Shown here: piece by piece, positions 1-64,000 of the stretch
Position numbering within the stretch: the first letter of the stretch is position 1
Layout: the number at the start of each line of letters is the position of its first letter
Origin: Yoonia tamlensis
Lineage (GTDB): Bacteria > Pseudomonadota > Alphaproteobacteria > Rhodobacterales > Rhodobacteraceae
DNA length: 64,000 bases
Assembly (NCBI RefSeq): GCF_900115105.1
Contig: NZ_FOYP01000001.1
Location: 708,097 to 772,096, forward strand
Direction: 5' to 3'
Notes under the pieces: model-generated
Seen by the model: the letters and a program-made list of their open reading frames with translations, nothing else
Told to the model about the DNA's origin: nothing
Database searches by the model: none
Position numbers and translations under genes: made by a program

Positions 1-1
1 C

Positions 2-493
2 ATGCACCGTAGAACATTGCTCAAAACATCCCTCGGCGCGTCGCTTGCGCTGATCCTTGGCACACAAGTAGGAGCGCAGAACATGGACGAAACAACACAA
101 GCCAGCTTTGATACCGTCATGGCCTTTATGGGTGCCATGGGCAGCGGAGACATGGAGACGATGGGCAATCTAATGGCTGATGATATGGTCTGGCACACTG
201 AAGGCGACACGTCGCTGCCGTGGATTGGCGAGACTGTCGGCAAAGAAGCCATCTTTGAGTTCCTCGGCGTCTTTGCAGCCAACTTTCAGACCACCAAATG
301 GGAAAACACCGACGCATTCGCCTCTGGTGATACGGTTGCCGTGTTTGGTCACATGAATGGGATCACGACGCATAGCGGCAAAGAAATCGGTGAGTTCACA
401 TTCGCCCTGCGTGCCAAAGTGCGCGATGGTCAGGTGGTTTTGTGGAACTGGTTTGAAGACAGCTTTGCGATCAGCCAAGCCTACCACGGTTAA
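2..493 (+). CDS. Exported SnoaL/NTF2-like protein
   Basis: The predicted 163-residue protein has an N-terminal export signal of about 26 residues with twin arginines (MHRRTLLK), a hydrophobic stretch and an AQ cleavage-like end, so Tat export is plausible. The rest reads as a SnoaL/NTF2-like small alpha+beta fold: a helical start, WHTEGD and WIGETVGKEAIFEFL segments, then beta strands with VAVFGHMNG and a C-terminal VVLWNWFED. Such domains serve as small ligand-binding or isomerase-like proteins and substrate cannot be read from sequence. The gene begins at base 2 of the window, so a start further upstream cannot be excluded. It precedes the reductase gene by 57 bases on the same strand and may share its transcript. 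Confidence 0.75.
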   Translation: MHRRTLLKTSLGASLALILGTQVGAQNMDETTQASFDTVMAFMGAMGSGDMETMGNLMADDMVWHTEGDTSLPWIGETVGKEAIFEFLGVFAANFQTTKWENTDAFASGDTVAVFGHMNGITTHSGKEIGEFTFALRAKVRDGQVVLWNWFEDSFAISQAYHG

Positions 494-550
494 GAAATCA
501 ATCAGATGGGCGCTTCCTGCGCCCATCCGCCGCAATGAAGGAACCCCACA

Positions 551-1396
551 ATGACAATCGCGATTACAGCCGTATCAGGCCAACTTGGCGGGGCAATTGC
601 CCGCAATCTGATCGAAACCGCAGATGGCGAGACCATCATCGGCCTTGCCCGCACCCCTGCGAACGCAAAAGATCTTGGTATTGAAATCCGCGCTGGCGAT
701 TACGGGCAACCGGATCAGTTGCGAGCGTCTTTAGCGGGCGTTGATACCTTGTTGCTCGTGTCCGGTATGGATGCCCCCGACGCCCGCATTCAGCAGCACC
801 GCAATGTCATTGAGGCGGCTAAGGCCGCAGGTGTGAGGAAGATCGTTTATACCAGCATTCAAGGGGCCGAAGAGGGCACAGCCTTTTCGCCCGTCGTGCA
901 AAGCAACCGCCAGACCGAGGCCGATGTGCGCGACAGCGGGCTTGCCTTTGCCATCGGGCGCAACGGCATCTATATCGAACCGGATGTGGAATATATTGAA
1001 AGCTACAAAGCCAGAGGCGAGATTGCCAACAGCGCCGGAGCGGGCAAATGCGGCTACACAACCCGTTCTGAGTTGGCCCATGCCTACGCTTGTCTATTGA
1101 CCAATGATAACTTCAACGGCCAGACGTTTAACCTGTGGGGCACTCCCATCAGTCAAACCGAGCTTACTGGTTACTTGAACGGTGCATTCGGCACGTCGCT
1201 GACCTATCGCGAAATGACGCCAGAAGAGTACGTCGCAGATCGCACAGCCGAGCTGGGCGATTTCATAGGCCCAATCATCGGCGGCATATATGCGGGTATT
1301 CGTCGTGGTATTTACGATGTGCCCAGCAATTTTGAAGCTGTTGCTGGCAGAGATCACCAAAGCTGGCCCGATTATTTCGGATCCCTCGCAGGTTGA
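551..1396 (+). CDS. NmrA-like NAD(P)-binding oxidoreductase
   Basis: This 281-residue protein has an atypical short-chain dehydrogenase fold of the NmrA / quinone-oxidoreductase-2 type. The N-terminus carries a glycine-rich dinucleotide motif (AVSGQLGGAIARNL, about residues 7-20), followed by GLARTP, by VDTLLLVSGMD at the end of the Rossmann half, and by VRKIVYTSIQGAE at the position of the degenerate catalytic region. Family members reduce quinones or sense NADPH. The start ATG at 551 sits 8 bases after an AAGGAA-type ribosome site. The gene lies between a SnoaL-like protein and an MsrQ-like membrane protein, which suggests a small redox-stress group, but nothing in the sequence fixes the substrate. 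Confidence 0.82.
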   Translation: MTIAITAVSGQLGGAIARNLIETADGETIIGLARTPANAKDLGIEIRAGDYGQPDQLRASLAGVDTLLLVSGMDAPDARIQQHRNVIEAAKAAGVRKIVYTSIQGAEEGTAFSPVVQSNRQTEADVRDSGLAFAIGRNGIYIEPDVEYIESYKARGEIANSAGAGKCGYTTRSELAHAYACLLTNDNFNGQTFNLWGTPISQTELTGYLNGAFGTSLTYREMTPEEYVADRTAELGDFIGPIIGGIYAGIRRGIYDVPSNFEAVAGRDHQSWPDYFGSLAG

Positions 1397-1449
1397 GAAC
1401 CCCTTTTTGCGTTGCGGCTTGAGTGCCCTATTCAGGCAAACGCCACGAG

Positions 1450-2070
1450 ATGAAAGTAACTTCAATGTCCTTAACGAAATCGTTCTTCAATTCACCTTAT
1501 ACTTTTTGGGGCATCCTAACATTGCCTGCCATTCCAATGGTGATCGGCCTGACCTCTGGCGATCCTGAAGCAGCCCATCAACTGCTGCACCCTACCGGTG
1601 AATTTGCGGCAAGGTTTATGATCATCACCATGATGATCACGCCGTTGGTGATGTTGTTTAAAGGTTGGCGTGGACCGCGATGGTTGATGAAGCGGCGGCG
1701 GTATCTTGGTGTTGCGGCATTTGCCTATGCTTTGGCACATACCGCTTTATACCTTTTTGACGAAGGTGCAGTCGCCTTTACGGGCGGCGAAATGTCCAAA
1801 CTCTACATCTGGACCGGCTGGCTTGCCTTTCTGATCTTCGTGCCCTTGGCCGTTACATCGACAGACGGCTGGGTGCGCAAACTGGGACCTCGCTGGAAAA
1901 ATCTTCAACGCTTGGTCTACGGTGCGGCGATGCTAACGCTTTTGCATTGGGCAGCGCTGCATAATTGGGGCGGGGTTGGTGCTGCGATGGTGCATTTTGT
2001 TCCGCTGATTGCGCTGGAGGCTTATCGACTGGGTCACAATTTACGCCGCCAGAGGGCCCGGCTGGTTTAA
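1450..2070 (+). CDS. MsrQ-like ferric-reductase-type membrane protein
   Basis: The protein is about 206 residues with five to six hydrophobic segments, in the pattern of the ferric-reductase-like transmembrane domain seen in MsrQ, the haem-binding subunit that feeds electrons to the methionine sulfoxide reductase MsrP. Histidines in FAYALAHTALYLF and TLLHWAALHN are placed like the haem ligands of that family. The reading frame is open from a GTG at 1423, but the ATG at 1450 (MKVTSMS) or at 1465 is a more credible start. No msrP gene is present in this window, so a partner must lie elsewhere or the protein serves another electron acceptor. It is the last intact gene before the IS element. Confidence 0.7.
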   Translation: MKVTSMSLTKSFFNSPYTFWGILTLPAIPMVIGLTSGDPEAAHQLLHPTGEFAARFMIITMMITPLVMLFKGWRGPRWLMKRRRYLGVAAFAYALAHTALYLFDEGAVAFTGGEMSKLYIWTGWLAFLIFVPLAVTSTDGWVRKLGPRWKNLQRLVYGAAMLTLLHWAALHNWGGVGAAMVHFVPLIALEAYRLGHNLRRQRARLV

Positions 2071-2110
2071 CCGGAAAGAACAACAGGGAAGACCGGCTAG
2101 TTCAATGCGG

Positions 2111-2134
2111 TGAGATGCCCCTAGATTTGTAGAC
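2111..2134 (+). repeat. Left inverted repeat of the IS3 element
   Basis: These 24 bases, beginning TGAGATGCCCCTAG, match the reverse complement of the right end at 3340-3363 at 21 of 24 positions. The TG...CA outer dinucleotides are typical of IS3 elements. Confidence 0.85.
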
Positions 2135-2172
2135 GCTTTGCTTGGCAATTTTAGAACCAAGGAGAGACGAAT

Positions 2173-2450
2173 ATGAACAAGGGAATACGGTTTACGGATG
2201 AGTTCAAGCAGGACGCCGTAGCGCAAGTTGTTGAGCGTGGATATGCGGTCAGTGAGGTAGCTGAGCGACTGGGGATTAGCACCAAATCACTGTACACGTG
2301 GAAGGCGCAGTTTGGGAAGTCACCGCGCGTTAGATCGGAGGTGGCGGAACAGGCTGCTGAGATCAAGCGGTTGAAGCGTGATCTGGCCCGCGTGACCGAG
2401 GAGCGGACAATCTTAAAAAAGGCGACCGCATACTTCGCGCGCGAGTCTCA

Positions 2451-2454
<4 letters not shown>
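2173..2454 (+). CDS. IS3-family transposase OrfA
   Basis: This 93-residue protein is a complete IS3 OrfA. It has an N-terminal helix-turn-helix (FTDEFKQDAVAQVVERGYA, then VSEVAERLGISTKSLYTW) that binds the terminal repeats. A C-terminal leucine-zipper-like coiled coil follows (IKRLKRDLARVTEERTILKKA) through which OrfA and OrfAB associate. A GGAGAGACGAAT ribosome site precedes the ATG. OrfA alone does not transpose the element. Since orfB downstream is broken, this copy is probably immobile unless helped in trans. Confidence 0.9.
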
Positions 2455-3339
<885 letters not shown>

Positions 3340-3345
<6 letters not shown>

Positions 3346-3363
3346 AAAACTAAGGGCATCTCA
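3340..3363 (-). repeat. Right inverted repeat of the IS3 element
   Basis: The 24 bases read on the minus strand begin TGAGATGCCCTTAG and match the left repeat with three mismatches. The TAG stop of the orfB remnant lies within it. Confidence 0.85.
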
Positions 3364-3574
3364 AACTTCCTGTATCATGCGCTTGGAAAACCGAAGAATC
3401 AGCCAGCTGGTCGATCTGGCACTTGAGCCTAGGAGTCTGTTGGTGATTTCAGGTGAGGCGAGACATGTCTGGACGCATGCCATTCCTTCACGCAAAAGCG
3501 ATATCGTTAATGGGCAGAAACACTCCAGATCACGGCGTTTGTCGCTCACCTTTAGAAAAATGCGTTTTGTATGA
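3364..3574 (+). pseudogene. C-terminal fragment of an AlkB-like dioxygenase
   Basis: Directly after the right IS end a frame encodes LEPRSLLVISGEARHVWTH, then IPSRKSDIVNGQ and SRSRRLSLTFRKMRF before a stop. This matches the end of 2-oxoglutarate/Fe(II) dioxygenases of the AlkB family: the RSLLV.SG.AR..W.H strand with the distal iron-binding His, and the final RR.SLTFR element with the arginine that binds 2-oxoglutarate. The N-terminal half with the HxD iron ligands is missing, and no trace of it is found left of the IS. IS-mediated deletion is the simplest explanation. The fragment should be non-functional. Confidence 0.68.
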
Positions 3575-3987
3575 GGTTTTGAGGTTCGGTCATGGAGCTA
3601 ACCTAAAATAGCGGGTCAAAAATGGAGCAGGTCACAACCGGATACGTTTTGTAGCGCAGAAGTAGCCCATTAGGTAGTTCTTCAAGGCTATTGGAAGTAG
3701 CTTTGGATAAAAAACCGTTTACATACATGGTTCTAAATGGTGCCCAGGGGCGGAATCGAACCACCGACACGAGGATTTTCAATTAGCGTTGTTATCTGCG
3801 CAGGCTGTTTCAGGAAAGCTCAACACGCCGCTTAGCCTATTGAAAATTTTGATCTTTGTACTCGGCAGATCGTCTCGGTCTGTCTCCTACCAGAGCATTC
3901 AAGCACACTGCTCCTGCAACCCCAGTGATACCCAAGGTGACTGCGGCTGTGGGACGACGAGAATTTACCATCACCAATTGACGCATA
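3575..3987. other. Non-coding interval around the left island end
   Basis: I see no credible gene here. The only clear structure is the 46-bp copy of the tRNA-Phe 3' half at 3738-3783, which marks the left end of the island. The rest (3575-3737 outside the island, 3784-3987 inside) is AT-rich with short spurious reading frames only. A promoter for the Septu-like pair should lie in 3784-3987, but I cannot place it. Confidence 0.6.
3738..3783 (-). repeat. Distal attachment repeat of the tRNA-Phe island
   Basis: These 46 bases are identical to 18416-18461, the part of tRNA-Phe from the anticodon loop to the encoded CCA. The flanks on either side differ from those of the tRNA copy, so the repeat has sharp ends. 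A perfect copy of a tRNA 3' half in direct orientation is the usual product of integration by a tyrosine recombinase, here with the integrase at 7554-8765 in between. Confidence 0.9.
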
Positions 3988-5658
3988 GTGGCTAGCATCC
4001 GACTTCAGGACTTGCATGCGCATTTTGATCGCCGCAAAGTTGTGAGGGCGAAAGTTGGTATTGGGATAAGAACTTTGGAAAATTCTGAACTAAAAGATTT
4101 CTACATAATTTCGTACAGTACGCCGGAGTTCAATCTGCCACTGTTCGCCAATCAAGAAAACGAGGTTGGACCCAAGGCGTCTATTTTGATCGGGCCGAAT
4201 GGCTCAAACAAGAGCCGTGTTCTTGCATCTTTGGTCGAAGAATTGACCAATATCGATGGCCTTAGGCGCGAACTGAACGAAGGTGGCGACGCTGCCCAAG
4301 ATTCCAAATCACAGTTCAGACCACAAAACCAAGAGCTTTTTCCAGACGCGAGACATCGCAAAAGCAGTTTGAGCGTAAAAGGCAAGAACACTCAGAGTTC
4401 CCAAGCAACAGTCAAGTATAGACTAGGCAAGGACGTCTGGACGATTGAGAGAAATCAACGCAATTTGCGCGTCTGGCAGAATTCGGAGCTTGTTGAGCCA
4501 TTTACTTTCCCATTTCCGGACAAAGCAATCGCGGTAGCACACCTCCCAACTGATCGCTTTAAGTTCAACAGACATCATGATGATGACTTCTATATCTATC
4601 TTGGATTGCGCCAAGCCACCAACATGACGACTACAGGGGCTCTGGAAAGCAAGGTTGTACTGAGTTTTATTGACGCGATGCAGAGAGTGCGAGCGCCAGC
4701 CATCTTTAGTAACTGGCTTTCAGACCTAAGGCTGGGACCCTCTCTAAAAATTGAGATTGGACTTGATCGGAGGATTTACTACGAAACTACAATATTTGAA
4801 GAGTTTGCTAATGAAGCTATGTCGCGTTTGGAGCAATTCGGTGGTACACGCCGCCCAATTAGCGAAGATCGTCGTGAAGAAACTCATAGAAATCTAAACG
4901 CATTCTGGCCTTTCTTGTGTGCACTTCGAGAATTTCCCACTCGAAAAAGGAGTAGCAGGCTGCGTTATCGGCCGATCGCTTATTCACTTGCATTTGACGT
5001 AGACCAAATGCCAGACCTCTTCTCCGAGTTTGATGTGGCCGAAATGATCAAGATTGGGCGAAGCCTGCGCGTCATCTCGGACACGGCCCTCGTTTTCACC
5101 AAGTCTCAATACGAGGTTCAGTTTTCTGAGCTCAGTTCTGGTGAACAACAAGTTTTGGGTACAGTTATTCGCTCTGTTGCTGAGCTGGGACGAAACTCGG
5201 TGTTGGTTATCGATGAGCCTGAGGTAAGCTTACATCCTGCGTGGCAGCGCCTATATCTTCCCAGACTTCTAGAAACGTTATCTTTCTTCCCCGAAACACA
5301 TGTCATACTAGCCACACATTCTCACTTCATGGTTGCGGATTTGGCTGAGGGCAAGGCGTCTCTAACGGTTTCGACGAACGAACCGGGAGTCCGGTTCCAA
5401 TCATTTGACGGCGGTGTCTATGGCAGGTCCCCCGAGAACATTCTCTATCGAGTGTTCGGAATCGCGACTACAAGCAACTTTTATGTAGAGCGTGATCTGA
5501 CAAAAGCTCTTAGAATTGTATCTGGCGTTGATGACTTCGACCATCAAGAGCTGGTTGAGATTTTTGGGCGTCTGCAGGTAATAAATGAGCCTGATAACGA
5601 GGCATTGATAGAAATTCTTGCCCGCATTCAGATAGTTCTCGAACGTGGGGTCGACTAA
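3988..5658 (+). CDS. Septu-like ATPase (PtuA-type)
   Basis: This 556-residue SMC/ABC-like ATPase has a Walker A GPNGSNKS at 69-76. An inserted coiled and helical region follows. Then come an ABC-type signature LSSGEQQ at 382-388, Walker B VLVIDEPE with D409-E410, and the switch histidine in ATHSH at 444. The C-terminal part (YGRSPENILYRVFG) resembles PtuA. In Septu, the ATPase forms a complex with an HNH nuclease and restrains or activates it during phage infection. The next gene is an HNH protein that overlaps by one base (TAATG), which is the main support for the assignment. The GTG at 3988 is the first in-frame start but lacks a strong ribosome site, so the N-terminus is uncertain. Confidence 0.78.
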   Translation: MASIRLQDLHAHFDRRKVVRAKVGIGIRTLENSELKDFYIISYSTPEFNLPLFANQENEVGPKASILIGPNGSNKSRVLASLVEELTNIDGLRRELNEGGDAAQDSKSQFRPQNQELFPDARHRKSSLSVKGKNTQSSQATVKYRLGKDVWTIERNQRNLRVWQNSELVEPFTFPFPDKAIAVAHLPTDRFKFNRHHDDDFYIYLGLRQATNMTTTGALESKVVLSFIDAMQRVRAPAIFSNWLSDLRLGPSLKIEIGLDRRIYYETTIFEEFANEAMSRLEQFGGTRRPISEDRREETHRNLNAFWPFLCALREFPTRKRSSRLRYRPIAYSLAFDVDQMPDLFSEFDVAEMIKIGRSLRVISDTALVFTKSQYEVQFSELSSGEQQVLGTVIRSVAELGRNSVLVIDEPEVSLHPAWQRLYLPRLLETLSFFPETHVILATHSHFMVADLAEGKASLTVSTNEPGVRFQSFDGGVYGRSPENILYRVFGIATTSNFYVERDLTKALRIVSGVDDFDHQELVEIFGRLQVINEPDNEALIEILARIQIVLERGVD

Positions 5659-6275
5659 TGCTCAATTTAGACCATAGCGCAGTAATTCCTGCAAACATTC
5701 AAACAGCCTTAAACCAGATACCAGACGACGAAAAATCAGGAATGTGGAAAAGCAAAGCAAACCGCGTTGTCAGTTTTAAATCAGAAGTAATGACGCAAGG
5801 CCTTGAGATGCAAGGCTCGCGCTGCGTTTGGTGCACTCTGGAGGTTTCGGAAGAAGGTCATCGTACGGCACATCGCGATCATATCGCTCCTAAGGGAACG
5901 TATGGCCAGTGGACGTTTCTTCCTGACAACCTCGCTATCGCTTGTGAATATTGCAACGGCTTTGAGATAAAAGGTGAGTTGAACACGGTGTCCATGCCCA
6001 ACGCCGAGTATTCCAACTCTGAGTTTCATATTGTTCACCCGTATTTTGACAACACTGAAGACCATATTAGGTTCGTGGATGGAGATGTCGGGTTTCCAGT
6101 TGTTATTGAAGGTTTGTCTAACAAAGGATTGTGGACGATCGACCAGATGAAACTCGACTCCACACAGTTGACGAAAGAGCGCGCCAAAGACTTTCTTTTT
6201 GCGCGTGACACCGAGGCATTGCCAAACGGGTACTCGGATGTTTTGAAACGAGCGGTTGGTCGACCTATCGGCTAA
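5658..6275 (+). CDS. Septu-like HNH nuclease (PtuB-type)
   Basis: This 205-residue protein is an HNH endonuclease with a zinc-binding frame: C56-x2-C59, the catalytic HRDHIAPK at 72-79, N91 in LPDNLAIAC and a second pair C96-x2-C99 followed by N100. This layout (CxxC, HxxH-P, NL..CxxCN) is that of PtuB and related retron/Septu effectors. The start overlaps the stop of the ATPase gene by one base, which implies translational coupling and fixed stoichiometry. By analogy it would cleave DNA or RNA when the ATPase senses phage. The C-terminal 100 residues (TIDQMKLDSTQLTKERAKDF) match no domain I can name. Confidence 0.78.
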   Translation: MLNLDHSAVIPANIQTALNQIPDDEKSGMWKSKANRVVSFKSEVMTQGLEMQGSRCVWCTLEVSEEGHRTAHRDHIAPKGTYGQWTFLPDNLAIACEYCNGFEIKGELNTVSMPNAEYSNSEFHIVHPYFDNTEDHIRFVDGDVGFPVVIEGLSNKGLWTIDQMKLDSTQLTKERAKDFLFARDTEALPNGYSDVLKRAVGRPIG

Positions 6276-6284
6276 CTCGTCTGT

Positions 6285-7289
6285 TCAACAATAGTCATCC
6301 ATGCAGTCCACATAGCTGTCTCCGGTCAGTTCACAAAACGCCTTCAGTGCTCCTTGGAGCGAGAAATACTGATGTTCGCTGCGATGGTAAAAGAACTCAC
6401 CATGGATTGAGATTTGCGCCACCGCCCAATCCTTAATCGCATTCGGGCTGGGATCGTGGGTCAAAACAACCAAAGCATCTTCGGATAGCGATCGCTGAAC
6501 CACCAAGCTCTGATAAATGTCGTTTCGTGCGAAAACCGTCCCAAAAACAAGGTTCTCCGTATATAGTTCCAGTGCGTTATCCGAAACCTCGGAAGGGCAT
6601 TCTGGAAATTCCGTCGGAACGCGCCAACGAACTTGGATTACTGAAGGCGTAAGGGACTCGTACTCCTCAGGATCAGGTTCAAAATCTGCGCGCTCGTCAG
6701 TACCATACAACCACTCGCCGATTGCTCCTCCGCTGGGAACTGATCCACTTCGCGCCCATGTTTCGAAACGTGATTTCGTTTTGGCAGCCTCGTCTTTCGA
6801 TACAGTTCGCATCCACGAGACATCTGGAAAAGACGCGTCGCTTTGGAGCTTGGACGGATCGGCGAGAAAGGCTTCGATAGAGCCATACACCAGCTCAATG
6901 CGGCGCGCCGTGATTTTATTCAACAGTGCATTTTCCAGCCGCGTCAGCCATCGTAAATTCTCAGGTCGATTGTTCGCGCGGTTTGTGTCGATATGATCCA
7001 CAACGTGTTGTTCAGTAGGTGGTTCGCCGTGAAAAGCTGAACAAACGATGCGGTGCACTGGGACACCTGCCAAATGGTAATAACCAGTTGTTTGGTTTTG
7101 GCGTCCGAAGCTCCAAGTTTTGTCCAGAGGACGGGCCCGTTTTCGATATTCATTGAGACGGTACACCGCACCGTTGTCGCGAACGTGATATCGTTCGCCG
7201 CGATATTCCACTTGGATTTCGTTTTCGTAGACTTCCAGCAGGTGTTCTTGACCGCCCACCTGCGAGACCGTTTGGTTCAATGATTGCAT
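6285..7289 (-). CDS. HNH endonuclease-like protein of the island
   Basis: The 334-residue protein has an N-terminal unit typical of phage and homing-type HNH enzymes: a strand-rich AYRL-type segment, VHRIVCSAFHGEPP near residue 78, then VVDHIDTNRANNRPENLRW at about 96-114, which supplies the HNH His and Asn. The C-terminal 200 residues are acidic and unassigned. It is encoded convergently to the Septu-like pair, with 9 bases between the stops, so it is not in that operon. It could be a solitary homing nuclease, or an independent defence effector whose long C-terminus senses a trigger. Sequence alone does not decide. Confidence 0.7.
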   Translation of the reverse strand: MQSLNQTVSQVGGQEHLLEVYENEIQVEYRGERYHVRDNGAVYRLNEYRKRARPLDKTWSFGRQNQTTGYYHLAGVPVHRIVCSAFHGEPPTEQHVVDHIDTNRANNRPENLRWLTRLENALLNKITARRIELVYGSIEAFLADPSKLQSDASFPDVSWMRTVSKDEAAKTKSRFETWARSGSVPSGGAIGEWLYGTDERADFEPDPEEYESLTPSVIQVRWRVPTEFPECPSEVSDNALELYTENLVFGTVFARNDIYQSLVVQRSLSEDALVVLTHDPSPNAIKDWAVAQISIHGEFFYHRSEHQYFSLQGALKAFCELTGDSYVDCMDDYC

Positions 7290-7553
7290 TACACTCTCCA
7301 GTGCAAAGTTGCCTCGGCCTTCTCCGAACTATTCGATCCGGTGCCGTTTGTTATTGGCAGACGTGAAACTAGGCGTCAGGTGCTGCCTTTTGCTCTGATA
7401 CGCAAAGGAAGAATGTCGCTTCCATGGATGCGAAGTCAACCGTCGATTGAGACGTCATAGCCTGATGGGAACTCATGCAATATGAGCTGACTCGTTTCAC
7501 AGCGTCTAGGATTGTCCCTGACGAGGCAAAGCCCAGTCTCTTATCATGGACCT

Positions 7554-8765
7554 ATGATACAGAAACTCACCACTAAGTTCATCGAGACCAGAAAGCCAAA
7601 CCCAGCCAAGCGGGAAGACTTCCGTGACACTGTGGTTCCCGGCTTGGTCCTTCGTGTGAATAAATCCGGCACCAAGACTTTCAGCTTTCACAAACGCATC
7701 AATGGTAAGATGACACGGCTGACGATCGGTCACTTTGGGCCTTTTTCACTCGTTCAAGCGAGAGAGCGAGCGCGGCAAATTCTCTACGAAATTGAGACCG
7801 GTAATTTTGAAGACCGCACTGGAATTGAGGCTGAGAACAAGCCTACGCTTGGCGACGTGATCCCTGACTACATTGAGAAGTATGCCAAGATACACAACAA
7901 GGATTGCACACGTAAGAACGCCTTGCTCGCAAAATTCACAACCCTGCACGGTAAGCCAATCCATGAAATAAAACGCGCTGATGTAGTCAAAGCTTGTGAC
8001 ACTATTCACAAATCCGCACCCGTCAGTGCAAACCGTGCGCTAGCTTATCTGAAGCACCTTATGGGCTGGTGCGTCGAGCGCGGTATGATCGAGGCCAATC
8101 CCATCTCCGGGATGAAACCACTGTCAAAAGAAAAGCCACGTGAGCGCGTGCTGTCGGACGATGAGCTGGGCGCGCTGTGGGCGGCCTGTGATGACCAAGG
8201 CTATCCTTTCGGGGATTGCATCAAGCTCTTGATGCTCAGCGGCCAGAGACGCGCCGAGGTTGCTGAAATGCGCTGGTCAGAATTGGACCTTGAAAAGCGC
8301 CTTTGGACGTTGCCGTCATCTCGAGCAAAGAACGGTAAACAGCATACTGTGCCAATCACCGACGCGATGCTTGAGGTGCTGCGCAAGCCGCCGAGGTTCT
8401 TCAATTCTGACTATGTGTTCACGACCACCGGCAAATCGCCCGTGTCGGGATTCGGGCGCGTGAAGAATCGGCTCGACACGGCATTAACCGAAGGCACGGA
8501 GTCATGGATCATTCACGACCTGCGCCGCACGATGTCTACCAACATGGCCCAGCTCGGCATTCCACAGCCCGTCACCGAAGCGCTACTCAACCACAAAACG
8601 GGTGTGGTCTCAGGCGTGGCAGCTATCTACAATGTCTATTCATATGCCGACGAAAAACGCGAGGCATTGGAGACATGGAATGCCCGTATCGAAGAAATCA
8701 CAAAGACCAAGAATGATCCGCAATCTGTTGGATGTAGAGACGCCAGATCGCTGGGTCGAATGTGA
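7554..8765 (+). CDS. P4-type tyrosine integrase
   Basis: This 403-residue site-specific recombinase has the N-terminal DUF4102-like arm-binding domain (KRINGKMTRLTIGHFGPFSL), a SAM-like core-binding domain (100-185) and a catalytic domain. Catalytic residues are visible as R232 in GQRRAE, H321 and R324 in HDLRR, H347 in LLNHK and the nucleophile Y359 in AAIYN. It would insert and excise the island at the tRNA-Phe 3' end. The open frame extends upstream to a TTG at 7512, but the ATG at 7554 gives the family's usual N-terminus. It ends inside the start of the next gene (53 bases of overlap). Confidence 0.95.
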   Translation: MIQKLTTKFIETRKPNPAKREDFRDTVVPGLVLRVNKSGTKTFSFHKRINGKMTRLTIGHFGPFSLVQARERARQILYEIETGNFEDRTGIEAENKPTLGDVIPDYIEKYAKIHNKDCTRKNALLAKFTTLHGKPIHEIKRADVVKACDTIHKSAPVSANRALAYLKHLMGWCVERGMIEANPISGMKPLSKEKPRERVLSDDELGALWAACDDQGYPFGDCIKLLMLSGQRRAEVAEMRWSELDLEKRLWTLPSSRAKNGKQHTVPITDAMLEVLRKPPRFFNSDYVFTTTGKSPVSGFGRVKNRLDTALTEGTESWIIHDLRRTMSTNMAQLGIPQPVTEALLNHKTGVVSGVAAIYNVYSYADEKREALETWNARIEEITKTKNDPQSVGCRDARSLGRM

Positions 8766-9444
8766 CGATTTCAGTTATCCTGAGGGCGGCAATCCGTGGA
8801 CAGAAATCTACACCGAACAGATTTGCCAAGAAATCGCAGCCGCAGTCGCAATTACCGACCCAGATACAATTCAGCGCCTTCGGTTTCAGTTGGCGGCTAC
8901 GGCGGAGCACCTAACGGATGCAGTTGGTTTCGTGGGAGGAGCGGCAACTCTGTCCCAAAAACATCTCTGGGCGGACAAGTTGGATATTTCTCTAGGAAAA
9001 GTCGTTGGCGAACTTGATGATGCAACTGAGCACCTGTCATCAGTCTGTATCAGGGACAACGCAGGCAAAATGAGGTTTTATCCGGCATCTGAGATGCGCA
9101 CGCGCGTGGAGCGCACGCGCGACGCGATATTTGATTTGCGCCAACTATTGGGAGCGGTCGAAAAATCAGCAGAGAAAACCGAAGGCGGCACAAACCACGC
9201 CCAAACCTTGCAGCTTATCGTTGATGCAATGACCGAGGTATTCATCGATATCGTCGGAATTCAACACGTAAAGAGAACGGCCTTCGAAAAAGACATCGAC
9301 GGCTTGTTTCCCGAGTTCATACGTGAAGCCGCAAAGCCGTTCCTGGCCGTTCACTATCCCAAATTAAAGGCGTCCAAACGAAGCGTGGAGAAGCTGAACG
9401 CACAGATACAAGAAGCTGTCGCCCGCTACTCGCAACGTCGCTGA
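8713..9444 (+). CDS. Island protein of unknown function, 243 residues
   Basis: I do not recognise this protein. The ATG at 8713 lies inside the 3' end of the integrase gene in another frame, so both are probably translated from one message. The product is mostly helical and acidic, with no membrane segment and no motif I can name. A helical block (about 60-170) is followed by a hydrophobic segment IVDAMTEVFIDIVGIQ and a basic C-terminus. Island genes just downstream of an integrase often control integration or are cargo. No function is claimed. Confidence 0.65.
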   Translation: MIRNLLDVETPDRWVECDDFSYPEGGNPWTEIYTEQICQEIAAAVAITDPDTIQRLRFQLAATAEHLTDAVGFVGGAATLSQKHLWADKLDISLGKVVGELDDATEHLSSVCIRDNAGKMRFYPASEMRTRVERTRDAIFDLRQLLGAVEKSAEKTEGGTNHAQTLQLIVDAMTEVFIDIVGIQHVKRTAFEKDIDGLFPEFIREAAKPFLAVHYPKLKASKRSVEKLNAQIQEAVARYSQRR

Positions 9445-9557
9445 ACCAAATACTTAAAAACACCCCCATTTCGTTCATTGATTTGAAATGAAGCACCTTT
9501 TTAGATGTGTCACTGTCAAGGCAGGAGCCGGTTCCCTTAGTCATGAAAGGGAAAAAT

Positions 9558-9782
9558 ATGACAGACAATGCACTCACGAAGACGCTGGCCACGCGCGAAG
9601 ACCTAAAGCGCATGGGCATCAACGTTTCGAACACCACGAAACTGCGCTGGGAGGCCCAAGGGCGCTTTCCTCGCCGAATTAGGATGGGCGGAACCACTGT
9701 CGCGTGGTTCATGTCCGAGATCGAGGAATGGCTCGCTGAGCGCGATGCTGAACGTGCTCACACACACTACGCAGACTACTGA
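9558..9782 (+). CDS. AlpA-family DNA-binding regulator
   Basis: The 74-residue protein is a MerR/AlpA-type winged helix: LATREDLKRMGINVS, then NTTKLRWEAQGRFPRRI and VAWFMSEIEEWLAERDA. This is the standard AlpA/excisionase layout, in which the helix-turn-helix is followed by the FPRR.R.GG.VAW hairpin. In P4-like and other islands such proteins switch on the integrase or act as excisionases. The ATG at 9558 is preceded by AAGGGAAAAAT, a good ribosome site. It is followed after 22 bases by the primase gene. Confidence 0.85.
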   Translation: MTDNALTKTLATREDLKRMGINVSNTTKLRWEAQGRFPRRIRMGGTTVAWFMSEIEEWLAERDAERAHTHYADY

Positions 9783-9804
9783 TCATCTAGAAAAGGAGAA
9801 TGAG

Positions 9805-11577
9805 ATGCCCAAAGCATTTCGCTTTGAGGATGACATGAAGTCGTCCTCGATCACCACAGCTGCGCTGGTATGGGCGCGGCAGGGTGCAAAAATTATTGCC
9901 CTACATGGCATCAATGAAAACGGTGCATGCACGTGCGGTAAGCGCCAGTGCAGTAGCCCCGGCAAGCACCCAATCGCCGATCTTTTCCCAAAGGGTCAGC
10001 ACAGTGCCACCAGCAGTGTCACTAAGATACGTCGTGCATTCAAAGCTCACCCAGACGCAAATCTGGGTGTGATCCTTCCACAAGGGTTGGTGGCACTTGA
10101 TGTCGATGGCCCCGAAGGCGCTAAGACTTTCGAGGCTCTAGACCTCAAACAGACTTTGGCGGTCCAAACTGGCAGAGGTATGCATCACTACTTTCGGGCC
10201 TCAGAGGCGCTCCCCAAGAAAAAAACGCCCCTTGATGGCATCGATATCAAAGATGCTGAGAGCGGGTACATCGTAGTGCCTCCGAGCAATCATCATAGTG
10301 GAAAATCGTATCGATGGCGCGGCAACAAAAGACCCATCGGGAAACTGCCCTCGTCGTTTGTAGGTTCGCTTGAACGCAAAGGCAGACGCACAGCAAGCTT
10401 TCAAAATGAAGGGACATTCAAAGCCGGTGGCCGTAACAATGAGCTAACCAAGATCGCTGGCTCATTGAGGTATCGGGGACTTGGCGACACAGCCCTCGCT
10501 ACCGTTTTGCAAGCAGTCAATAGCGCAGTCTGTAACCCACCTCTTGGCGCTGATGAAGTTGACCGCATTGCCGACAGCGTTGGCAAGTATGACACGGGCA
10601 GCGACGAAGCCTTTGGATGGCTTGGGGATGTCGAAGAATCCGAACCGCAGTTTCTTGCCTACCCTTACATTATCAAGGGTGCGATTACCGTCCTCGACGG
10701 AAACATGGGACAAGGTAAGTCCACCTTTACTTGCGCAATCGCCGCTGCCGCTACAACAGGCAAGCCACCACCCTTTACTGATGAGATTGAGCAAGGGTCG
10801 GTGCTGTTCATGTCAGCGGAGGATGACCCGTCGAGGGTTCTCAAACCAAGGTTGATGAAAGCCGGAGCCGACGTTTCGAAGGTGCGATATCAAGATGAAC
10901 CGTTCACGCTTGATGAGCGCGGCTTGGCGCTGGTGCGGCAAGAGCTAACCTCAAATACCCCCGCATTGGTTATCATCGACCCAATCATTGCGTTCATGCA
11001 GGAGGGCTCGAACGGCAACAACGCCACTGAGACTATGCACTTCATGATTCAGCTAGATCAACTGGCGCGGGATTTTGACGCGGCGATCCTCATTGTTCGG
11101 CACCTCCGTAAGTCGCGGGCTGATCACGCAATGCACCAAGGTATCGGGTCAATATCGATCTCTGCACGGGTTAGGTCAGGGCTGATACTTGCGCCACATC
11201 CAGACAACCCCAAAAAACGGGCAATTGTGCACGCGAAGTCAAACTATTCAAAAGCCGGTCCCGCCATCGTCTTCGAAATGGAGAGCGATGGACCGCGCTC
11301 CCATCCGAAGATCGTCTGGCATGAATGCGATCCAGATATGACCGCCGATGATCTTCTAGCCCCGCCCGAAGCTGAACGTGGTCGGCCACCAAAAGCCCGA
11401 GATACCGCAACTGCGTGGTTGGAAAGCGTGCTGCGCCGTGGCCCAACTAAGAAAAAGGTGCTGGACGGTATGGCAGCCACAAACGGCATCACGTTGGCCA
11501 CGCTACGCCGCGCAGGTGACACACTCGGCGTCATTAAGTCGAAAGACGGAAAGGAGTCTGTCTGGGCTCTGCCGTGA
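9805..11577 (+). CDS. Primase-polymerase / RepA-type ATPase fusion
   Basis: This 590-residue protein combines an N-terminal primase-polymerase (prim-pol, AEP fold) with a RecA-like ATPase. The prim-pol part shows a Cys-rich CTCGKRQCSSPGKHP segment (42-55), the metal-binding ALDVDG (D99, D101) and GRGMHHYF (H127/H128). The ATPase has Walker A GNMGQGKST (K305), a FMSAEDDP element and Walker B LVIIDPI, as in RepA-type replicative helicases of plasmids and phages. A basic C-terminal segment may hold a DNA-binding domain. It would prime and help replicate the excised island. The ATG at 9805 follows AAAAGGAGAATGAG; ATGs further upstream lack such a site. Confidence 0.88.
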   Translation: MPKAFRFEDDMKSSSITTAALVWARQGAKIIALHGINENGACTCGKRQCSSPGKHPIADLFPKGQHSATSSVTKIRRAFKAHPDANLGVILPQGLVALDVDGPEGAKTFEALDLKQTLAVQTGRGMHHYFRASEALPKKKTPLDGIDIKDAESGYIVVPPSNHHSGKSYRWRGNKRPIGKLPSSFVGSLERKGRRTASFQNEGTFKAGGRNNELTKIAGSLRYRGLGDTALATVLQAVNSAVCNPPLGADEVDRIADSVGKYDTGSDEAFGWLGDVEESEPQFLAYPYIIKGAITVLDGNMGQGKSTFTCAIAAAATTGKPPPFTDEIEQGSVLFMSAEDDPSRVLKPRLMKAGADVSKVRYQDEPFTLDERGLALVRQELTSNTPALVIIDPIIAFMQEGSNGNNATETMHFMIQLDQLARDFDAAILIVRHLRKSRADHAMHQGIGSISISARVRSGLILAPHPDNPKKRAIVHAKSNYSKAGPAIVFEMESDGPRSHPKIVWHECDPDMTADDLLAPPEAERGRPPKARDTATAWLESVLRRGPTKKKVLDGMAATNGITLATLRRAGDTLGVIKSKDGKESVWALP

Positions 11578-11731
11578 GACGCAGCAACAACCGTACAACA
11601 TTCACTTGCTCAGAATTCAGACACGTATGTGAATATTGAGCAAGTGATCATCCCAGCAAATAAAACGCAGGTTCAGCAATATCAATGAAATCGGGCTGAA
11701 ACTACCTATCCCAACACATAAGGAACACCTC

Positions 11732-12028
11732 ATGAGCACCCATAAAGTAATGCAAAAACGTCTGAAAACTGCCATCCAAGCAGCGATCCTGAACGAAGGC
11801 AAAATTGACGGCACTGATGACAACGCGCTGACGAACACCGACGTTGTCGAAGCTCTGATAGAAGTCGTTGGATTCTATGCGTCGTTTCACGGTTTCGAAA
11901 CCTACTCTCCCACTGATCTTGCCTTTAAACATGCGACAACGATCAAGAGGCATATATACAGCTACCGGGCATTGCGGCGGGACGGGAAACTGCCGATGAA
12001 TTTCGTCCCGCGCAATAAGGTTAATTGA
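11732..12028 (+). CDS. Small island protein, 98 residues
   Basis: I do not recognise the family. The protein is soluble and starts with a basic helix (HKVMQKRLKTAIQAAI), then an acidic helix (TDVVEALIEVVGFYASFHG). It ends in a basic segment (TTIKRHIYSYRALRRDGKLP) that could bind nucleic acid. The ATG follows an AAGGAACACCTC ribosome site, which supports its being real. It lies 154 bases after the primase gene. Confidence 0.6.
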   Translation: MSTHKVMQKRLKTAIQAAILNEGKIDGTDDNALTNTDVVEALIEVVGFYASFHGFETYSPTDLAFKHATTIKRHIYSYRALRRDGKLPMNFVPRNKVN

Positions 12029-12372
12029 CCGAGGCTTATAGGCTAGAGCGTCTAAAGCGCGCATGATCGTCAGTTTCGTAAGCGGCTGGCGGTCCAAAAC
12101 CTTGGAAATCAATGTCACTGCTTGTTTGTCCGCATAGCGCGCCGGTCAAAAAAACACCTCCCTCATCCCCTTCTTGTTACATTGTCGCAGCGCCGCTGTA
12201 GGCGATAGGCAAGACGTCCCGAACCGACCCGAGGACTATCTATTAGTCTGTCGGTTTCGAGCCGGGGCCAAATAGCTGAACCTTTTCAGGTGGTCCGCAA
12301 TCGCGCTGAACTTCAAAGCGATGCTCTGGGTTCCATTCGGGTAGCAATCTGCTTGGTTGGACGCTCTGTCCT
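12029..12372. other. Intergenic interval without a recognisable gene
   Basis: Between the 98-residue island gene and the small membrane protein I see only short frames without ribosome sites, no tRNA and no clear hairpin with a T-run. Confidence 0.5.
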
Positions 12373-12603
12373 TCATTCTTGTACCCATCCTTTTTTGTGG
12401 AAGTGGCGCAGTACAATTGTGCGGTTGTAAAGCGGGAAGCCAATCCACAGGCCGTTTATGGTGATCAAAGATAGTATCGACCACAAGAACATGCCCTTGA
12501 AAAGATAATAGAAGGGACCGAACAGTAGGCACCACAGGCGGTGTCCGCTTCCGAGTATGGTTTTTTGTTGCCCATTGAATTTCCATGTTGCCCGAATAGC
12601 CAT
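12373..12603 (-). CDS. Small membrane protein, DUF2628-like
   Basis: The 76-residue protein begins MAIRATWKFNG. It has hydrophobic segments around CLLFGPFYYLFKGMFLW and ILSLITINGLWIGFPLYN and ends in HFHKKGWVQE. The FGPFYYL.KG pattern with a C-terminal HxxKGW resembles DUF2628-type small membrane proteins. The ATG at 12603 is preceded on the minus strand by AAAGGAGATCACA, a near-ideal ribosome site, which fixes the start and argues strongly that the gene is expressed. It is the only rightward-island gene on the minus strand. Its role is unknown. Confidence 0.72.
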   Translation of the reverse strand: MAIRATWKFNGQQKTILGSGHRLWCLLFGPFYYLFKGMFLWSILSLITINGLWIGFPLYNRTIVLRHFHKKGWVQE

Positions 12604-12896
12604 TGTGATCTCCTTTGCTAAATACGGTTGCAACAGCGCATTAAGATCGAAGGTGCCACGCGTCAGGGTATTTCCTCGCGCGTTGAGCGTTGGCGCGGCG
12701 TACCGGGGCCAGTACTCATGTCAGCAATGATTGCGTCACAACACAACGTTTCGTCCGGCCTCAGGGGGCTGTGGCTCATTGTAACGCGGCCACGTGCGCG
12801 TAACGCCGTGTCTTCCGGTGCTTAGTTATGGGTTTGTCCCTGACATGCCCGCTGCCTGCGTCTTATCGATCTGCATCAGAAACCTAGGAGATTGAT

Positions 12897-13097
12897 ATGT
12901 CCGACATCATCACGCTTAAAGTCCTCTGCGAAGAATTCAAAATCGACACACGCGAGGCCCGCGAAAAGTTACGCGCTGCCGTTAGTGACTCAAATGCGAA
13001 CCCTGAACTTGCAAAGGCTCGAAAACCGCGTACTCCATGGCAATGGGTGCGGGGATCAAAGGCACTGGAAGAAGCTAGGAATGCGGTAAAGCGATAG
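12897..13097 (+). CDS. Small basic island protein, 66 residues
   Basis: The short protein MSDIITLKVLCEEFKID... has a helix-turn-helix-like arrangement (LKVLCEEFKIDTREAREKLRAAV) and a basic tail with tryptophans (TPWQWVRGSKALEEA). Similar short proteins occur in alphaproteobacterial prophages and islands. A TAGGAGATTGAT site lies just before the ATG, and a hairpin terminator follows, so it is probably an independent transcript. It may bind DNA. No target can be named. Confidence 0.68.
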   Translation: MSDIITLKVLCEEFKIDTREAREKLRAAVSDSNANPELAKARKPRTPWQWVRGSKALEEARNAVKR

Positions 13098-13121
13098 CAA
13101 AGAAAAAGTCGCCAAGAGATT

Positions 13122-13144
13122 GGGCCGCTCTGTGCGGCCCTTTT
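13122..13144 (+). terminator. Hairpin terminator after the 66-residue gene
   Basis: A perfect 7-bp stem GGGCCGC / GCGGCCC with a 5-base loop is followed by TTTT. It separates the small gene from the Gabija-like pair, which must therefore have its own promoter. Confidence 0.75.
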
Positions 13145-13252
13145 GGCCGGGTATAAGTTCACCTATTGTCTAAATGACTTAACTGCGAATGTGGTACGAA
13201 GCAGCAATACTTCTAGCTTTGAGATAACGTCACGATTTACAATCTAAGCGCG

Positions 13253-15028
13253 ATGGAACAAGATGATTTCATCATGAGAATTGCGCACATTTTAATTTCA
13301 GAATTCCGTGGCATCAAAGTACTTGAATGGTCACCCTCACCATCCGTAAATTGCATGATTGGTCCGGGGGATTCCTGCAAGACGACGATTTTGGACGCCA
13401 TTGAGATCGGCCTATCCCCCCGTTACGGCTACACGGGAAGCGATCCCGACCTATTTCGTTGCGACCCTACTAGTAAACCCGAGATTTGTTTGACGCTCGT
13501 CGATCTTCCAGATGAGTTGGTCGTGGAGCAAAAATATGGGCTCTACTTGCGAGGCTGGAACGAGGCAGCCAAAAAAATAAATGATGAAAAGGCAGACGGC
13601 GACCAGACAGCTTTGACGGTAAAAGCATTGCTTGATCCAGAAACCCTTGAATGGAAATGGGAGATATTCAACGAGCGTCTTGAAGGTGAGCCACCTCGAT
13701 TTGGCTTTAAGGACGCGAAATCCACCGCACCAAACCGACTTGGGGAATACGCGGACCGCCACCTTACATGGGGTCGAAATTCTGTGCTCGGAAGGCTTGA
13801 GAAAGGGCCGAATGCGTCTGAGTTGCTGGCAAGCTCAGTCAGACAGGCAAAGGCATCATTCGCAGCAGGGGACCGTAGTTCGTTTGATGATGTAGTTAAA
13901 CTGACTGAGAAGGTCGGCGCGGACTTTCTTGTGCCGAAGGTTCAAGGCTACGAAGCCCAGTTAGATATCCATTCCGGTATGCTAGCTTCGGGCGCAGTTT
14001 CTTTGCACGATGGCGATATGCCGCTGAGAACCCTTGGAAGCGGATCGTCACGCCTCATGGTCGCTGGTGTCCAGAACTCAGGCCCGAAGCAGAATATCAC
14101 ATTGGTGGATGAGCTCGAACTGGGGCTGGAGCCACACCGCATAATGCGTCTGCTGCGCTTCCTTCGATCAGGATTTCCACAGCAAGGCGACGCGCCACCT
14201 ATCGTACATCAAACCTTCCTGACAACTCATTCACCAGTCGTTGTTTGCGAATTGGATGTTTCAGAATTATTTTGCGTTCGGAGCCCCGCAGGCAATGTTT
14301 CCGTTGAGTGCGCTCGACCATCAGAGGGGCAAGAGGAAACTGCGCAACGGCATGTTCGATCCAACCCAAATGCTTTTTTAGCTCCACGCTTGTTAATCGG
14401 TGAGGGGCGAACAGAAGTAGGATTTTGGCGAGGACTGGATGACCTATGGTGCGCCGAAGACAAGGAGTCATTCGCCTATCAAGGCGTCGTTGCAATTGAC
14501 GGTGGCGGAAACGACAATGCCGTGAAGTTCGGACTGCATATGCAGAAATTAGGCTACAGTTGCTTTACGTTGCTTGACACGGATGTTCCTGTTTCTGAGG
14601 TGAACAAGGAAAAGTTTAAGGAAGCTGGAGGGCAAGTCGCGGAATGGGAAGACGACTGTGATATCGAACGCAGGATCTTTCTAGATGTTCCATGGGCCAC
14701 TGTGCGGGAAATAATCGACTATGCTCTCGAGGTTGTCGGCGAAGGAAGGGTTCTGAGTAATCTATGTTTGGCTGGCATGGGGCCAGCGGACATTGATCGA
14801 GCCGCCTTAAACATACTCGCCGACTCTGAGGATAATCGCATATGGTTAGCCGCGGCAGCCACTCTCAAAGTCGCAAAAAATACAGGGGGTAAAGAAGATC
14901 GATCATGGTTCAAAGACATGACGCGCGGAGAGCAATTGGGCAAGATTGTCTTCGATTGTCTCAAAGCCATTCCGGAGACCCCACTTGCGATAACAATAAA
15001 TGAAGTGAGGCACTGGGTCGATGCCTGA
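13253..15028 (+). CDS. Gabija-like OLD-family nuclease (GajA-type)
   Basis: This 591-residue protein has the GajA/OLD layout of an ATPase followed by a TOPRIM nuclease. The ATPase has Walker A GPGDSCKTT at 37-45 (Cys in place of the usual Gly before Lys), signature LGSGSSRL at 261-268, Walker B ITLVDELE with D286-E287 and switch His H325 in TTHSP. The TOPRIM has E384 in IGEGRTE and D442/D444 in LLDTDVP. In Gabija, GajA nicks DNA when nucleotide pools fall and acts with the helicase GajB. The next gene is UvrD-like and overlaps by 8 bases, and both lengths fit GajA and GajB. Some N-termini in this family begin at a Met equivalent to M8 here. Confidence 0.82.
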   Translation: MEQDDFIMRIAHILISEFRGIKVLEWSPSPSVNCMIGPGDSCKTTILDAIEIGLSPRYGYTGSDPDLFRCDPTSKPEICLTLVDLPDELVVEQKYGLYLRGWNEAAKKINDEKADGDQTALTVKALLDPETLEWKWEIFNERLEGEPPRFGFKDAKSTAPNRLGEYADRHLTWGRNSVLGRLEKGPNASELLASSVRQAKASFAAGDRSSFDDVVKLTEKVGADFLVPKVQGYEAQLDIHSGMLASGAVSLHDGDMPLRTLGSGSSRLMVAGVQNSGPKQNITLVDELELGLEPHRIMRLLRFLRSGFPQQGDAPPIVHQTFLTTHSPVVVCELDVSELFCVRSPAGNVSVECARPSEGQEETAQRHVRSNPNAFLAPRLLIGEGRTEVGFWRGLDDLWCAEDKESFAYQGVVAIDGGGNDNAVKFGLHMQKLGYSCFTLLDTDVPVSEVNKEKFKEAGGQVAEWEDDCDIERRIFLDVPWATVREIIDYALEVVGEGRVLSNLCLAGMGPADIDRAALNILADSEDNRIWLAAAATLKVAKNTGGKEDRSWFKDMTRGEQLGKIVFDCLKAIPETPLAITINEVRHWVDA

Positions 15029-16478
15029 GCTTTCCCAAGAGGAAGTCACGGCCATCATTCGCGCGACTAAATCCGGAAGCGTAATCGCAGCCGCCGGGTG
15101 CGGTAAAACTGAGCAAATTGCGCGAACCGTGCAAGCAATCAGTGATGATCCGGAGGTTTCGAAACGCTGTCTCATTCTAACCCATACATTCGCGGGCGTA
15201 GACGTACTGCAGAAAAGGTTGCGCAGACTAAATGTGCCAGCGGCTTCTTTTAGGCTCGATACCATAGCGAGTTGGAGCCTGCGATTTGCGAACGGCTATC
15301 CAAAGACCTCTGGGATCAAAAATATCAACCCACAGAGTAACAAAGATTGGTCAGCTGTATATCCTGCTGCAGAAAAGCTCGTCGGTTCTCACGCTATCGA
15401 TGATGTGATCCTTGCCACCTATGATTGCGTTTTTGTTGATGAGTATCAGGACTGTAGTGAAAGCCAGCATGCGCTAATTGTGGAACTCAATCGGCTTGTT
15501 CCCGTCTGTGTCTTTGGGGACCCCCTGCAATCAATTTTCAAGTTCGATGGTGTTGTCGATTGGTATGAGGTTGTCGAAAGAGATTTCCCTAACATCGCAA
15601 AGCTGACCAAGCCTTGGCGTTGGAGGAATGACAATGCGAATGCCGAACTCGGCGATAGATTGGTTGAGCTGAGGGCACAGCTTGAAGCTGGTGAAGCGAT
15701 GGATTTCAGAGTCGATGGAAATGGTATTCAACGGCATTGGTTGCCTGATTGGCCTGTCCCAAAGTCGAAAAAGGTATCAGAGGTTTGCCTTGATACCATG
15801 GCCCTAGAAGGCACTTTGGTGGTCGTGGCTCAATCAGCGTCCGAGGGATCGCGCGCTAAGATCGCAGAGAATCTTGCAAAGCAGAAGTTTGCTGTTGTTG
15901 AGCCAGTTTCGTGCAAGGCGCTACGGAAGCACGCGAAGTCCATAGAAGAGGCGGACGATGAATACAGGCTCACAGCAGTTTTAGATTTCGTGAAGCAATG
16001 CGTTGTTGGGCTCAGGGCTGACTTCGCAAAATCTGTTGTGTCTCACCAAAAGGGAGGTAAGTCTGGGCGACCCAAATTCGGTGATCTCATAGACATCGGA
16101 GACCATGTTGCAAAGCCGGGCGGATTGCTGCACGTGCTGGAACTTGTTGAAGGGATATTGAATCGAGACGACATTTTCCCTTATCGTCGAGAGCTTCTTC
16201 GCATGATGCTCGCAGCGTTGCGAACATCAAGAGCAACGGGCGCACTGCTTTCTGAAACAGCGGGGGACATTGAAGCCAAATCCCGGCACCTAGGCCGTCA
16301 TGTCGCCCGAAGGAGTGTCGGCAGTACACTTCTATTGAAAGGCTTGGAGTTCGAGCATGTAATAATCGTTGAGTACGATGGAATGACCAAAGAAGATTGG
16401 TATGTCGCTCTCACGCGTGCGACGAGGTCGGTGACCGTGTTGTCATCTCAATCCAAAGTTTCATGGGGAGATAAATGA
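15021..16478 (+). CDS. Gabija-like UvrD/Rep-type helicase (GajB-type)
   Basis: This 485-residue superfamily 1 helicase is much shorter than UvrD (about 720 residues), as GajB is. Motif I is AAAGCGKTE with K29. Motif Ia-like LILTHTFAGVDVLQKRL follows. Motif II is VDEYQD at 139-144 and motif III is FGDPLQSIFKF at 165-175. The C-terminal GLEFEHVIIVEYDG and WYVALTRAT (460-468) form motifs V and VI. GajB senses DNA ends made during phage infection and activates GajA. The start ATG lies inside the end of the nuclease gene (8-base overlap), so the two are co-translated. Confidence 0.83.
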   Translation: MPELSQEEVTAIIRATKSGSVIAAAGCGKTEQIARTVQAISDDPEVSKRCLILTHTFAGVDVLQKRLRRLNVPAASFRLDTIASWSLRFANGYPKTSGIKNINPQSNKDWSAVYPAAEKLVGSHAIDDVILATYDCVFVDEYQDCSESQHALIVELNRLVPVCVFGDPLQSIFKFDGVVDWYEVVERDFPNIAKLTKPWRWRNDNANAELGDRLVELRAQLEAGEAMDFRVDGNGIQRHWLPDWPVPKSKKVSEVCLDTMALEGTLVVVAQSASEGSRAKIAENLAKQKFAVVEPVSCKALRKHAKSIEEADDEYRLTAVLDFVKQCVVGLRADFAKSVVSHQKGGKSGRPKFGDLIDIGDHVAKPGGLLHVLELVEGILNRDDIFPYRRELLRMMLAALRTSRATGALLSETAGDIEAKSRHLGRHVARRSVGSTLLLKGLEFEHVIIVEYDGMTKEDWYVALTRATRSVTVLSSQSKVSWGDK

Positions 16479-16656
16479 TGTTTAGGGCATTCATTCTCGT
16501 GTCTTCCAAGATATCGCGTGACAGGGTGCGTGACTGTCTCCAACGAGAAGGTCTAATAAGTCTTTGAAATCATTGGGGCATGAAGCCGCAAAAAACAATA
16601 CGGCCCTACAATGTAGTTCTCTTATAAATAGCGCAGTGTGACACTATGTTTCTGAA

Positions 16657-18207
16657 ATGACTAATGACATATCAAAGTACCTTCTAAAGAATGGCCCGAA
16701 GCTCACTTCGGATATCCTTCGCCACCTTGAGGAAACAGGGCTCTCACCCGATACCGCTCGTCAAAGGCTTAGGCGCAGACCCACTTCGGTCAAGACACTG
16801 TTGGGACTAAGCTTTCCAAAGAACGCTCGTTTCTACTTTCACGAGGCGCACTTTGGCACCCATCGGTATTGGGACGGACTTTTTGATGCCCTGACCGAAG
16901 GCAGCCCAACCTACGGGCCAGCAATCGCCGCTATGATTGCGAAGGGAGGGATCATTCCAAGTGATTTCTTCCCGATCATCTCTGGCGCACCGCTGAAACA
17001 GAAAAAGAAGACAGGCAGCGATGCAGTTCTAGCGCGCCTCAAAGGCATTGGGTTTCTAACTGAGTTCACTGTCGGCGAGACACCTGTTGTAGCCTTTCAC
17101 CACCATTCGGGCTTTTCAGTCGACTTTGACGGTTACCCCGCGCAGCTCACAGTCCAGCGCGTCCTCTTGGATGCGGTTGCCGACTGGGCTCGTAAGCTCG
17201 GAATGGTAAGCTACAATAAAGTTGCCATACGAGAGCGCGGCCAAGCGCTCCCACAGTTTGGGACCCACGCTTTTGACCTAGTTGCGCCCAGCTACCTGAC
17301 ACCCATGGTGCGCTATGCCGACGGCAAACCGAAACCGGGCTTCCTCGTCGCGGATGTCTATTTGGGTGAACTGAACAAAGCGACTGCCCAGGCGTTCTTG
17401 CGCAAGTGCGAAAGTTCGCGTGCTATGCGGCGGTTGCCGCCGTTCCTCCCAGTAATAATCGCTGACGGCTTCCACCCTGATGCATTTCACGAACTGCGCG
17501 CCAACGGCATCATCGCAACAAAACCATCGGCTCTTTTTGGCCGAGATGTCGCGCGCGGTTTGGCAGGCCTGTTGGAAACCCTTCATCACGCCAGTGCAAT
17601 TGCTGCCAAGAACCCGGAAGTCATCGAAACCCTATTCAGTCAGTTGGGTCACATCGAAGGAGCGGCGGGCAATCTGCGCGGTGCACTGTTCGAACTGATC
17701 GTTGGACATATCGCAACACTGCAAGGCGGCGGTTCAATCGATATCGGGAAAAAGGTCTTCATCGACACTGATGAGAGATACGAAGTTGATGTGTTCTGTG
17801 TTTCGGCAGAAACCGTCCGGCTCATCGAGTGCAAAGGCTACGCGCCAACCCATAAGGTGGATGCGGAAGAGCTAGAGGCGTGGATTCGAACCAAGGCGCG
17901 TCGCCTAAACAAGCATTTTCGTGCGCAAGAGACGTTGCAAAACCGCGCGTTCAGCGTTGAGTTTTGGACCTCCGGCGGTTTTACTAACGAGGCGCTACAA
18001 CTAGCCGAAACTGTTTCCAATGAAACCAAACGCTACGGCGTCAAACTGGTGGCAGGACAAGATGTCCGCTCGCTTATTACAAAAGTGAATGCCAAAGGTC
18101 TGGGGAAAGTCTTTGACGAGCACTACGCCAAACACCCGATCACCAAAGCAGAACGTAAATTTGACGCCTTGGAGGATTTCGGTTCGGTTATTAAAGACGC
18201 TATGTAA
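16657..18207 (+). CDS. PD-(D/E)XK nuclease-like protein, unassigned
   Basis: This 516-residue protein is not from a family I can name. The N-terminal 65 residues look like a winged helix (LLKNGPKLTSDILRHLEE, then TARQRLRRRPTSVKTLLGL). Residues 340-395 form a PD-(D/E)XK core: E346 in RGALFELIVGHI, D378 in YEVDVFC and E391-C-K393 in LIECKGY. A middle region with FGTHAFDLVAP and FLVADVY (204-235) could be a second, degenerate nuclease fold. It is encoded alone, 178 bases after the Gabija-like pair and next to the tRNA attachment site. A DNA-cleaving defence effector with its own DNA-recognition domain is a reasonable inference, not shown. Confidence 0.7.
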   Translation: MTNDISKYLLKNGPKLTSDILRHLEETGLSPDTARQRLRRRPTSVKTLLGLSFPKNARFYFHEAHFGTHRYWDGLFDALTEGSPTYGPAIAAMIAKGGIIPSDFFPIISGAPLKQKKKTGSDAVLARLKGIGFLTEFTVGETPVVAFHHHSGFSVDFDGYPAQLTVQRVLLDAVADWARKLGMVSYNKVAIRERGQALPQFGTHAFDLVAPSYLTPMVRYADGKPKPGFLVADVYLGELNKATAQAFLRKCESSRAMRRLPPFLPVIIADGFHPDAFHELRANGIIATKPSALFGRDVARGLAGLLETLHHASAIAAKNPEVIETLFSQLGHIEGAAGNLRGALFELIVGHIATLQGGGSIDIGKKVFIDTDERYEVDVFCVSAETVRLIECKGYAPTHKVDAEELEAWIRTKARRLNKHFRAQETLQNRAFSVEFWTSGGFTNEALQLAETVSNETKRYGVKLVAGQDVRSLITKVNAKGLGKVFDEHYAKHPITKAERKFDALEDFGSVIKDAM

Positions 18208-18415
18208 TGCACCGACAGGCCGCACGGGTACGTAAAATGTTTCCAGCATGTATTCGAGAAGCGGGCATTGGTCGACCCTGATGCAGCAGGTTTGGATAAT
18301 AACCCTTTTTTAGACCTAGAGGCTGAAATGATACCCCAGTGCTACCCAAGACAAATGGCATCGGCCTACCGGTAACGAAATCTCCATCTAGCAAATTGTT
18401 TTTATTATATAAAAT

Positions 18416-18461
18416 TGGTGCCCAGGGGCGGAATCGAACCACCGACACGAGGATTTTCAAT
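18416..18461 (-). repeat. tRNA-proximal attachment repeat
   Basis: These 46 bases are the 3' part of tRNA-Phe, from the anticodon loop to the CCA end, and recur without mismatch at 3738-3783. The island's recombination core must lie within them. Confidence 0.9.
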
Positions 18462-18490
18462 CCACTGCTCTACCCCTGAGCTACCCGGGC
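18416..18490 (-). tRNA. tRNA-Phe (GAA)
   Basis: Read on the minus strand, the gene starts GCCCGGGTAGCTCAG and ends with an encoded CCA after GGTTCGATTCC in the T-arm. The acceptor stem GCCCGGG pairs with CCTGGGC (one G-U). The anticodon loop TTGAAAA gives GAA, phenylalanine. The 75-nt gene remains intact because the inserted island restored the 3' half. Confidence 0.96.
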
Positions 18491-18584
18491 ACGGGTTGGT
18501 GTTACGCGGTGTAACGCCTTGGGTAGCGGGGTTTTAGACGCGGGCGGCGGGGGTGTCCAGAGGGAAGTTGCGATAAAACGCGCC

Positions 18585-18770
18585 TTAGTGCGGTTTCTTT
18601 TCATCGGCCGCGCGCAGTTCGTTTCCGAGGTCTTCGTCGTCCTCTGATGCGGCTGCCGGAATTGCGTAGCTGCCGCTAAACCACTTGCCCAGATCAATGT
18701 CCGCGCAGCGTTTGGAACAGAACGGGCGGAACGCGGTTTGGGTGGTTTTTTTGCAGATCGGGCAGGCCAT
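18585..18770 (-). CDS. yacG: DNA gyrase inhibitor YacG
   Basis: This 61-residue zinc protein has the family's two CxxC-type pairs: C3 and C6 in MACPICKK, C18 and C22 in FCSKRC, followed by [10 protein letters not shown]. YacG binds zinc and, in E. coli, inhibits gyrase by binding GyrB. The ATG overlaps the stop of the RNase E/G gene by one base (TGATG), so the two are coupled. The last 30 residues are acidic and less conserved. Confidence 0.92.
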
Positions 18771-19804
18771 CACAGATCCGCGAAAAGTTGTTTGGGAAAG
18801 GGCGGGCGTTCGCGTTTGCGCTGGAGTTCAAACAGGCCCATCGGGCTCCAACCGACGAGCGATGTTTCAATCGGGTCATTGCGGAAGGCGGCGCGCAGCG
18901 TTTGTTCTAGCTGCTTGCGGTGGGCCTTGGACATGGACACAAAATCAACGGTGATTTGCCCTGCAAGCCCGCGCAGGCGCAAGGCACGCGGCAGGGCGCG
19001 GGCGGCGGCCAGATTGGCCTTGAGCGCGGCGGCAGGCGAGGTATCATTGCCGGTGTTCACATCCACAGCGACCAGCGCACGCGTGGGTTCGACATACATC
19101 GTGCCTTCGCCAAGCGGCACCAGCGGCCCGTCAAGCATTGCCAGCTGATCAAGAACGCCGTGCGTTTCAAAACTGCCCGCATCGGTCACAACAGTCGCCA
19201 CGCTGGCCCATTCGCGCCAGGCGATCGTGTGCGGCCCGTCGCCTTCGGTCAGGGCTTCGGGTTCGGTGCCAGTCGCGTCGGCCAGAACCGCATCGGCAAG
19301 CGACAGCATCGCGATGATATCTTCTGCGATCTCTTCACCGTCGGCATCTTCACACGATGACCGCAGGATCAGCCCATGTGCGCTGTCAAAGACGCTATGC
19401 GCGATGGCCATCAGGTTGTCGCGCGTGTCTTCGTCGGTGATCTGGCGCGAGATATTTAGCCCCGGTTTGCCGGGAGTCACAATCGCGTAGCGGCTTTTGA
19501 ACAGCACGCGATCGGTGACGGGGATTGCTTTGCCATCATCCGCGTGGCCGGTGACCTGCACCAGCAACGGCTGTCCGGGACGCAGCCCTTTGCCAGCGCG
19601 CAAAAACGCGGTTTCGCCGTCGGGCAGGCGCAGCATCATGCCGCCTTGCCCCTTGATCGGACGGTCGCAAATCCCGCGATAGATCGCGCCTTGGCGGGGT
19701 GCATCGGGGTGGTCGATCAGCAGATCGTCCAGCTTGCCATCGATCATATATGCGGCGACTTCGACGTCTCCGATATGGTCAAGAATAATTGCGCGGCCCT
19801 TCAT
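18770..19804 (-). CDS. Ribonuclease E/G family protein, short form
   Basis: This is a 344-residue member of the RNase E/G endoribonuclease family. It has the two catalytic metal-binding Asp motifs [14 protein letters not shown] and [10 protein letters not shown], and the [12 protein letters not shown] region that follows them. It is shorter than RNase G (about 490) and lacks the long scaffold of RNase E. The N-terminal S1-like part is compact, and the C-terminal zinc-link region ends soon after the catalytic domain. It should process rRNA or mRNA. The start overlaps the stop of maf by four bases. Confidence 0.88.
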
Positions 19805-20385
19805 GCGTCACCTTTGTAAAGCGGGAAACCGGCGGCAGTCAAAAGCCCTGCGGTTTCGGTCAGCGGCAGCCCGACGATGCCGGTATAGGATCCGTTGATC
19901 CATGGAATAAACGCGCCTGCGGGGCCTTGGATGGCATAGCCGCCCGCCTTGCCTTGCCAGTCGTTGCTTGCCAGATAGGCGTTAACTTCGGCGTCGGACA
20001 GGCGTTTCATCGCGACCGTGCTTTGCACGTCTTTCTGCCAGACCTTACCCCCGCGTTTCACGGCGACCGAAGTGATCACCTTGTGACGACGGCCCGACAG
20101 CGCATAAAGAAACGCGGCCGCTTCGCCTGCGTCCGCAGGTTTGCCCATGATCCGGCGGCCAAGCGCCACGGTGGTATCGGCGCAAAGTACGATCTCATCA
20201 GGGCCAGCCGTCACAGCCGCCGCTTTTTCAGCCGCAATCCGGTTGACATAATCGCGCGGTAATTCGGCCTTGCGCGGGTCTTCGTCGATATCGGGGGGGC
20301 GAATATCGCTTGGCACAACGCCAAGCTGGGCCAATAGCTCAAGCCGCCGTGGCGAGCCCGAGCCAAGCACAAGCGACAGCGTCAT
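19801..20385 (-). CDS. maf: Maf-type nucleotide pyrophosphatase
   Basis: The product (194 residues from the ATG at 20385) opens with [19 protein letters not shown], the Maf substrate loop. It continues with the Asp-containing [10 protein letters not shown] motif, [15 protein letters not shown] and the [10 protein letters not shown] segment. Maf proteins hydrolyse non-canonical or modified NTPs (dTTP/UTP or 7-methyl-GTP) to monophosphates. The open frame extends 19 codons upstream, but the ATG at 20385 gives the family's start. It lies in a cluster with infA, the RNase and yacG, a gene order widespread in alphaproteobacteria. Confidence 0.92.
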
Positions 20386-20457
20386 GGCGACACCGTTTTG
20401 CAATTTGGATATGTCAAAACACCCACCCGATTGCTGCCGCAAAACATGCGTATCAGC

Positions 20458-20676
20458 TTATTTAAAGCGATAGTTGATCCGACCTTTGGTCAAATCATAG
20501 GGGGTCATTTCGACCTGTACCTTGTCGCCTGCCAGTACGCGGATGCGGTTTTTGCGCATCTTGCCTGCCGTATGCGCGATGATCTCATGGCCGTTTTCCA
20601 GCTCGACCCGAAACGTCGCGTTTGGCAGAAGTTCAATTACGACACCTGGGAATTCGAGCAGTTCTTCCTTAGCCAT
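20458..20676 (-). CDS. infA: Translation initiation factor IF-1
   Basis: This 72-residue OB-fold protein matches IF-1 along its length: [46 protein letters not shown] (broken here for length), then [23 protein letters not shown]. It binds the ribosomal A site during initiation together with IF-2 and IF-3. A GGAGATCACATGGC context provides a strong ribosome site. It is probably transcribed with maf, 73 bases downstream. Confidence 0.98.
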
Positions 20677-20814
20677 GTGATCTCCTGTATTTCACGTCCG
20701 CCCAACGTCTGGCGAACGGCGCCTAAATGCGCCCGAACCCGCAAGTTTTCAAGGCCTAATTGCCATGGCGCGCCCGAAGGTGCGGTTTTGGCGGGCGGAA
20801 TGTGTGAATAATGC

Positions 20815-21306
20815 CTAGTTTTCGGCAGGTTTGCCCGGACCCCAGCGTTCAATCAGCCGCGATTTGATCTGGTCGCGGGCCTGACGGTACATATTCAGCC
20901 GTGCTTCGCGGTCGTCGCCAAGCCCTGTGGGGTCAAGGATCGGCCAATATTCGACCTCGAGATGATAGAACTGGGTCAGATCAAGCGCGCGCCGCTGGCT
21001 GGCAGGGGACAGGGCAAGCACCAGATCAAACGAAGATAGATCGTCGCCCCATTCTTCCATTTCATCAAAGGTGCGGGCGCGGTGGCGCGACAGTTCAACC
21101 CCGATTTCACCGCAGACAGTGACCGCAAACCCGTCGATTTCAAGGTCGTTCTTGACCCCGACAGATTGGATGTAACATTCCGTGCCATAAAGGTTTTTCA
21201 TGATGCCTTCGGCCATTGGCGAACGCACGGAATTATAGTCGCAGCAAAACAGCACCGACTGCGGTAAAGGGTCAAATTTGGCGTCTTCCCCCAAATCAGC
21301 CCCCAA
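20815..21306 (-). CDS. Low-molecular-weight phosphatase / arsenate-reductase-like protein
   Basis: This 163-residue protein has the LMW-PTP P-loop in VLFCCDYNSVRSPMAEG (C-x5-R-S), with two cysteines at the active site. The acidic loop with Asp is in YWPILDPTG, matching the DPxG general acid. Family members dephosphorylate tyrosine or reduce arsenate. The conserved position between infA and the UPF0262 gene in Rhodobacteraceae suggests a housekeeping phosphatase. It overlaps the upstream UPF0262 gene by 11 bases. Confidence 0.85.
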   Translation of the reverse strand: MGADLGEDAKFDPLPQSVLFCCDYNSVRSPMAEGIMKNLYGTECYIQSVGVKNDLEIDGFAVTVCGEIGVELSRHRARTFDEMEEWGDDLSSFDLVLALSPASQRRALDLTQFYHLEVEYWPILDPTGLGDDREARLNMYRQARDQIKSRLIERWGPGKPAEN

Positions 21307-21775
21307 AATGCAAGACGCAGATCAGGGTAAACAGACGGCGGGCGGTGTCGGTGTCGACTTCGGCCTTGCCTTCAAGACGTTCTTGCAGAATGCGCGCGCC
21401 TTCGTTGTGGATGCCGCGCCGTGCCATATCAATGGTTTCGATCTGACTGGGTGGCATGGTCTTGACCGCGTCAAAATAGCTTTCGCAGATTTGGAAATAG
21501 TCTTTGACCACTTGGCGGAACGGCCCCAGCGACAAATGGAATTCGCCCACGGGGTCTTCGTTTTCTGCTTTGATATTAAAGACTAACCGCCGTTCGATGA
21601 TCGACAGACCCAACCGGTATGGTCCTTGGGCCACCGCGCGCCCTTCGCGCGCGGGCAAGGCAAAGCTGTTATCCTCGAGCAGATCGTAAAGCGCAACTTT
21701 GCGCTCCTGTTCGATTTCGGGTGTGGGCACTGGCAGCCCTGAATCGTCAATTGTGATATGGCTTAGCTTGTTCAT
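21296..21775 (-). CDS. UPF0262 family protein
   Basis: The 159-residue protein begins MNKLSHITIDDSGLP and contains LYDLLEDNSFALP, GPYRLGLSIIERRLVF and MARRGIHNEGARILQERL, the conserved blocks of UPF0262. No biochemical function is known for the family, which is largely alphaproteobacterial and commonly next to hisD. It overlaps the hisD stop by four bases and the phosphatase start by 11, so all three are co-translated. Confidence 0.88.
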   Translation of the reverse strand: MNKLSHITIDDSGLPVPTPEIEQERKVALYDLLEDNSFALPAREGRAVAQGPYRLGLSIIERRLVFNIKAENEDPVGEFHLSLGPFRQVVKDYFQICESYFDAVKTMPPSQIETIDMARRGIHNEGARILQERLEGKAEVDTDTARRLFTLICVLHFGG

Positions 21776-23082
21776 GTGTCACCTGTATTCAAACGGTCCA
21801 AGCGGGCGCGCACGGATAGACCATGTGCCTGAAGGCTTTCGGATTTGGCAAGCCGTTCCGCCGCAGGACCAATTGCCGCCAGCGCCTTTGGCGTCATTTT
21901 GGACAAGGTTGTGCGTTTGATGAAATCCATCACAGATAGTCCGCTTGAGAAACGCGCAGACCTTGCAGTGGGCAGCACGTGGTTTGGTCCGCCAATGTAG
22001 TCACCGATTGCCTCGGGAGTCCAACCCCCGATAAAGATTGCACCAGCGTGCGTAACCTGATTGCTCAGATTTTCAGCGTCAGCTGTGCAAATCTCGAGAT
22101 GTTCGGGCGCAATGCGGTCTGAAAGCGCCACGGCCTCGGCCATATTTGCCACGGTAATCACCGCGCCAAAATCCCGCCAGCTTGCGATTGCAATCGCGCG
22201 CCGTTCCAGCGTTTCCAGCCGCTTTTCGACAGCGGCAACAACCGCCTGCCCGAATGCCGCATCATCGGTGATCAACAGCGATTGCGCGCTTTCATCGTGT
22301 TCGGCTTGGGACAGCAGATCAAGCGCGATCCAGTCGGGGTCGTTGTCGTTGTCGGCGATCACCAGAATTTCGGACGGGCCTGCGATCATGTCGATGCCCA
22401 CCTTGCCAAATACGCGCCGTTTGGCGGCTGCAACAAAAGCATTGCCCGGTCCTGTGATCTTATCGACAGGCGCAATTGTATCGGTGCCGTAAGCCAGCGC
22501 CGCAACGGCCTGCGCGCCGCCAATGCGGTAAATCTCGTCCACGCCTGCGATTTTGGCAGCCATCAGCACCAGCGGGTTTGTGATGCCGTCCGGCGTTGGC
22601 ACAACAATCGCCAAGCGGCCCACGCCTGCGACCTTGGCAGGGATCGCGTTCATCAAGACTGACGATGGATAGGATGCAAGCCCACCCGGCACATAAAGCC
22701 CTGCCGCTGAAACTGGCGTCCAGCGCCAGCCAAGCGTCGCACCGACCTCGTCTGTCCACATGTCATCGCTGGGCATTTGGCGGGCGTGATAGGCGCGGAT
22801 GCGGGTTGCGGCCAATTCCAGCGCCGCGCGGTCGGCGTCGCTCACCTTGGCGCATTCGGCGTCAATCTCGGCCTGCGAAAACCGCATCGTGTCGGGGGTG
22901 AGGTCCAACCGATCAAATTTGCTTGTCAGCTCAATTACCGCCGCATCACCGCGCGCGCGCACATCGGCAATAATCTCCGCCACGATATGATCGACATCCG
23001 GACTATCTTCGCGCTTGGCGCCCAAAAGGGCGGTAAATCGGGTCTCGAAATCGGCGTCAGATGTGTTCAGAAACTGTGGCAT
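21772..23082 (-). CDS. hisD: Histidinol dehydrogenase
   Basis: The 436-residue protein is HisD, which oxidises L-histidinol to L-histidine in two NAD-dependent steps. Conserved blocks include GWRWTPVSAAGLYVPGG, IAGPSEILVIAD, the zinc- and histidinol-binding LSQAEHDESAQ and the C-terminal APEHLEICTADAE and GGPNHVLPTARSAR. Its start ATG follows a GAGTGCAC-type site. It heads the hisD - UPF0262 - phosphatase cluster. Other his genes are not in this window. Confidence 0.97.
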   Translation of the reverse strand: MPQFLNTSDADFETRFTALLGAKREDSPDVDHIVAEIIADVRARGDAAVIELTSKFDRLDLTPDTMRFSQAEIDAECAKVSDADRAALELAATRIRAYHARQMPSDDMWTDEVGATLGWRWTPVSAAGLYVPGGLASYPSSVLMNAIPAKVAGVGRLAIVVPTPDGITNPLVLMAAKIAGVDEIYRIGGAQAVAALAYGTDTIAPVDKITGPGNAFVAAAKRRVFGKVGIDMIAGPSEILVIADNDNDPDWIALDLLSQAEHDESAQSLLITDDAAFGQAVVAAVEKRLETLERRAIAIASWRDFGAVITVANMAEAVALSDRIAPEHLEICTADAENLSNQVTHAGAIFIGGWTPEAIGDYIGGPNHVLPTARSARFSSGLSVMDFIKRTTLSKMTPKALAAIGPAAERLAKSESLQAHGLSVRARLDRLNTGDT

Positions 23083-23344
23083 TGTGCACTCCTTCGCGGC
23101 CCGACATACAAGGCAGCGGCGCGCGCTTCAATGCGGCATTGTTATCGGGTGGTGTGCGAAGGGTTTGACTGTTTCGCCAAGAATTGAGTTGATTTTGGAA
23201 ATTCAGGAACGGCCGTTCTTTCAAATCGCGGCTGATGTCCGCTTTGAGCCCATTTTGACGATTGCTGCGCTGTGCACTAACTTCGGCTTGCAAGAAGGTT
23301 GCCCCAACAGGCCGCATTGGAATGCTTTCGCTTAGTTTACAAAA

Positions 23345-24010
23345 TTGGAGTCTAGCTTGAACGATGCAACGAAAAAGCAAGTAGAATTACACGTAGCGGG
23401 TGCAACAGTCAGGCATCAGAGCCCCTTTGAAAACATGACCACCTATAGAAATGATAAGGAGTGCGACCTAGCACTAATCAAGAAATGGGTCGTACCGCTC
23501 TATCTGACGGGTTTGCGCGTCAATGACAAGACACTCGCAACATACAACGACCTGTTTCCACAATTGTCGCATGATATTTTGCTGACAATGCTAGGAGAGT
23601 TTAATTGGCGCCCAAGGAAAGTTGGTGCAATTTTTGCTGCCATCTCGAAAAATCAAGATGTTGAAAACATTATCGGAACGCATTTACTGAAAAGCGAAGT
23701 TTGTTACGCTGGGCAAGGTTACTGCTTGGCTCTGGCATCATTTGAAAGCGTATCAGCACGAACATTTTTAATTCAGTACCTAGACTATTATTTGCAGCGT
23801 ACCGATCTGGATTTCGATCAAGGGTCGGCACTGGGAGCCCTAGCTTATTTGGACCCTATACTTGGAAGTGACATCCTCTCTGAATTAATCCCTGCATATT
23901 ACCTCTGGCAGCAGCACCGACCGCACAGAAGTGCGGCAGAAAATGTAATCAACAATTTCGGGCAGCAGATGGCAAGTATCGCTACCATTCGAGGGGCAGT
24001 CGGTTTGTAG
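23345..24010 (+). CDS. DUF6000-like protein, possibly acquired
   Basis: The 221-residue frame encodes a soluble, helix-rich protein with LIKKWVVPLYLTGLRV, TMLGEFNWRPRKVGAIFAAI and QGYCLALASFESVSARTFLIQYLDYYL. This helical-repeat pattern resembles DUF6000. Members occur scattered, often beside toxin-immunity or mobile genes, and function is unknown. The frame opens with a TTG at 23345; the ATG at 23435 (MTTYRNDKE) is an alternative. The gene is richer in A/T than hisD and murA around it, which suggests acquisition. There is no co-oriented neighbour. Confidence 0.6.
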   Translation: MESSLNDATKKQVELHVAGATVRHQSPFENMTTYRNDKECDLALIKKWVVPLYLTGLRVNDKTLATYNDLFPQLSHDILLTMLGEFNWRPRKVGAIFAAISKNQDVENIIGTHLLKSEVCYAGQGYCLALASFESVSARTFLIQYLDYYLQRTDLDFDQGSALGALAYLDPILGSDILSELIPAYYLWQQHRPHRSAAENVINNFGQQMASIATIRGAVGL

Positions 24011-24179
24011 CTTTCCCTAAAATGAGAGTTTCTAGCGCTCTTCGGGAATCTGCCATTGGCGCAGCCGCAGCGAAATGGCGCTTTGTCCCGCACATCCGAC
24101 CTTAGCGCACACTACGTCCAATGTCGGGTTCGGGAAAAATGCTTGATGTTCGGACCGATATTGCCTGACGCTGCCCTCA

Positions 24180-24653
24180 TCAGGCTGGATGCGACGGTGC
24201 TTTGCCTGATGGTGCGCCGTAGGGGCGGGTGACGTCGCGTAGGATGACTTCGAGCGCTTCGACCTCAAACGCGATCGCGCCGTCGCCTGCTAGGGTCAGC
24301 TCGATCCGGCCTGTGCCGTCTTCGCCGGGGGTGAAGGTGATGGACAGCAGGGAAAACACCATTTCAGGGTCGGATTTATCGACGCCTTGGCTTTGCACGC
24401 GCATCACGTCTTCGAACACCAGCACCGATTGCACCCGTTCGTGCCCGTGGCGCGGTGCGTTTTTCGCATCCTCCCAGCGGAACCGGTTCAAAAGTACGGC
24501 AAAGCGGCGTGCCTTGCGGTCCCATTGCATTTCAGCCGCCGGAAAAACCGCGTCTTGCACCAGCGCGGCGATCACAGTCAGATCATCCGCATCCAGCGCC
24601 TTGAGCCGTAGGGGTGATTCTTTGCCGTCTTCAAAGCGTGCGTCTTCGACCAT
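24180..24653 (-). CDS. DUF2948 family protein
   Basis: The 157-residue protein has LRLKALDADDLTVIAALVQDA, FAVLLNRFRWED, VQSVLVFEDVMRVQSQG and the end VILRDVTRPYGAPSGKAP, the features of DUF2948. This alphaproteobacterial family is almost always beside murA. The stop codon of murA overlaps its start (bases 24653), so it is translationally coupled to murA. No function is established. Confidence 0.88.
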   Translation of the reverse strand: MVEDARFEDGKESPLRLKALDADDLTVIAALVQDAVFPAAEMQWDRKARRFAVLLNRFRWEDAKNAPRHGHERVQSVLVFEDVMRVQSQGVDKSDPEMVFSLLSITFTPGEDGTGRIELTLAGDGAIAFEVEALEVILRDVTRPYGAPSGKAPSHPA

Positions 24654-25918
24654 TATTCGGATACCCGTTCAATTTGCGCGCCAACCGCGCCCAGTTTTTC
24701 CTCGATATGCTCGTAGCCGCGATCAAGGTGATAGACGCGGCTGACCACGGTTTCACCTTCTGCGGCAAGGCCGGCCAGAATCAAGGACGCCGAGGCGCGC
24801 AAATCGGTCGCCATGACGCGCGCACCCTTGAGCCGTTCAACGCCGTTCACCGTCGCGGTGCCGCCGTGGACTTCGATATTCGCGCCCATGCGGATCAATT
24901 CGGGCGCGTGCATAAAGCGGTTTTCAAAGATTTTCTCTTCCAGCACGGATGTGCCTTGGGCCGTACACAGCATTGCCATCATCTGCGCTTGCAGATCGGT
25001 TGGGAAGCCTGGGAAAACTTCGGTGGTGACATCAACAGCGCGGGCGCGGTCACTGCGGCGCTTGACCTTGATCCCGTCGGGGGTTTCGGACACGTCGACG
25101 CCGGCGGCGTCCAGTTTCTCGACAAATGCACCAATCAGATCGAGCCGCCCGCCAAGGCATTCGACCTCTCCGCCTGCAAAGACAGGGGCGAGCATATAGG
25201 TCCCCAGTTCGATCCGGTCGGTGACAACGGGGTGGGTGGCAGCACCCAAGCGGTCAACGCCATCAATGGTGATCGTGCTGGTGCCTTCGCCGTCGATCTG
25301 CGCGCCCATCCGGCGCAAACATTGTGCCAGATCAACGATTTCGGGTTCGCGCGCGGCGTTTTCGATGATTGTGGTGCCTTTGGCTAATGTCGCGGCCATC
25401 AGGATGTTTTCGGTCGCGCCAACGGATGCAAAACGCAGCGGCACGCGCGCGCCTTTCAGCCCGCCTTTGGCAACGGCATGCAAGTAGCCGTCCTTGAGTT
25501 CGATCTGCGCGCCCATCGCTTCAAGCGCGGTGACGTGAATATCCATCGGGCGCGCGCCAATCGCACAACCGCCGGGCAGGGACACAATCGCCTGATGATG
25601 CCGGGCAAGCAGCGGACCCAGCACAAGGTTAGACGCGCGCATCTTGCGCACGATTTCATAGTCGGCAGTGGTGGATGTCATGTCATGCGACGACAGCACC
25701 TGCACCTTGCCGTTTTGCATGGATGTGACCTCGACACCCAAAGACTGCAAAAGCTGCGTCATGGTCTTGATATCGGACAGGCGCGGCGCATTGGTCAGCG
25801 TCAACGGCTCTTCGGACAACAATGTCGCGGGCATCAGTGCAAGGGCGGCATTCTTGGCGCCTGCGATCTGAATTTTTCCGTTCAGCGGCGTTCCGCCTTT
25901 GACCACAATCGAATCCAT
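24653..25918 (-). CDS. murA: UDP-N-acetylglucosamine 1-carboxyvinyltransferase
   Basis: The 421-residue enzyme transfers enolpyruvate from PEP to UDP-GlcNAc, the first committed step of peptidoglycan synthesis in the cytoplasm. It contains the fosfomycin-sensitive catalytic cysteine C118 in [12 protein letters not shown], the N-terminal [18 protein letters not shown] loop and the C-terminal [15 protein letters not shown] block. Length is typical. It is followed by the overlapping DUF2948 gene and preceded by a short basic protein. Confidence 0.98.
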
Positions 25919-25924
25919 GCCTGA

Positions 25925-26074
25925 CTACTCTTTCTCTTTTTTATCCGGCTCTGCCGCGCGGGCACGGGCCTGTGCCTTGCGTTTGGCCATATTTGCCTTA
26001 AGCGCCGCCTTCAATCGATCTTCGCGATTTGTGGCGGGTTTGCTCTTGCTATTGTTGTTTTGTTTGTCGCTCAT
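25925..26074 (-). CDS. Short lysine-rich protein, unknown
   Basis: This 49-residue protein begins MSDKQNNNSKSKPATNREDR and continues as a single basic Ala/Lys/Arg-rich helix (LKAALKANMAKRKAQARARA). Short proteins of this type, directly upstream of murA, are common in Rhodobacteraceae. They lack a known role. The frame opens further upstream at 26134, but the ATG at 26074 gives the conserved length. Confidence 0.65.
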   Translation of the reverse strand: MSDKQNNNSKSKPATNREDRLKAALKANMAKRKAQARARAAEPDKKEKE

Positions 26075-26160
26075 GACAGCCCTGTTAGCAATAAGCGCAA
26101 AAAGGGTCCAGACAGGGCTTGCGCCCTCGGGCATTTGCGTCTAATTCCCCGCTCACGGAT

Positions 26161-26235
26161 GCTGCTGTAGCTCAGTGGTAGAGCGCGTCATTGGTAATGA
26201 CGAGGTCGGGAGTTCAATTCTCCCCAGCAGCACCA
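26161..26235 (+). tRNA. tRNA-Thr (GGT)
   Basis: The 75-nt gene starts GCTGCTGTAGCTCAGTGG, has the anticodon loop TTGGTAA (anticodon GGT, threonine) and a T-arm GGGAGTTCAATTCTCCC, and ends in an encoded CCA. The acceptor stem GCTGCTG pairs with CAGCAGC. Confidence 0.97.
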
Positions 26236-26320
26236 TATACCCACACCAGTTTCATATTGCCCGTTCCGGCATGCGGCAAACGCATGTTGTGGCGCCTTGT
26301 GGCATCGTTACCTGTTGTGA

Positions 26321-27712
26321 TCAGAACTGCGATGTCAGCGTAAACCCGACCGAGACCGTTTCGCGGGTGAACCGGCTGACGTTGCTATCCGCAAAGCTAT
26401 GATTGATCACCACCCCCGGCGTAAAACCGGCATAGGACAGATCCGCAAACCCCATATTTACGTTGTAAAACAAAGTTGTATCCTGACGGCCGCCTGTGAC
26501 GGGCAATAAAAGCCGATACGCGGGGTAATCCGCCCAAGTCACACCGGCACCGACCGCAAGCGTGACCGGACCGATCTGATTGTGCCACTGGTAGCTGCCC
26601 TGCACAGTGAGCGTTTCATAAAGATAGTTCACTGCCTGCGCGTCACTTTGCAGGTATTTGATCGCCGCATGCCAGCGATCGCCATTCGCGCGGCGCTGTG
26701 TAAAGGATGCGTTGAACGACGCGCGCGTGAGCTCGCCGATTGCGGTGGACTGATACTGCAGTTGCTCTGATTGCGCGCCGATGCCGATTTGCGCAACTGT
26801 GCCAACGGGCCAGTGATAGCTGACGCCCAAACGCTGCATGTCGTAGCTTTGGTAATCCAGTTCCTGTTCGCCTGATTGTGTTTGCGCATAGTTGGATCTG
26901 CCCGCAGCCACGTTCAGGCTGATTGTGCCAAGAGGCACTGCGCGTTCATGGGTGAGGCTTATGATCGCCGTGTCGGTGGCAAAGGCGGCATCCGGCAGGG
27001 GGGCATCATCGCGCAAGCGCACCCGTGCGCCGCTATATTGCAAGCCAATCAGACTGCGGCTTTTGGCATCGGCGTGCAGCCGGTATTGTGTCTGGAAACC
27101 GAGTGTCGCGCGCATCCCCGCCATGGCCAATGCGTCCTCCGACAAAGTGCCGTCAGGATTGCCCGGTGCGGTCAGCGTGGCATCATCGGCACCGCCATTC
27201 ACGTTGTTGGACGGCGCAATCGAAAATGATAGCGCCGTTGACCACGGATTGCGCTGCGCGATGGCGCGGGCGTCCGCGATTGTGCGCGCATATTCTGTCT
27301 CGTCGGGGGCAACGGTCAGCGCGCGCCGCAACCAGATGGTCGACAGGGTAAAGCGTTCGCCATTTGCGGCCGCCAATGCGGTCAGCCGCGCGGCCTCGTA
27401 TTTTTGGTCATCGGTTTGTGATAGCCGCCATGCACGCGCACCGGCGCGGCGGCCCTCCTCAAAATCACCGACCTGCGGTGCGGCGGCAGCCATCACCACC
27501 AGTGCGGCGCGATCATCGGGGTCTTGCGCCAAAAGCTGGCGCGCGATTTCCAAGGCCAGCCGCACATCACCCGCCTGCACTGCGCGCAACGCAATGACCC
27601 GTGCCTGCTCGTTCGGAATATCAACCGTTTCTTGCGCCCAAACCGGAGAGGCCGCAAGGCAGGCCATTATGGCAATCAGGCGCAGGGGCGGGGTGTCTTT
27701 CAGGTCTGTCAT
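26321..27712 (-). CDS. SLAM-like outer-membrane protein (DUF560)
   Basis: The protein has a signal peptide of about 26 residues (LRLIAIMACLAASPVWAQ) and an N-terminal TPR-like region of about 130 residues (AGDVRLALEIARQLLAQDPDDRAAL). The C-terminal part is rich in beta strands and ends SVGFTLTSQF, with the final Phe of outer-membrane barrels. TPR plus a 14-strand-type barrel with a PSNNVNGG segment matches the surface lipoprotein assembly modifier family, which flips lipoproteins or haemophores to the cell surface. No obvious substrate gene lies next to it. The ATG at 27712 is preferred over an earlier one at 27778, which gives no signal peptide at the N-terminus. Confidence 0.75.
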   Translation of the reverse strand: MTDLKDTPPLRLIAIMACLAASPVWAQETVDIPNEQARVIALRAVQAGDVRLALEIARQLLAQDPDDRAALVVMAAAAPQVGDFEEGRRAGARAWRLSQTDDQKYEAARLTALAAANGERFTLSTIWLRRALTVAPDETEYARTIADARAIAQRNPWSTALSFSIAPSNNVNGGADDATLTAPGNPDGTLSEDALAMAGMRATLGFQTQYRLHADAKSRSLIGLQYSGARVRLRDDAPLPDAAFATDTAIISLTHERAVPLGTISLNVAAGRSNYAQTQSGEQELDYQSYDMQRLGVSYHWPVGTVAQIGIGAQSEQLQYQSTAIGELTRASFNASFTQRRANGDRWHAAIKYLQSDAQAVNYLYETLTVQGSYQWHNQIGPVTLAVGAGVTWADYPAYRLLLPVTGGRQDTTLFYNVNMGFADLSYAGFTPGVVINHSFADSNVSRFTRETVSVGFTLTSQF

Positions 27713-27821
27713 TGGCCGCACAATGCCATAGGTTGAATGGCGGGGCCAGCACATCTTGGGTGTCGCGAAAGGCTTCACACTCTATAGTGTCCCAAACCGA
27801 ATCTATCTGCCGGAGAGAAAG

Positions 27822-28727
27822 ATGCCCATTAGCCCCGACCAACAGGCCGAAATCGACGACCTACGCGCCCAGCCAAAACCAACCCTGCGTGCCGTATCCG
27901 AAGGGATGGAAACGCATCTTTACAAGGCGCATGAGGTTCTTGACCACGGGTTTATCCGTGTCATCGACTATATGGGCGATGACGCCGCGATCTGTCAGGC
28001 GGCGCGGGTGTCCTATGGCAAAGGCACCAAATCGGTGCAAAACGACGAAGGGTTGATCCGCTACCTGATGCGCCACTGGCATTCGACCCCGTTCGAGATG
28101 TGCGAAATCAAACTGCACGTCAAACTGCCCGTCTTTGTGGCCCGTCAATGGATCCGGCACCGGACGGCGAATGTGAACGAATACTCCGCGCGCTATTCGA
28201 TCCTTGACCGTGAATTCTATATCCCCGAGGCGGGTAATCTGGCCGCGCAATCCGTGATCAATAATCAGGGCAGGGGCGAAGCGCTGTCAGGCGAAGAAGC
28301 CGCGCGCGTGCTGGAATACCTCAAGGGGGACGCGGCGCGCTGCTATGATCACTACGCCGAAATGATCGACCAGGAAGGGCAACAAGGGCTTGCCCGCGAG
28401 CTTGCCCGCATGAACCTGCCCGCCAATATCTATACGCAATGGTACTGGAAGGTGGACCTGCACAACCTGTTCCACTTCCTGCGGCTACGCGCCGACGCCC
28501 ACGCCCAATATGAAATCCGGGTCTACGCCGACGCAATCTGCAAAGTCGTCGCCGACTGGGTCCCCGCCGCCTACGGCGCATTCGAAGACTACCGCATGGG
28601 CGGCGCCAACCTATCGGGCAAAGCAATCGACTGCGTCCGCCGTATGCTGAAAGGTGAAAAGGTCACGCAAGAGACATCAGGGATGTCCAAAGGCGAATGG
28701 CGGGAGTTTGAAGGGATTATTGGGTGA
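27822..28727 (+). CDS. thyX: FAD-dependent thymidylate synthase
   Basis: The 301-residue enzyme makes dTMP from dUMP with methylene-tetrahydrofolate and NADPH, using flavin. The ThyX signature RHR-x7-S is present at 112-122 ([11 protein letters not shown]), with the following [20 protein letters not shown] supplies the C-terminal dUMP-binding part. A GGAGAGAAAG site precedes the ATG at 27822. No thyA is in this window, so ThyX may be the main route to dTMP. Its stop overlaps the start of the DUF4062 gene (GTGA). Confidence 0.97.
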
Positions 28728-29782
28728 GTAAGAAGTACCAAGTCTTTATCAGCTCAACTTACACCGATCTGATTGCCGAGCGAAAGGCGGTCGAGGAAAC
28801 CATTATTCGTGCTGGCGATATTCCAGTTGGAATGGAAGCATTTCCTGCGGCGGACGATGAACAATTTGAGTTTATTAAAACAGTAATCGACGATTGTGAC
28901 TACTATGTTCTCATTCTAGCCGGGCGTTATGGTACCATTGCCGAAGATGGACTGAGCTATACTGAGAAGGAGTTTCGATACGCCGTAGAAAAGGAAATAC
29001 CGATTTTAGTTTTTCTTCACTCGGATACCGGATCAATTCCTATCGACAAAAGCGAAAGCGTTGACCGTTCGAGAAAGAAGCTTGAGAAATTTATCAAGCT
29101 TGCCTCAAAAAAGAGAATGAGAACGCCGTGGGAAAATATTGATGCACTGAAGTTGGCGGTTAGGGTGGCATTGGATCACGCAAAAGCTACAAAGCCTAGA
29201 CCTGGCTGGGTTCGGGCCGACCGATTAAGTAGCCCCGAGATACTCGAAGAAAATAGAAACTTGCGCAAGCGCATAGATCAATTGGTGTCCGAGAATGGGG
29301 CAGGTGCTTGGGAAACTAGTTTGCCTAAGCCTCCAAGTATCGAAGAAACCACATCTATTAGGGTAATCAGGGATTCGCCTGGTTACGGCAGCGATCCTAT
29401 TGAAGTTTGTAAAATTGAGGTGAGTTGGCGGGATTTGTTCCCATATTTTCAAGCGTCGCTCGCGTGCGAATTCGGTGATTGGGGCGGATCAGAGTATTTT
29501 AGTATAGACGCGAAGAAAAGCACGAATGCCTTTGCAAATGAAATTTTGTTTGAACTCCAGGGCTTCGCGGTTCCGAATTGCTCTATCAATGAGGCCGACT
29601 TTCAGCGTCTCGTAGCATATTATACAGAAGTTAAGTTCATGTATGACGGTGCCGGCGCTGAACCTTTTACGGCTGACGGAAAAACTGCCGGGCGTAGAAT
29701 GCGAATTGCTACTGGCTCATTAAATGAAAGAGTAAACGTAGTCACTGGCTCTCTCCCGATTTCAGACGAAATCCCGTTCTAG
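28724..29782 (+). CDS. DUF4062 protein coupled to thyX
   Basis: This 352-residue protein starts with a DUF4062 domain: [53 protein letters not shown] and [16 protein letters not shown]. That domain has a TIR-like Rossmann fold and is common at the N-terminus of predicted STAND-type and defence proteins. A short coiled coil follows ([19 protein letters not shown]), then an unassigned C-terminal 150 residues. The GTG start overlaps the thyX stop by four bases. It is richer in A/T than thyX and the ArsC-like genes on either side, so it is probably inserted cargo. A sensor or effector role in defence is inference. Confidence 0.75.
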
Positions 29783-30050
29783 TCATTTCGCCCGGCACAG
29801 CCGGGCAGCGCCCGGACCTCCCCCATGGGGAGGGCGCTTCGCACCCACCCCGAGGTCCAGACGCTCCCCTACTGATGGGGCACCACATAAACGCAACGCA
29901 CCCCCTGCGCTTCGCGCGTTCCCCGCTGAAAAGGTCCACTGGACCTTTTCCAAGACGCGGGTCACCCCCTCGGTCCAGACGATGCCCTGATGTTGTGCAC
30001 AACTTGCATCGCCCATATGATCCTCAAGAAATAGATTGAAAGCGCACCCC
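29783..30050. repeat. Cluster of palindromic hairpins
   Basis: The gap after the DUF4062 gene holds three strong inverted repeats: GCCCGGC-ACA-GCCGGGC at 29790-29806, CCTCCCC-CAT-GGGGAGG at 29817-29833, and an 11-bp stem with a single central base (GAAAAGGTCCA-C-TGGACCTTTTC) at 29928-29950. GGTCCAGACG occurs near 29854 and again near 29972. The first hairpins could terminate the thyX message, although T-runs are lacking. Otherwise they look like REP-type units. Confidence 0.65.
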
Positions 30051-30374
30051 ATGATCCTCTACGGCCTCCCCACCTGTTCTGACTGTAAAAAAGCACTGCG
30101 CGCGCTGGATGACGCGGGGCATGATGTGACGTTTCGTGATGTGCGGGCCGATCCTTTGTCGGAAACCGAATGGGCGCCGTTGATCGCTGAATTTGGCGAT
30201 AATCTGGTGGACCGCAAATCCCAGACCTATCGCAATCTCAACGCGTGGCTGCGCGAGAGCGAGGCCGAGGAGCAGCTTGCCGCGCAACCCGCGCTCATGG
30301 CCCGCCCTGTCATTACAGACGGCAGCAAATACACGCTTGGCTGGGATGATGACGCCCGTGCGGTCTGGCTTTAA
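30051..30374 (+). CDS. ArsC/Spx-family thioredoxin-like protein, copy 1
   Basis: The 107-residue protein has the ArsC-family thioredoxin fold, with ILYGLPTCSDCKKALRAL (a CxxC near the N-terminus), VTFRDVRADPLSETEW and the C-terminal ARPVITDGSKYTLGWD. It resembles YffB-type members rather than true arsenate reductases, because no ars genes are nearby. The ATG at 30051 follows an AAAGCGCACCCC context. It is the first of two tandem paralogues. Confidence 0.82.
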   Translation: MILYGLPTCSDCKKALRALDDAGHDVTFRDVRADPLSETEWAPLIAEFGDNLVDRKSQTYRNLNAWLRESEAEEQLAAQPALMARPVITDGSKYTLGWDDDARAVWL

Positions 30375-30393
30375 CCCAATTACAGGAGCCAAA

Positions 30394-30723
30394 ATGCGCT
30401 TTTTCGGACTAAAAACATGTGACACCTGCCGCAAGGCTATCAAAGCATTGCAAGCCGCAGGCCATGACCCGCAGATCATCGACGTGCGCGCCGATGGCGT
30501 ATCAGACGCCGACCGCGCACAGATCATCGCCCAATTTGGTGATAAGGCGATCAACCGCGCCTCGACCACTTGGCGCGGGCTGACTGACGCCGAAAAGGCA
30601 GGCGATCCCGATGCGTTGCTGGCCGCACATCCCACATTGATGAAACGCCCCGTGATTGATGCGGACGGTCAGTGGAGCATCGGGTGGAAAGCCGATGCGC
30701 AGGCGATGCACCTTGGCGGTTAG
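30394..30723 (+). CDS. ArsC/Spx-family thioredoxin-like protein, copy 2
   Basis: This 109-residue protein is a second ArsC-family member directly after the first, with FFGLKTCDTCRKAIKALQ, IIDVRADGVSDADRAQIIA and the end KRPVIDADGQWSIGWKADA. Both keep the CxxC. The ATG has an ACAGGAGCCAAA ribosome site. The sequences share the fold pattern but are clearly diverged, so the duplication is old. Confidence 0.82.
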   Translation: MRFFGLKTCDTCRKAIKALQAAGHDPQIIDVRADGVSDADRAQIIAQFGDKAINRASTTWRGLTDAEKAGDPDALLAAHPTLMKRPVIDADGQWSIGWKADAQAMHLGG

Positions 30724-30765
30724 CCCAAAGATGCCTATGTAGTCCCCAAACAATAGGAGAATTTC

Positions 30766-31134
30766 ATGCGCAATGCCGCACTTACGCTGGGTCTGATAGC
30801 GGGGCTGATGGGGATTGTTGTCGGGCTGTTCGGCTATGGATACGCCGAACTGACCGAACGCCATACCGAAGTGGGCGAGCTTTTCGGCGCGTTCGAAAAC
30901 CCGAATTTCATTCGCTTTGCCAGCTTCATGGCACCGCTTCTGGCCATCGCCGGTGGGGCCATGGCACGCGCCCGCGCGCTTTGGGGCGGGGTGCTGATGC
31001 TGGTCTCAGCGCTTTGTTTCTATGCAGCTTTCGGGTTCAACATAGGCACCATGTTCCCGATCGGCTTTGCGGGGCTGGGTGGCATTCTGGCCATTGCCGC
31101 CGGTAAACCGGACGAGCCTAAGGCGCATTTCTGA
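30766..31134 (+). CDS. Four-helix membrane protein, unknown
   Basis: The 122-residue protein has four hydrophobic segments: ALTLGLIAGLMGIVVGLFGYG, then FIRFASFMAPLLAIAGG, ALWGGVLMLVSALCFYAAF and FPIGFAGLGGILAIAAG. It ends in a short charged tail. DUF-type small inner-membrane proteins of this sort are common beside housekeeping genes. It is convergent with the DoxX gene and overlaps its end by 17 bases. No function is assigned. Confidence 0.7.
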   Translation: MRNAALTLGLIAGLMGIVVGLFGYGYAELTERHTEVGELFGAFENPNFIRFASFMAPLLAIAGGAMARARALWGGVLMLVSALCFYAAFGFNIGTMFPIGFAGLGGILAIAAGKPDEPKAHF

Positions 31135-31669
31135 ACAACAGGCGGTCGGCGGATATCGCGCCGGCCCCTTTGACCACCAAGATCGCCAGACACAGCACCC
31201 AAAACGCACGTTGATCTAAGATCAAATCGCCGGGAACCCGGTCAAACCACGCGCCAAGCGTGCCTTCGTGGGCAATGCCGCCATGGCCGTAAAGATCGGT
31301 CAGCGATTGCACCGCGATAAACCCGATCATGCCAAAGGCCGCCAGCCGTGTCAGCAAACCGGTTACGATCAGCAGCGGCAGCACAAATTCCGCGACGGTG
31401 CCTGCAAAGACAACCGCCCAGTGGAAAATGGACAGTTGCGAGGTGTCATAGCCCACGGCCTCCATCGCGCGGGGGAAGATTTGCACGTAGCCGCCCGAAG
31501 AGGGCGTGAAAATGCCAAAGATCCCGTCGCCCAGTTTGGTGGTAGCCGATTTCCAGAAATACCCGAGCAACACCCCCGCAAACACCAGCCTTGCCAAAAG
31601 CGGCAGCAGTTGGTCGCCAATCCGGTTCAATTGCGCGGCGGTGCGGTCGAAAATGGCGGGCAGGTACAT
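31118..31669 (-). CDS. DoxX family membrane protein (bufferin cluster)
   Basis: The protein (183 residues from the ATG at 31669) has four transmembrane segments and the DoxX pattern: LLARLVFAGVLLGYFWKSATTKL, FVLPLLIVTGLLTRLAAFGMIGFIA (broken here) and AFWVLCLAILVVKGAG. It is encoded after the BufC-like gene. DoxX-like proteins regularly accompany bufferin operons, and the family is thought to act in redox handling at the membrane. A start at 31684 is possible but adds only five residues. Confidence 0.82.
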   Translation of the reverse strand: MYLPAIFDRTAAQLNRIGDQLLPLLARLVFAGVLLGYFWKSATTKLGDGIFGIFTPSSGGYVQIFPRAMEAVGYDTSQLSIFHWAVVFAGTVAEFVLPLLIVTGLLTRLAAFGMIGFIAVQSLTDLYGHGGIAHEGTLGAWFDRVPGDLILDQRAFWVLCLAILVVKGAGAISADRLLFRNAP

Positions 31670-31680
31670 GAGAAAACCTT

Positions 31681-32412
31681 TCAATAAATAGAGGTGATGG
31701 CGGATTGGCCAAGCAAAAGCGCGAGTGTCGCGCCCAGATCAAGCCTGTCGTCAACAAGCGTTTCACCCAATGTCGCCCCATCCTTTAGCGCGGCGATACA
31801 GGTTGTAGCGGCCTGATCGAGCAGATGAATTTGCGGATCAAAGCCTGCGCGCGTGATTAACACGTTTTCAGGTTTCATCACCGGTTTGGGCGCGTCAGCC
31901 GTCGTGTTTGCGCGGTAAATGGCGTGGATCGGATAGCCGGATTTCAGCACCTGCACCGCAGGGGCAAACCGCAGCCGCGAGGCGAGCAAGGCATCAGGGG
32001 CCAGCGCGCCAAGCGATTGCGGATCAACCGACCCTGCGTCTGCAGCGTGATATGCGCGGCGCATCGCAAGCTCTAGCAGGGCGATATCAGGCAGATAGGG
32101 CAGGCTTTGCGCTGGGCCAAAGCGGCGCAGGAATTGCGGCATGGCTTGCCCGTAAAACATCATCAGCGGCGATTTGGGCGGATGCTTGCGCAGATAAACC
32201 CCGGCCATTGCGCGAAAGAAATTGTCGCCGACAAGTTTGCGGATCACGGGAAACGCGGCTTCGAGCGCGTCCGATAGCCCCACCGCGACGTTGTTGCGGT
32301 AGACGTCAAAGCGTTTGCTGGCCTGCGCGCCGTCGGGGTTTTGCAGGCCGTTTGGTGCGGGCAATTCAGGGTCGAACAACCCTGCACGAAACGCGGCTTG
32401 GGTCACGTTCAT
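31681..32412 (-). CDS. BufC-like protein (HvfC/BufC, DUF2063)
   Basis: The 243-residue protein begins [17 protein letters not shown] and contains [29 protein letters not shown] (broken here), the DUF2063 signature. [21 protein letters not shown] follows. In bufferin systems this protein partners the MNIO enzyme and helps it recognise the precursor leader. It overlaps the MNIO gene by four bases and is followed by DoxX. Confidence 0.88.
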
Positions 32413-33263
32413 GCTGCAACCCCATCCAGCGCTTTGGCCGCGCGTTTGGCCTCATCCGCGAGCGTCGCCCAATCGGGTACATCATTGTCCCATTCGATCA
32501 GCAGCGGCTTGGGTCCGGTCCGTGCAAGCGTATAGTCAAGCAGCGCCCAAACTGGATCAACCACCGCTTTTCCGTGGCTGTCGATCAGCAGCGGCGCGCC
32601 GGTTTCGTCTTGGTCCTCGTCATGACCACCAAGGTGGATTTCGCCAACCGCGTCGACGGGGAAGGCATCAATATAGGCCTGCGGAGAGGTCTTTAGATTG
32701 GTGGCGCTGACAAAGACGTTGTTTACATCCAGCAGCAAACCACAGCCAGTGCGGGCCACGATTTCGCGCAGGAAATCGGGCTCGGAATAGGTGGATTCCG
32801 CGAAGGCCAGATAGCTGGACGGGTTTTCGAGCAGCATCTGGCGGCCAAGCGTGTCTTGGACTTGGGTGATGTGGCTGGCAACTTTTGCAAGCGTCGTTTC
32901 GGTATAGGGCAGGGGCAAAAGATCGTTCAGGAAATGGCTGTCGTGTGTGGACCACGCCAGATGTTCGGAAAAACTGGCAGGGTTCAGCCAGTCGACAAGG
33001 TGCTTGAGGCGGGCAAGATGGTCGGGATCAAGATCGCCTTCGGATCCGATCGACAGACCAACACCGTGAACAGAGATCGGAAAACGTTCGGCAAGGTGAC
33101 GCAATTGCGCAATCGGGCGTCCGCCGTCACCCATGTAGTTTTCGGCATGGATTTCAAGCCAGCCTACGGGATCAGCGTCTTTGATGATATCCGCGTAATG
33201 CTGGGGCTTGTAGCCCACGCCAGGCAGGGCGGGTAGCGGGGTATCGCGGGGCTGGTCAAACAT
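32409..33263 (-). CDS. BufB-like MNIO enzyme (DUF692)
   Basis: This 284-residue TIM-barrel protein belongs to the multinuclear non-haem iron-dependent oxidase family (DUF692). Blocks include [72 protein letters not shown] and [12 protein letters not shown]. The conserved His, Asp, Glu and Asn residues bind two or three irons. The family modifies cysteines of bufferin precursors, for example to thiooxazoles. An AGGAGCCAGCG site precedes the ATG at 33263. A 26-bp palindrome separates it from the precursor gene. Confidence 0.9.
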
Positions 33264-33284
33264 CGCTGGCTCCTGAGGCGTTGC

Positions 33285-33310
33285 GTAGGGTGGATTTAAA
33301 TCCACCCTAC
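33285..33310. repeat. Perfect 26-bp palindrome between bufA-like and bufB-like genes
   Basis: GTAGGGTGGATTTAAATCCACCCTAC reads the same on both strands, without a loop. It sits directly after the precursor stop and 21 bases before the MNIO start codon. No T-run follows on the minus strand. It may slow RNA decay or attenuate transcription so that the peptide exceeds its enzyme, or it may be a dispersed repeat. Confidence 0.75.
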
Positions 33311-33325
33311 ATGGTTTTGCAGCGT

Positions 33326-33628
33326 TTACGCAGGGATATCACGCTCGAGCGCTTCGAGAGACCCCATGCGTGCAGAACCGTCGTCCATTGCAGGCAGTTC
33401 CATTGCTGTGCATGTACCTTCGGGGACGAGCGACCATGCGTTGCCTTGGTAATCGACAGTCGATGTGCCGGCGCATGATGTGCCCGGGCCCGCGGCGCAG
33501 TCGTTTTCACCAGCCAGTGAAACACCGTAGCATTTTTCGTCGCCCGCAGCGGCGGCAGTTGTGGCCAGACCGGCAACAGCGGTAGCAACAGCAGAGGCAA
33601 GGATGATTGTTTTTGTTGTGTTGGACAT
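33326..33628 (-). CDS. BufA1-family bufferin precursor (DUF2282)
   Basis: The 100-residue protein has a hydrophobic N-terminal signal sequence ([22 protein letters not shown]) and four cysteines, C33 (EKCYGV), C44 (NDCAAG), C52 (TSCAGT) and C73 (EGTCTA). The KCYGV...[11 protein letters not shown]...GTC pattern is that of the DUF2282/BufA1 peptides. These are secreted to the periplasm and modified by MNIO enzymes to bind copper. BufB- and BufC-like genes follow on the same strand. An AAAGGAACGTCTT site precedes the ATG. Likely induced by copper or oxidative stress. Confidence 0.9.
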
Positions 33629-33804
33629 AAGACGTTCCTTTGGTTGGGATCAAATTTCGTGCACCGCCATTCAGCGGCGATGACCAAAGATTAGCCTTTG
33701 AAACGATTACTATTCCATTCACAGGGCCGTGCATCACGCGCCCGTGAGCTGCTGTGAGGGCGCAGTTTTGCATGTAGCCCAAGCGCCAAAAAGGGGGCGC
33801 GCCC

Positions 33805-33840
33805 AAAAAAGAACCCGCCGGTTGGCGCAACCGGCGGGTT
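33805..33840 (-). terminator. thrS terminator
   Basis: A 13-bp perfect stem (AACCCGCCGGTTG, loop GCG) is followed on the minus strand by CTTTTTT. It lies 26 bases after the thrS stop, so it is a strong intrinsic terminator for thrS. Confidence 0.9.
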
Positions 33841-33865
33841 TGTTACAGCTTCCAGCGCTGGAATG

Positions 33866-35812
33866 TTACAAAAGATCGGGCGGTGTTGCGGCTTTTTGCA
33901 GCTCGCTCACGATTTCCGCCAGAGATGTTACAGAGGTCCGGTTTTCGCCAAGGCGGCGCACGGTCACTGTTTTCTCTTCGACTTCGCGCGCACCCAAGGC
34001 AAGGATCACCGGCACTTTGCCGACCGAATGTTCGCGGACCTTATAGTTGATCTTTTCATTGCGGGTGTCGGCCTCGGCGCGCACGCCAGCCGCTTGCAGG
34101 GCGGCAACCACCTCTTGCGCATAGTCATTGGCGTCCGAAATGATCGAGGCCACAACAACCTGACGCGGCGCGAGCCAGAACGGCAGTTTGCCTGCGTGTT
34201 CTTCGATCAGGATGCCGATGAAACGTTCAAACGACCCCAATGTCGCGCGGTGCAGCATATAGGGCAGGTGCCGTTCACCATCGGCCCCGATATAGGAGGC
34301 CTCGAGCCGCTCGGGCATGTTGCTATCGACTTGGATCGTGCCGCATTGCCAGTTCCGTCCGATTGCATCGGTCAGCACAAATTCCAGTTTTGGCCCATAG
34401 AACGCGCCTTCGCCTTCTTGCAGTTCATATTCGTGCCCTGCGGCTAGACAGGCCTTGCCCAATGCGTTTTCAAGTAGATCCCATGTCTCTTCCGATCCGA
34501 TCCGTTTTTCGGGGCGGGTGGACAGTTTGATCGACCAGTTTTCAAAGCCGAGCTCGGCATAGATTTCTGACAGGAATTCGATGAATTTCTTGGTCTCGGA
34601 TTCGATCTGGTCTTCGGTACAGAAAATATGCCCGTCATCTTGGGTAAACCCGCGCACTCGCATGATCCCATGCAGCGCGCCCGAGGGTTCGTACCGGTTA
34701 CACGATCCGAATTCCGCGATGCGTAGCGGCAGGTCGCGGTAGGATTTCATGCCTTGGTTAAACACCTGCACATGGCAGGGGCAGTTCATCGGTTTCAGTG
34801 CGTTTACAGTCTTTTCGCGCGCATGGTCTTCGTCCACTTCGACGATGAACATGTTTTCCTGATAGCTTTCCCAGTGGCCCGATGCTTCCCACAGCTTACG
34901 GTTCACCACCTGCGGTGTGTTCACCTCGACATAGCCGTCTGCGCGCTGTTTGCGGCGCATATAGTCTTGCAACTGTGTATAGATTGTCCAGCCGTTGGGG
35001 TGCCAGAACACCTGACCGGGGGCCTCTTCTTGCATATGAAAAAGCTCCATCTCGCGGCCCAGCTTGCGGTGGTCGCGTTTGGCAGCTTCTTCCAGCATGT
35101 GCAGGTGGGCTTTTAGCCCTTCTTTGTTGGTAAAGGCCGCGCCATAGATGCGTTGCAACATCGGACGGTTGCTGTCACCGCGCCAATAGGCACCGGCGAT
35201 ATTCATCAGCTTGAAGCCGTCAGCGGGCACCTGACCGGTGTGCTGCAAATGCGGGCCGCGGCACAGATCCTGCCAATCGCCGTGCCAATACATGCGCAGC
35301 GGTTCATTGCCCGGAATGCTTTCGATCAGTTCGACCTTATAGGGTTCGCCACGATCCTGATAATAGGCGATTGCCTTTTCACGGTCCCAGATTTCGGTGC
35401 GGACTTCATCACGCTTGTTGATGATATCCTTCATCTTCTTTTCGATGGTAGCCAGATCTTCGGGGGTAAACGGTTCTTTGCGGTCAAAGTCGTAGTACCA
35501 GCCGTCCTTGATCACGGGGCCAATGGTAACCTGCACATCCGGCCAAAGTTCCTGCACCGCGCGCGCCATAATATGCGCGAGGTCATGGCGGACCAGTTCA
35601 AGCGCGGGCGCTTCGTCTTTCATTGTGTTGATGGCAATACTGCTGTCGGCATCAATCGGCCATTGCAGATCCCAGTGCTGGTCGTTGACCGTGGCCGAGA
35701 TCGCTTTTTTGCGCAGGCTGGGCGAAATATCGGCAGCCACATCGGCCGCAGTTACGCCAGCCGCATAAGTGCGGATGTTGCCATCAGGAAAAGTAAGAGA
35801 GATTTGGGCCAT
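33866..35812 (-). CDS. thrS: Threonyl-tRNA synthetase
   Basis: The 648-residue class II synthetase has the N-terminal TGS domain, a zinc/editing N2 domain with [11 protein letters not shown], and the catalytic core: motif 1 region [20 protein letters not shown], motif 2 [25 protein letters not shown] (broken here) and motif 3 [21 protein letters not shown]. The zinc-binding Cys and His residues are in MNCPCHV and HRA. The anticodon-binding domain forms the C-terminus. Length is normal. The start ATG follows an AGGAGCCCAAC site. Confidence 0.98.
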
Positions 35813-35938
35813 CTGTTGGGCTCCTCGTCAGTTTGGCGCCCACGGAACGCCCGGTTGCGGGTTATGTGTATGCCGCTAAATGGAGCCAATGAAATCGGCT
35901 GTCAAGCAAAGCCTGACAGCCGGTGCAAGTCTTAGGGG

Positions 35939-36358
35939 TTAAGCGGCTGTAAAGACCGCATATCCCATGATCAGTATGCACAGAACACCCATGTTATAAA
36001 CGATCGGGCGAAGGGGCATTTTGAGGTGACCCGCTATCATGCCGACAGCATGGATGGCCCTGATCCAGAAAAATGCGACCGCTGCCCAGTAGGTCAGTGC
36101 GGTGAACCCATCAAGCCGGTCAAGGATCAGCACCAGAATTGCAAAGGGAAGAAGCTGTTCCAGCAAATTCAGGTGTGCCCGATGCGCGCGGTGAACCCAC
36201 GCAGGAAGCATGCGTAAATCATAGGGGCGCTCGAACGGGTCAGGTGCATTTTCCAATGGGGTCATCTTCGAGATGCCCACGATATAGGGGATCCACAGCA
36301 ATGCAGCGAATAGCGCGAGCCACGCCAGGATGCCCAGCTCTGTCGGAAGTGCCGCCAT
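35939..36358 (-). CDS. MAPEG family membrane protein
   Basis: The 139-residue protein has four hydrophobic helices and the MAPEG pattern: AWLALFAALLWIPYIVG, then PAWVHRAHRAHLNLLEQLLPF with the RAHLNLLE motif, LTYWAAVAFFWIRAIHAVGMI and PIVYNMGVLCILIMGYA. Family members are glutathione transferases or peroxidases of membranes; bacterial substrates are unknown. The downstream SRPBCC genes are on the same strand with a one-base gap, so the three form a small operon. Confidence 0.82.
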   Translation of the reverse strand: MAALPTELGILAWLALFAALLWIPYIVGISKMTPLENAPDPFERPYDLRMLPAWVHRAHRAHLNLLEQLLPFAILVLILDRLDGFTALTYWAAVAFFWIRAIHAVGMIAGHLKMPLRPIVYNMGVLCILIMGYAVFTAA

Positions 36359-36359
36359 A

Positions 36360-36806
36360 TCACATGCCTTCCATCAGATATGCGCCGCCAAAATGCGCGG
36401 GCTTGCCGGTTTCCAGATAGGTCTTAAGCCCTGCAATGCTGCGCACCCAGCCGTCACCCGTGCCGTCTGACGGGTCATTGTTCAGGTCTTCGTGCAGGAC
36501 AGTGAGGCAACAAAACTCTCCCTCGACCGCGATCTCATAGGTAATGCGTGACGGGGGCGCATCAGGCGCCCAGGTCGGCTCGAATGATGTGACCAGTTTC
36601 GACTTGGGGGTTACTTCGATGTCGGTAGTGTAAAGCGTTACGGTGCCGTCTGGCATAAAATATGTGACCTTGTCGTCGGTGCGTTTGGCCGTTTGTTCAA
36701 GGAAGTCGTAGTGTTGGAACTGATCAGGATCAGTCAACGCATCCCACAATGCGTCTTGGCTGCAGCGGATGTAGGTTTGCATCATGAATTTGGGTTTGTC
36801 GGTCAT
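36360..36806 (-). CDS. SRPBCC (AHSA1-like) protein
   Basis: The 148-residue protein is an AHSA1/START-like domain. It has MMQTYIRCSQDALWDALTDPDQF at the N-terminus, TYFMPDGTVTLYTTDIEV in the middle and the C-terminal helix GWVRSIAGLKTYLETGKP. It is paralogous to the second half of the next gene (shared IRC(S/T)QDALW and LK(T/S)YLETG). The fold binds hydrophobic ligands. It is probably regulated together with the ArsR fusion upstream. Confidence 0.85.
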   Translation of the reverse strand: MTDKPKFMMQTYIRCSQDALWDALTDPDQFQHYDFLEQTAKRTDDKVTYFMPDGTVTLYTTDIEVTPKSKLVTSFEPTWAPDAPPSRITYEIAVEGEFCCLTVLHEDLNNDPSDGTGDGWVRSIAGLKTYLETGKPAHFGGAYLMEGM

Positions 36807-36820
36807 TATCGTGTCCTTTG

Positions 36821-37564
36821 TTACATTGCAGCTTTTAGTGCGCTGCCCGTTTCGAGATAAGATTTGAGAGACGCAGCAAGGCGCGCCCAGCCTTCGCCAA
36901 ACCCTTCCTGGCCGGGGGCGATGTCGTAATGTTCAATGGTCAGCTTGCACTGGCCGCCCTGATCTTCGATCAGATAGACCATGTGGCTTGTCGGGGCGTC
37001 AGGCCCCATGAACAGGGGCTCAAACGTCATCGCGATCCGCGATTTGGGGTCAAGCGCGGTCGTCACCTGACGCAGCATCGCCTCTCCGTTTGGCAGAATA
37101 AATGCCGTGGATGACCCGATTTTTGCATTCCCTTGCACGGCATTACAGGCAAAATGATAGGCGGCCATTTGATCGGCTTCGGTCAGGGCTGCCCAGAGCG
37201 CGTCTTGGGTGCAGCGGATAAATGTTTGCATGATAAAATCGGGTTTTCCCATTTTGGCGTCTCTCTCAAGTTTTTGTTTAAGCTGTGAAAGGCTGCGGGC
37301 CTGTGGTTGCAAAAACGGCGCAACCCAACGGTCCATCAGTTCCTGTAGGGGCAGGGCATTCAGATAATGGTATTTGAACCGGCCCTGTTTGCGGGTGACG
37401 ATCAGGCCCGCGTCTTCAAGAACGCGCAGGTGTTTCATAACCCCGAACCGGCTTTGGTCCAGCACCTGTTCCAGTGCGCTCAGGCTTTGACCGTCTTGCG
37501 CGCGCAAACTGTCGAGCAGGGCACGGCGCGCGGGGTCGTTCAGGGCTTTGAATATCTGATCCAT
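36821..37564 (-). CDS. ArsR-type repressor fused to an SRPBCC domain
   Basis: The 247-residue protein has an N-terminal ArsR winged helix (MDQIFKALNDPARRALLD, then LEQVLDQSRFGVMKHLRVLEDAGLIV) and a C-terminal AHSA1-like domain from about residue 108. The sensor thus appears to be built into the repressor, with the ligand pocket directly joined to the DNA-binding domain. A perfect ACGTGAC-N6-GTCACGT inverted repeat lies 13 bases before the start and is the obvious operator. It would control this operon and perhaps the divergent hydrolase gene. Confidence 0.88.
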   Translation of the reverse strand: MDQIFKALNDPARRALLDSLRAQDGQSLSALEQVLDQSRFGVMKHLRVLEDAGLIVTRKQGRFKYHYLNALPLQELMDRWVAPFLQPQARSLSQLKQKLERDAKMGKPDFIMQTFIRCTQDALWAALTEADQMAAYHFACNAVQGNAKIGSSTAFILPNGEAMLRQVTTALDPKSRIAMTFEPLFMGPDAPTSHMVYLIEDQGGQCKLTIEHYDIAPGQEGFGEGWARLAASLKSYLETGSALKAAM

Positions 37565-37576
37565 AGAATCGCTTAT

Positions 37577-37596
37577 ACGTGACTATAAGGTCACGT
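37577..37596. promoter_or_regulatory. Inverted repeat, likely ArsR-fusion operator
   Basis: ACGTGAC and GTCACGT flank six A/T-rich bases between the divergent repressor and hydrolase genes. A perfect 7-bp dyad at this place is what an ArsR-family dimer binds. The assignment rests on position only. Confidence 0.6.
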
Positions 37597-37655
37597 GTCT
37601 ATAGGGTAACCTAATGACACTTGCAGCGGGTCGCGGCTTATGGTGCTGTCACGCC

Positions 37656-38420
37656 ATGACAAAAGACGCACAAACCCCGACATTCACCACGCCCCAAGGG
37701 CGCGAAATTGCCTACCATCTGACCCAAGGCACCGGACCAACCGTTGTGTTTTTGGGCGGGTTCAAATCCGATATGGGCGGGACCAAGGCCGTCTATCTTG
37801 AAGACTGGGCGCGCGCGCAGGGGCGTGCCTATCTGCGGTTCGACTATTCAGGTCACGGCGAAAGCGGCGGCGCGTTCACTGACGGGGCCATAGGTGACTG
37901 GTTCGAAGATGCCTGCGCTGCGCTGACCCTGACTGACGGGCCATTGGTGCTGGTCGGGTCATCCATGGGCGGCTGGATTTCACTACAAGTGGCACGCGCC
38001 ATGCCCGAACGGATCGCAGGGATGGTCACCATCGCCGCGGCCCCCGATTTTACCGAAGACAGCATGTGGGGCGGTTTCTCCGACGCGCAAAAGGCCGAAC
38101 TGATGGCGGGGCAGGTGGCACTGCCATCTGAATACGGTGAACCCTATATCATCACTCGCCGCCTGATCGAGGAAGGCCGCAACCGGCTGGTGTTGCGCGA
38201 TCCGCTGCCATTGCCATTTCCTGTGCGGTTCTTGCAAGGCACGGCGGACGCGGATGTCGATATGTCGGTGGCGCTGCGCCTGCTGGATCATGCGCAAGGG
38301 CCGGATATGCGGCTGACGCTTGTTGACGGGGCGGATCACCGGTTTTCGGATGATACCTGTTTGAAATTGATAACGGATGCGGTGACTGACGTGCTGCAAA
38401 CCGCCACGGATAAAGGCTGA
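37656..38420 (+). CDS. Alpha/beta hydrolase
   Basis: The 254-residue protein has an intact hydrolase frame: oxyanion loop VVFLGGFKSDMGG, RFDYSGHGES, the nucleophile S103 in VLVGSSMGGWISL and the histidine in VDGADHRFSDD. It resembles ABHD10-type thioesterases/esterases. The ATG at 37656 is preferred over one at 37614. It is divergent from the ArsR fusion and is followed by a second hydrolase after eight bases, so they form an operon. Confidence 0.83.
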   Translation: MTKDAQTPTFTTPQGREIAYHLTQGTGPTVVFLGGFKSDMGGTKAVYLEDWARAQGRAYLRFDYSGHGESGGAFTDGAIGDWFEDACAALTLTDGPLVLVGSSMGGWISLQVARAMPERIAGMVTIAAAPDFTEDSMWGGFSDAQKAELMAGQVALPSEYGEPYIITRRLIEEGRNRLVLRDPLPLPFPVRFLQGTADADVDMSVALRLLDHAQGPDMRLTLVDGADHRFSDDTCLKLITDAVTDVLQTATDKG

Positions 38421-38428
38421 AGACGCAA

Positions 38429-39283
38429 ATGGATATCGCAACGATTGAAAATGATCTGGCCACAGCCGAAGCACAGGTGCAGGGCCTGCGCCCTGACTGC
38501 GAAGCGCGCGTGGTTTGGGCAGATAAACCCGCGGTAAAAACCCCGCTGGTGATCCTGAATATCCACGGGTTTTCGGCATCGCCTGCGGAATTGCGGCCCC
38601 TGCCTGATCTGGTTGCGCAGGATCTGGGCGCAAATATTCTTTTCATGCGGCTGACGGGGCACGGGCAGGACGGTGCGGCGATGGCCGCGGCAACCTATGC
38701 CGATTGGACCCGCGATGTTGCGGCCGCCATAAAGCAAGCGCAGATCATCGGGGATGAGGTAATCTTGATGGGCTGTTCAACGGGCTGCACGCTGGCGACT
38801 TTGGCGTTGGCAGACGGGGCGCAGGCAAAAGCGGCGGTATTCATTTCGCCAAACTTTGGGCTGCGCAGTTGGGCCGCGCAAACATTGCTGGATATGCCTG
38901 GCGCGCATAAATGGGGGCATTTTGTTGTTGGCAAAACGCGGCGGTTTACCCCGATCAACGACGGCCATAGCGCCTATTGGACGACCAGCTATCCGACGCA
39001 GGCGCTTTATCCGATGGCCGATGCGGTACGCGCTGTGCGCCATGCCGACCTGTCAAAGATCATGACACCGGCATTATACGTGATCAACGAAGATGATCAG
39101 GTCGTACACCCGAAGCGCGCGCGCAAAACCATGGCGCGTTGGGGTGGTGCAACCACCGAACATATCGTCACACCCGGGCCGGGGGACGATGAAAACGGCC
39201 ATGTGATGGCGGGCGATGTGTTCAGCCCAAACCAGACTGTGCCGCTTGCTCAGCGGATTTGCGCTTGGCTGCGCGAGGTGTAG
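38429..39283 (+). CDS. Alpha/beta hydrolase, second of three
   Basis: The 284-residue protein shows ILNIHGFSASPAEL, LFMRLTGHGQDG and the nucleophile S117 in VILMGCSTGCTLATL. The acid Asp is in YVINEDDQVVHPKRA and the His in DENGHVMAGDV. All three triad residues are present. The family resembles carboxylesterases or lysophospholipases. It begins eight bases after the previous gene. The substrate is unknown. Confidence 0.82.
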   Translation: MDIATIENDLATAEAQVQGLRPDCEARVVWADKPAVKTPLVILNIHGFSASPAELRPLPDLVAQDLGANILFMRLTGHGQDGAAMAAATYADWTRDVAAAIKQAQIIGDEVILMGCSTGCTLATLALADGAQAKAAVFISPNFGLRSWAAQTLLDMPGAHKWGHFVVGKTRRFTPINDGHSAYWTTSYPTQALYPMADAVRAVRHADLSKIMTPALYVINEDDQVVHPKRARKTMARWGGATTEHIVTPGPGDDENGHVMAGDVFSPNQTVPLAQRICAWLREV

Positions 39284-39373
39284 CCCAGCAATAGGTTGCG
39301 GCAAATGGCAGAGCAGGTCAGACTTGACCAAAATCAAACCCCGAAAGCGGGGCAAGCAGACAGGTCGCGCGAA

Positions 39374-40090
39374 ATGCCATGTGAAACTTTGGTGATGATT
39401 CCACCGATGCTGTGCGATGCACGCATATTCGAGCCGCAATTTCGCGCGCTGGGCTCTGACCACGCGGTCATGTTTGCCCCCACCACCACAGGCGAGCGGA
39501 TGGAAGAGATCGCCTCGCAAATCCTGAGCTGGGCACCGGCGAAATTTGCGCTGGCTGGCATGGGGATGGGCGGCATGGTAGCGATGGAAATCCTGCGCCG
39601 CGCATCTGATCGGGTCACAAGGATCGCATTGATCAGCACCAGCCCGCTTGCGGAAACGCCGCAAACTGCCGCCTTGCGCGAGCCGCAGATCATCGCCGCG
39701 CGGGCTGGCCGCTGGGATGATGTGCTACAGCATGAAATCCATTCGACATGGATGTCACCCGATGTGGATAAGGCGGCATTTGTGCGGTTGCTCACGACGA
39801 TGGGCCATGCGCTGGGCCCAGAGGTCTATGTCAGGCAGGCGCGCGCGCTGCAGCGGCGAAAGGATCTGCAAGCCCAGTTGCGCAAGATCACGCAGCCCGC
39901 GCTGGTGATCTGTGGTCGCCATGACGGGCATTATCCGGTCAAGCGCCATGAAACCATGGCCGCCATGATCCCCTTTGCGACGCTCGATGTCATCGAGGAC
40001 GCAGGTTACCTGCCGACAATCGAAGCACCAGAGGCGGTCTCTGCGGCGCTGCAATCATGGATGCGCGCGCCGCTGATGTTGCGCAGTTAG
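39374..40090 (+). CDS. Alpha/beta-hydrolase fold protein lacking its triad
   Basis: The 238-residue protein keeps the hydrolase scaffold (MIPPMLCDARIFEPQF, ALVICGRHDGHYP), but the GxSxG elbow reads GMGMG, so the nucleophile is G64. The catalytic His position reads AGYLPTIEAPE, so it is Y212. Only the acid Asp (about D184) remains. It is most likely a pseudoenzyme or binding protein. The ATG at 39374 is preferred, since the open frame upstream (39296) adds a basic stretch without homology. It ends four bases into the convergent phaZ end. Confidence 0.8.
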   Translation: MPCETLVMIPPMLCDARIFEPQFRALGSDHAVMFAPTTTGERMEEIASQILSWAPAKFALAGMGMGGMVAMEILRRASDRVTRIALISTSPLAETPQTAALREPQIIAARAGRWDDVLQHEIHSTWMSPDVDKAAFVRLLTTMGHALGPEVYVRQARALQRRKDLQAQLRKITQPALVICGRHDGHYPVKRHETMAAMIPFATLDVIEDAGYLPTIEAPEAVSAALQSWMRAPLMLRS

Positions 40091-41361
40091 GCGGCGGCGT
40101 TTTTGTTCGCCGGTTTTGCCTTTTGCGGCTCTGCGGAATTGGCATCAATAAAGTCCAGCACCAGCGGCCGGATGTTATTGCGCCAGCTGCCGCCCGCAAA
40201 GATACCATAGTGGCCCGCACCTGGTTCAAGATGCGACGCTTTTTTGCTGTCTGGCAGGTTGGTCAGCAGGTCAAGCGCGGCAAGACATTGGCCGGGCGCT
40301 GAAATATCGTCATCTTCACCTTCGACAATCTTGACGGCGACGGTTGTGATCTTGCCCATATCGACCTTGCGGCCAGCCACGGTAAATTCATTGCGCGCGA
40401 TGTCGCGGTTCTTGAAGATACGCTCGACCGTCGAAAGGTAGAATTCGGCGGGCATATCCATGACGGCCAGATATTCATCGTAGAAAGTGTTATGTTTATC
40501 GTGATCGCGCGCTTCGCCTTTGGCAGCGCGGGTGATCTGGTCGCGGAACGCGGTGGCGTGGGTTTCGGCATTCATCGAAATGAACGATGCCAGCTGCAAC
40601 AGCCCCGGATAGACGGTGCGCCCGACGCCTTCGTATTTGAAACCGACACGCTGGATCATGGTCTGTTCCAGCTGCCCCATGGTAACGGAACGCCCGAAAT
40701 CGGTGACTTCGGTATGGTTTGCCTCGGGGTCGACAGGGCCACCAATCAGCGTGAGCGAACGCGGCTGCGCCTTTGGGTCTTCTTCGGCAAGATAGGCGGT
40801 TGCGGCCAAGGTCAGCGGCACAGGCTGGCAGATCGCGACAACATGGATATCGGGGCCAAGTTTGCGCATGAATTCGACCAGATACAGCGTGTAGTCTTCG
40901 ACATCAAATTTGCCGGCGCTGACAGGGATGTCGCGGGCATTGTGCCAATCGGTGATATAGACGTCACAATCAGGCAAAAGGCTGATCACGGTTTTACGCA
41001 AAAGCGTCGCGTAATGGCCTGACATCGGCGCAACCAGCAGCACGTGGCGTTTGCTTGACGCGCGGCCCGGCATGGTGAAATGGATAAGATCGCCAAACGG
41101 CTTTTCAACGACAGTCTTGATCACAACCGGATGATCCTTGCCCTTGCTGCATGTGATCGGCGGAATGTTCCAATCGGGTTTGACAACCATACGGGCAAAT
41201 GTGCGCTCGGTGACTTCGCCCCAAGCATTGAGCCAGTCAATCGCGGGGTTCGCGGCCAAAGACATCATCGGATAAGAGGCAAATGCCCGCGCCGTGGCAC
41301 CAAGCCACTGGTTTGTGTTGCGCGCACTTTCCATCAGGTCGTAGGTCATCATATACTTCAT
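40087..41361 (-). CDS. phaZ: Intracellular PHB depolymerase
   Basis: The 424-residue protein is a PhaZ1-type intracellular depolymerase. Its nucleophile is a cysteine (C178) in VVAICQP, not a serine, followed by LTLIGGPVDPEAN. VLLVAPMSGHYATLLR gives the oxyanion region and EPGAGHYGIFAG the catalytic His. It degrades stored PHB to hydroxybutyrate. The ATG at 41361 is supported by GGAGATGTTACA just before it. A CTGC-N4-GCAG palindrome between phaZ and phaC probably regulates both. Confidence 0.93.
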   Translation of the reverse strand: MKYMMTYDLMESARNTNQWLGATARAFASYPMMSLAANPAIDWLNAWGEVTERTFARMVVKPDWNIPPITCSKGKDHPVVIKTVVEKPFGDLIHFTMPGRASSKRHVLLVAPMSGHYATLLRKTVISLLPDCDVYITDWHNARDIPVSAGKFDVEDYTLYLVEFMRKLGPDIHVVAICQPVPLTLAATAYLAEEDPKAQPRSLTLIGGPVDPEANHTEVTDFGRSVTMGQLEQTMIQRVGFKYEGVGRTVYPGLLQLASFISMNAETHATAFRDQITRAAKGEARDHDKHNTFYDEYLAVMDMPAEFYLSTVERIFKNRDIARNEFTVAGRKVDMGKITTVAVKIVEGEDDDISAPGQCLAALDLLTNLPDSKKASHLEPGAGHYGIFAGGSWRNNIRPLVLDFIDANSAEPQKAKPANKNAAA

Positions 41362-41391
41362 TGTAACATCTCCGGTTAGGGCGCGCAGTTC

Positions 41392-41409
41392 ATGCTGCAC
41401 GTGCAGCAT
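41392..41409. promoter_or_regulatory. Palindromic PhaR-type operator in the phaZ-phaC gap
   Basis: ATGCTGCACGTGCAGCAT is a perfect 18-bp palindrome with a CTGC-N4-GCAG core, 18 bases before the phaC start and 30 bases before the phaZ start. PhaR repressors in Paracoccus and Rhodobacter bind such TGC-rich dyads. Two N3 versions lie before phaP, and phaR itself is nearby. Confidence 0.75.
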
Positions 41410-41427
41410 AAGCATAGGAACGTTAAT

Positions 41428-43224
41428 ATGACAACAAACGATTTAGATCCGCAGGCTGCCGCTGATAAGAACTTTACAAAGTTAGAAGAAAATATAGCCA
41501 AAATTGAGACGCTCACGCAACGTCTGCTAAAGGCGATGGCGCACAAGCGTGCGGTGCCACCTTCGCTGCAAGGGCCAAGTCAGGAGTTATATGCGAAGGC
41601 TGCAACCGGATATATGACGGAAATGATGCAAAATCCGGCCAAGCTGGTCGAGCATCAAGTTGAATTCTGGGGGAAATCTGTCAAACACTTTGTCGAGGCC
41701 CAGCATCTTTTGGCGCAGGGGAAACTCGAACCTGCGACGGATAACACGCCCAAGGACCGGCGCTTTGCCCACGAGATGTGGGATACCAACCCTTACTTCA
41801 ATTTCATCAAACAGCAGTATTTGATGAACGCCGCTGCGGTGCAGAAAGCGGTCGATGATATTGATACGCTCGAATCAGAAGAAAAAAAGCGACTGCGCTA
41901 TTTTAGTCAGCAAATCGTTGATATGGCCTGCCCGACGAATTTTCTGGCAACCAATCCCGAGGCGCTGGCGCTGGCTGCCGAAACCGAAGGCGACAGCCTG
42001 ATCGCCGGTCTGGAAAACATGATTGCCGATCTCGAGGCCAACAACGGCGAACTGGTTGTGACATTGGCGGATAAATCGGCCTTCACATTGGGCGAGAACC
42101 TTGCCACGACGCCCGGATCGGTAGTGTTTCGCAACAGAATGTTCGAACTGATCCAATATGCGCCCACGACCGAAAAGGTACATGGCACCCCGCTGATCAT
42201 CTTTCCGCCGTGGATCAACAAATTCTATATTCTGGACCTGAAGCCGCAAAACAGCCTGATCAAATGGGCCGTGGATCAGGGATATACGGTGTTTGTAGTG
42301 TCATGGGTGAACCCTGATCCAAGCTACCGCGACACATCCATGACCGATTATATCGAAGAGGGGTATTTGACGGCCATTGATACGGTCAAGAAAATCTGCG
42401 GCGTCAAAAAAGTGAACGCGGTCGGCTATTGCATCGCTGGCACCACGCTTTCGCTGACGCTGGGCGTGATGAAAAAACGCAAGGATGCTTCCGTCAATTC
42501 CGCCACATTGTTCACCACACTGACCGATTTTTCGGATCGGGGCGAAGTGGGCGTGTTCCTTGACGATGATTTTGTCGATGGCATCGAAGCCGAGTCGATG
42601 GAAAGCGGCATTCTGGATTCTTTCTATATGGCACGCACGTTTTCCTACCTGCGCTCGAATGACCTGATCTACGGTCCGGCTATCAAAAGCTATATGATGG
42701 GCAAGGCACCGCCCGCCTTTGATCTGCTTTACTGGAACGGCGACGGGACAAACCTGCCTGCAAGCATGGCCGTGGAATACCTGCGCGGCCTGTGCCAAAG
42801 CGACAATTTCGCTAATGACGGCTTTGCGGTTTGCGGCGAGACTGTACAGCTTAAGGATGTGACCGTGCCGCTATGTGCGATTGCCTGCGAGACCGATCAT
42901 ATCGCCGCATGGAAAAGCAGCTATACAGGTGTGCAAAAGATGGGGTCCAAGGACAAGACGTTTATCCTGTCCGAATCCGGACATATCGCGGGGATCATCA
43001 ACCCGCCATCCAAGATGAAATATGGGCATTACACCAATCCTGAAGCCGGACTGACGGCAGACGACTGGTATGACAGCGCGGACAAGCACGCGGGGTCTTG
43101 GTGGCCGCTATGGGATTCGTGGTTATCCAAAAAATCAGGCAAACTGGTGGATGCGCGACAACCAGGGAGCGATGAATTTCCGGTTCTCGGGGCGGCTCCT
43201 GGGACATATGTGGTGGCTAAGTAG
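41428..43224 (+). CDS. phaC: Class I poly(3-hydroxyalkanoate) synthase
   Basis: The 598-residue enzyme polymerises (R)-3-hydroxybutyryl-CoA. The catalytic cysteine is C335 in AVGYCIAGTTLS, the modified lipase box. Other conserved blocks are PPWINKFYILDLKPQNSL, FVVSWVNPDPSYRD, the Asp in CAIACETDHIAAW and the His in ILSESGHIAGIINPP. Length fits class I synthases. The ATG at 41428 is preceded by TAGGAACGTTAAT. It is divergent from phaZ with a palindromic PhaR-type operator between. Confidence 0.97.
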   Translation: MTTNDLDPQAAADKNFTKLEENIAKIETLTQRLLKAMAHKRAVPPSLQGPSQELYAKAATGYMTEMMQNPAKLVEHQVEFWGKSVKHFVEAQHLLAQGKLEPATDNTPKDRRFAHEMWDTNPYFNFIKQQYLMNAAAVQKAVDDIDTLESEEKKRLRYFSQQIVDMACPTNFLATNPEALALAAETEGDSLIAGLENMIADLEANNGELVVTLADKSAFTLGENLATTPGSVVFRNRMFELIQYAPTTEKVHGTPLIIFPPWINKFYILDLKPQNSLIKWAVDQGYTVFVVSWVNPDPSYRDTSMTDYIEEGYLTAIDTVKKICGVKKVNAVGYCIAGTTLSLTLGVMKKRKDASVNSATLFTTLTDFSDRGEVGVFLDDDFVDGIEAESMESGILDSFYMARTFSYLRSNDLIYGPAIKSYMMGKAPPAFDLLYWNGDGTNLPASMAVEYLRGLCQSDNFANDGFAVCGETVQLKDVTVPLCAIACETDHIAAWKSSYTGVQKMGSKDKTFILSESGHIAGIINPPSKMKYGHYTNPEAGLTADDWYDSADKHAGSWWPLWDSWLSKKSGKLVDARQPGSDEFPVLGAAPGTYVVAK

Positions 43225-43265
43225 CGGCGCGCATTGAGTTTTCTGCGACCGCAAAATAATTCATG

Positions 43266-43276
43266 CTGCGGTGCAG
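43266..43276. promoter_or_regulatory. PhaR-type site 1 upstream of phaP
   Basis: CTGC-GGT-GCAG is the same half-site pair as in the phaC operator but with a three-base spacer. It lies 92 bases before the phasin start and 16 bases from a second copy. Confidence 0.65.
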
Positions 43277-43288
43277 AAAAAGCTTGAA

Positions 43289-43305
43289 ATGCTGCGCTGC
43301 AGCAT
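43289..43305. promoter_or_regulatory. PhaR-type site 2 upstream of phaP
   Basis: ATGCTGCGCTGCAGCAT (CTGC-GCT-GCAG core, 7-bp outer arms) repeats the phaC operator motif. Two sites before the phasin gene fit the tight repression of phasin by PhaR in the absence of PHB granules. Confidence 0.72.
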
Positions 43306-43367
43306 GCATATTGGTGTCAGAAATTCACAGCGGGGATAATCCTCGTTCCACCGGAAAGGCTGATACC

Positions 43368-43814
43368 ATGGCTACGAAAACACAAGATTTCACTGCAATC
43401 TTCAAAGACGTTGCAGATGCGTTCCCCGTCGACACAAAAGCGATGGAAGAGCAGTTCAAAAACCAGACCGCGCTTGCTGAAAAACTGTCAGCTGTTGCGC
43501 TGGACGCTGCCGGCAAATCTGCCGAGCTTTCTGCAAAATGGACACAAGACACCATTGCCAAGCTGGAAGCGATGTCAAAATCCAAAGTTGAACCTGCTGA
43601 CTACGCAAAAGCAGTTACTGATTTTGCGTCAGCAACCGCTGAATCAGCTGCTGAAAACATGTCTGCTTTCGCTGAAATCGCGAAAAAAGTACAAACACAG
43701 ACAATGGAACTTGTTCTTGCTGCTGGCAAAGACATCTCTGACGAAGTGACTGCTGCTGCCAAAAAAGCAACGTCTGAAGTGACTGCTGCTGCTTCAAAAG
43801 CAACAAAGAAATAA
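43368..43814 (+). CDS. phaP: Phasin
   Basis: The 148-residue protein is a helical, Ala/Lys-rich phasin with ATKTQDFTAIFKDVADAFPVD at the start (broken here), then amphipathic helices. The C-terminus repeats TAAAKKAT/SEVTAAASKATKK. It coats PHB granules, and such proteins are the most abundant granule proteins. Two PhaR-type palindromes precede it. The ATG at 43368 follows CCGGAAAGGCTGATACC. The frame extends upstream without conserved sequence. Confidence 0.93.
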   Translation: MATKTQDFTAIFKDVADAFPVDTKAMEEQFKNQTALAEKLSAVALDAAGKSAELSAKWTQDTIAKLEAMSKSKVEPADYAKAVTDFASATAESAAENMSAFAEIAKKVQTQTMELVLAAGKDISDEVTAAAKKATSEVTAAASKATKK

Positions 43815-43858
43815 ACGTGGCCAAATCTGCCCGTGCCTCCCTAAGGGCATGATTTGCC

Positions 43859-43889
43859 AAAACGGTTCGCAGCAATGCGGGCCGTTTTT
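43859..43889 (+). terminator. phaP terminator
   Basis: AAAACGG pairs with CCGTTTT around an inner CGC/GCG stem, followed by TTTTTTT. It sits 45 bases after the phasin stop and ends its transcript before phaR. Confidence 0.8.
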
Positions 43890-43982
43890 TTATTGGCACG
43901 TGTGTGATGCGCTAAAATGCTTTCATTTTGCGCAGTTGCGGCATAGGCTTCTCTGCACTGCAATATTTCGGGAGAGATCGCC

Positions 43983-44519
43983 GTGGCCGATACGAATAAA
44001 CCGCTTCTCATTAAACGCTACGCGAGCCGTCGTTTGTATAATACCGAGACAAGCGATTATGTGACGCTTGAGGATATTGCGCTGTTCATCCGTGAAGGGC
44101 GCGAAGTGCAGATTGTCGATCTGAAATCCGGTGACGACCTGACACGGCAGTATCTGCTGCAAATCATCGCCGAACACGAAAGCCGCGGCGAAAGCGTGCT
44201 GCCGGTGGATGTGCTGACCGATCTTGTACGCAGCTATACAAGCCAGGCCGCATCCGTGGTGCCTGAATTTCTGCAAGCCAGCTTCGAGATGCTGCGTGAG
44301 GGCCAGTCAAAGGCGCTTGATAAGATGGGTGCGGCCAATCCAATGGTCGCAATGCCCGGGTTTGAAGCCATGCAGGCCCAGCAAGCCGCGTTCTTTAAGG
44401 CGATGACCGGCGGCATTATGCCAAAAAGCAGTGTGCCCGAAAAAGAAAGCGATGATCTTGGCGAAATCAAGGATCAGCTGGCGGCCCTGCAAGAAAAACT
44501 CGCTAAAATGGGGAAGTAG
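43983..44519 (+). CDS. phaR: PHA synthesis repressor PhaR
   Basis: The 178-residue protein has the PhaR N-terminal DNA-binding domain (KPLLIKRYASRRLYNTETSDYVTLEDIALFI, broken here) with the PHB-accumulation-regulatory domain and C-terminal helices (GEIKDQLAALQEKLAKM). PhaR binds PHB granules and, when free, represses phaP and itself. It starts with GTG at 43983 after GGGAGAGATCGCC. The TGC palindromes before phaC and phaP are its likely targets. Confidence 0.95.
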   Translation: MADTNKPLLIKRYASRRLYNTETSDYVTLEDIALFIREGREVQIVDLKSGDDLTRQYLLQIIAEHESRGESVLPVDVLTDLVRSYTSQAASVVPEFLQASFEMLREGQSKALDKMGAANPMVAMPGFEAMQAQQAAFFKAMTGGIMPKSSVPEKESDDLGEIKDQLAALQEKLAKMGK

Positions 44520-44528
44520 CGCGGCGCG

Positions 44529-45500
44529 CTACTCTCCGGTTTTTCGTAGATCAAAGGTTGACAGCAAACTGCAATTTGCTGCCATGCCAGCGGCTGCCGC
44601 AGCGGTCGCATCCATATCCATTTCAAGAAATGAATCGATTACGATGTGCTGACCTGATTGCACAGCAAGATTGAAAAGGATGCTCAGGCGGACGACGCCG
44701 TGATCCTGATTGACGACAAGCGCCGACCATCTGCCATTATTGGCGCGCCAGCCGCGCGGGAATTCTGTGTCGGGGATGATTTCGGCGGGGGTAAATGGTG
44801 TTGGCCAGACAACCCTGTGTTCCTGCGCAAATGCGGCTGCGACTGCTTCGGCCTGTGCAACAGATTGCGGCGGACAGCCGTTGTTTTGGGTTTGTCGCAA
44901 TGTTGCCGACCAGATCCCGTCTTCTGGTGTGTTTTCAGGGGGCGCTACGATACACGCGCCGCGCATCGCGGCAGTATCAGGCAGATGCCAGACCGAAGAA
45001 CCGTCACCGGGACGAAATACGACTGCGTCAGGGCTGGGGGGTTCATCAAGTCCGAAATAACTGCGCAGATGCTCCGGTGTATTCGGGATCATTGCATGGC
45101 TTAATTCGCCATCCGGCAGGCACGAATATAGCGCCACTTCGGTTGGCGGCGCATCGCAAAGCGAGACGCTGCCGTCATCGTTGCGCCGGATTAGTGGACC
45201 GACAGCCAGACCGGTCACTGCCGCAGGCCCCGGAATGCAGGCCTGCCAATCGCGGCAGACACGCATCATTTCGCTTGTTCTGGCCCAAGCATAAGTGCCA
45301 TCTGGCCGTTCAAAAATTTGGCGCCCAAAGTCCGGTCGCGGTTCAAGACCGACAATGACTGTCCATTCATCAAGCGTGACAGCGGTGCTGGATTTAAAGG
45401 CGAGCTTGCCGCTATCACAATAGTAGTTTCTGGTTTCCGCCATGGCTGTGCTGGCAAGCAGCGCCAAGAACAAGGCGAGCAAAAAATTTGTTGATTTCAT
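44529..45500 (-). CDS. Exported protein of unknown function
   Basis: The 323-residue protein starts with a clear signal peptide (STNFLLALFLALLASTAMAE) and has eight or more cysteines in the mature part (YYCDSG, RVCRDWQACIPG, LCDAPP, YSCLPDG, GACIVAPP, NGCPPQ and ANCSLL). Disulfide-bonded periplasmic protein is likely. I do not recognise a family. It is encoded convergently to phaR with 9 bases between the stops and has no partner gene. A start six bases upstream (45506) is possible. Confidence 0.7.
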   Translation of the reverse strand: MKSTNFLLALFLALLASTAMAETRNYYCDSGKLAFKSSTAVTLDEWTVIVGLEPRPDFGRQIFERPDGTYAWARTSEMMRVCRDWQACIPGPAAVTGLAVGPLIRRNDDGSVSLCDAPPTEVALYSCLPDGELSHAMIPNTPEHLRSYFGLDEPPSPDAVVFRPGDGSSVWHLPDTAAMRGACIVAPPENTPEDGIWSATLRQTQNNGCPPQSVAQAEAVAAAFAQEHRVVWPTPFTPAEIIPDTEFPRGWRANNGRWSALVVNQDHGVVRLSILFNLAVQSGQHIVIDSFLEMDMDATAAAAAGMAANCSLLSTFDLRKTGE

Positions 45501-45647
45501 GATCATTCCTCAAACGTCACAGCATTATTGGAACCAAGAATTTATTTTGATCAAGTAAGGAAATCATGTCTTTTGATGGTGCCCGCCGTCGCCGGTATCA
45601 AAAGGGACCATCGCCGCAGCAAAGCGACGGCGATGGCAAATCATGTA

Positions 45648-47015
45648 TTAGGCGACTTCGGCAAACACACCATCGAGAGCTTTTTCAAGCCGGTCAAACA
45701 TTTTGTCCATATCTGACGGCGTAAAGATAAACGGCGGACATAGCACAACCGCTTGCCCGAGCGGCCGACAGATCAGACCTTGGTCGGTACAGGCGTTTGC
45801 GATCCGTTCGGAGACCGACAGCGACCCGTCAAACGGGCGTTTGGTGTCCTTATCAGCCACCGCCTCGAGCGCGCCCATCAATCCTTTGCCACGCCATTCG
45901 CCGATATTTTTCTTCTCTGATAGCCGCTTCAGCCCTTCTTCGAAGAGCGGGGTCAGAGTGCGCACATTTTCCGCAAGGCCTTCGTTCATCACCACATCAA
46001 TCGCCTTGAGAGCAATCGCGCAGCCGACCGGATGGCCGGATGCGGTAAACCCGTGCGGGAATTCCTCGATCGCATCAGCAGCCGCTTGCAGCCGGTCGGT
46101 AAGTTCCGGCCCCAAAATCACGGCCCCCATCGGGAAAAAGCCCGCTGTCAGGTTTTTGGACGAAATGATCGCGTCGGGGATGAAATCATAGGTCTGGCAA
46201 CCCCATGTCGCGCCTGTTCGTCCGAACCCTGTAATCACCTCATCGGCGATCAGTGGAATGCCGTATTTCTTGAGGATCGGCTGCACCGCCTGAAAATAGC
46301 CCGCAGATGGCGGAATCACCCCGCCTGCGCCCATCACAGGTTCCGCAAAAAAGCCCGCAATTGTGTCAGCCCCTTCGCGCAGGATTGTCTCTTCCAGCTC
46401 TGCTGCCATGCGCGCGGTGAATTGCGTCTCGGTTTCGCCGTCCTTGCCAAAGCGCCAGTAATGCGGGCAAGACAGGTGGATAAACCCGTCCAGCGGCAGG
46501 CCGAACACGCTGTTATAAGGCTTGCCTGTCATCGAGGCCGATACAGCCGTCACCCCGTGATAGCCGTTCGTGCGGGTCAGGATCTTGCGGCGTTGCGGCT
46601 TGCCTTCGGCGCCACCAAGAAACCACAGCATCTTTACCATCGTGTCATTGGCTTCGGAGCCGGAGTTGGTGTAAAACACTTTGCCCCGCGCAAATGGCGA
46701 GACTTCGACCAGCTTTTCAGAAAGCATAACGGTCTGGTCCGACATGCGCCCAAAGAAAGCATGGTATCCGGGAAAACGGTCGTATTGTGCTTTTGCAGCG
46801 GCGATCAGCCCGGGGTGGTCAAAGCCTGCAACCATGTTCCAAAGCCCGGAGTTTGCATCAAGAAATTCGCGCCCGTGTACATCATACACATAAGCGCCTT
46901 TGCCATGGGTCAATACGGTGGTGCCGCGTTCCTTGATTGTGGGCAGGTCGGTGAACCCGTAAAAGGAATTGGCGTCTGCGCGGGCTTCCCAGCTGTTTAG
47001 GGTTTGGTCGGACAT
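45648..47015 (-). CDS. Class III aminotransferase (polyamine / omega-amino acid type)
   Basis: The 455-residue protein is a PLP class III omega-aminotransferase. It has VFYTNSGSEANDTMVKMLW, GYHGVTAVSASMTG, LIADEVITGFGRTG with the ring-binding Asp and the Schiff-base lysine in AIISSKNLTAGFFPMGAV. It most resembles putrescine-pyruvate (SpuC-type) and related enzymes. The gamma-glutamylation genes about 2 kb away support a polyamine role. Substrate remains inferred. A divergent LysR gene starts 120 bases upstream. Confidence 0.85.
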   Translation of the reverse strand: MSDQTLNSWEARADANSFYGFTDLPTIKERGTTVLTHGKGAYVYDVHGREFLDANSGLWNMVAGFDHPGLIAAAKAQYDRFPGYHAFFGRMSDQTVMLSEKLVEVSPFARGKVFYTNSGSEANDTMVKMLWFLGGAEGKPQRRKILTRTNGYHGVTAVSASMTGKPYNSVFGLPLDGFIHLSCPHYWRFGKDGETETQFTARMAAELEETILREGADTIAGFFAEPVMGAGGVIPPSAGYFQAVQPILKKYGIPLIADEVITGFGRTGATWGCQTYDFIPDAIISSKNLTAGFFPMGAVILGPELTDRLQAAADAIEEFPHGFTASGHPVGCAIALKAIDVVMNEGLAENVRTLTPLFEEGLKRLSEKKNIGEWRGKGLMGALEAVADKDTKRPFDGSLSVSERIANACTDQGLICRPLGQAVVLCPPFIFTPSDMDKMFDRLEKALDGVFAEVA

Positions 47016-47135
47016 TTTAGAACCTCATGGTTGAACTGCGCAAACGATATGCCTGACTGTAAGACCTTACAATGACTTGATTGATGCGCACTGCATTTCC
47101 CCATAGCTTGACGTTAGGGCGGGCAGGGTATCCAG

Positions 47136-48095
47136 ATGACGACGACAGGTAAAATTACGCTTTGGGGCATCGAAGTCTTTGTTGCAACCGCGCAAGAAGC
47201 CTCGCTTTCGGGTGCGGCGCGCCGTTTGGGCAGTTCATCCGCGACCGTAAGCCAACAAATCAGCAACCTCGAGAGCGCAATCGGCGCCACACTTTTGAAC
47301 CGCAATGCACGGCCTGTTACGCTGACCCCTGCGGGTGAAATGTTCTTGCGCCGTGCCAATACGATCCTGAACGAGGCCGACCAAGCCAAAGCAGAGCTGG
47401 CAATGGCGGATTTCAGTCGGCTTACGCGGTTCCGGCTGGGGATGATCGAGGATTTCGATGCCGATGTGACCCCCGGCTTATTGACCGCCATGAGCAGTGA
47501 TTTGAAGAACTGCCGGTTCCTACTTGAGACCGGCGCATCGCACCGCTTGTTTGATCTGCTTGATAGCCGTGCGCTTGACGTGATTGTCGCGGGTGACATG
47601 GGCCAGACCGATGCAGGAATGGAAGTGCATCCATTGCTTGAGGAACCATTTGTTGTGGCGGTGCCAAAAGGGGCGATCACGGGCGATGATGTGGCGGGCC
47701 AGTTGCACCGGATGCAATTTATCCAATACACCACGCGCCACTATATGGGGCAGGTGATTGCGGCGCATCTGGCGCGGCAAAACCTGCGGACTGCGCACCG
47801 TTTCGAACTTGATAGCTATCACGCGATCATGGCGATGGTCGCGGCGGGTGCAGGCTGGACAATTCTGACGCCGCTTGGCTGCATGCGTGCGCAGCGTTTT
47901 ACAGATGCGGTTGACCTGCTGCCGATGCCGTTTGCGCCGCTTTCACGGGTGATTTCGCTCACTGCGCGGCGCGATGTCTTGGGGGAGATGCCACGCACGA
48001 TGGTTGCGCGGCTCAAACCTTTGCTCGAAACCTTGATCGTGCAGCCCGCGGTTCAGCGGTTTGCATGGCTCGACGGAAAAATGCGCCTGCTTTAG
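47136..48095 (+). CDS. LysR-family transcriptional regulator
   Basis: The 319-residue protein has the LysR winged helix at the N-terminus (LSGAARRLGSSSATVSQQISNLESAIGATLLNR, broken here) and an effector-binding domain with FRLGMIEDF and VAVPKGAITG. It is divergent from the aminotransferase gene, with 120 bases between, so it probably controls that gene. Its end overlaps the convergent DegT-family gene by four bases. The inducer is unknown. Confidence 0.9.
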   Translation: MTTTGKITLWGIEVFVATAQEASLSGAARRLGSSSATVSQQISNLESAIGATLLNRNARPVTLTPAGEMFLRRANTILNEADQAKAELAMADFSRLTRFRLGMIEDFDADVTPGLLTAMSSDLKNCRFLLETGASHRLFDLLDSRALDVIVAGDMGQTDAGMEVHPLLEEPFVVAVPKGAITGDDVAGQLHRMQFIQYTTRHYMGQVIAAHLARQNLRTAHRFELDSYHAIMAMVAAGAGWTILTPLGCMRAQRFTDAVDLLPMPFAPLSRVISLTARRDVLGEMPRTMVARLKPLLETLIVQPAVQRFAWLDGKMRLL

Positions 48096-49276
48096 CCGTA
48101 GGCGCGCTGCGCGTGCATGGCTTGCGCGGCGCTGCTAGTGATAATCTGCGCAATCACATCGCATTCAGCCAAACTTAGCCGCGCGGGCAGTCGCACGTCG
48201 CAGGCCTTTATCAGCATCGCTCGGGTCTTGGGCAAATCAGGGATCGGCCCGATAAACTGCCAGTTCCAGAATGCGCGGGCATTATCGGTGCTTTGGCCAA
48301 AGACCTGGATTTTCACACCTGCCGCTGCGGCAGCGTCAACAAATGTGCCGGCCTGCGCGGCGGACATGGCAACCATGTTGAACTGGATCGAATCGGGCGC
48401 GCGGCGTTCGGGCCCAAGGCGGTCTGGAACCTGCAAATAGGGCGAGGCATTCAATAGGGCCGCAACATGATCATGGTTGCGCCGCCCGTCAAAGACGCGG
48501 CGGGCAAGCTCGGCCAGTTGCGGCCGGATCAGGGCGGCCGACATATTGCTAAGCCGTTGATTATAAAGCGGCAGTTTGTTTTGCCATTTCGCAAAACTCT
48601 CCATCAGGACGGGGTGTTTTTGCCAATTATGTTCATAGGCCCCCGACATGATGACCGCGCGCGCAATCAGATCGGGGTCGTCGCTGACCATGATGCCGCC
48701 TTCGCCTGCGTTTAGAAGCTTATAGGACTGAAAGCTAAAACAGCCGATCTTGCCAATGGTGCCGATGTTTTGCCCGTGCCACGTGGTGCCTAGCGAATGC
48801 GCGGCATCTTCGACAACGGGGATTCCGGCGGCGTCACACAGGCGCATGATCGCATCCATATCCGATGTGTGCCCGCGCATATGGCTGATAATCACCGCCG
48901 CACAATCGGGCAGTTTTGCGGCAAAATCTTCCAGATCAATCCGGTAGTTGTCGCCGCATTCGCATAGCACCGGCTGGCAATCGGCATGGACAACCGCCGA
49001 AGGCACCGCGCCAAATGTAAAGGCGGGGATCAGCACCCGTGCGTCACGCGGCAGGCCTAGCGCCTTGAGCGACAAAAACAGCGCTGCCGAACACGAGGAC
49101 ACAGCCAGCGCGTATTTTGCGCCCAACATTTGCGCAAATTCCTGTTCAAGCAGGGCCACAGGCGCGTTGTCGGAGGTATAGCGAAACAGATCACCCGTCT
49201 GCAAAATGCGCGTGACCTCGGCCATCGCGGCTGGCGGGATTGGCTCTGCGGCATATACATCGGGAATCTTGGGCAT
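48092..49276 (-). CDS. DegT/DnrJ/EryC1-family aminotransferase
   Basis: The 394-residue protein is a PLP sugar-aminotransferase-type enzyme. It has LGAKYALAVSSCSAALFLSLKAL, PVVEDAAHSLGTTWHG, the Schiff-base lysine in SFQSYKLLNAGEGGIM and SGAYEHNW. Such enzymes aminate nucleotide sugars or, as in several alphaproteobacteria, amino-polyol substrates. No sugar-nucleotide genes are nearby, so the substrate is unknown. It is isolated between two convergent or same-strand neighbours. Confidence 0.88.
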   Translation of the reverse strand: MPKIPDVYAAEPIPPAAMAEVTRILQTGDLFRYTSDNAPVALLEQEFAQMLGAKYALAVSSCSAALFLSLKALGLPRDARVLIPAFTFGAVPSAVVHADCQPVLCECGDNYRIDLEDFAAKLPDCAAVIISHMRGHTSDMDAIMRLCDAAGIPVVEDAAHSLGTTWHGQNIGTIGKIGCFSFQSYKLLNAGEGGIMVSDDPDLIARAVIMSGAYEHNWQKHPVLMESFAKWQNKLPLYNQRLSNMSAALIRPQLAELARRVFDGRRNHDHVAALLNASPYLQVPDRLGPERRAPDSIQFNMVAMSAAQAGTFVDAAAAAGVKIQVFGQSTDNARAFWNWQFIGPIPDLPKTRAMLIKACDVRLPARLSLAECDVIAQIITSSAAQAMHAQRAYG

Positions 49277-49344
49277 GTGTTCAGCTTTTCCGAAATCTTA
49301 TTTCGCAAAAATCTAACATGCGCAGGGTGACAAATCTATGACAG

Positions 49345-50649
49345 TTATAGACCCAGCCGGTCGCGCAGCGCGTACCATGTCATCGCCAATGTCAAAAGCG
49401 GTGCGCGCAATGCCGGACCGCCGGGGAAATTGGGCACCTTGAGCGCTGATAATGTGTCAAACCGCCCCGCCTGACCTGCAATTGCCTCTGCCATGACCTT
49501 GCCCGCGAGTCCCGAAAGGGCCACGCCATGTCCCGAAAAACCGGCGCCCGATACCATGTTGGGCGCAACCCTTTGCACCGCGGGCAGGCGGGTCATGGTA
49601 ATGCCCAATGTCCCACCCCATGTGTAGTCGATTTTGACGCCGCGCAACTGCGGAAACAGGGTTGTCATCCGCTGGATCAGGGCTGTGTTGATATCTTTGG
49701 GAAATCCGATGCCATAGCTTTCGCGCCCGCCAAACAAGAACCGGTTGTCTTCGGACATGCGGAAATAATTCACCACAAATTTGCTGTCAGCCACCGCAAT
49801 ATCGCGTGCAAGCACTGTTGCCGCACGGTCGCCCAAGGGTTCTGTTGCGCAGATAAAACTGTTGATCGGCATGACTTTGGCCGCGGTTTTACGGTCGATA
49901 TCGGGCAGGTAACCGTTGCCTGCGATGACCACATGGCGCGCCGTCACGGTGCCATTGGGCGTAGTAATCCGCGCAGGCGTGCCTTGGGTGATTTTGGTGA
50001 CTTCGCTTTGTTCAAATATGCGCGCGCCGGCTTGCTCTGCCAGTTCAGCAAGCCCAAGCGCGTAACGCAACGGGTGGATATGCCCCGCGCCCATATCCAG
50101 AATACCGCCCTGATAAAGCGGCGATTTGACCAGATCGCGCATCGCTTCCGGGCTGAGTACCGAAATCTGGTCATAGCCATAGTTTTCGGCAAGAAATTCG
50201 GCGTCTTGCGTGTAATTCGCGGCGTCTTTTGCGGCGTAGAACCCGTGTGCAACGCCTGGACGGAACCGCGCCTGCGGGATATGGGTGGCGCAGATGTCGC
50301 GGATATCTTGCTTGGCCTCTTCGGCCAATGCCCATAGGTCCGCTGCCGTATCCTTGCCCAGCGATTTTGCCAATGCGCGCTGGTCCCAGTTATAGCCGCT
50401 GCCAACCTGCCCGCCGTTGCGCCCAGAGGCACCAAAGCCGACGCGGTGCGCATCCAAAACCACAACATCTTGCCCCCGCGTGGCCAGTTCACGTGCGGCA
50501 GAAAGGCCGGTAAATCCGGCACCGATGACGCAGACATCGACCGAAAGATCATGATCAAGTGTCGGGCGTAGCGGCGGAATGTCAGCGCTTGCCGCGTACC
50601 AGCTTGGGGGAAACTGGCCGCGTTGATCATTGCGGTAGAGCGGGTTCAT
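49345..50649 (-). CDS. FAD oxidoreductase, gamma-glutamylputrescine-oxidase-like
   Basis: The 434-residue protein is a D-amino-acid-oxidase-like flavoenzyme (DAO fold). It has the ADP-binding VDVCVIGAGFTGLSAARELA near residue 38, GFGASGRNGGQVGSG, HVVIAGNGYLPD and the C-terminal GAGFSGHGVALSG. It resembles PuuB/OrdL, which oxidises gamma-glutamylputrescine, and the adjacent glutamine-synthetase-like ligases fit that. The ATG at 50649 (MNPLYRN) is preferred over one at 50679, since other family members begin there. Confidence 0.87.
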   Translation of the reverse strand: MNPLYRNDQRGQFPPSWYAASADIPPLRPTLDHDLSVDVCVIGAGFTGLSAARELATRGQDVVVLDAHRVGFGASGRNGGQVGSGYNWDQRALAKSLGKDTAADLWALAEEAKQDIRDICATHIPQARFRPGVAHGFYAAKDAANYTQDAEFLAENYGYDQISVLSPEAMRDLVKSPLYQGGILDMGAGHIHPLRYALGLAELAEQAGARIFEQSEVTKITQGTPARITTPNGTVTARHVVIAGNGYLPDIDRKTAAKVMPINSFICATEPLGDRAATVLARDIAVADSKFVVNYFRMSEDNRFLFGGRESYGIGFPKDINTALIQRMTTLFPQLRGVKIDYTWGGTLGITMTRLPAVQRVAPNMVSGAGFSGHGVALSGLAGKVMAEAIAGQAGRFDTLSALKVPNFPGGPALRAPLLTLAMTWYALRDRLGL

Positions 50650-50716
50650 TGCAGCGGTTTCCTTTGTCAGCAGGGCCAACCATAGTGCAGGTTGGTCACC
50701 AATTCCCTATGTCGCG

Positions 50717-52069
50717 CTAAACGTTCAGCAAAAGATGTTCGCGCTCCCACGGGCTGATTACTTGCAGAAATTCCTTGTATTCCAACCGTTTGACGATGGT
50801 ATAAACCCGCGCGAATTCGGGCCCCAGAACTTCGTGCAGTGCGGTGCATTCTTCAAACAAATCCAGCGCTTCGCTTAGAGAACCCGAAATTTCAGCTTCG
50901 GAATCGTAGGCTTCGCCGCGGCAACGCTTGTCAGGGCGGATTTCGTTCTTGAGCCCCAGATAGCCGCAGGCCAGCGACGCAGCGATGCATAGATACGGGT
51001 TGCAATCCATTCCAGGCAGGCGGTTTTCGATCCGGCGCGCGGAAGGGTCGCTGATCGGGATACGAATGCCCGTGGTCCGGTTGTCGCGCCCCCATTCAAG
51101 GTTCACCGGCGCCGCACTGTCAGGCACATAGCGGCGGTAGCTGTTTACATAGGGCGCGATGACGGCGATCGCGCTTGGCATATATTCCTGCAAGCCGCCA
51201 ATAAAGTGGAAAAACGCGTCGGTTTCTCCGCCATGCGGGCCGTTAAAAATGTTGCGCCCGTTTTCATCAAGCACGGATTGATGCACATGCATCGCGCTGC
51301 CTGGTTCGCCTTCGATCGGTTTTGCCATGAAGGTCGCAAAGCAGTCGTGTTTCAGCGCGGCCTCGCGGATCAGGCGTTTGAAATAGAACACTTCGTCCGC
51401 AAGCTTGAGCGGATCACCGTGCCGCAGGTTGATCTCAAGCTGGCCGGCGCCGCCTTCTTGGGCGATACCGTCGATTTCAAACCCTTGGATTTCAGCAAAT
51501 TCATAGATGTCGTCAATTACGGGACCGTAATCATCGACCGCCGACATCGAATAGGCCTGACGCCCGGCCGCAGGGCGACCGGTGCGGCCCATCATCGGGG
51601 CGATTTCCTTGGCGGGATCGATATTGCGCGCAACGAGATAGAATTCCATCTCGGGGGCGATCACAGGGGTCCATCCTTCGGCCTTATACAGATCAATCAC
51701 GCGGCGCAGCACGTTGCGCGGGGCAAAGGGCACTGGCGCACCTTTCTGGTCAAAGGCGTCATGGATCACCTGCAACGTGCCGTCATCTGCCCAAGGTGCC
51801 GCTGTCGCGGTCGAAAAATCGGGCTTGAGGATCATATCGGGTTCAAGAAACCCGCTCGGGCCGTAAGCCTCGCCCCATTCGCCTGTGATGGTTTGAAAGA
51901 AAATCGAGTTGGGCAGGTGGAAATGCGTTTGCTTTTCCCATTTGCCGGCAGGCACCGCCTTGCCGCGCGCAATGCCGGGCAGATCGGCGATGACGCATTC
52001 GACCTCGTCCAAGCGGTTGTTTTCCATATAGCTGCGTGCAGCAGCAGGAATATGATCGGTCCAGCTCAT
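50717..52069 (-). CDS. Glutamine-synthetase-like gamma-glutamyl ligase, copy 1
   Basis: The 450-residue protein has the glutamine-synthetase fold: an N-terminal beta-grasp half, the catalytic segment MEFYLVARNIDPAKE, GAGQLEINLRHGDPL, FMAKPIEGEPGSAMHVHQS and the C-terminal NRLPGMDCNPYLCIAASLACG (broken here). It lacks the adenylylation loop of GlnA. The likely reaction is ATP-dependent gamma-glutamylation of an amine such as putrescine. It overlaps the glutamine amidotransferase gene by four bases. Confidence 0.88.
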   Translation of the reverse strand: MSWTDHIPAAARSYMENNRLDEVECVIADLPGIARGKAVPAGKWEKQTHFHLPNSIFFQTITGEWGEAYGPSGFLEPDMILKPDFSTATAAPWADDGTLQVIHDAFDQKGAPVPFAPRNVLRRVIDLYKAEGWTPVIAPEMEFYLVARNIDPAKEIAPMMGRTGRPAAGRQAYSMSAVDDYGPVIDDIYEFAEIQGFEIDGIAQEGGAGQLEINLRHGDPLKLADEVFYFKRLIREAALKHDCFATFMAKPIEGEPGSAMHVHQSVLDENGRNIFNGPHGGETDAFFHFIGGLQEYMPSAIAVIAPYVNSYRRYVPDSAAPVNLEWGRDNRTTGIRIPISDPSARRIENRLPGMDCNPYLCIAASLACGYLGLKNEIRPDKRCRGEAYDSEAEISGSLSEALDLFEECTALHEVLGPEFARVYTIVKRLEYKEFLQVISPWEREHLLLNV

Positions 52070-52749
52070 GCGACTTTCCTCGTTTTAAAAAACTGTACGA
52101 TCTGGGCCGCGATGCGCTGGCTATCGACAGGTTTTTCAAGATTTTCGCGCACCTGCGCCAATTGCGGATCGGGCACATTGCCAGGGCCGCGGTAGGTTAC
52201 AAGCCCGTCAATCACGGCCCTGTCAAATTCGGGGTGTGGCTGGATCGTAAAGATCCGGTTGTCATAAACCAGCGCGGCATTGGCGCAAAAATCATTCTCG
52301 CCGATGACGGTTGCACAATCGGGGCGGGTTGTGACCTGATCCTGATGCCATGCGTTCAAGGTAACCTTTTCGCCGTTCAGCGTGTAATCGGTGCGGCCAA
52401 CGGCCCAGCCTCCGGCGAATTTCTCGACCTTGCCGCCCAAGGCCTGCGCGATGATCTGATGGCCAAAACAGATGCCAACCAAGGGGATACCGGCCGCATA
52501 AATTTCGCGGATCAGTGATTCGAGCGGGGGAATGAACGGATGGTCTTCGTAGGCGCCGTGTTTTGATCCGGTGATCAGCCAGCCGTCGCAATCGGTGATG
52601 GATGCAGGGAACTGCATATCGACGACGCTATAGGTGGCAAAGTCAAAACCGTTCCCGTCCAGAAGCCGTTCAAATAGCTGCGCAAAATCGCCAACCACTG
52701 GGCGCAATTCATCCGGCGCATGGCCTGTTTGCAAAATGCCGATTTTCAT
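52066..52749 (-). CDS. Class I glutamine amidotransferase-like hydrolase
   Basis: The 227-residue protein has the complete GATase triad: C94 in VGICFGHQ, H172 and E174 in IQPHPEFD. Context between two gamma-glutamyl ligases suggests it hydrolyses gamma-glutamyl products, as PuuD does, though PuuD belongs to another branch of the fold. The stop overlaps the following ligase start by four bases. Confidence 0.86.
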   Translation of the reverse strand: MKIGILQTGHAPDELRPVVGDFAQLFERLLDGNGFDFATYSVVDMQFPASITDCDGWLITGSKHGAYEDHPFIPPLESLIREIYAAGIPLVGICFGHQIIAQALGGKVEKFAGGWAVGRTDYTLNGEKVTLNAWHQDQVTTRPDCATVIGENDFCANAALVYDNRIFTIQPHPEFDRAVIDGLVTYRGPGNVPDPQLAQVRENLEKPVDSQRIAAQIVQFFKTRKVA

Positions 52750-52865
52750 GGGGTCACCGTCGTTTGGAGTTCAATTTCAATCTATATACGCACATGGGCT
52801 GCCGCAAGCGCGAAGGATTTTCGCGAAAACCGTCAATGGCCAGAAATCGCGCGGATTTCTGGCGA

Positions 52866-54197
52866 TCAAACCGTATCGAGATAAAGATCCAGCTGTTCTT
52901 CGGGGCTGAGATCCTGCGCGTGATACATCTCTTGGCGCTTGGTGCGGACCAGATTATCGACAAGCTGCGGGTCAAAAATGCGGCGCGCCAGCGGGCTTTG
53001 TTCAAAGGCATCAATCGCGGCACCCCAATCGCCAGGTACCTGAGCAAGCTTTTGGCTATAGGCGTTGCCGGAAATAGGGGCGGGTGGTGTCAGCTTGTCC
53101 TCGATGCCGATCAAGGCAGAGCCCAAGACGGCCGCCAAAAACAGATAAGGGTTCACATCCCCCCCCGCGAGCCGGTGTTCGATCCGGCGCGCCATATAGC
53201 TGCCCCCCGGCACCCGCACAGAGGCGGTCCGGTTGTCGTAGGCCCAGCAAATGCCAGTTGGCGCGTGGCTGCCCGGGACCAGCCGTTCATAGCTGTTGCT
53301 ATGCGGCGCAAATATCAACGCCAGATCGGGAATGCCTTGCAGGCAGCCTGCAATGGCATTTTGTAGCATAGGGGTGCCAGCGTGGGTGTCATTGGCAAAC
53401 ATGTTGTTGCCATCCGCGTCGATGACCGAAAAATGCGTGTGCAGCCCGTTGCCAGAATAATCCGCATAGGGTTTCGCCATAAAACTGGCCGCCATCCCGT
53501 GGTTGCGCGCAAGCCCGCGTACCAGCATCTTGAACAGCCATGCATCATCCGCAGCCTTTAACGCGTCGGGCACATGTTCAAGGTTGACCTCGAACTGCCC
53601 CAATCCGCCTTCGGAAATCGCCGCTTCGGCGGGGATATCCATTGCTTCGCAGGCATCGTAAAGTTCGTTGAAGAACTCGTCGAATGCGTCAAGCGCGCGC
53701 AACGACAATACTTCGGCGCCTGCGCGGCGCTTGCCTGATTTGGGGGATTTGGGCTGGCGGATGCCGCGCCCTGAATCATCAACCAGATAGAATTCCATCT
53801 CGGTTGCGACAACGGGCGTTAGCCCCAGCGCCTTGTAACTTGCGACCACTTGCGCCAACGCATGGCGCGGATCGCCGGCAAATCGCCGACCGTCCTCGTG
53901 GAACGCCCAAAGCGGCAAAATGGCCGAAGGCGACGATAGCCACGGCATCGGCACATAGCCGCGTTCGGTCGGCAATAGCACCCCGTCGGCGTCACCGCTT
54001 TCGAACACCAGCGGGCTGTCGTCGATATCTTCGCCCCAGATATCCAGGTTAAGCACCGACAGCGGAAACCGTGTGCCTTCTTTTTCGAGTTTCGCCGCAA
54101 ATCGGCGTGGTACGCGTTTGCCACGGGCCTGACCGTTCAGGTCTGCCGCGCCGCAACGCACATTTTTTACGTCTGGGTTGTCGTCCAGCCAGCTCAT
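52866..54197 (-). CDS. Glutamine-synthetase-like gamma-glutamyl ligase, copy 2
   Basis: This 443-residue paralogue of the ligase at 50717-52069 has MEFYLVDDSGRGIRQ, GLGQFEVNLEHVPDAL, FMAKPYADYSGNGLHTHFS and RRIEHRLAGGDVNPYLFLA. The order and spacing of the blocks are the same as in copy 1 but many residues differ. The two ligases may differ in amine substrate. Its start overlaps the end of the upstream permease gene by four bases. Confidence 0.88.
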   Translation of the reverse strand: MSWLDDNPDVKNVRCGAADLNGQARGKRVPRRFAAKLEKEGTRFPLSVLNLDIWGEDIDDSPLVFESGDADGVLLPTERGYVPMPWLSSPSAILPLWAFHEDGRRFAGDPRHALAQVVASYKALGLTPVVATEMEFYLVDDSGRGIRQPKSPKSGKRRAGAEVLSLRALDAFDEFFNELYDACEAMDIPAEAAISEGGLGQFEVNLEHVPDALKAADDAWLFKMLVRGLARNHGMAASFMAKPYADYSGNGLHTHFSVIDADGNNMFANDTHAGTPMLQNAIAGCLQGIPDLALIFAPHSNSYERLVPGSHAPTGICWAYDNRTASVRVPGGSYMARRIEHRLAGGDVNPYLFLAAVLGSALIGIEDKLTPPAPISGNAYSQKLAQVPGDWGAAIDAFEQSPLARRIFDPQLVDNLVRTKRQEMYHAQDLSPEEQLDLYLDTV

Positions 54198-55000
54198 CTT
54201 ATGACCTGTGGTTTGATTCGCAGCTTCTTGTGCCGCTCTTGCGGAAGATGGCGGTTTAACCGTGTGTTCACCAGCCCGAAAAGGCCAATCACCACCAAAG
54301 TCAGCAAGATAAAGTAACCCGCCAGAATCGGGTAGGGCACAAATGGGTTAAACGTCTTATCCGCAAAGTAATTCGCGTAATAAAGCGCATCACCACGTTG
54401 CTTGAGAATCGGAAAGCCGCCAAAAAACGCAAGCGTGGTTGCGTGAAACAAAAAGATTGCCTCGTTGGTATAGGCAGGCCAGGCCAGTCGCAGCATGGTC
54501 GGCCAAATAACCCGCCGGAACCGCGTAAACCCCGACAACCCGTAGGCATCGGCGGCCTCGATATCGCCCTTGGGGATGGATTGCAGCGCCCCGTAAAAGA
54601 TTTCGCCGGTATAGGCTGCCGTGTTCAGGAACAGGACAAACAGCGCCCCATAAGCCGCAGAGGTCAGTGGCGTAAAGAACGGAAACTGCCCCTTGAGCGA
54701 CAAGAACAGGAAATAGGCAAAAAAGAACTGGATAAATAGGGGCGATCCGCGAAACGCAAAGATGAACCATTCCGACGGTTTGCGCAGCCAGAACGATTTG
54801 GATGCCTTGCCCATCGCCACAGCTGTGGCCAGAAAGAAGCCAAGCACCAGAGCAAAGACCCCGAAGTAGATATTCCAGATCATCCCCGAACCGATCAGCG
54901 TGAATTGCTGGCACAGCGTAAAATCACTGCGCGGAAGCAACTGTTCGCCAATACCGATACTGCGCAGCCCGTAAGCGGTGATTGTTTCCCAGCATGTCAT
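54194..55000 (-). CDS. ABC importer permease (polar amino acid type), second
   Basis: The 268-residue protein has five to six transmembrane segments. The EAA loop EAADAYGLSGFTRFRRVIWP is the coupling site to the ATPase. It belongs to the HisM/GlnP-type polar amino-acid permeases. The start overlaps the stop of the upstream permease by four bases. Confidence 0.9.
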   Translation of the reverse strand: MTCWETITAYGLRSIGIGEQLLPRSDFTLCQQFTLIGSGMIWNIYFGVFALVLGFFLATAVAMGKASKSFWLRKPSEWFIFAFRGSPLFIQFFFAYFLFLSLKGQFPFFTPLTSAAYGALFVLFLNTAAYTGEIFYGALQSIPKGDIEAADAYGLSGFTRFRRVIWPTMLRLAWPAYTNEAIFLFHATTLAFFGGFPILKQRGDALYYANYFADKTFNPFVPYPILAGYFILLTLVVIGLFGLVNTRLNRHLPQERHKKLRIKPQVIR

Positions 55001-55980
55001 GCCTGCGCCCTCCGCTGTGCTTCGCCTGCGGCGGTTGCCTGACCGTGCGTTAAACGGGCCATGATCTTGGCCAGCACAATTTCAGACAGTTTGGTAAAGC
55101 AAAGGTAGAACACCAGCAGCGCGAGGAAATACCACATCCGCCATTCGGCATGGGGGTAGTCGGTGAAGCGCGGGCTTTTGAATGATCCGAGCTCACGCGC
55201 CCAGTAAACGATGTCTTCGACACCGAGCAGGAACAAAAGCGGCGTGGCCTTGATCAGGACCATCCACAGGTTCGACAGGCCCGGCAGGGCATAAACCCAC
55301 ATTTGCGGCACGAGAATGCGCCGGAAAGTCTGGCGGCGCGACATGCCATAGCTTTCGGCGGTTTCAAGCTGCCCCTTGGGCACGGCCTGCATCGCGCCAT
55401 ACATCACGTTGGCCGCAAAGGCGCCAAAAACGATGGCAAAGGTCAGGACAGCCAGAACAAAACCGTAGGTTTCATGCACCCATTGCGGCGCATTGCCCTG
55501 CGGCAGTTTTGCGGCGGTGCAGACGACAAAATCGCTGCCCTGTCGGATGGGTTCATCCCAGTCGGGGCATTTGATCCGGTGCCGGATATATTCAAACGCC
55601 TGATCCAGTGCGATGACAAAAAACAGGAAAAACGCGATGTCGGGAATGCCGCGCACCACGGAAATATAGGCTTTGCCGATCCAGCGCAGGGGCAAAAAAT
55701 GGCTGCGTGCGGCGGCCGCGCCCCCGAAACCGAACGCCAATGCAACCGGTGCGGTTATCGCCAGCAATAATAGCACCGTGCCAACCGACCAATACATGCC
55801 CATGTGCTTGCCTGTGGTCAGGTAGCACGACAGCCATGTCAGCCCTTCAAGGGCGGCGGGATCGGAGCAATAACTAAAGATGGTGGGGCCTATTTCGTTT
55901 GGGTTGCCCCGGCCCGGATCGTACCGGACCGGACCGGAGCAGTGAGCGCTTAGTAAGTTGCGGTTTCTTCGCCGAACCAT
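54997..55980 (-). CDS. ABC importer permease (polar amino acid type), first
   Basis: The protein (up to 327 residues) has transmembrane segments including WSVGTVLLLLAITAPVALAF and FLFFVIALDQ, and an EAA loop ETAESYGMSRRQTFRRILVP. The ATG at 55980 overlaps the end of the binding-protein gene by 31 bases and gives an N-terminus without homology. The next Met (HMGMYW) lies at about residue 60. The true start may therefore be a non-ATG codon in between. Confidence 0.85.
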   Translation of the reverse strand: MVRRRNRNLLSAHCSGPVRYDPGRGNPNEIGPTIFSYCSDPAALEGLTWLSCYLTTGKHMGMYWSVGTVLLLLAITAPVALAFGFGGAAAARSHFLPLRWIGKAYISVVRGIPDIAFFLFFVIALDQAFEYIRHRIKCPDWDEPIRQGSDFVVCTAAKLPQGNAPQWVHETYGFVLAVLTFAIVFGAFAANVMYGAMQAVPKGQLETAESYGMSRRQTFRRILVPQMWVYALPGLSNLWMVLIKATPLLFLLGVEDIVYWARELGSFKSPRFTDYPHAEWRMWYFLALLVFYLCFTKLSEIVLAKIMARLTHGQATAAGEAQRRAQA

Positions 55981-56672
55981 TTGATCAGCAATGCGTTCAG
56001 CGATCCGTCTTCTTTCATTGAAGTAATCGCCGCATCGAATTTTTCGCGCAGTTCTGTGTCGCTTTCGCGGATACCAAGGCCGATACCGCCACCCAGTGGC
56101 ACACCTTCGCCAACCAGCATCAGGTCAGGCTCGTCGGTATAGGGCAGCAGGAAGTCGAGATCGGCAAACACGGCTTCGGCTTCGCCGTTGCGCACCGCTG
56201 CGATCGTTTCGTCGCCGGTTGCGAATTCAAGCAATGTCGCGCCAGATTCTGCAACATAACCCGCCTGAATTGTGCTTGTCTGTGCGGCAACTACGCCCAT
56301 CAGATCAGCGTCTTCGGACAGGGCCACATAAACAGATTCGGTTGGCGGGTAGTAATCTTGGGTAAAGTCGATGACTTCGTCGCGTTCAGCGGTGATCGAC
56401 ATGCCAGCAATGATTGTGTCGTAGTTGCCGGACACAAGGTTTGGAATGATGCTGTCCCATTCGTTGGTGACCCATTCGCATGTCAATTCGGCACGCGCGC
56501 AAAGCTCGTTGCCCAATTCGATTTCAAAGCCGTCAACTTCGCCAGCGTCATTGATAAAGTTATAAGGGGCATAAGCGCCTTCAGTGCCCATTCGCACAAC
56601 AGAATGGCTGTCGGCAAATGCCGCGCTGCCAACAAGGGCAAGCGTTGCAGTGCTGAGGATTAGGTTTTTCAT
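55950..56672 (-). CDS. ABC importer substrate-binding protein
   Basis: The 240-residue periplasmic protein has a signal peptide (ILSTATLALVGSAAFA), then VRMGTEGAYAPYNFINDAGE, FEIELGNELCARAELTCEW, GMSITAERDEVIDFTQDYY and GIGLGIRESDTEL. These are the blocks of lysine/arginine/ornithine-histidine-type (family 3) binding proteins. Substrate is probably a basic or polar amino acid or a diamine. It precedes the two permeases, and the ATPase gene lies upstream. Confidence 0.9.
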   Translation of the reverse strand: MKNLILSTATLALVGSAAFADSHSVVRMGTEGAYAPYNFINDAGEVDGFEIELGNELCARAELTCEWVTNEWDSIIPNLVSGNYDTIIAGMSITAERDEVIDFTQDYYPPTESVYVALSEDADLMGVVAAQTSTIQAGYVAESGATLLEFATGDETIAAVRNGEAEAVFADLDFLLPYTDEPDLMLVGEGVPLGGGIGLGIRESDTELREKFDAAITSMKEDGSLNALLIKWFGEETATY

Positions 56673-56695
56673 CAGTTTTCTCCTGAGTTGGTGAT

Positions 56696-57469
56696 TTACG
56701 AAACTGTAGCGGATAGAAATCCGCGCAGACGGTCGGTTTTAGGCTGTCCGAACAAAGTGTTCGGCGGGCCTTCTTCTGCGATTTTGCCTTGATGCAAGAA
56801 CACGACGTGATCGCTGACATCCGCAGCCAGACGCATGTCGTGGGTCACGATCAGCATGGTGCGCCCTTCGGTTGCCAAGTCTTTGATGACTTTGACAACT
56901 TCTTGTTCCAGTTCGGGGTCAAGCGCGCTGGTGGGTTCATCAAAGAGCAGGGCTTTGGGTTCCATACACAGCGCGCGGGCAATCGCGGCGCGCTGTTGCT
57001 GGCCACCCGATAGCTGGGCGGGGAAGGCATCACATTTATCGCCGATCCCGACCTTATCAAGATATTTGCGCGCGCTGGCCTCGACCTCGGCCTTGTCGCG
57101 TTTCAGGACGGTGACGGGCGCCTCCATCACGTTTTGCAGAATCGTCATATGCGACCAGAGGTTAAACTGCTGGAACACCATCGACAGATTCGTGCGGATG
57201 CGGATCATCTGCGCGTGATCGCCTGGCTGGCGGTTCGCGCCGGTGCCTTTCCAAGTGACTGGTTCGCCGCAAAACAGGACGTCACCCTGCTGGCTGTCTT
57301 CCAATAGGTTTGCACAGCGCAAAAGCGTTGATTTGCCCGATCCGGAAGATCCGATCAGCGACACGACATGTCCGGCAGGGGCCGTGATGTCGACACCCTT
57401 CAGGACCTCGAGTTCGCCATAGGATTTATGGAGGTTTCTGATTTCGATAACGGGGGCTTGGTTAGTCAC
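56696..57469 (-). CDS. ABC importer ATPase (polar amino acid type)
   Basis: The 257-residue ATPase has Walker A GSSGSGKST, signature LSGGQQQR, Walker B ALLFDEPTSALDPE and the switch His in IVTHDMR. It is of the HisP/GlnQ type. It is the first gene of the cluster that runs through the binding protein and both permeases to the ligases and FAD oxidase, all on the minus strand with tight spacing. Confidence 0.94.
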   Translation of the reverse strand: MTNQAPVIEIRNLHKSYGELEVLKGVDITAPAGHVVSLIGSSGSGKSTLLRCANLLEDSQQGDVLFCGEPVTWKGTGANRQPGDHAQMIRIRTNLSMVFQQFNLWSHMTILQNVMEAPVTVLKRDKAEVEASARKYLDKVGIGDKCDAFPAQLSGGQQQRAAIARALCMEPKALLFDEPTSALDPELEQEVVKVIKDLATEGRTMLIVTHDMRLAADVSDHVVFLHQGKIAEEGPPNTLFGQPKTDRLRGFLSATVS

Positions 57470-57601
57470 GTTGGGTCGCTTTGCATTAGGTTTCCGAGAT
57501 TAGGACCTAAATCGGACGCATTTGCAACGGGCGCTTCGCGTCAATTGCCGATTTGTGCGGCAGGTGCCTGTTTGCTACGCGTATTGCGGCGCGCGTAGGC
57601 G

Positions 57602-58042
57602 TTATTGGTTCGCGGTGACGCGCAGGCGGGCGGCGTGGCTTTCTTGATCGGTCACGCCCAGCAAGGATGCAATCATACGCATAGTGCTGTCTTCTGCGTC
57701 GTCGCGCGCGCCGTCCGCCATGACCACGGCCCACATTGCCTCGATCACGCCGACGCGGTGGTCCAGATCGACCGCATCCTTGATCGCGCGGGTAAAGCGC
57801 ACGGTGTCAGGGGCTTGGGCCTCGAAGGCTTCGCATTCCATGCGCAACGCCTTGGCCGCATCGGCGGTCAGGTCAAACCGCGCGGCCAGAATGGTATCAA
57901 TCTGCGCAATTTCATCGGCGGCGTAATCGCCATCGGCGCGGGCCAGCCGGACCAGTAAGGCCCCCAGCGCAAGCCGCGCGTCATCATCGGATTGCGGGGC
58001 AGGGGCGGGTGCGGTCAGGCGCTTGAAAAAACTGGAAATCAT
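57602..58042 (-). CDS. TerB-like protein
   Basis: The 146-residue protein has a TerB/DjlA-type helical domain: ALGALLVRLARADGDYAADE, IDTILAARFDL and AMWAVVMADGARDDAEDSTMRMIASLLGV (broken here). Acidic metal-binding positions (the D-G-D-Y-A-x-x-E loop) are present. No other ter genes are nearby, so tellurite resistance is not implied. Function is unknown. Confidence 0.85.
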   Translation of the reverse strand: MISSFFKRLTAPAPAPQSDDDARLALGALLVRLARADGDYAADEIAQIDTILAARFDLTADAAKALRMECEAFEAQAPDTVRFTRAIKDAVDLDHRVGVIEAMWAVVMADGARDDAEDSTMRMIASLLGVTDQESHAARLRVTANQ

Positions 58043-58078
58043 GGGGCTACCTTAGCTGGAAGTTTGCGGCCTGCAAAG

Positions 58079-58867
58079 TCACGCAGGTTTCAGGTTTTTG
58101 TGAAAAAGCGCGGCAATACGTGCGGATTCTTCGGCGAAACCGTAGGGCGCATTCACCACAAACAATCCCGACCCCACCATACGGTGGCCGGGGCGGGCAG
58201 GCGGGAACGCGACTTCGGACACAAACCCGTCAGGGATCGCGGATTTCAGCGCCTTGATCATCGGCTTGTGCGGCGCATCGGTCAGGACCGGATACCACAG
58301 GATAATTACCCCTACGCCCCATTTGCGGTGAATTTTCGCGATGGTGTCAGGGATGGTGTCGTAATCCGATTTCACTTCGAACGAGGGATCAATCAGCAAC
58401 ATCCCCCGCCGCGGGTCGGGCGGGCATAGTGATAGCGCCATTTCCCAGCCGTCGCGCTGGCGGAACACGCCGCCATAGGGGGCCATGTTTCCGGAGAGCG
58501 CGGCAAATTCCTGCGGATGCAGCTCAGAAAGGTGGATGTCATCCATCGGGCGCAGGCTTTCGGCCGCGACAAGCGGTGATCCGGGGTAGGCTGTCAGCCC
58601 GTGCTTGGCGCGAATGCGTTTCAGAACCTGTGCATAGGGGTGGTCACGTTTGAACCAGCCTTCTGCAATGGCGATGCCTTTGGCAGCCTCGCCTGTTTTC
58701 ACGGCCGCTTCATCCGTCGTGTCATAAAGCCCGCGCCCTGCGTGGGTTTCAAGATAGCTCAGCGGCTTGTCCTTGCGGGTCATATAGGCAAGCGACCATG
58801 CCAGCAGCGCGTGCTTGTGCACATCCGCCAGATTGCCCGCGTGATACCCGTGTTGATAAGAAAGCAT
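58079..58867 (-). CDS. rlmJ: 23S rRNA (A2030-N6)-methyltransferase
   Basis: The 262-residue SAM-dependent methyltransferase begins MLSYQHGYHAGNLADVHKH, the RlmJ hallmark. It has the SAM-binding LETHAGRGLYD and the catalytic motif RGMLLIDPSFE (a DPPY variant, DPSF). It methylates A2030 of 23S rRNA. It is encoded next to pyrG on the same strand. Confidence 0.92.
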   Translation of the reverse strand: MLSYQHGYHAGNLADVHKHALLAWSLAYMTRKDKPLSYLETHAGRGLYDTTDEAAVKTGEAAKGIAIAEGWFKRDHPYAQVLKRIRAKHGLTAYPGSPLVAAESLRPMDDIHLSELHPQEFAALSGNMAPYGGVFRQRDGWEMALSLCPPDPRRGMLLIDPSFEVKSDYDTIPDTIAKIHRKWGVGVIILWYPVLTDAPHKPMIKALKSAIPDGFVSEVAFPPARPGHRMVGSGLFVVNAPYGFAEESARIAALFHKNLKPA

Positions 58868-58882
58868 CAGCCGCGCGCCCGA

Positions 58883-60526
58883 TCAAACAAGCCGCGACAC
58901 CTCGACCGCTGCGCGGACAAAATCGGCAAACAGCGGGTGCGGCGCGAACGGTTTGGATTTCAGTTCGGGATGGAACTGCACGCCGATGAACCAAGGGTGG
59001 TCTTTCCATTCAACGATTTCAGGCAACTTGCCGTCGGGCGACATGCCCGAGAACTGCAAACCGACCTTTTCAAGCGCGTCACGGTATTTCGTGTCGACCT
59101 CATAGCGGTGGCGGTGGCGTTCCTCGATCACGGTGGTGCCATAGATCTGTGCGACATGCGATCCTTCGGTCAATGTTGCGTTATATGCGCCCAGACGCAT
59201 GGTGCCGCCTTTGTCGTCGCCGGCCTTGCGGGCCACAGTATGGTTGCCCTGCACCCATTCCTTGAGGTGGTAAACGACAGGTTCAAACCGTTTTTTGCCT
59301 GCTTCATGGTCGAATTCTTCTGATCCGGCCTTATCCATGCCCGCGACATTGCGCGCGGCCTCGACCACGGCCATCTGCATGCCCAGACAAATGCCCAGAT
59401 AGGGGATTTTCTTTTCGCGGGCGAATTGAGCGGCTTTGATTTTGCCTTCGGTGCCGCGTTCGCCAAACCCGCCTGGAACAAGGATCGCGTGGAACCCTTC
59501 AAGGTAGGGGGTCGCGTCGCCCTCATCGAACAATTCGGCGTCTACCCATTCGATCTTGACCTTGACGCGGTTGGCCATGCCGCCGTGGGTCAGGGCCTCG
59601 GCGATGGATTTATAGGCGTCTTCAAGCTGTGTGTATTTGCCGACAATCGCGATTTTGACGTTGCCGTCAGGGTTATGGATACGGTCGTTGACATCGTGCC
59701 AGACATCCAGTTTCGGCGAAGGGGCAGGGGAAATGTCAAACGCATCCAGCACCGCCTGATCCAACCCTTGTTCGTGATAGGCAAGCGGCGCCTCGTAGAT
59801 GGATTTCAGATCATAGGCCGCAACAACGCATTCCTTGCGCACGTTACAAAACAGCGCGATTTTCTCGCGCTCTTTTTCGGGGATCGGATGTTCGGAGCGG
59901 CAAACAAGCACATCAGGCGCGATCCCGATGGACTGCAATTCCTTGACGCTGTGCTGGGTCGGTTTGGTTTTCAACTCACCGCTGGCTGCCAGATAGGGCA
60001 ACAGGGTCAGGTGCATGAAAATACACTGGCCGCGCGGTTTGTCGTGGCTGAACTGGCGGATTGCCTCAAAGAACGGCAGGCCTTCGATGTCGCCCACGGT
60101 GCCGCCAATTTCGCACAGCATGAAATCAACTTCGTCTTCGCCGATGCTTAGAAAATCTTTAATCTCGTTGGTGACGTGTGGGACGACCTGAATGGTTTTG
60201 CCCAGATAATCGCCGCGCCGTTCTTTTTCGAGAACGTTGGAATAGATCCGGCCAGAGCTGACCGAATCTGTGTTGCGCGCCGGCACGCCGGTGAACCGCT
60301 CATAGTGGCCAAGATCAAGATCGGTTTCCGCGCCATCATCGGTGACGAAAACCTCGCCATGTTCAAACGGCGACATCGTGCCCGGATCGACGTTCAGGTA
60401 GGGGTCAAGCTTGCGCAAACGCACGGAAAAACCACGGGCTTGCAACAAGGATCCAAGCGCCGCCGACGCAAGACCTTTGCCAAGCGATGAAACAACGCCG
60501 CCCGTGATAAAAATATAACGTGCCAT
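58883..60526 (-). CDS. pyrG: CTP synthase
   Basis: The 547-residue enzyme starts [18 protein letters not shown] with the synthetase P-loop. It carries the amidotransferase domain with [11 protein letters not shown] (catalytic Cys) and the C-terminal [14 protein letters not shown] (His and Glu). It makes CTP from UTP and glutamine. The ATG at 60526 is preferred to one at 60553. It is the last step of pyrimidine synthesis, and the length is typical. Confidence 0.98.
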
Positions 60527-60683
60527 GTGCAGGGGCCCCCGTGAAAATATCAATTATTGCAGGAAAACGAATGTCGAAATTCGTACCATCACGGGATTTA
60601 ACTCTTACCTCAAAAGCAAGGGTCGCGCAACCGCTGACGCAAGATCATGTTGCCGAACGCTGAGGTTCGGCAATCCATAGTGG

Positions 60684-61034
60684 TTAGTCCGCAGCAGGAA
60701 CCAGCGGCGCGTCATCGCTTGATGGCGGCAGCAGGCTTTCGCCAAGATCGGGCGCTGTGGTTTCTTGGCCGGCCTCTGTGTCGACACGGTCAACAACAGA
60801 TGAATTGGCCGAATTGCTGGCCGCGATCAATGTCAGCGCGATAGATGTGCAGATAAACGCAATCGCCAAAATCCATGTGACTTTGCTCATGGCTGTGGGG
60901 GCCGGACGCCCGCCAGTGGCACCGCCGCCACCGCCGCCCATACCAAGGCCGCCACCCTCGGACCGTTGCAAAAGAACAGTACCAATCAGGCTCAGGGCCA
61001 GAATCAGATGGATGACAAGGACAACATTTTCCAT
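60684..61034 (-). CDS. secG: Preprotein translocase subunit SecG
   Basis: The 116-residue protein has two transmembrane helices (VVLVIHLILALSLIGTVLL and VTWILAIAFICTSIALTLI) separated by the SecG glycine-rich loop GGGLGMGGGGGGATGGRP. The C-terminus is an acidic tail. SecG associates with SecYE. It lies upstream of pyrG on the same strand, 157 bases away, an arrangement common in alphaproteobacteria. Confidence 0.95.
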   Translation of the reverse strand: MENVVLVIHLILALSLIGTVLLQRSEGGGLGMGGGGGGATGGRPAPTAMSKVTWILAIAFICTSIALTLIAASNSANSSVVDRVDTEAGQETTAPDLGESLLPPSSDDAPLVPAAD

Positions 61035-61111
61035 AAAGGAGCCTTTCGGGCGTGCGTGAACACGCGGTATCTAAAAGCTGCGCGCCAATGCTGCAACCCC
61101 GAAATATCAGC

Positions 61112-61507
61112 TTATTCGTCTATATCATCCACATCGGCCTGCCCGCTCAGCTTGCGGCGCACGATTGACCAGCTTAGCCCCACCGCCAAAACTACCGAAA
61201 GCGCGACAATCGCGATCCATGTGTTCAGGGTCGGATTGTCCAGACTGATCAGCCCCTGATCATACATCACCCATAGCAATGTTGCGACCACGGCCAGAAT
61301 CAACACCATACCGAATATGCCGATGGAACGCAGCGTGGCGCGCAGATAGATAATATATCCAACCAGCAAGACCAGCCCGAACAGCACTGTCAGCGACAGG
61401 CTGGTTTCATAATTACCCATGCTCCAGCGCACAAAATTCCACTGTGTCGGGTTATATGTGGCCGCAAGCAGCGCAAATGCAAAGATCCAGCGAATGACAA
61501 AGCCCAT
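61112..61507 (-). CDS. DUF6524-like membrane protein
   Basis: The 131-residue protein has four hydrophobic helices and the conserved start [25 protein letters not shown] (broken here). It ends with an acidic QADVDDIDE tail. It resembles DUF6524, small membrane proteins without known function. The gene is divergent from purA (about 137 bases between starts). Confidence 0.78.
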
Positions 61508-61644
61508 TTGTGCCTCTTTTTGTCTGTTTAGGGGACAATGCCGCCCGGATTGCGCCCTGTCTAGCCGATAGGCGCAAATTTGCGGTTCCCCATGCCTGCT
61601 TGCGACGATATAGGGGGCACGAAGTTCAAAAAGGACGAAGTCTT

Positions 61645-62940
61645 ATGGCAAATGTGGTTGTTGTTGGTGCCCAATGGGGTGACGAAGGCAAAGGTAAAAT
61701 CGTTGACTGGCTTTCAGAACGCGCCGATGTGATCGCGCGCTTTCAAGGCGGGCACAACGCGGGCCACACGCTTGTTATTGATGGCAAAGTTTACAAACTC
61801 GCGGCCTTGCCTTCGGGCGTTGTGCGCGGTGGCAAGCTTTCTGTTATCGGCAACGGCGTGGTGCTGGACCCTTGGCATCTCGTCAAGGAAATCAAATCCA
61901 TTCAGGAACAAGGCGTCGATATTTCGCCCGAGAACCTGATGATTGCCGAAAACACGCCGCTGATTCTGCCGATCCACGGCGAACTGGACCGCGCCCGTGA
62001 AGAGGCAGCTTCAAAGGGTACAAAAATCGGCACCACCGGTCGCGGCATTGGGCCCGCCTATGAAGACAAGGTTGGCCGCCGGTCTGTGCGCGTTGCCGAT
62101 CTGGGCGACGCGGCCACGCTGACCGCCCATGTCGACCGTGCCTTGCAGCACCACAACCCGCTGCGCAAAGGGCTGGGTCTGCCGCCCGTTGACCGTGATG
62201 CGCTGATTGCCCAGCTGCAAGAAATTGCGCCGCAAATCCTGCAATACGCCGCCCCCGTCTGGAAGGTGCTGAACGAAAAGCGCAAAGCCGGCAAACGTAT
62301 CCTGTTCGAAGGGGCGCAAGGCGCACTTTTGGATATTGATTTCGGGACCTACCCGTTTGTGACATCGTCCAATGTGATCGCGGGCCAAGCGGCCACAGGC
62401 GTTGGCATGGGGCCAGGTGCGATTGATTATGTGCTTGGCATCGTCAAAGCCTATACTACCCGCGTCGGCGAAGGGCCGTTTCCGGCTGAACTTGATGATG
62501 CGGACGGACAACGTCTTGGCGAACGTGGCCATGAATTTGGCACCAACACCGGCCGCAAGCGTCGTTGCGGATGGTTCGATGCGGTTCTGGTGCGCCAGAC
62601 CTGCGCGACATCTGGCGTGTCGGGGATTTCATTGACCAAGCTGGACGTGCTGGACGGGTTCGAGACGCTGAAAATCTGTGTCGCCTATGATCTGGACGGC
62701 AAGCGGCTTGATTACCTGCCGACCGCCGCCGATCAGCAGGCGCGCTGCACGCCGATCTATGAAGAAATCGAAGGTTGGTCAGAATCCACCGAAGGCGCGC
62801 GGTCATGGGCCGATCTTCCGGCGCAGGCGATCAAATATGTGCGCCGCATCGAAGAATTGATCGATTGTCCGGTTGCGCTGGTGTCCACATCGCCAGAGCG
62901 CGAAGACACAATCCTTGTCACCGATCCTTTCGCCGACTGA
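61645..62940 (+). CDS. purA: Adenylosuccinate synthase
   Basis: The 431-residue enzyme converts IMP, Asp and GTP to adenylosuccinate. It has the N-terminal [16 protein letters not shown] loop with catalytic Asp, the GGHNAGHT with catalytic His, [24 protein letters not shown] (broken here) and [12 protein letters not shown]. The ATG at 61645 is the family start. The frame is open back to 61510 without homology. The stop overlaps the DUF2842 start by one base. Confidence 0.98.
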
Positions 62941-63155
62941 TGGCGATGGGATACAAAGCCCGCAAACGGCTCGCGCTGTTTATCCTCGTCGTGGGTCTGC
63001 CCGCCTATATCGTGTTGGCCGTCACCATGATGGGCATCGCGCCAGGCTTTGCCAAACCCGTCGAGCTGGCAATCTATGTGGCGTTGGGCATTGCGTGGAT
63101 TTTTCCCGTAAAATGGGTTTTCAAAGGGATCGGGCAGCCTGATCCTGATGCCTAA
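62940..63155 (+). CDS. DUF2842 family membrane protein
   Basis: The 71-residue protein has two transmembrane helices (LALFILVVGLPAYIVLAVTMM and AIYVALGIAWIFPVKWVFKG) and matches DUF2842. It is coupled to purA by a TGATG overlap, as is frequent in Rhodobacteraceae, and is followed by a terminator. Confidence 0.85.
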   Translation: MAMGYKARKRLALFILVVGLPAYIVLAVTMMGIAPGFAKPVELAIYVALGIAWIFPVKWVFKGIGQPDPDA

Positions 63156-63161
63156 AACAAG

Positions 63162-63191
63162 AAGGCGCGCGGCATATGCCACGCGCCTTTT
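63162..63191. terminator. Bidirectional terminator after purA operon
   Basis: A GC-rich stem (AAGGCGCG with CGCGCCTT, one mismatch next to the loop) has TTTTT on the plus side and AAAAC on the left. It lies between convergent genes, so it can serve both. Confidence 0.8.
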
Positions 63192-63213
63192 TCTATTCGC
63201 ATTTCAGGGTCTT

Positions 63214-64000
63214 TTAGCTGCCGCTTGGGCGGAACCGCGTGTTTTCAGCCACTTGAAAGCGGCCATTGTTGAGCTTTACGATCTTGTTCTGGCGTAACAG
63301 CCGCCCGAACGACCGCAGCCCGTCTTCACGGCTAATTTCTTCTTGGGTGACGCTTTGTACTTTGCGCATCACTTGCGGGCGCGAGAAATCGGCGACGCCT
63401 TCGACAAATGCACTATAGGCAGCGGCCGCTTCAATGAGGTCGGACAATTCGGCGGCATCATGGTCAGCCGCGAATTCTGCAAAGCCGCCGGTTGTCGGGG
63501 CCATGTTTTCTTCGACCTTTGATGCGATCTGGCGCAGGCGCTCAGCGGCGGCATCGGTGGGCGCATCGGCATCGCTTGCGGATTCAGACGGGACCAATCG
63601 CAGCGGAGAAGAGGCCATGGCCTGTCCGCCTTCTTCGGCGTCATGCGCGCCAAGGTCTTCGCGAAACGCGCTGTCTTTTGACTTGGCGGGGCTTTCGTCG
63701 CCCAATTCGCGCGCAGCCTCTGTCGCGGCAACGGCGGCCTTGAGCTGTGCAAAGGCGTCACGGTGGCGGCGGCCTTCGGGTTCGTTCAGATGTGCGTCGG
63801 TCTGGCTCAGGATGCGGCTAAATGCAGCATCAGGGCTATCACGCAGTTCGGCAGCTTTGGCACGTTGCGCATCACGCTCTTCGATTTCGCGGGTGACGAC
63901 CTTCAGCTCTTCGGTCAGATCAAAGGTGTCGTCGTCGTCCTCGTCTTCTTCAAACGCATCCGCGTCGATTGCTTCAAGATCATCGAATTCATCGTCCGGT
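63214..64000 (-). CDS. Acidic hypothetical protein, N-terminus beyond the window
   Basis: The frame is open from its stop at 63214 to the window edge with no stop, so at least 262 residues are present and the start lies beyond the edge. The visible part has an acidic EEDEDDDDTFDLTEELK, a helical coiled region with many Ala and Glu, a DAAFSRILSQTDAHLNEPEGRR segment and a C-terminal part with LRSFGRLLRQNKIVKLNNGRF. I do not recognise a domain. Conservation near purA in Rhodobacteraceae suggests a housekeeping role. Confidence 0.75.
   Translation of the reverse strand, partial: PDDEFDDLEAIDADAFEEDEDDDDTFDLTEELKVVTREIEERDAQRAKAAELRDSPDAAFSRILSQTDAHLNEPEGRRHRDAFAQLKAAVAATEAARELGDESPAKSKDSAFREDLGAHDAEEGGQAMASSPLRLVPSESASDADAPTDAAAERLRQIASKVEENMAPTTGGFAEFAADHDAAELSDLIEAAAAYSAFVEGVADFSRPQVMRKVQSVTQEEISREDGLRSFGRLLRQNKIVKLNNGRFQVAENTRFRPSGS

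Follow-up and report, generated by a model that had tools for sequence, protein, structure and literature searches.

A Gabija-like gene pair with a cysteine in its Walker A motif, carried by an integrative element at tRNA-Phe in Yoonia tamlensis

What defines class 2 OLD proteins is a helicase of the UvrD/PcrA/Rep type in tandem, often encoded in an overlapping frame, and class 1 OLD proteins stand alone, without a helicase partner, according to the accessible part of the paper that draws the distinction (PMC6755086). How the OLD ATPase gates the nuclease is disputed in the published work on GajA of Bacillus cereus, as far as the accessible sections of the two reports go: in one, GajA is described as lacking ATPase activity, its K35A variant as unimpaired in cleavage and in ATP inhibition in vitro, and H320A as partly relieving ATP inhibition (PMC8136825), whereas in the other GajA is an active ATPase, and H320A abolishes defence but leaves inhibition intact (PMC10822852). 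The published results on Walker A Lys mutants are at odds in the excerpts available: while the exchange was harmless to GajA in vitro, it disabled P2 OLD in vivo (PMC7049728), and the WonA mutant also lost its function in vivo (PMC12137116).

Within the window (the whole stretch of 64,000 nucleotides of Yoonia tamlensis DNA that was analysed) we find a gene pair that we read, with a probability of roughly 0.7, as a putative Gabija-type (class 2 OLD) anti-phage module, the cargo of a satellite-like integrative element at tRNA-Phe. On this reading, the GajA-like protein would act as a DNA nuclease of the TOPRIM type, restrained by its own ABC-type ATPase domain as long as nucleotide is bound there, and would form a complex with the GajB-like SF1 helicase/NTPase; upon infection, nucleotide depletion and DNA ends would lift this restraint. 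The Cys that stands for the P-loop Gly is an established lineage state, which would preserve nucleotide binding and would probably shift nucleotide affinity or slow hydrolysis.

The gene pair and its kinship

The gajA-like gene (13253..15028, forward strand, 591 aa), predicted to encode an OLD-type ABC ATPase with a TOPRIM nuclease domain, overlaps by 8 bases (15021-15028) the frame of the gajB-like gene (15021..16478, forward strand, 485 aa), predicted to encode an SF1A UvrD-like helicase; the ORF coordinates thereby bear out the lengths, order and overlap given in the initial annotation. The same annotation had proposed a Gabija-like OLD nuclease with a UvrD-like helicase and suggested a search with GajA and GajB profiles, in which both proteins indeed matched over nearly their full length, at 604 bits with PADLOC GajA PDLC04168 (residues 8-590) and at 482 bits with PADLOC GajB PDLC04173. 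With Pfam, AAA_21 and AAA_15 scored above the cut-off on the GajA-like protein and OLD-like_TOPRIM below it. Both genes are under purifying selection, dN/dS against the four closest relatives being 0.085-0.101 for gajA and 0.070-0.093 for gajB. Because of the near-full-length PADLOC matches and the low dN/dS, the pair is, judged from its sequence, no chance pair of ORFs. The gajA-like gene may alternatively start at 13274, giving 584 aa: an annotated Sulfitobacter homologue starts at the equivalent Met and DNA similarity to this homologue also begins at 13274, and in the other three close relatives the similarity starts slightly 5' of it, at 13259-13269.

The TOPRIM Glu and both Asp, earlier described as intact, are present (E384, D442 and D444), as is a C-terminal Lys (K554, matched to B. 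cereus K541 by motif order). We aligned 37 GajA-like rows (query span >380 residues, >80 bits), 36 of them distinct as L060 equals L023 in sequence, and omitted partial, broken or more distant frames (including L009, L011, L017, L026, L010 and L051). K43, D286, E287, H326, E384, E388, D442, E472 and K554 are invariant in all 37, a set that covers the P-loop Lys, Walker B, the H-loop, the TOPRIM Glu and the C-terminal Lys; D444 is Asp in 34 rows and Glu in 3. When the metal site of BpOLD (E404, T506, E508) is mapped by spacing only, it falls on the invariant E388 and E472 and on residue 470, the T506 counterpart, which is Asp in the window protein and Ser in 12 rows, Ala in 11, Asp in 6, Thr in 2 and Lys, Asn or a gap in the rest. 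The window helicase carries Walker A (AAAGCGKT) and DEYQD; in a 34-row helicase alignment, from which shorter helicase frames were omitted, DEYQD occurs in all 34 rows, the Walker A GK in the 33 aligned there, and the motif VI Arg in every row aligned at that position. A helicase relative stands at the same locus in 36/36 counted relatives, the one at L062 being cut short by an IS3 insertion.

An AF2 model of the GajA-like protein (pLDDT 81) aligned over residues 8-591 to GajA residues 1-575, with VIA Z 18.7 over 421 residues to GajA 8x5i_D and 19.5 over 380 residues to T. scotoductus OLD (TsOLD, 6p74). Speaking against a Gabija identity, SMC-type chains reached Z 19.1-19.4 over the ATPase domain, above GajA, and the three best GajA entries in Foldseek gave TM-scores of only 0.41-0.43. 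The VIA list is dominated by the ATPase domain and so contains many SMC and RecF chains (Z 17-19.4, some of them ahead of GajA); it scarcely tests the model beyond residue 417.

With the GajA-like protein as query, phmmer returned no GajA chain at E 0.1, and a family profile scored B. cereus GajA at 57.7, PtuA at 54.9 and TsOLD at 54.3 bits, GajA being barely nearer. Such nearly tied scores favour a possible though doubtful alternative, namely that an OLD lineage acquired its UvrD-like helicase in an event separate from the origin of Bacillus-type Gabija and would work alike by other descent. The trees point the same way: the window family forms its own helicase clade (100/100) while two Bacillota GajB pair with the host's own UvrD-like helicase (93/92), and the OLD tree places the family outside a group formed by classical GajA and PtuA (85/87). 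However, long branches were flagged in both trees, and the AU test did not reject one helicase clade with canonical GajB (p 0.115) or the OLD family joined with all GajA (p 0.0996); joining it with the two Bacillota GajA only gave p 0.023. Moreover, among PADLOC models other than its own, the window GajB scored best on GajB PDLC00122 (60.2 bits), although the reverse-transcriptase-linked RTasHel model ties with it (59.8 bits); PcrA reached 30.4 bits. Helicase similarity was found in the short flanks of six of the eight classical GajA rows taken from genomes (L012, L015, L028, L029, L032 and L037) and was not found in those of L035 and L042, so some of these eight rows may not be Gabija.

In weighing the Gabija reading, we counted for it the PADLOC bits, the helicase linkage, the invariant motifs, the AF2 alignment to GajA and TsOLD, the low dN/dS, the sharing of DNA confined to the pair, Septu in the element and defence genes near relatives; against it we counted trees that do not join the window lineage with canonical Gabija and the near-tied profile scores.

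Mobile setting and distribution

The gene pair lies inside a 14.7-kb integrative element bounded by an exact 46-bp direct repeat, whose left copy (3738..3783, forward strand) and right copy (18416..18461, forward strand) are 14,678 bases apart, the latter within the 3' part of the integration target, a tRNA-Phe (GAA) called by ARAGORN (18416..18490, reverse strand). The first 28 bases of the repeat, at up to 3 mismatches, had no match in 100 shuffles, and in the two same-genus genomes examined different DNA stands between copies of the repeat at tRNA-Phe, one copy carrying a mismatch. An integrase together with direct att repeats, one of them at a tRNA 3' end, marks this as a tRNA-targeting integrative element. 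The tyrosine integrase (7512..8765, forward strand; Pfam Phage_integrase 72.7 bits, Arm-DNA-bind_3 45.1 bits) is accompanied by an AlpA-like regulator (9507..9782, forward; PF05930, 37 bits), a Prim-Pol/RepA-like primase-helicase (9745..11577, forward; Prim-Pol 103.9 bits, AAA_25, PriCT_1) and an HNH_3 endonuclease gene (6285..7289, reverse; PF13392, 66 bits). The att-bounded element also holds, at 3988-6275, the adjacent genes of a Septu system in the order PtuA ATPase, then PtuB HNH: a PtuA-like ATPase (3988..5658, forward; PDLC00265, 254 bits; Walker A GPNGSNKS) and a PtuB-like HNH nuclease (5658..6275, forward; PDLC00312, 110 bits; Pfam HNH below cut-off).

A third cargo gene (16657..18207, forward strand, 516 aa) has no library match; its C-terminus (FE..EVDV..IECKG) resembles, on visual inspection, a PD-(D/E)XK nuclease, and some distant plasmid relatives are annotated with a NERD domain. 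A literature search on the NERD domain with plasmid defence gave no NERD-domain paper among the matches listed, and its AF2 model, built from two rows, has pLDDT 35.5, too low to be of use. We gave up the idea that the system requires this gene, since among the loci compared it accompanies gajAB in L002 only; 4.5 kb 3' of gajAB in L001 is free of it, and the L003 locus runs into the end of its contig. At this tRNA hotspot, the element brings together two predicted defence systems of the ATPase-nuclease type and a nuclease-like gene that lacks annotation.

The gajAB-like lineage is widespread and often plasmid-borne, relatives occurring in 314 of 72,556 plasmid records (GajA regions were sampled from 17 of the 314). 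None of 50,697 phage records held a relative (tblastn, E 1e-5), nor did a first scan of viral contigs; a scan with alignment A2 gave 9 viral-contig loci, with Gly at the motif position in 7, Thr in 1 and an unreadable residue in 1, and no viral contig matched a degenerate DNA pattern written for the Cys motif. Counting the own genome, the GajA query hit 13/394 family and 28/398 phylum genomes at E 0.001, many of the weak matches in these two tallies being other ATPases, and 5/385 class genomes at E 1e-20.

The frequency on plasmids, and the location of some relatives among metal-resistance or transfer genes, would suit a DNA-repair or plasmid-maintenance module with no defence role. We consider this improbable: Septu sits on the same element, and Shedu, type I R-M and Abi genes were found near relatives in a scan of part of the neighbours, run without a control set. 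The DNA common to the window and L001, L003 and L044 is the gene pair only. The initial annotation held that its proposal would be refuted by placement of the pair in a separate OLD family that has no link with defence. This is not what emerged: the lineage is distinct, yet defence genes adjoin the pair in the window and stand near several relatives.

The Walker A cysteine

The Walker A motif GPGDSCKT (13361-13384, forward strand) departs from the canonical P-loop GxxxxGK[ST] in that Cys42 precedes the Lys, the first Gly, the Lys and the Thr being retained; the exchange, already noticed in the initial annotation, is real and encoded by TGC at 13376-13378. Position 42 is Gly in 24, Cys in 7, Thr in 5 and Ser in 1 of the 37 rows, 13 of which lack the P-loop Gly (among omitted frames, the partial L009 has Ala, L011 Cys, and L017 and L026 Gly). 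Cys requires three changes on the tree, and the interchange of Gly, Cys, Thr and Ser amounts to 6. Besides the window protein, Cys42 occurs in four relatives at 80-86% identity and in two distant ones (31-37%), and the five close sequences all retain the TGC codon, at dS values of 0.88-1.27. As to whether the variant is widespread, Cys42 is a lineage-level state not peculiar to the window protein. Since the P-loop Lys, Walker B, the H-loop, the TOPRIM Glu and the C-terminal Lys are invariant and dN/dS is ∼0.09, Cys42 is, on these sequence grounds, a tolerated or selected variant and not decay.

It is quite possible, if short of even odds, that Cys42 is neutral, structurally tolerated and without functional consequence. 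The six interchanges on the tree are consistent with this, as is K35A of GajA, a perturbed loop without effect in vitro in the accessible text (PMC8136825). On the other hand, TGC has been kept in the close sequences over the dS given above, and in the 37 rows no residue other than Cys, Thr and Ser takes the place of Gly, although the partial L009, outside that count, has Ala.

Somewhat less plausibly, and we think it unlikely, Cys, Thr or Ser could make the ATPase a binding-only or weak-binding sensor, with hydrolysis gone or the nuclease set free at nucleotide levels that would still hold it in check in Gly relatives. The repeated loss of the Gly with the other checked ATP-site residues retained would fit. 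So would the class 1 OLD YbjD, whose Walker A K35A variant, in the available part of the report, stayed anti-phage and was more toxic (PMC13261556); the non-functional Lys mutants of P2 OLD and WonA, as excerpted above, indicate that the loop matters in relatives. The unchanged cleavage and ATP inhibition of GajA K35A in vitro weigh against it, and no literature on measured Cys, Thr or Ser P-loop forms was found, a search on non-Gly P-loops yielding no matching paper. A redox switch in which Cys42 pairs with the nearby Cys34 is very improbable: Cys34 is present in 7/7 Cys42 rows, but also in 21/24 Gly42 rows, with no sign of co-occurrence, and the idea is ranked low because Cys34 does not track Cys42.

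On a bolder reading, which we think unlikely, a large mobile Gabija-like lineage, its helicase possibly recruited independently of Bacillus-type Gabija, would have repeatedly swapped a near-universal P-loop Gly for Cys, Thr or Ser, with the remaining residues of the ATP site and the nuclease retained; its ATPase would then be retuned into a nucleotide gauge that binds more weakly or does not hydrolyse, and this would set when the nuclease fires. In light of the dispute over GajA, the recurrent loss of the P-loop Gly offers a ready test of nucleotide sensing in Gabija-like defence, and naturally occurring lineages whose P-loops differ at a single residue, with the rest retained, allow a clean comparison (C42 versus C42G, and the reverse in a Gly relative).

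Comparison with known systems

Akin to Gabija (GajA-GajB) of B. cereus VD045, the window pair combines an OLD ATPase/TOPRIM nuclease, followed by a UvrD-like helicase, both similar in length to their counterparts, with the TOPRIM Glu and Asp pair, the C-terminal Lys and the H-loop His, although the two are remote in sequence and differ in the P-loop (GPGDSCKT versus GMNDIGKT) and in Walker B (LVDE versus LIEE). PtuA of Septu has a related ABC-type ATPase and is not known to have a TOPRIM domain, and its partner PtuB is an HNH protein whereas that of the window protein is a helicase. The window model has the same overall fold as the class 1 OLD of T. scotoductus, judged by its top VIA Z, yet class 1 proteins are described as solitary and the window OLD has a helicase directly 3'. 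With the class 2 OLD proteins of B. pseudomallei and X. campestris, as far as their accessible description goes, the pair shares the tandem helicase, while the BpOLD T506 position (residue 470, by spacing) is unconserved in the window family.

The Gabija-like pair and its lineage

The gajA-like gene (13253-15028, + strand), encoding an OLD-type ABC ATPase with a TOPRIM nuclease, overlaps the gajB-like gene (15021-16478, + strand), encoding a UvrD-like helicase. A PADLOC profile search bore out their initial annotation as a Gabija-like OLD nuclease and helicase: for the first product, GajA model PDLC04168 gave 604 bits over residues 8-590; for the second, GajB model PDLC04173 gave 482 bits over residues 13-481. 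The PDLC000xx-series GajA models scored far more weakly (best PDLC00086, 56.7 bits), near other PADLOC models (AriA 48.5, PtuA 40.3 and Old 38.1 bits), and the pair thus fits PADLOC's Gabija models while belonging to a lineage apart from the classical models. Class 2 OLD proteins are defined by a tandem UvrD-like helicase (PMC6755086) and are equated with GajA in a review (PMC10568477); the tandem helicase places the window pair in this class, and by architecture and catalytic residues it is a predicted Gabija.

In an alignment of the window GajA with 36 largely full-length relatives (37 rows), the first P-loop Gly, D40, K43, Walker B D286-E287, H326, E384, E388, D442, E472 and K554 are invariant (37/37), and residue 444 is Asp in 34 rows and Glu in three, in keeping with the earlier reading of the TOPRIM Glu (E384) and both Asp residues (D442 and D444) as intact. 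The helicase retains its Walker A Lys, the DEYQD box and the later motifs checked. An AlphaFold model of the GajA-like protein (pLDDT 81, pTM 0.81) superimposed on T. scotoductus OLD across 380 residues (Z 19.5, rmsd 4.2) and, within model positions 8-591, on B. cereus GajA with bound ATP across 421 residues (Z 18.7, rmsd 4.8). The two Z values are tied, and over the ATPase domain condensin and SMC chains fall between them (Z 19.1-19.4). In Foldseek, 6p74 led the ranking (query TM 0.50), followed by GajA entries (0.41-0.45), at rmsd values of 11-15, suggesting that domain placement probably differs in the model. We regard the genes as a real and probably functional Gabija-like defence pair, the function being predicted.

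As to common descent with classical Gabija, both the helicase and the OLD trees are weak because of long branches. In the former, two Bacillota GajB proteins join the host's UvrD-like helicase, apart from the family (93/92), and in the latter PtuA groups with classical GajA, not with the family (85/87). Single-clade hypotheses were not rejected (helicase, p 0.115; OLD, p 0.0996), and a clade of the family and the two Bacillota GajA alone was rejected (p 0.023).

A mobile module at tRNA-Phe

Relatives are present in 314 of the 72,556 plasmid records, in 292 of which a single place spans 80% or more of the query, and in none of 50,697 phage records. All 36 relatives counted have a helicase relative in the same locus, one copy (L062) being cut by an IS3 element. 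At the DNA level the window shares just the gene pair with Halomonadaceae (L001, L003) and a Sulfitobacter plasmid (L044); with a further locus (L002), where neighbouring genes were read by eye as a relaxase and a coupling protein, it shares the third gene as well. This pattern argues that the module moves as a cassette. Among the genes next to plasmid relatives are a Shedu nuclease, a type I restriction system, and restriction endonuclease and Abi genes; PADLOC models matched by 83 neighbour proteins from 15 loci, hand-picked rather than exhaustive and without a control set, include SduA, type I R-M, OloB and PD-T7-5, and Cas12 matches are probably the TnpB-family protein annotated in L062. 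At some other loci, such as a copper-resistance region, no gene is annotated as a defence gene. A 250-aa ORF that follows gajAB in the Halomonadaceae locus (L001, 6619-7371) resembles, by eye, a PD-(D/E)XK restriction endonuclease; it has no BLAST match to the window's third gene.

An exact 46-bp repeat, with its left copy at 3738-3783 and its right copy at 18416-18461 inside tRNA-Phe, bounds 14.7 kb that carry Septu PtuA and PtuB, an HNH_3 gene, an integrase, AlpA, Prim-Pol, the Gabija-like pair and the third gene, a gene set that we take to resemble P4-like satellites. In two same-genus genomes (L088 and L089), those inspected of 20 others searched, this tRNA is the site of other DNA, about 5.4 and 3.8 kb long, enclosed by the same repeat pair with a single mismatch in one copy; the tRNA therefore looks like an integration hotspot. 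One of these genomes encodes a 72-residue stretch with 40% identity to the element's integrase. The end of the third gene and the attachment site (window 17766-18463) recur in a viral-contig record (L082, 33-744), at 86% across 713 columns of alignment, which points to a probable sibling element. An inverted repeat without spacer (11602-11647; 23-base arms, 83% complementary) lies just downstream of the Prim-Pol gene and may be a terminator or a replication site.

Searches against Pfam, NCBIfam and PADLOC gave no match at E 0.01 for the third gene (16657-18207, + strand, 516 aa). Members of its family are found on 357 plasmid records out of 72,556, and a few of the remote ones bear a NERD domain annotation; a 3.24-kb Escherichia fergusonii plasmid has one member as its sole large annotated gene, and an E. 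coli plasmid carries another next to SIR2, DUF87 and HEPN genes. We consider the third gene a candidate for a nuclease that acts in defence as a single gene or in competition between plasmids.

A recurrent cysteine in the P-loop

The Walker A motif GPGDSCKT carries Cys at the usual P-loop Gly site, and this cysteine is real and recurrent in its lineage. Four relatives at 80-86% identity share it, with codon TGC in each; since gajA dS between these and the window is 0.88-1.27, the state is old relative to the five sequences, and a dN/dS of about 0.09 indicates purifying selection on the genes. Of the 37 rows, 24 have Gly at this position, 7 have Cys, 5 have Thr and 1 has Ser, whereas Gly occupies it in all ten classical GajA proteins sampled (two Bacillota references accompanied by a helicase and eight PADLOC GajA hits), so that the variant, whose extent the initial annotation had proposed to check, is widespread within the lineage and absent from this small classical sample. 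On an IQ-TREE tree built after removal of the P-loop column, the label Cys needs three changes, every one of which is forced by starred branches, and the label Gly three, two of them forced, gain and loss not being separable; L052, a Cys row on a long branch, is placed with little certainty. Among the matches listed in a literature search of open-licence papers, we found no publication on a Cys-type Gabija-like variant. A 137-aa gajA frame (L009), apparently a truncated copy from the same bacterial family, has 60% identity to the window over 106 residues and Ala at the P-loop position (GPGDTAKT). The element's Septu PtuA-like ATPase (3988-5658) has Asn at the same site (GPNGSNKS); with Gly in all seven relatives whose motif is in view, this Asn may be private to the window copy.

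Comparison with Walker A changes in known OLD proteins

In published work, B. cereus GajA K35A left both cleavage and its inhibition by ATP in vitro unaltered and H320A partially relieved inhibition (PMC8136825). In a later study GajA hydrolysed ATP, and the H320A mutant lost anti-phage activity and did not relieve the inhibition (PMC10822852). A Walker A mutant of the class 1 protein YbjD retained its anti-phage phenotype, with higher toxicity (PMC13261556). Against these K35A and YbjD results, P2 OLD (PMC7049728) and WonA (PMC12137116) lost function in vivo when their Walker A Lys was mutated. Deviating OLD ATPase motifs are known elsewhere, TsOLD, for instance, having Glu for Asp in Walker B (PMC7049728). 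Set beside these mutants and deviations, a milder change next to the Walker A Lys, such as the cysteine, may tune rather than break the switch.
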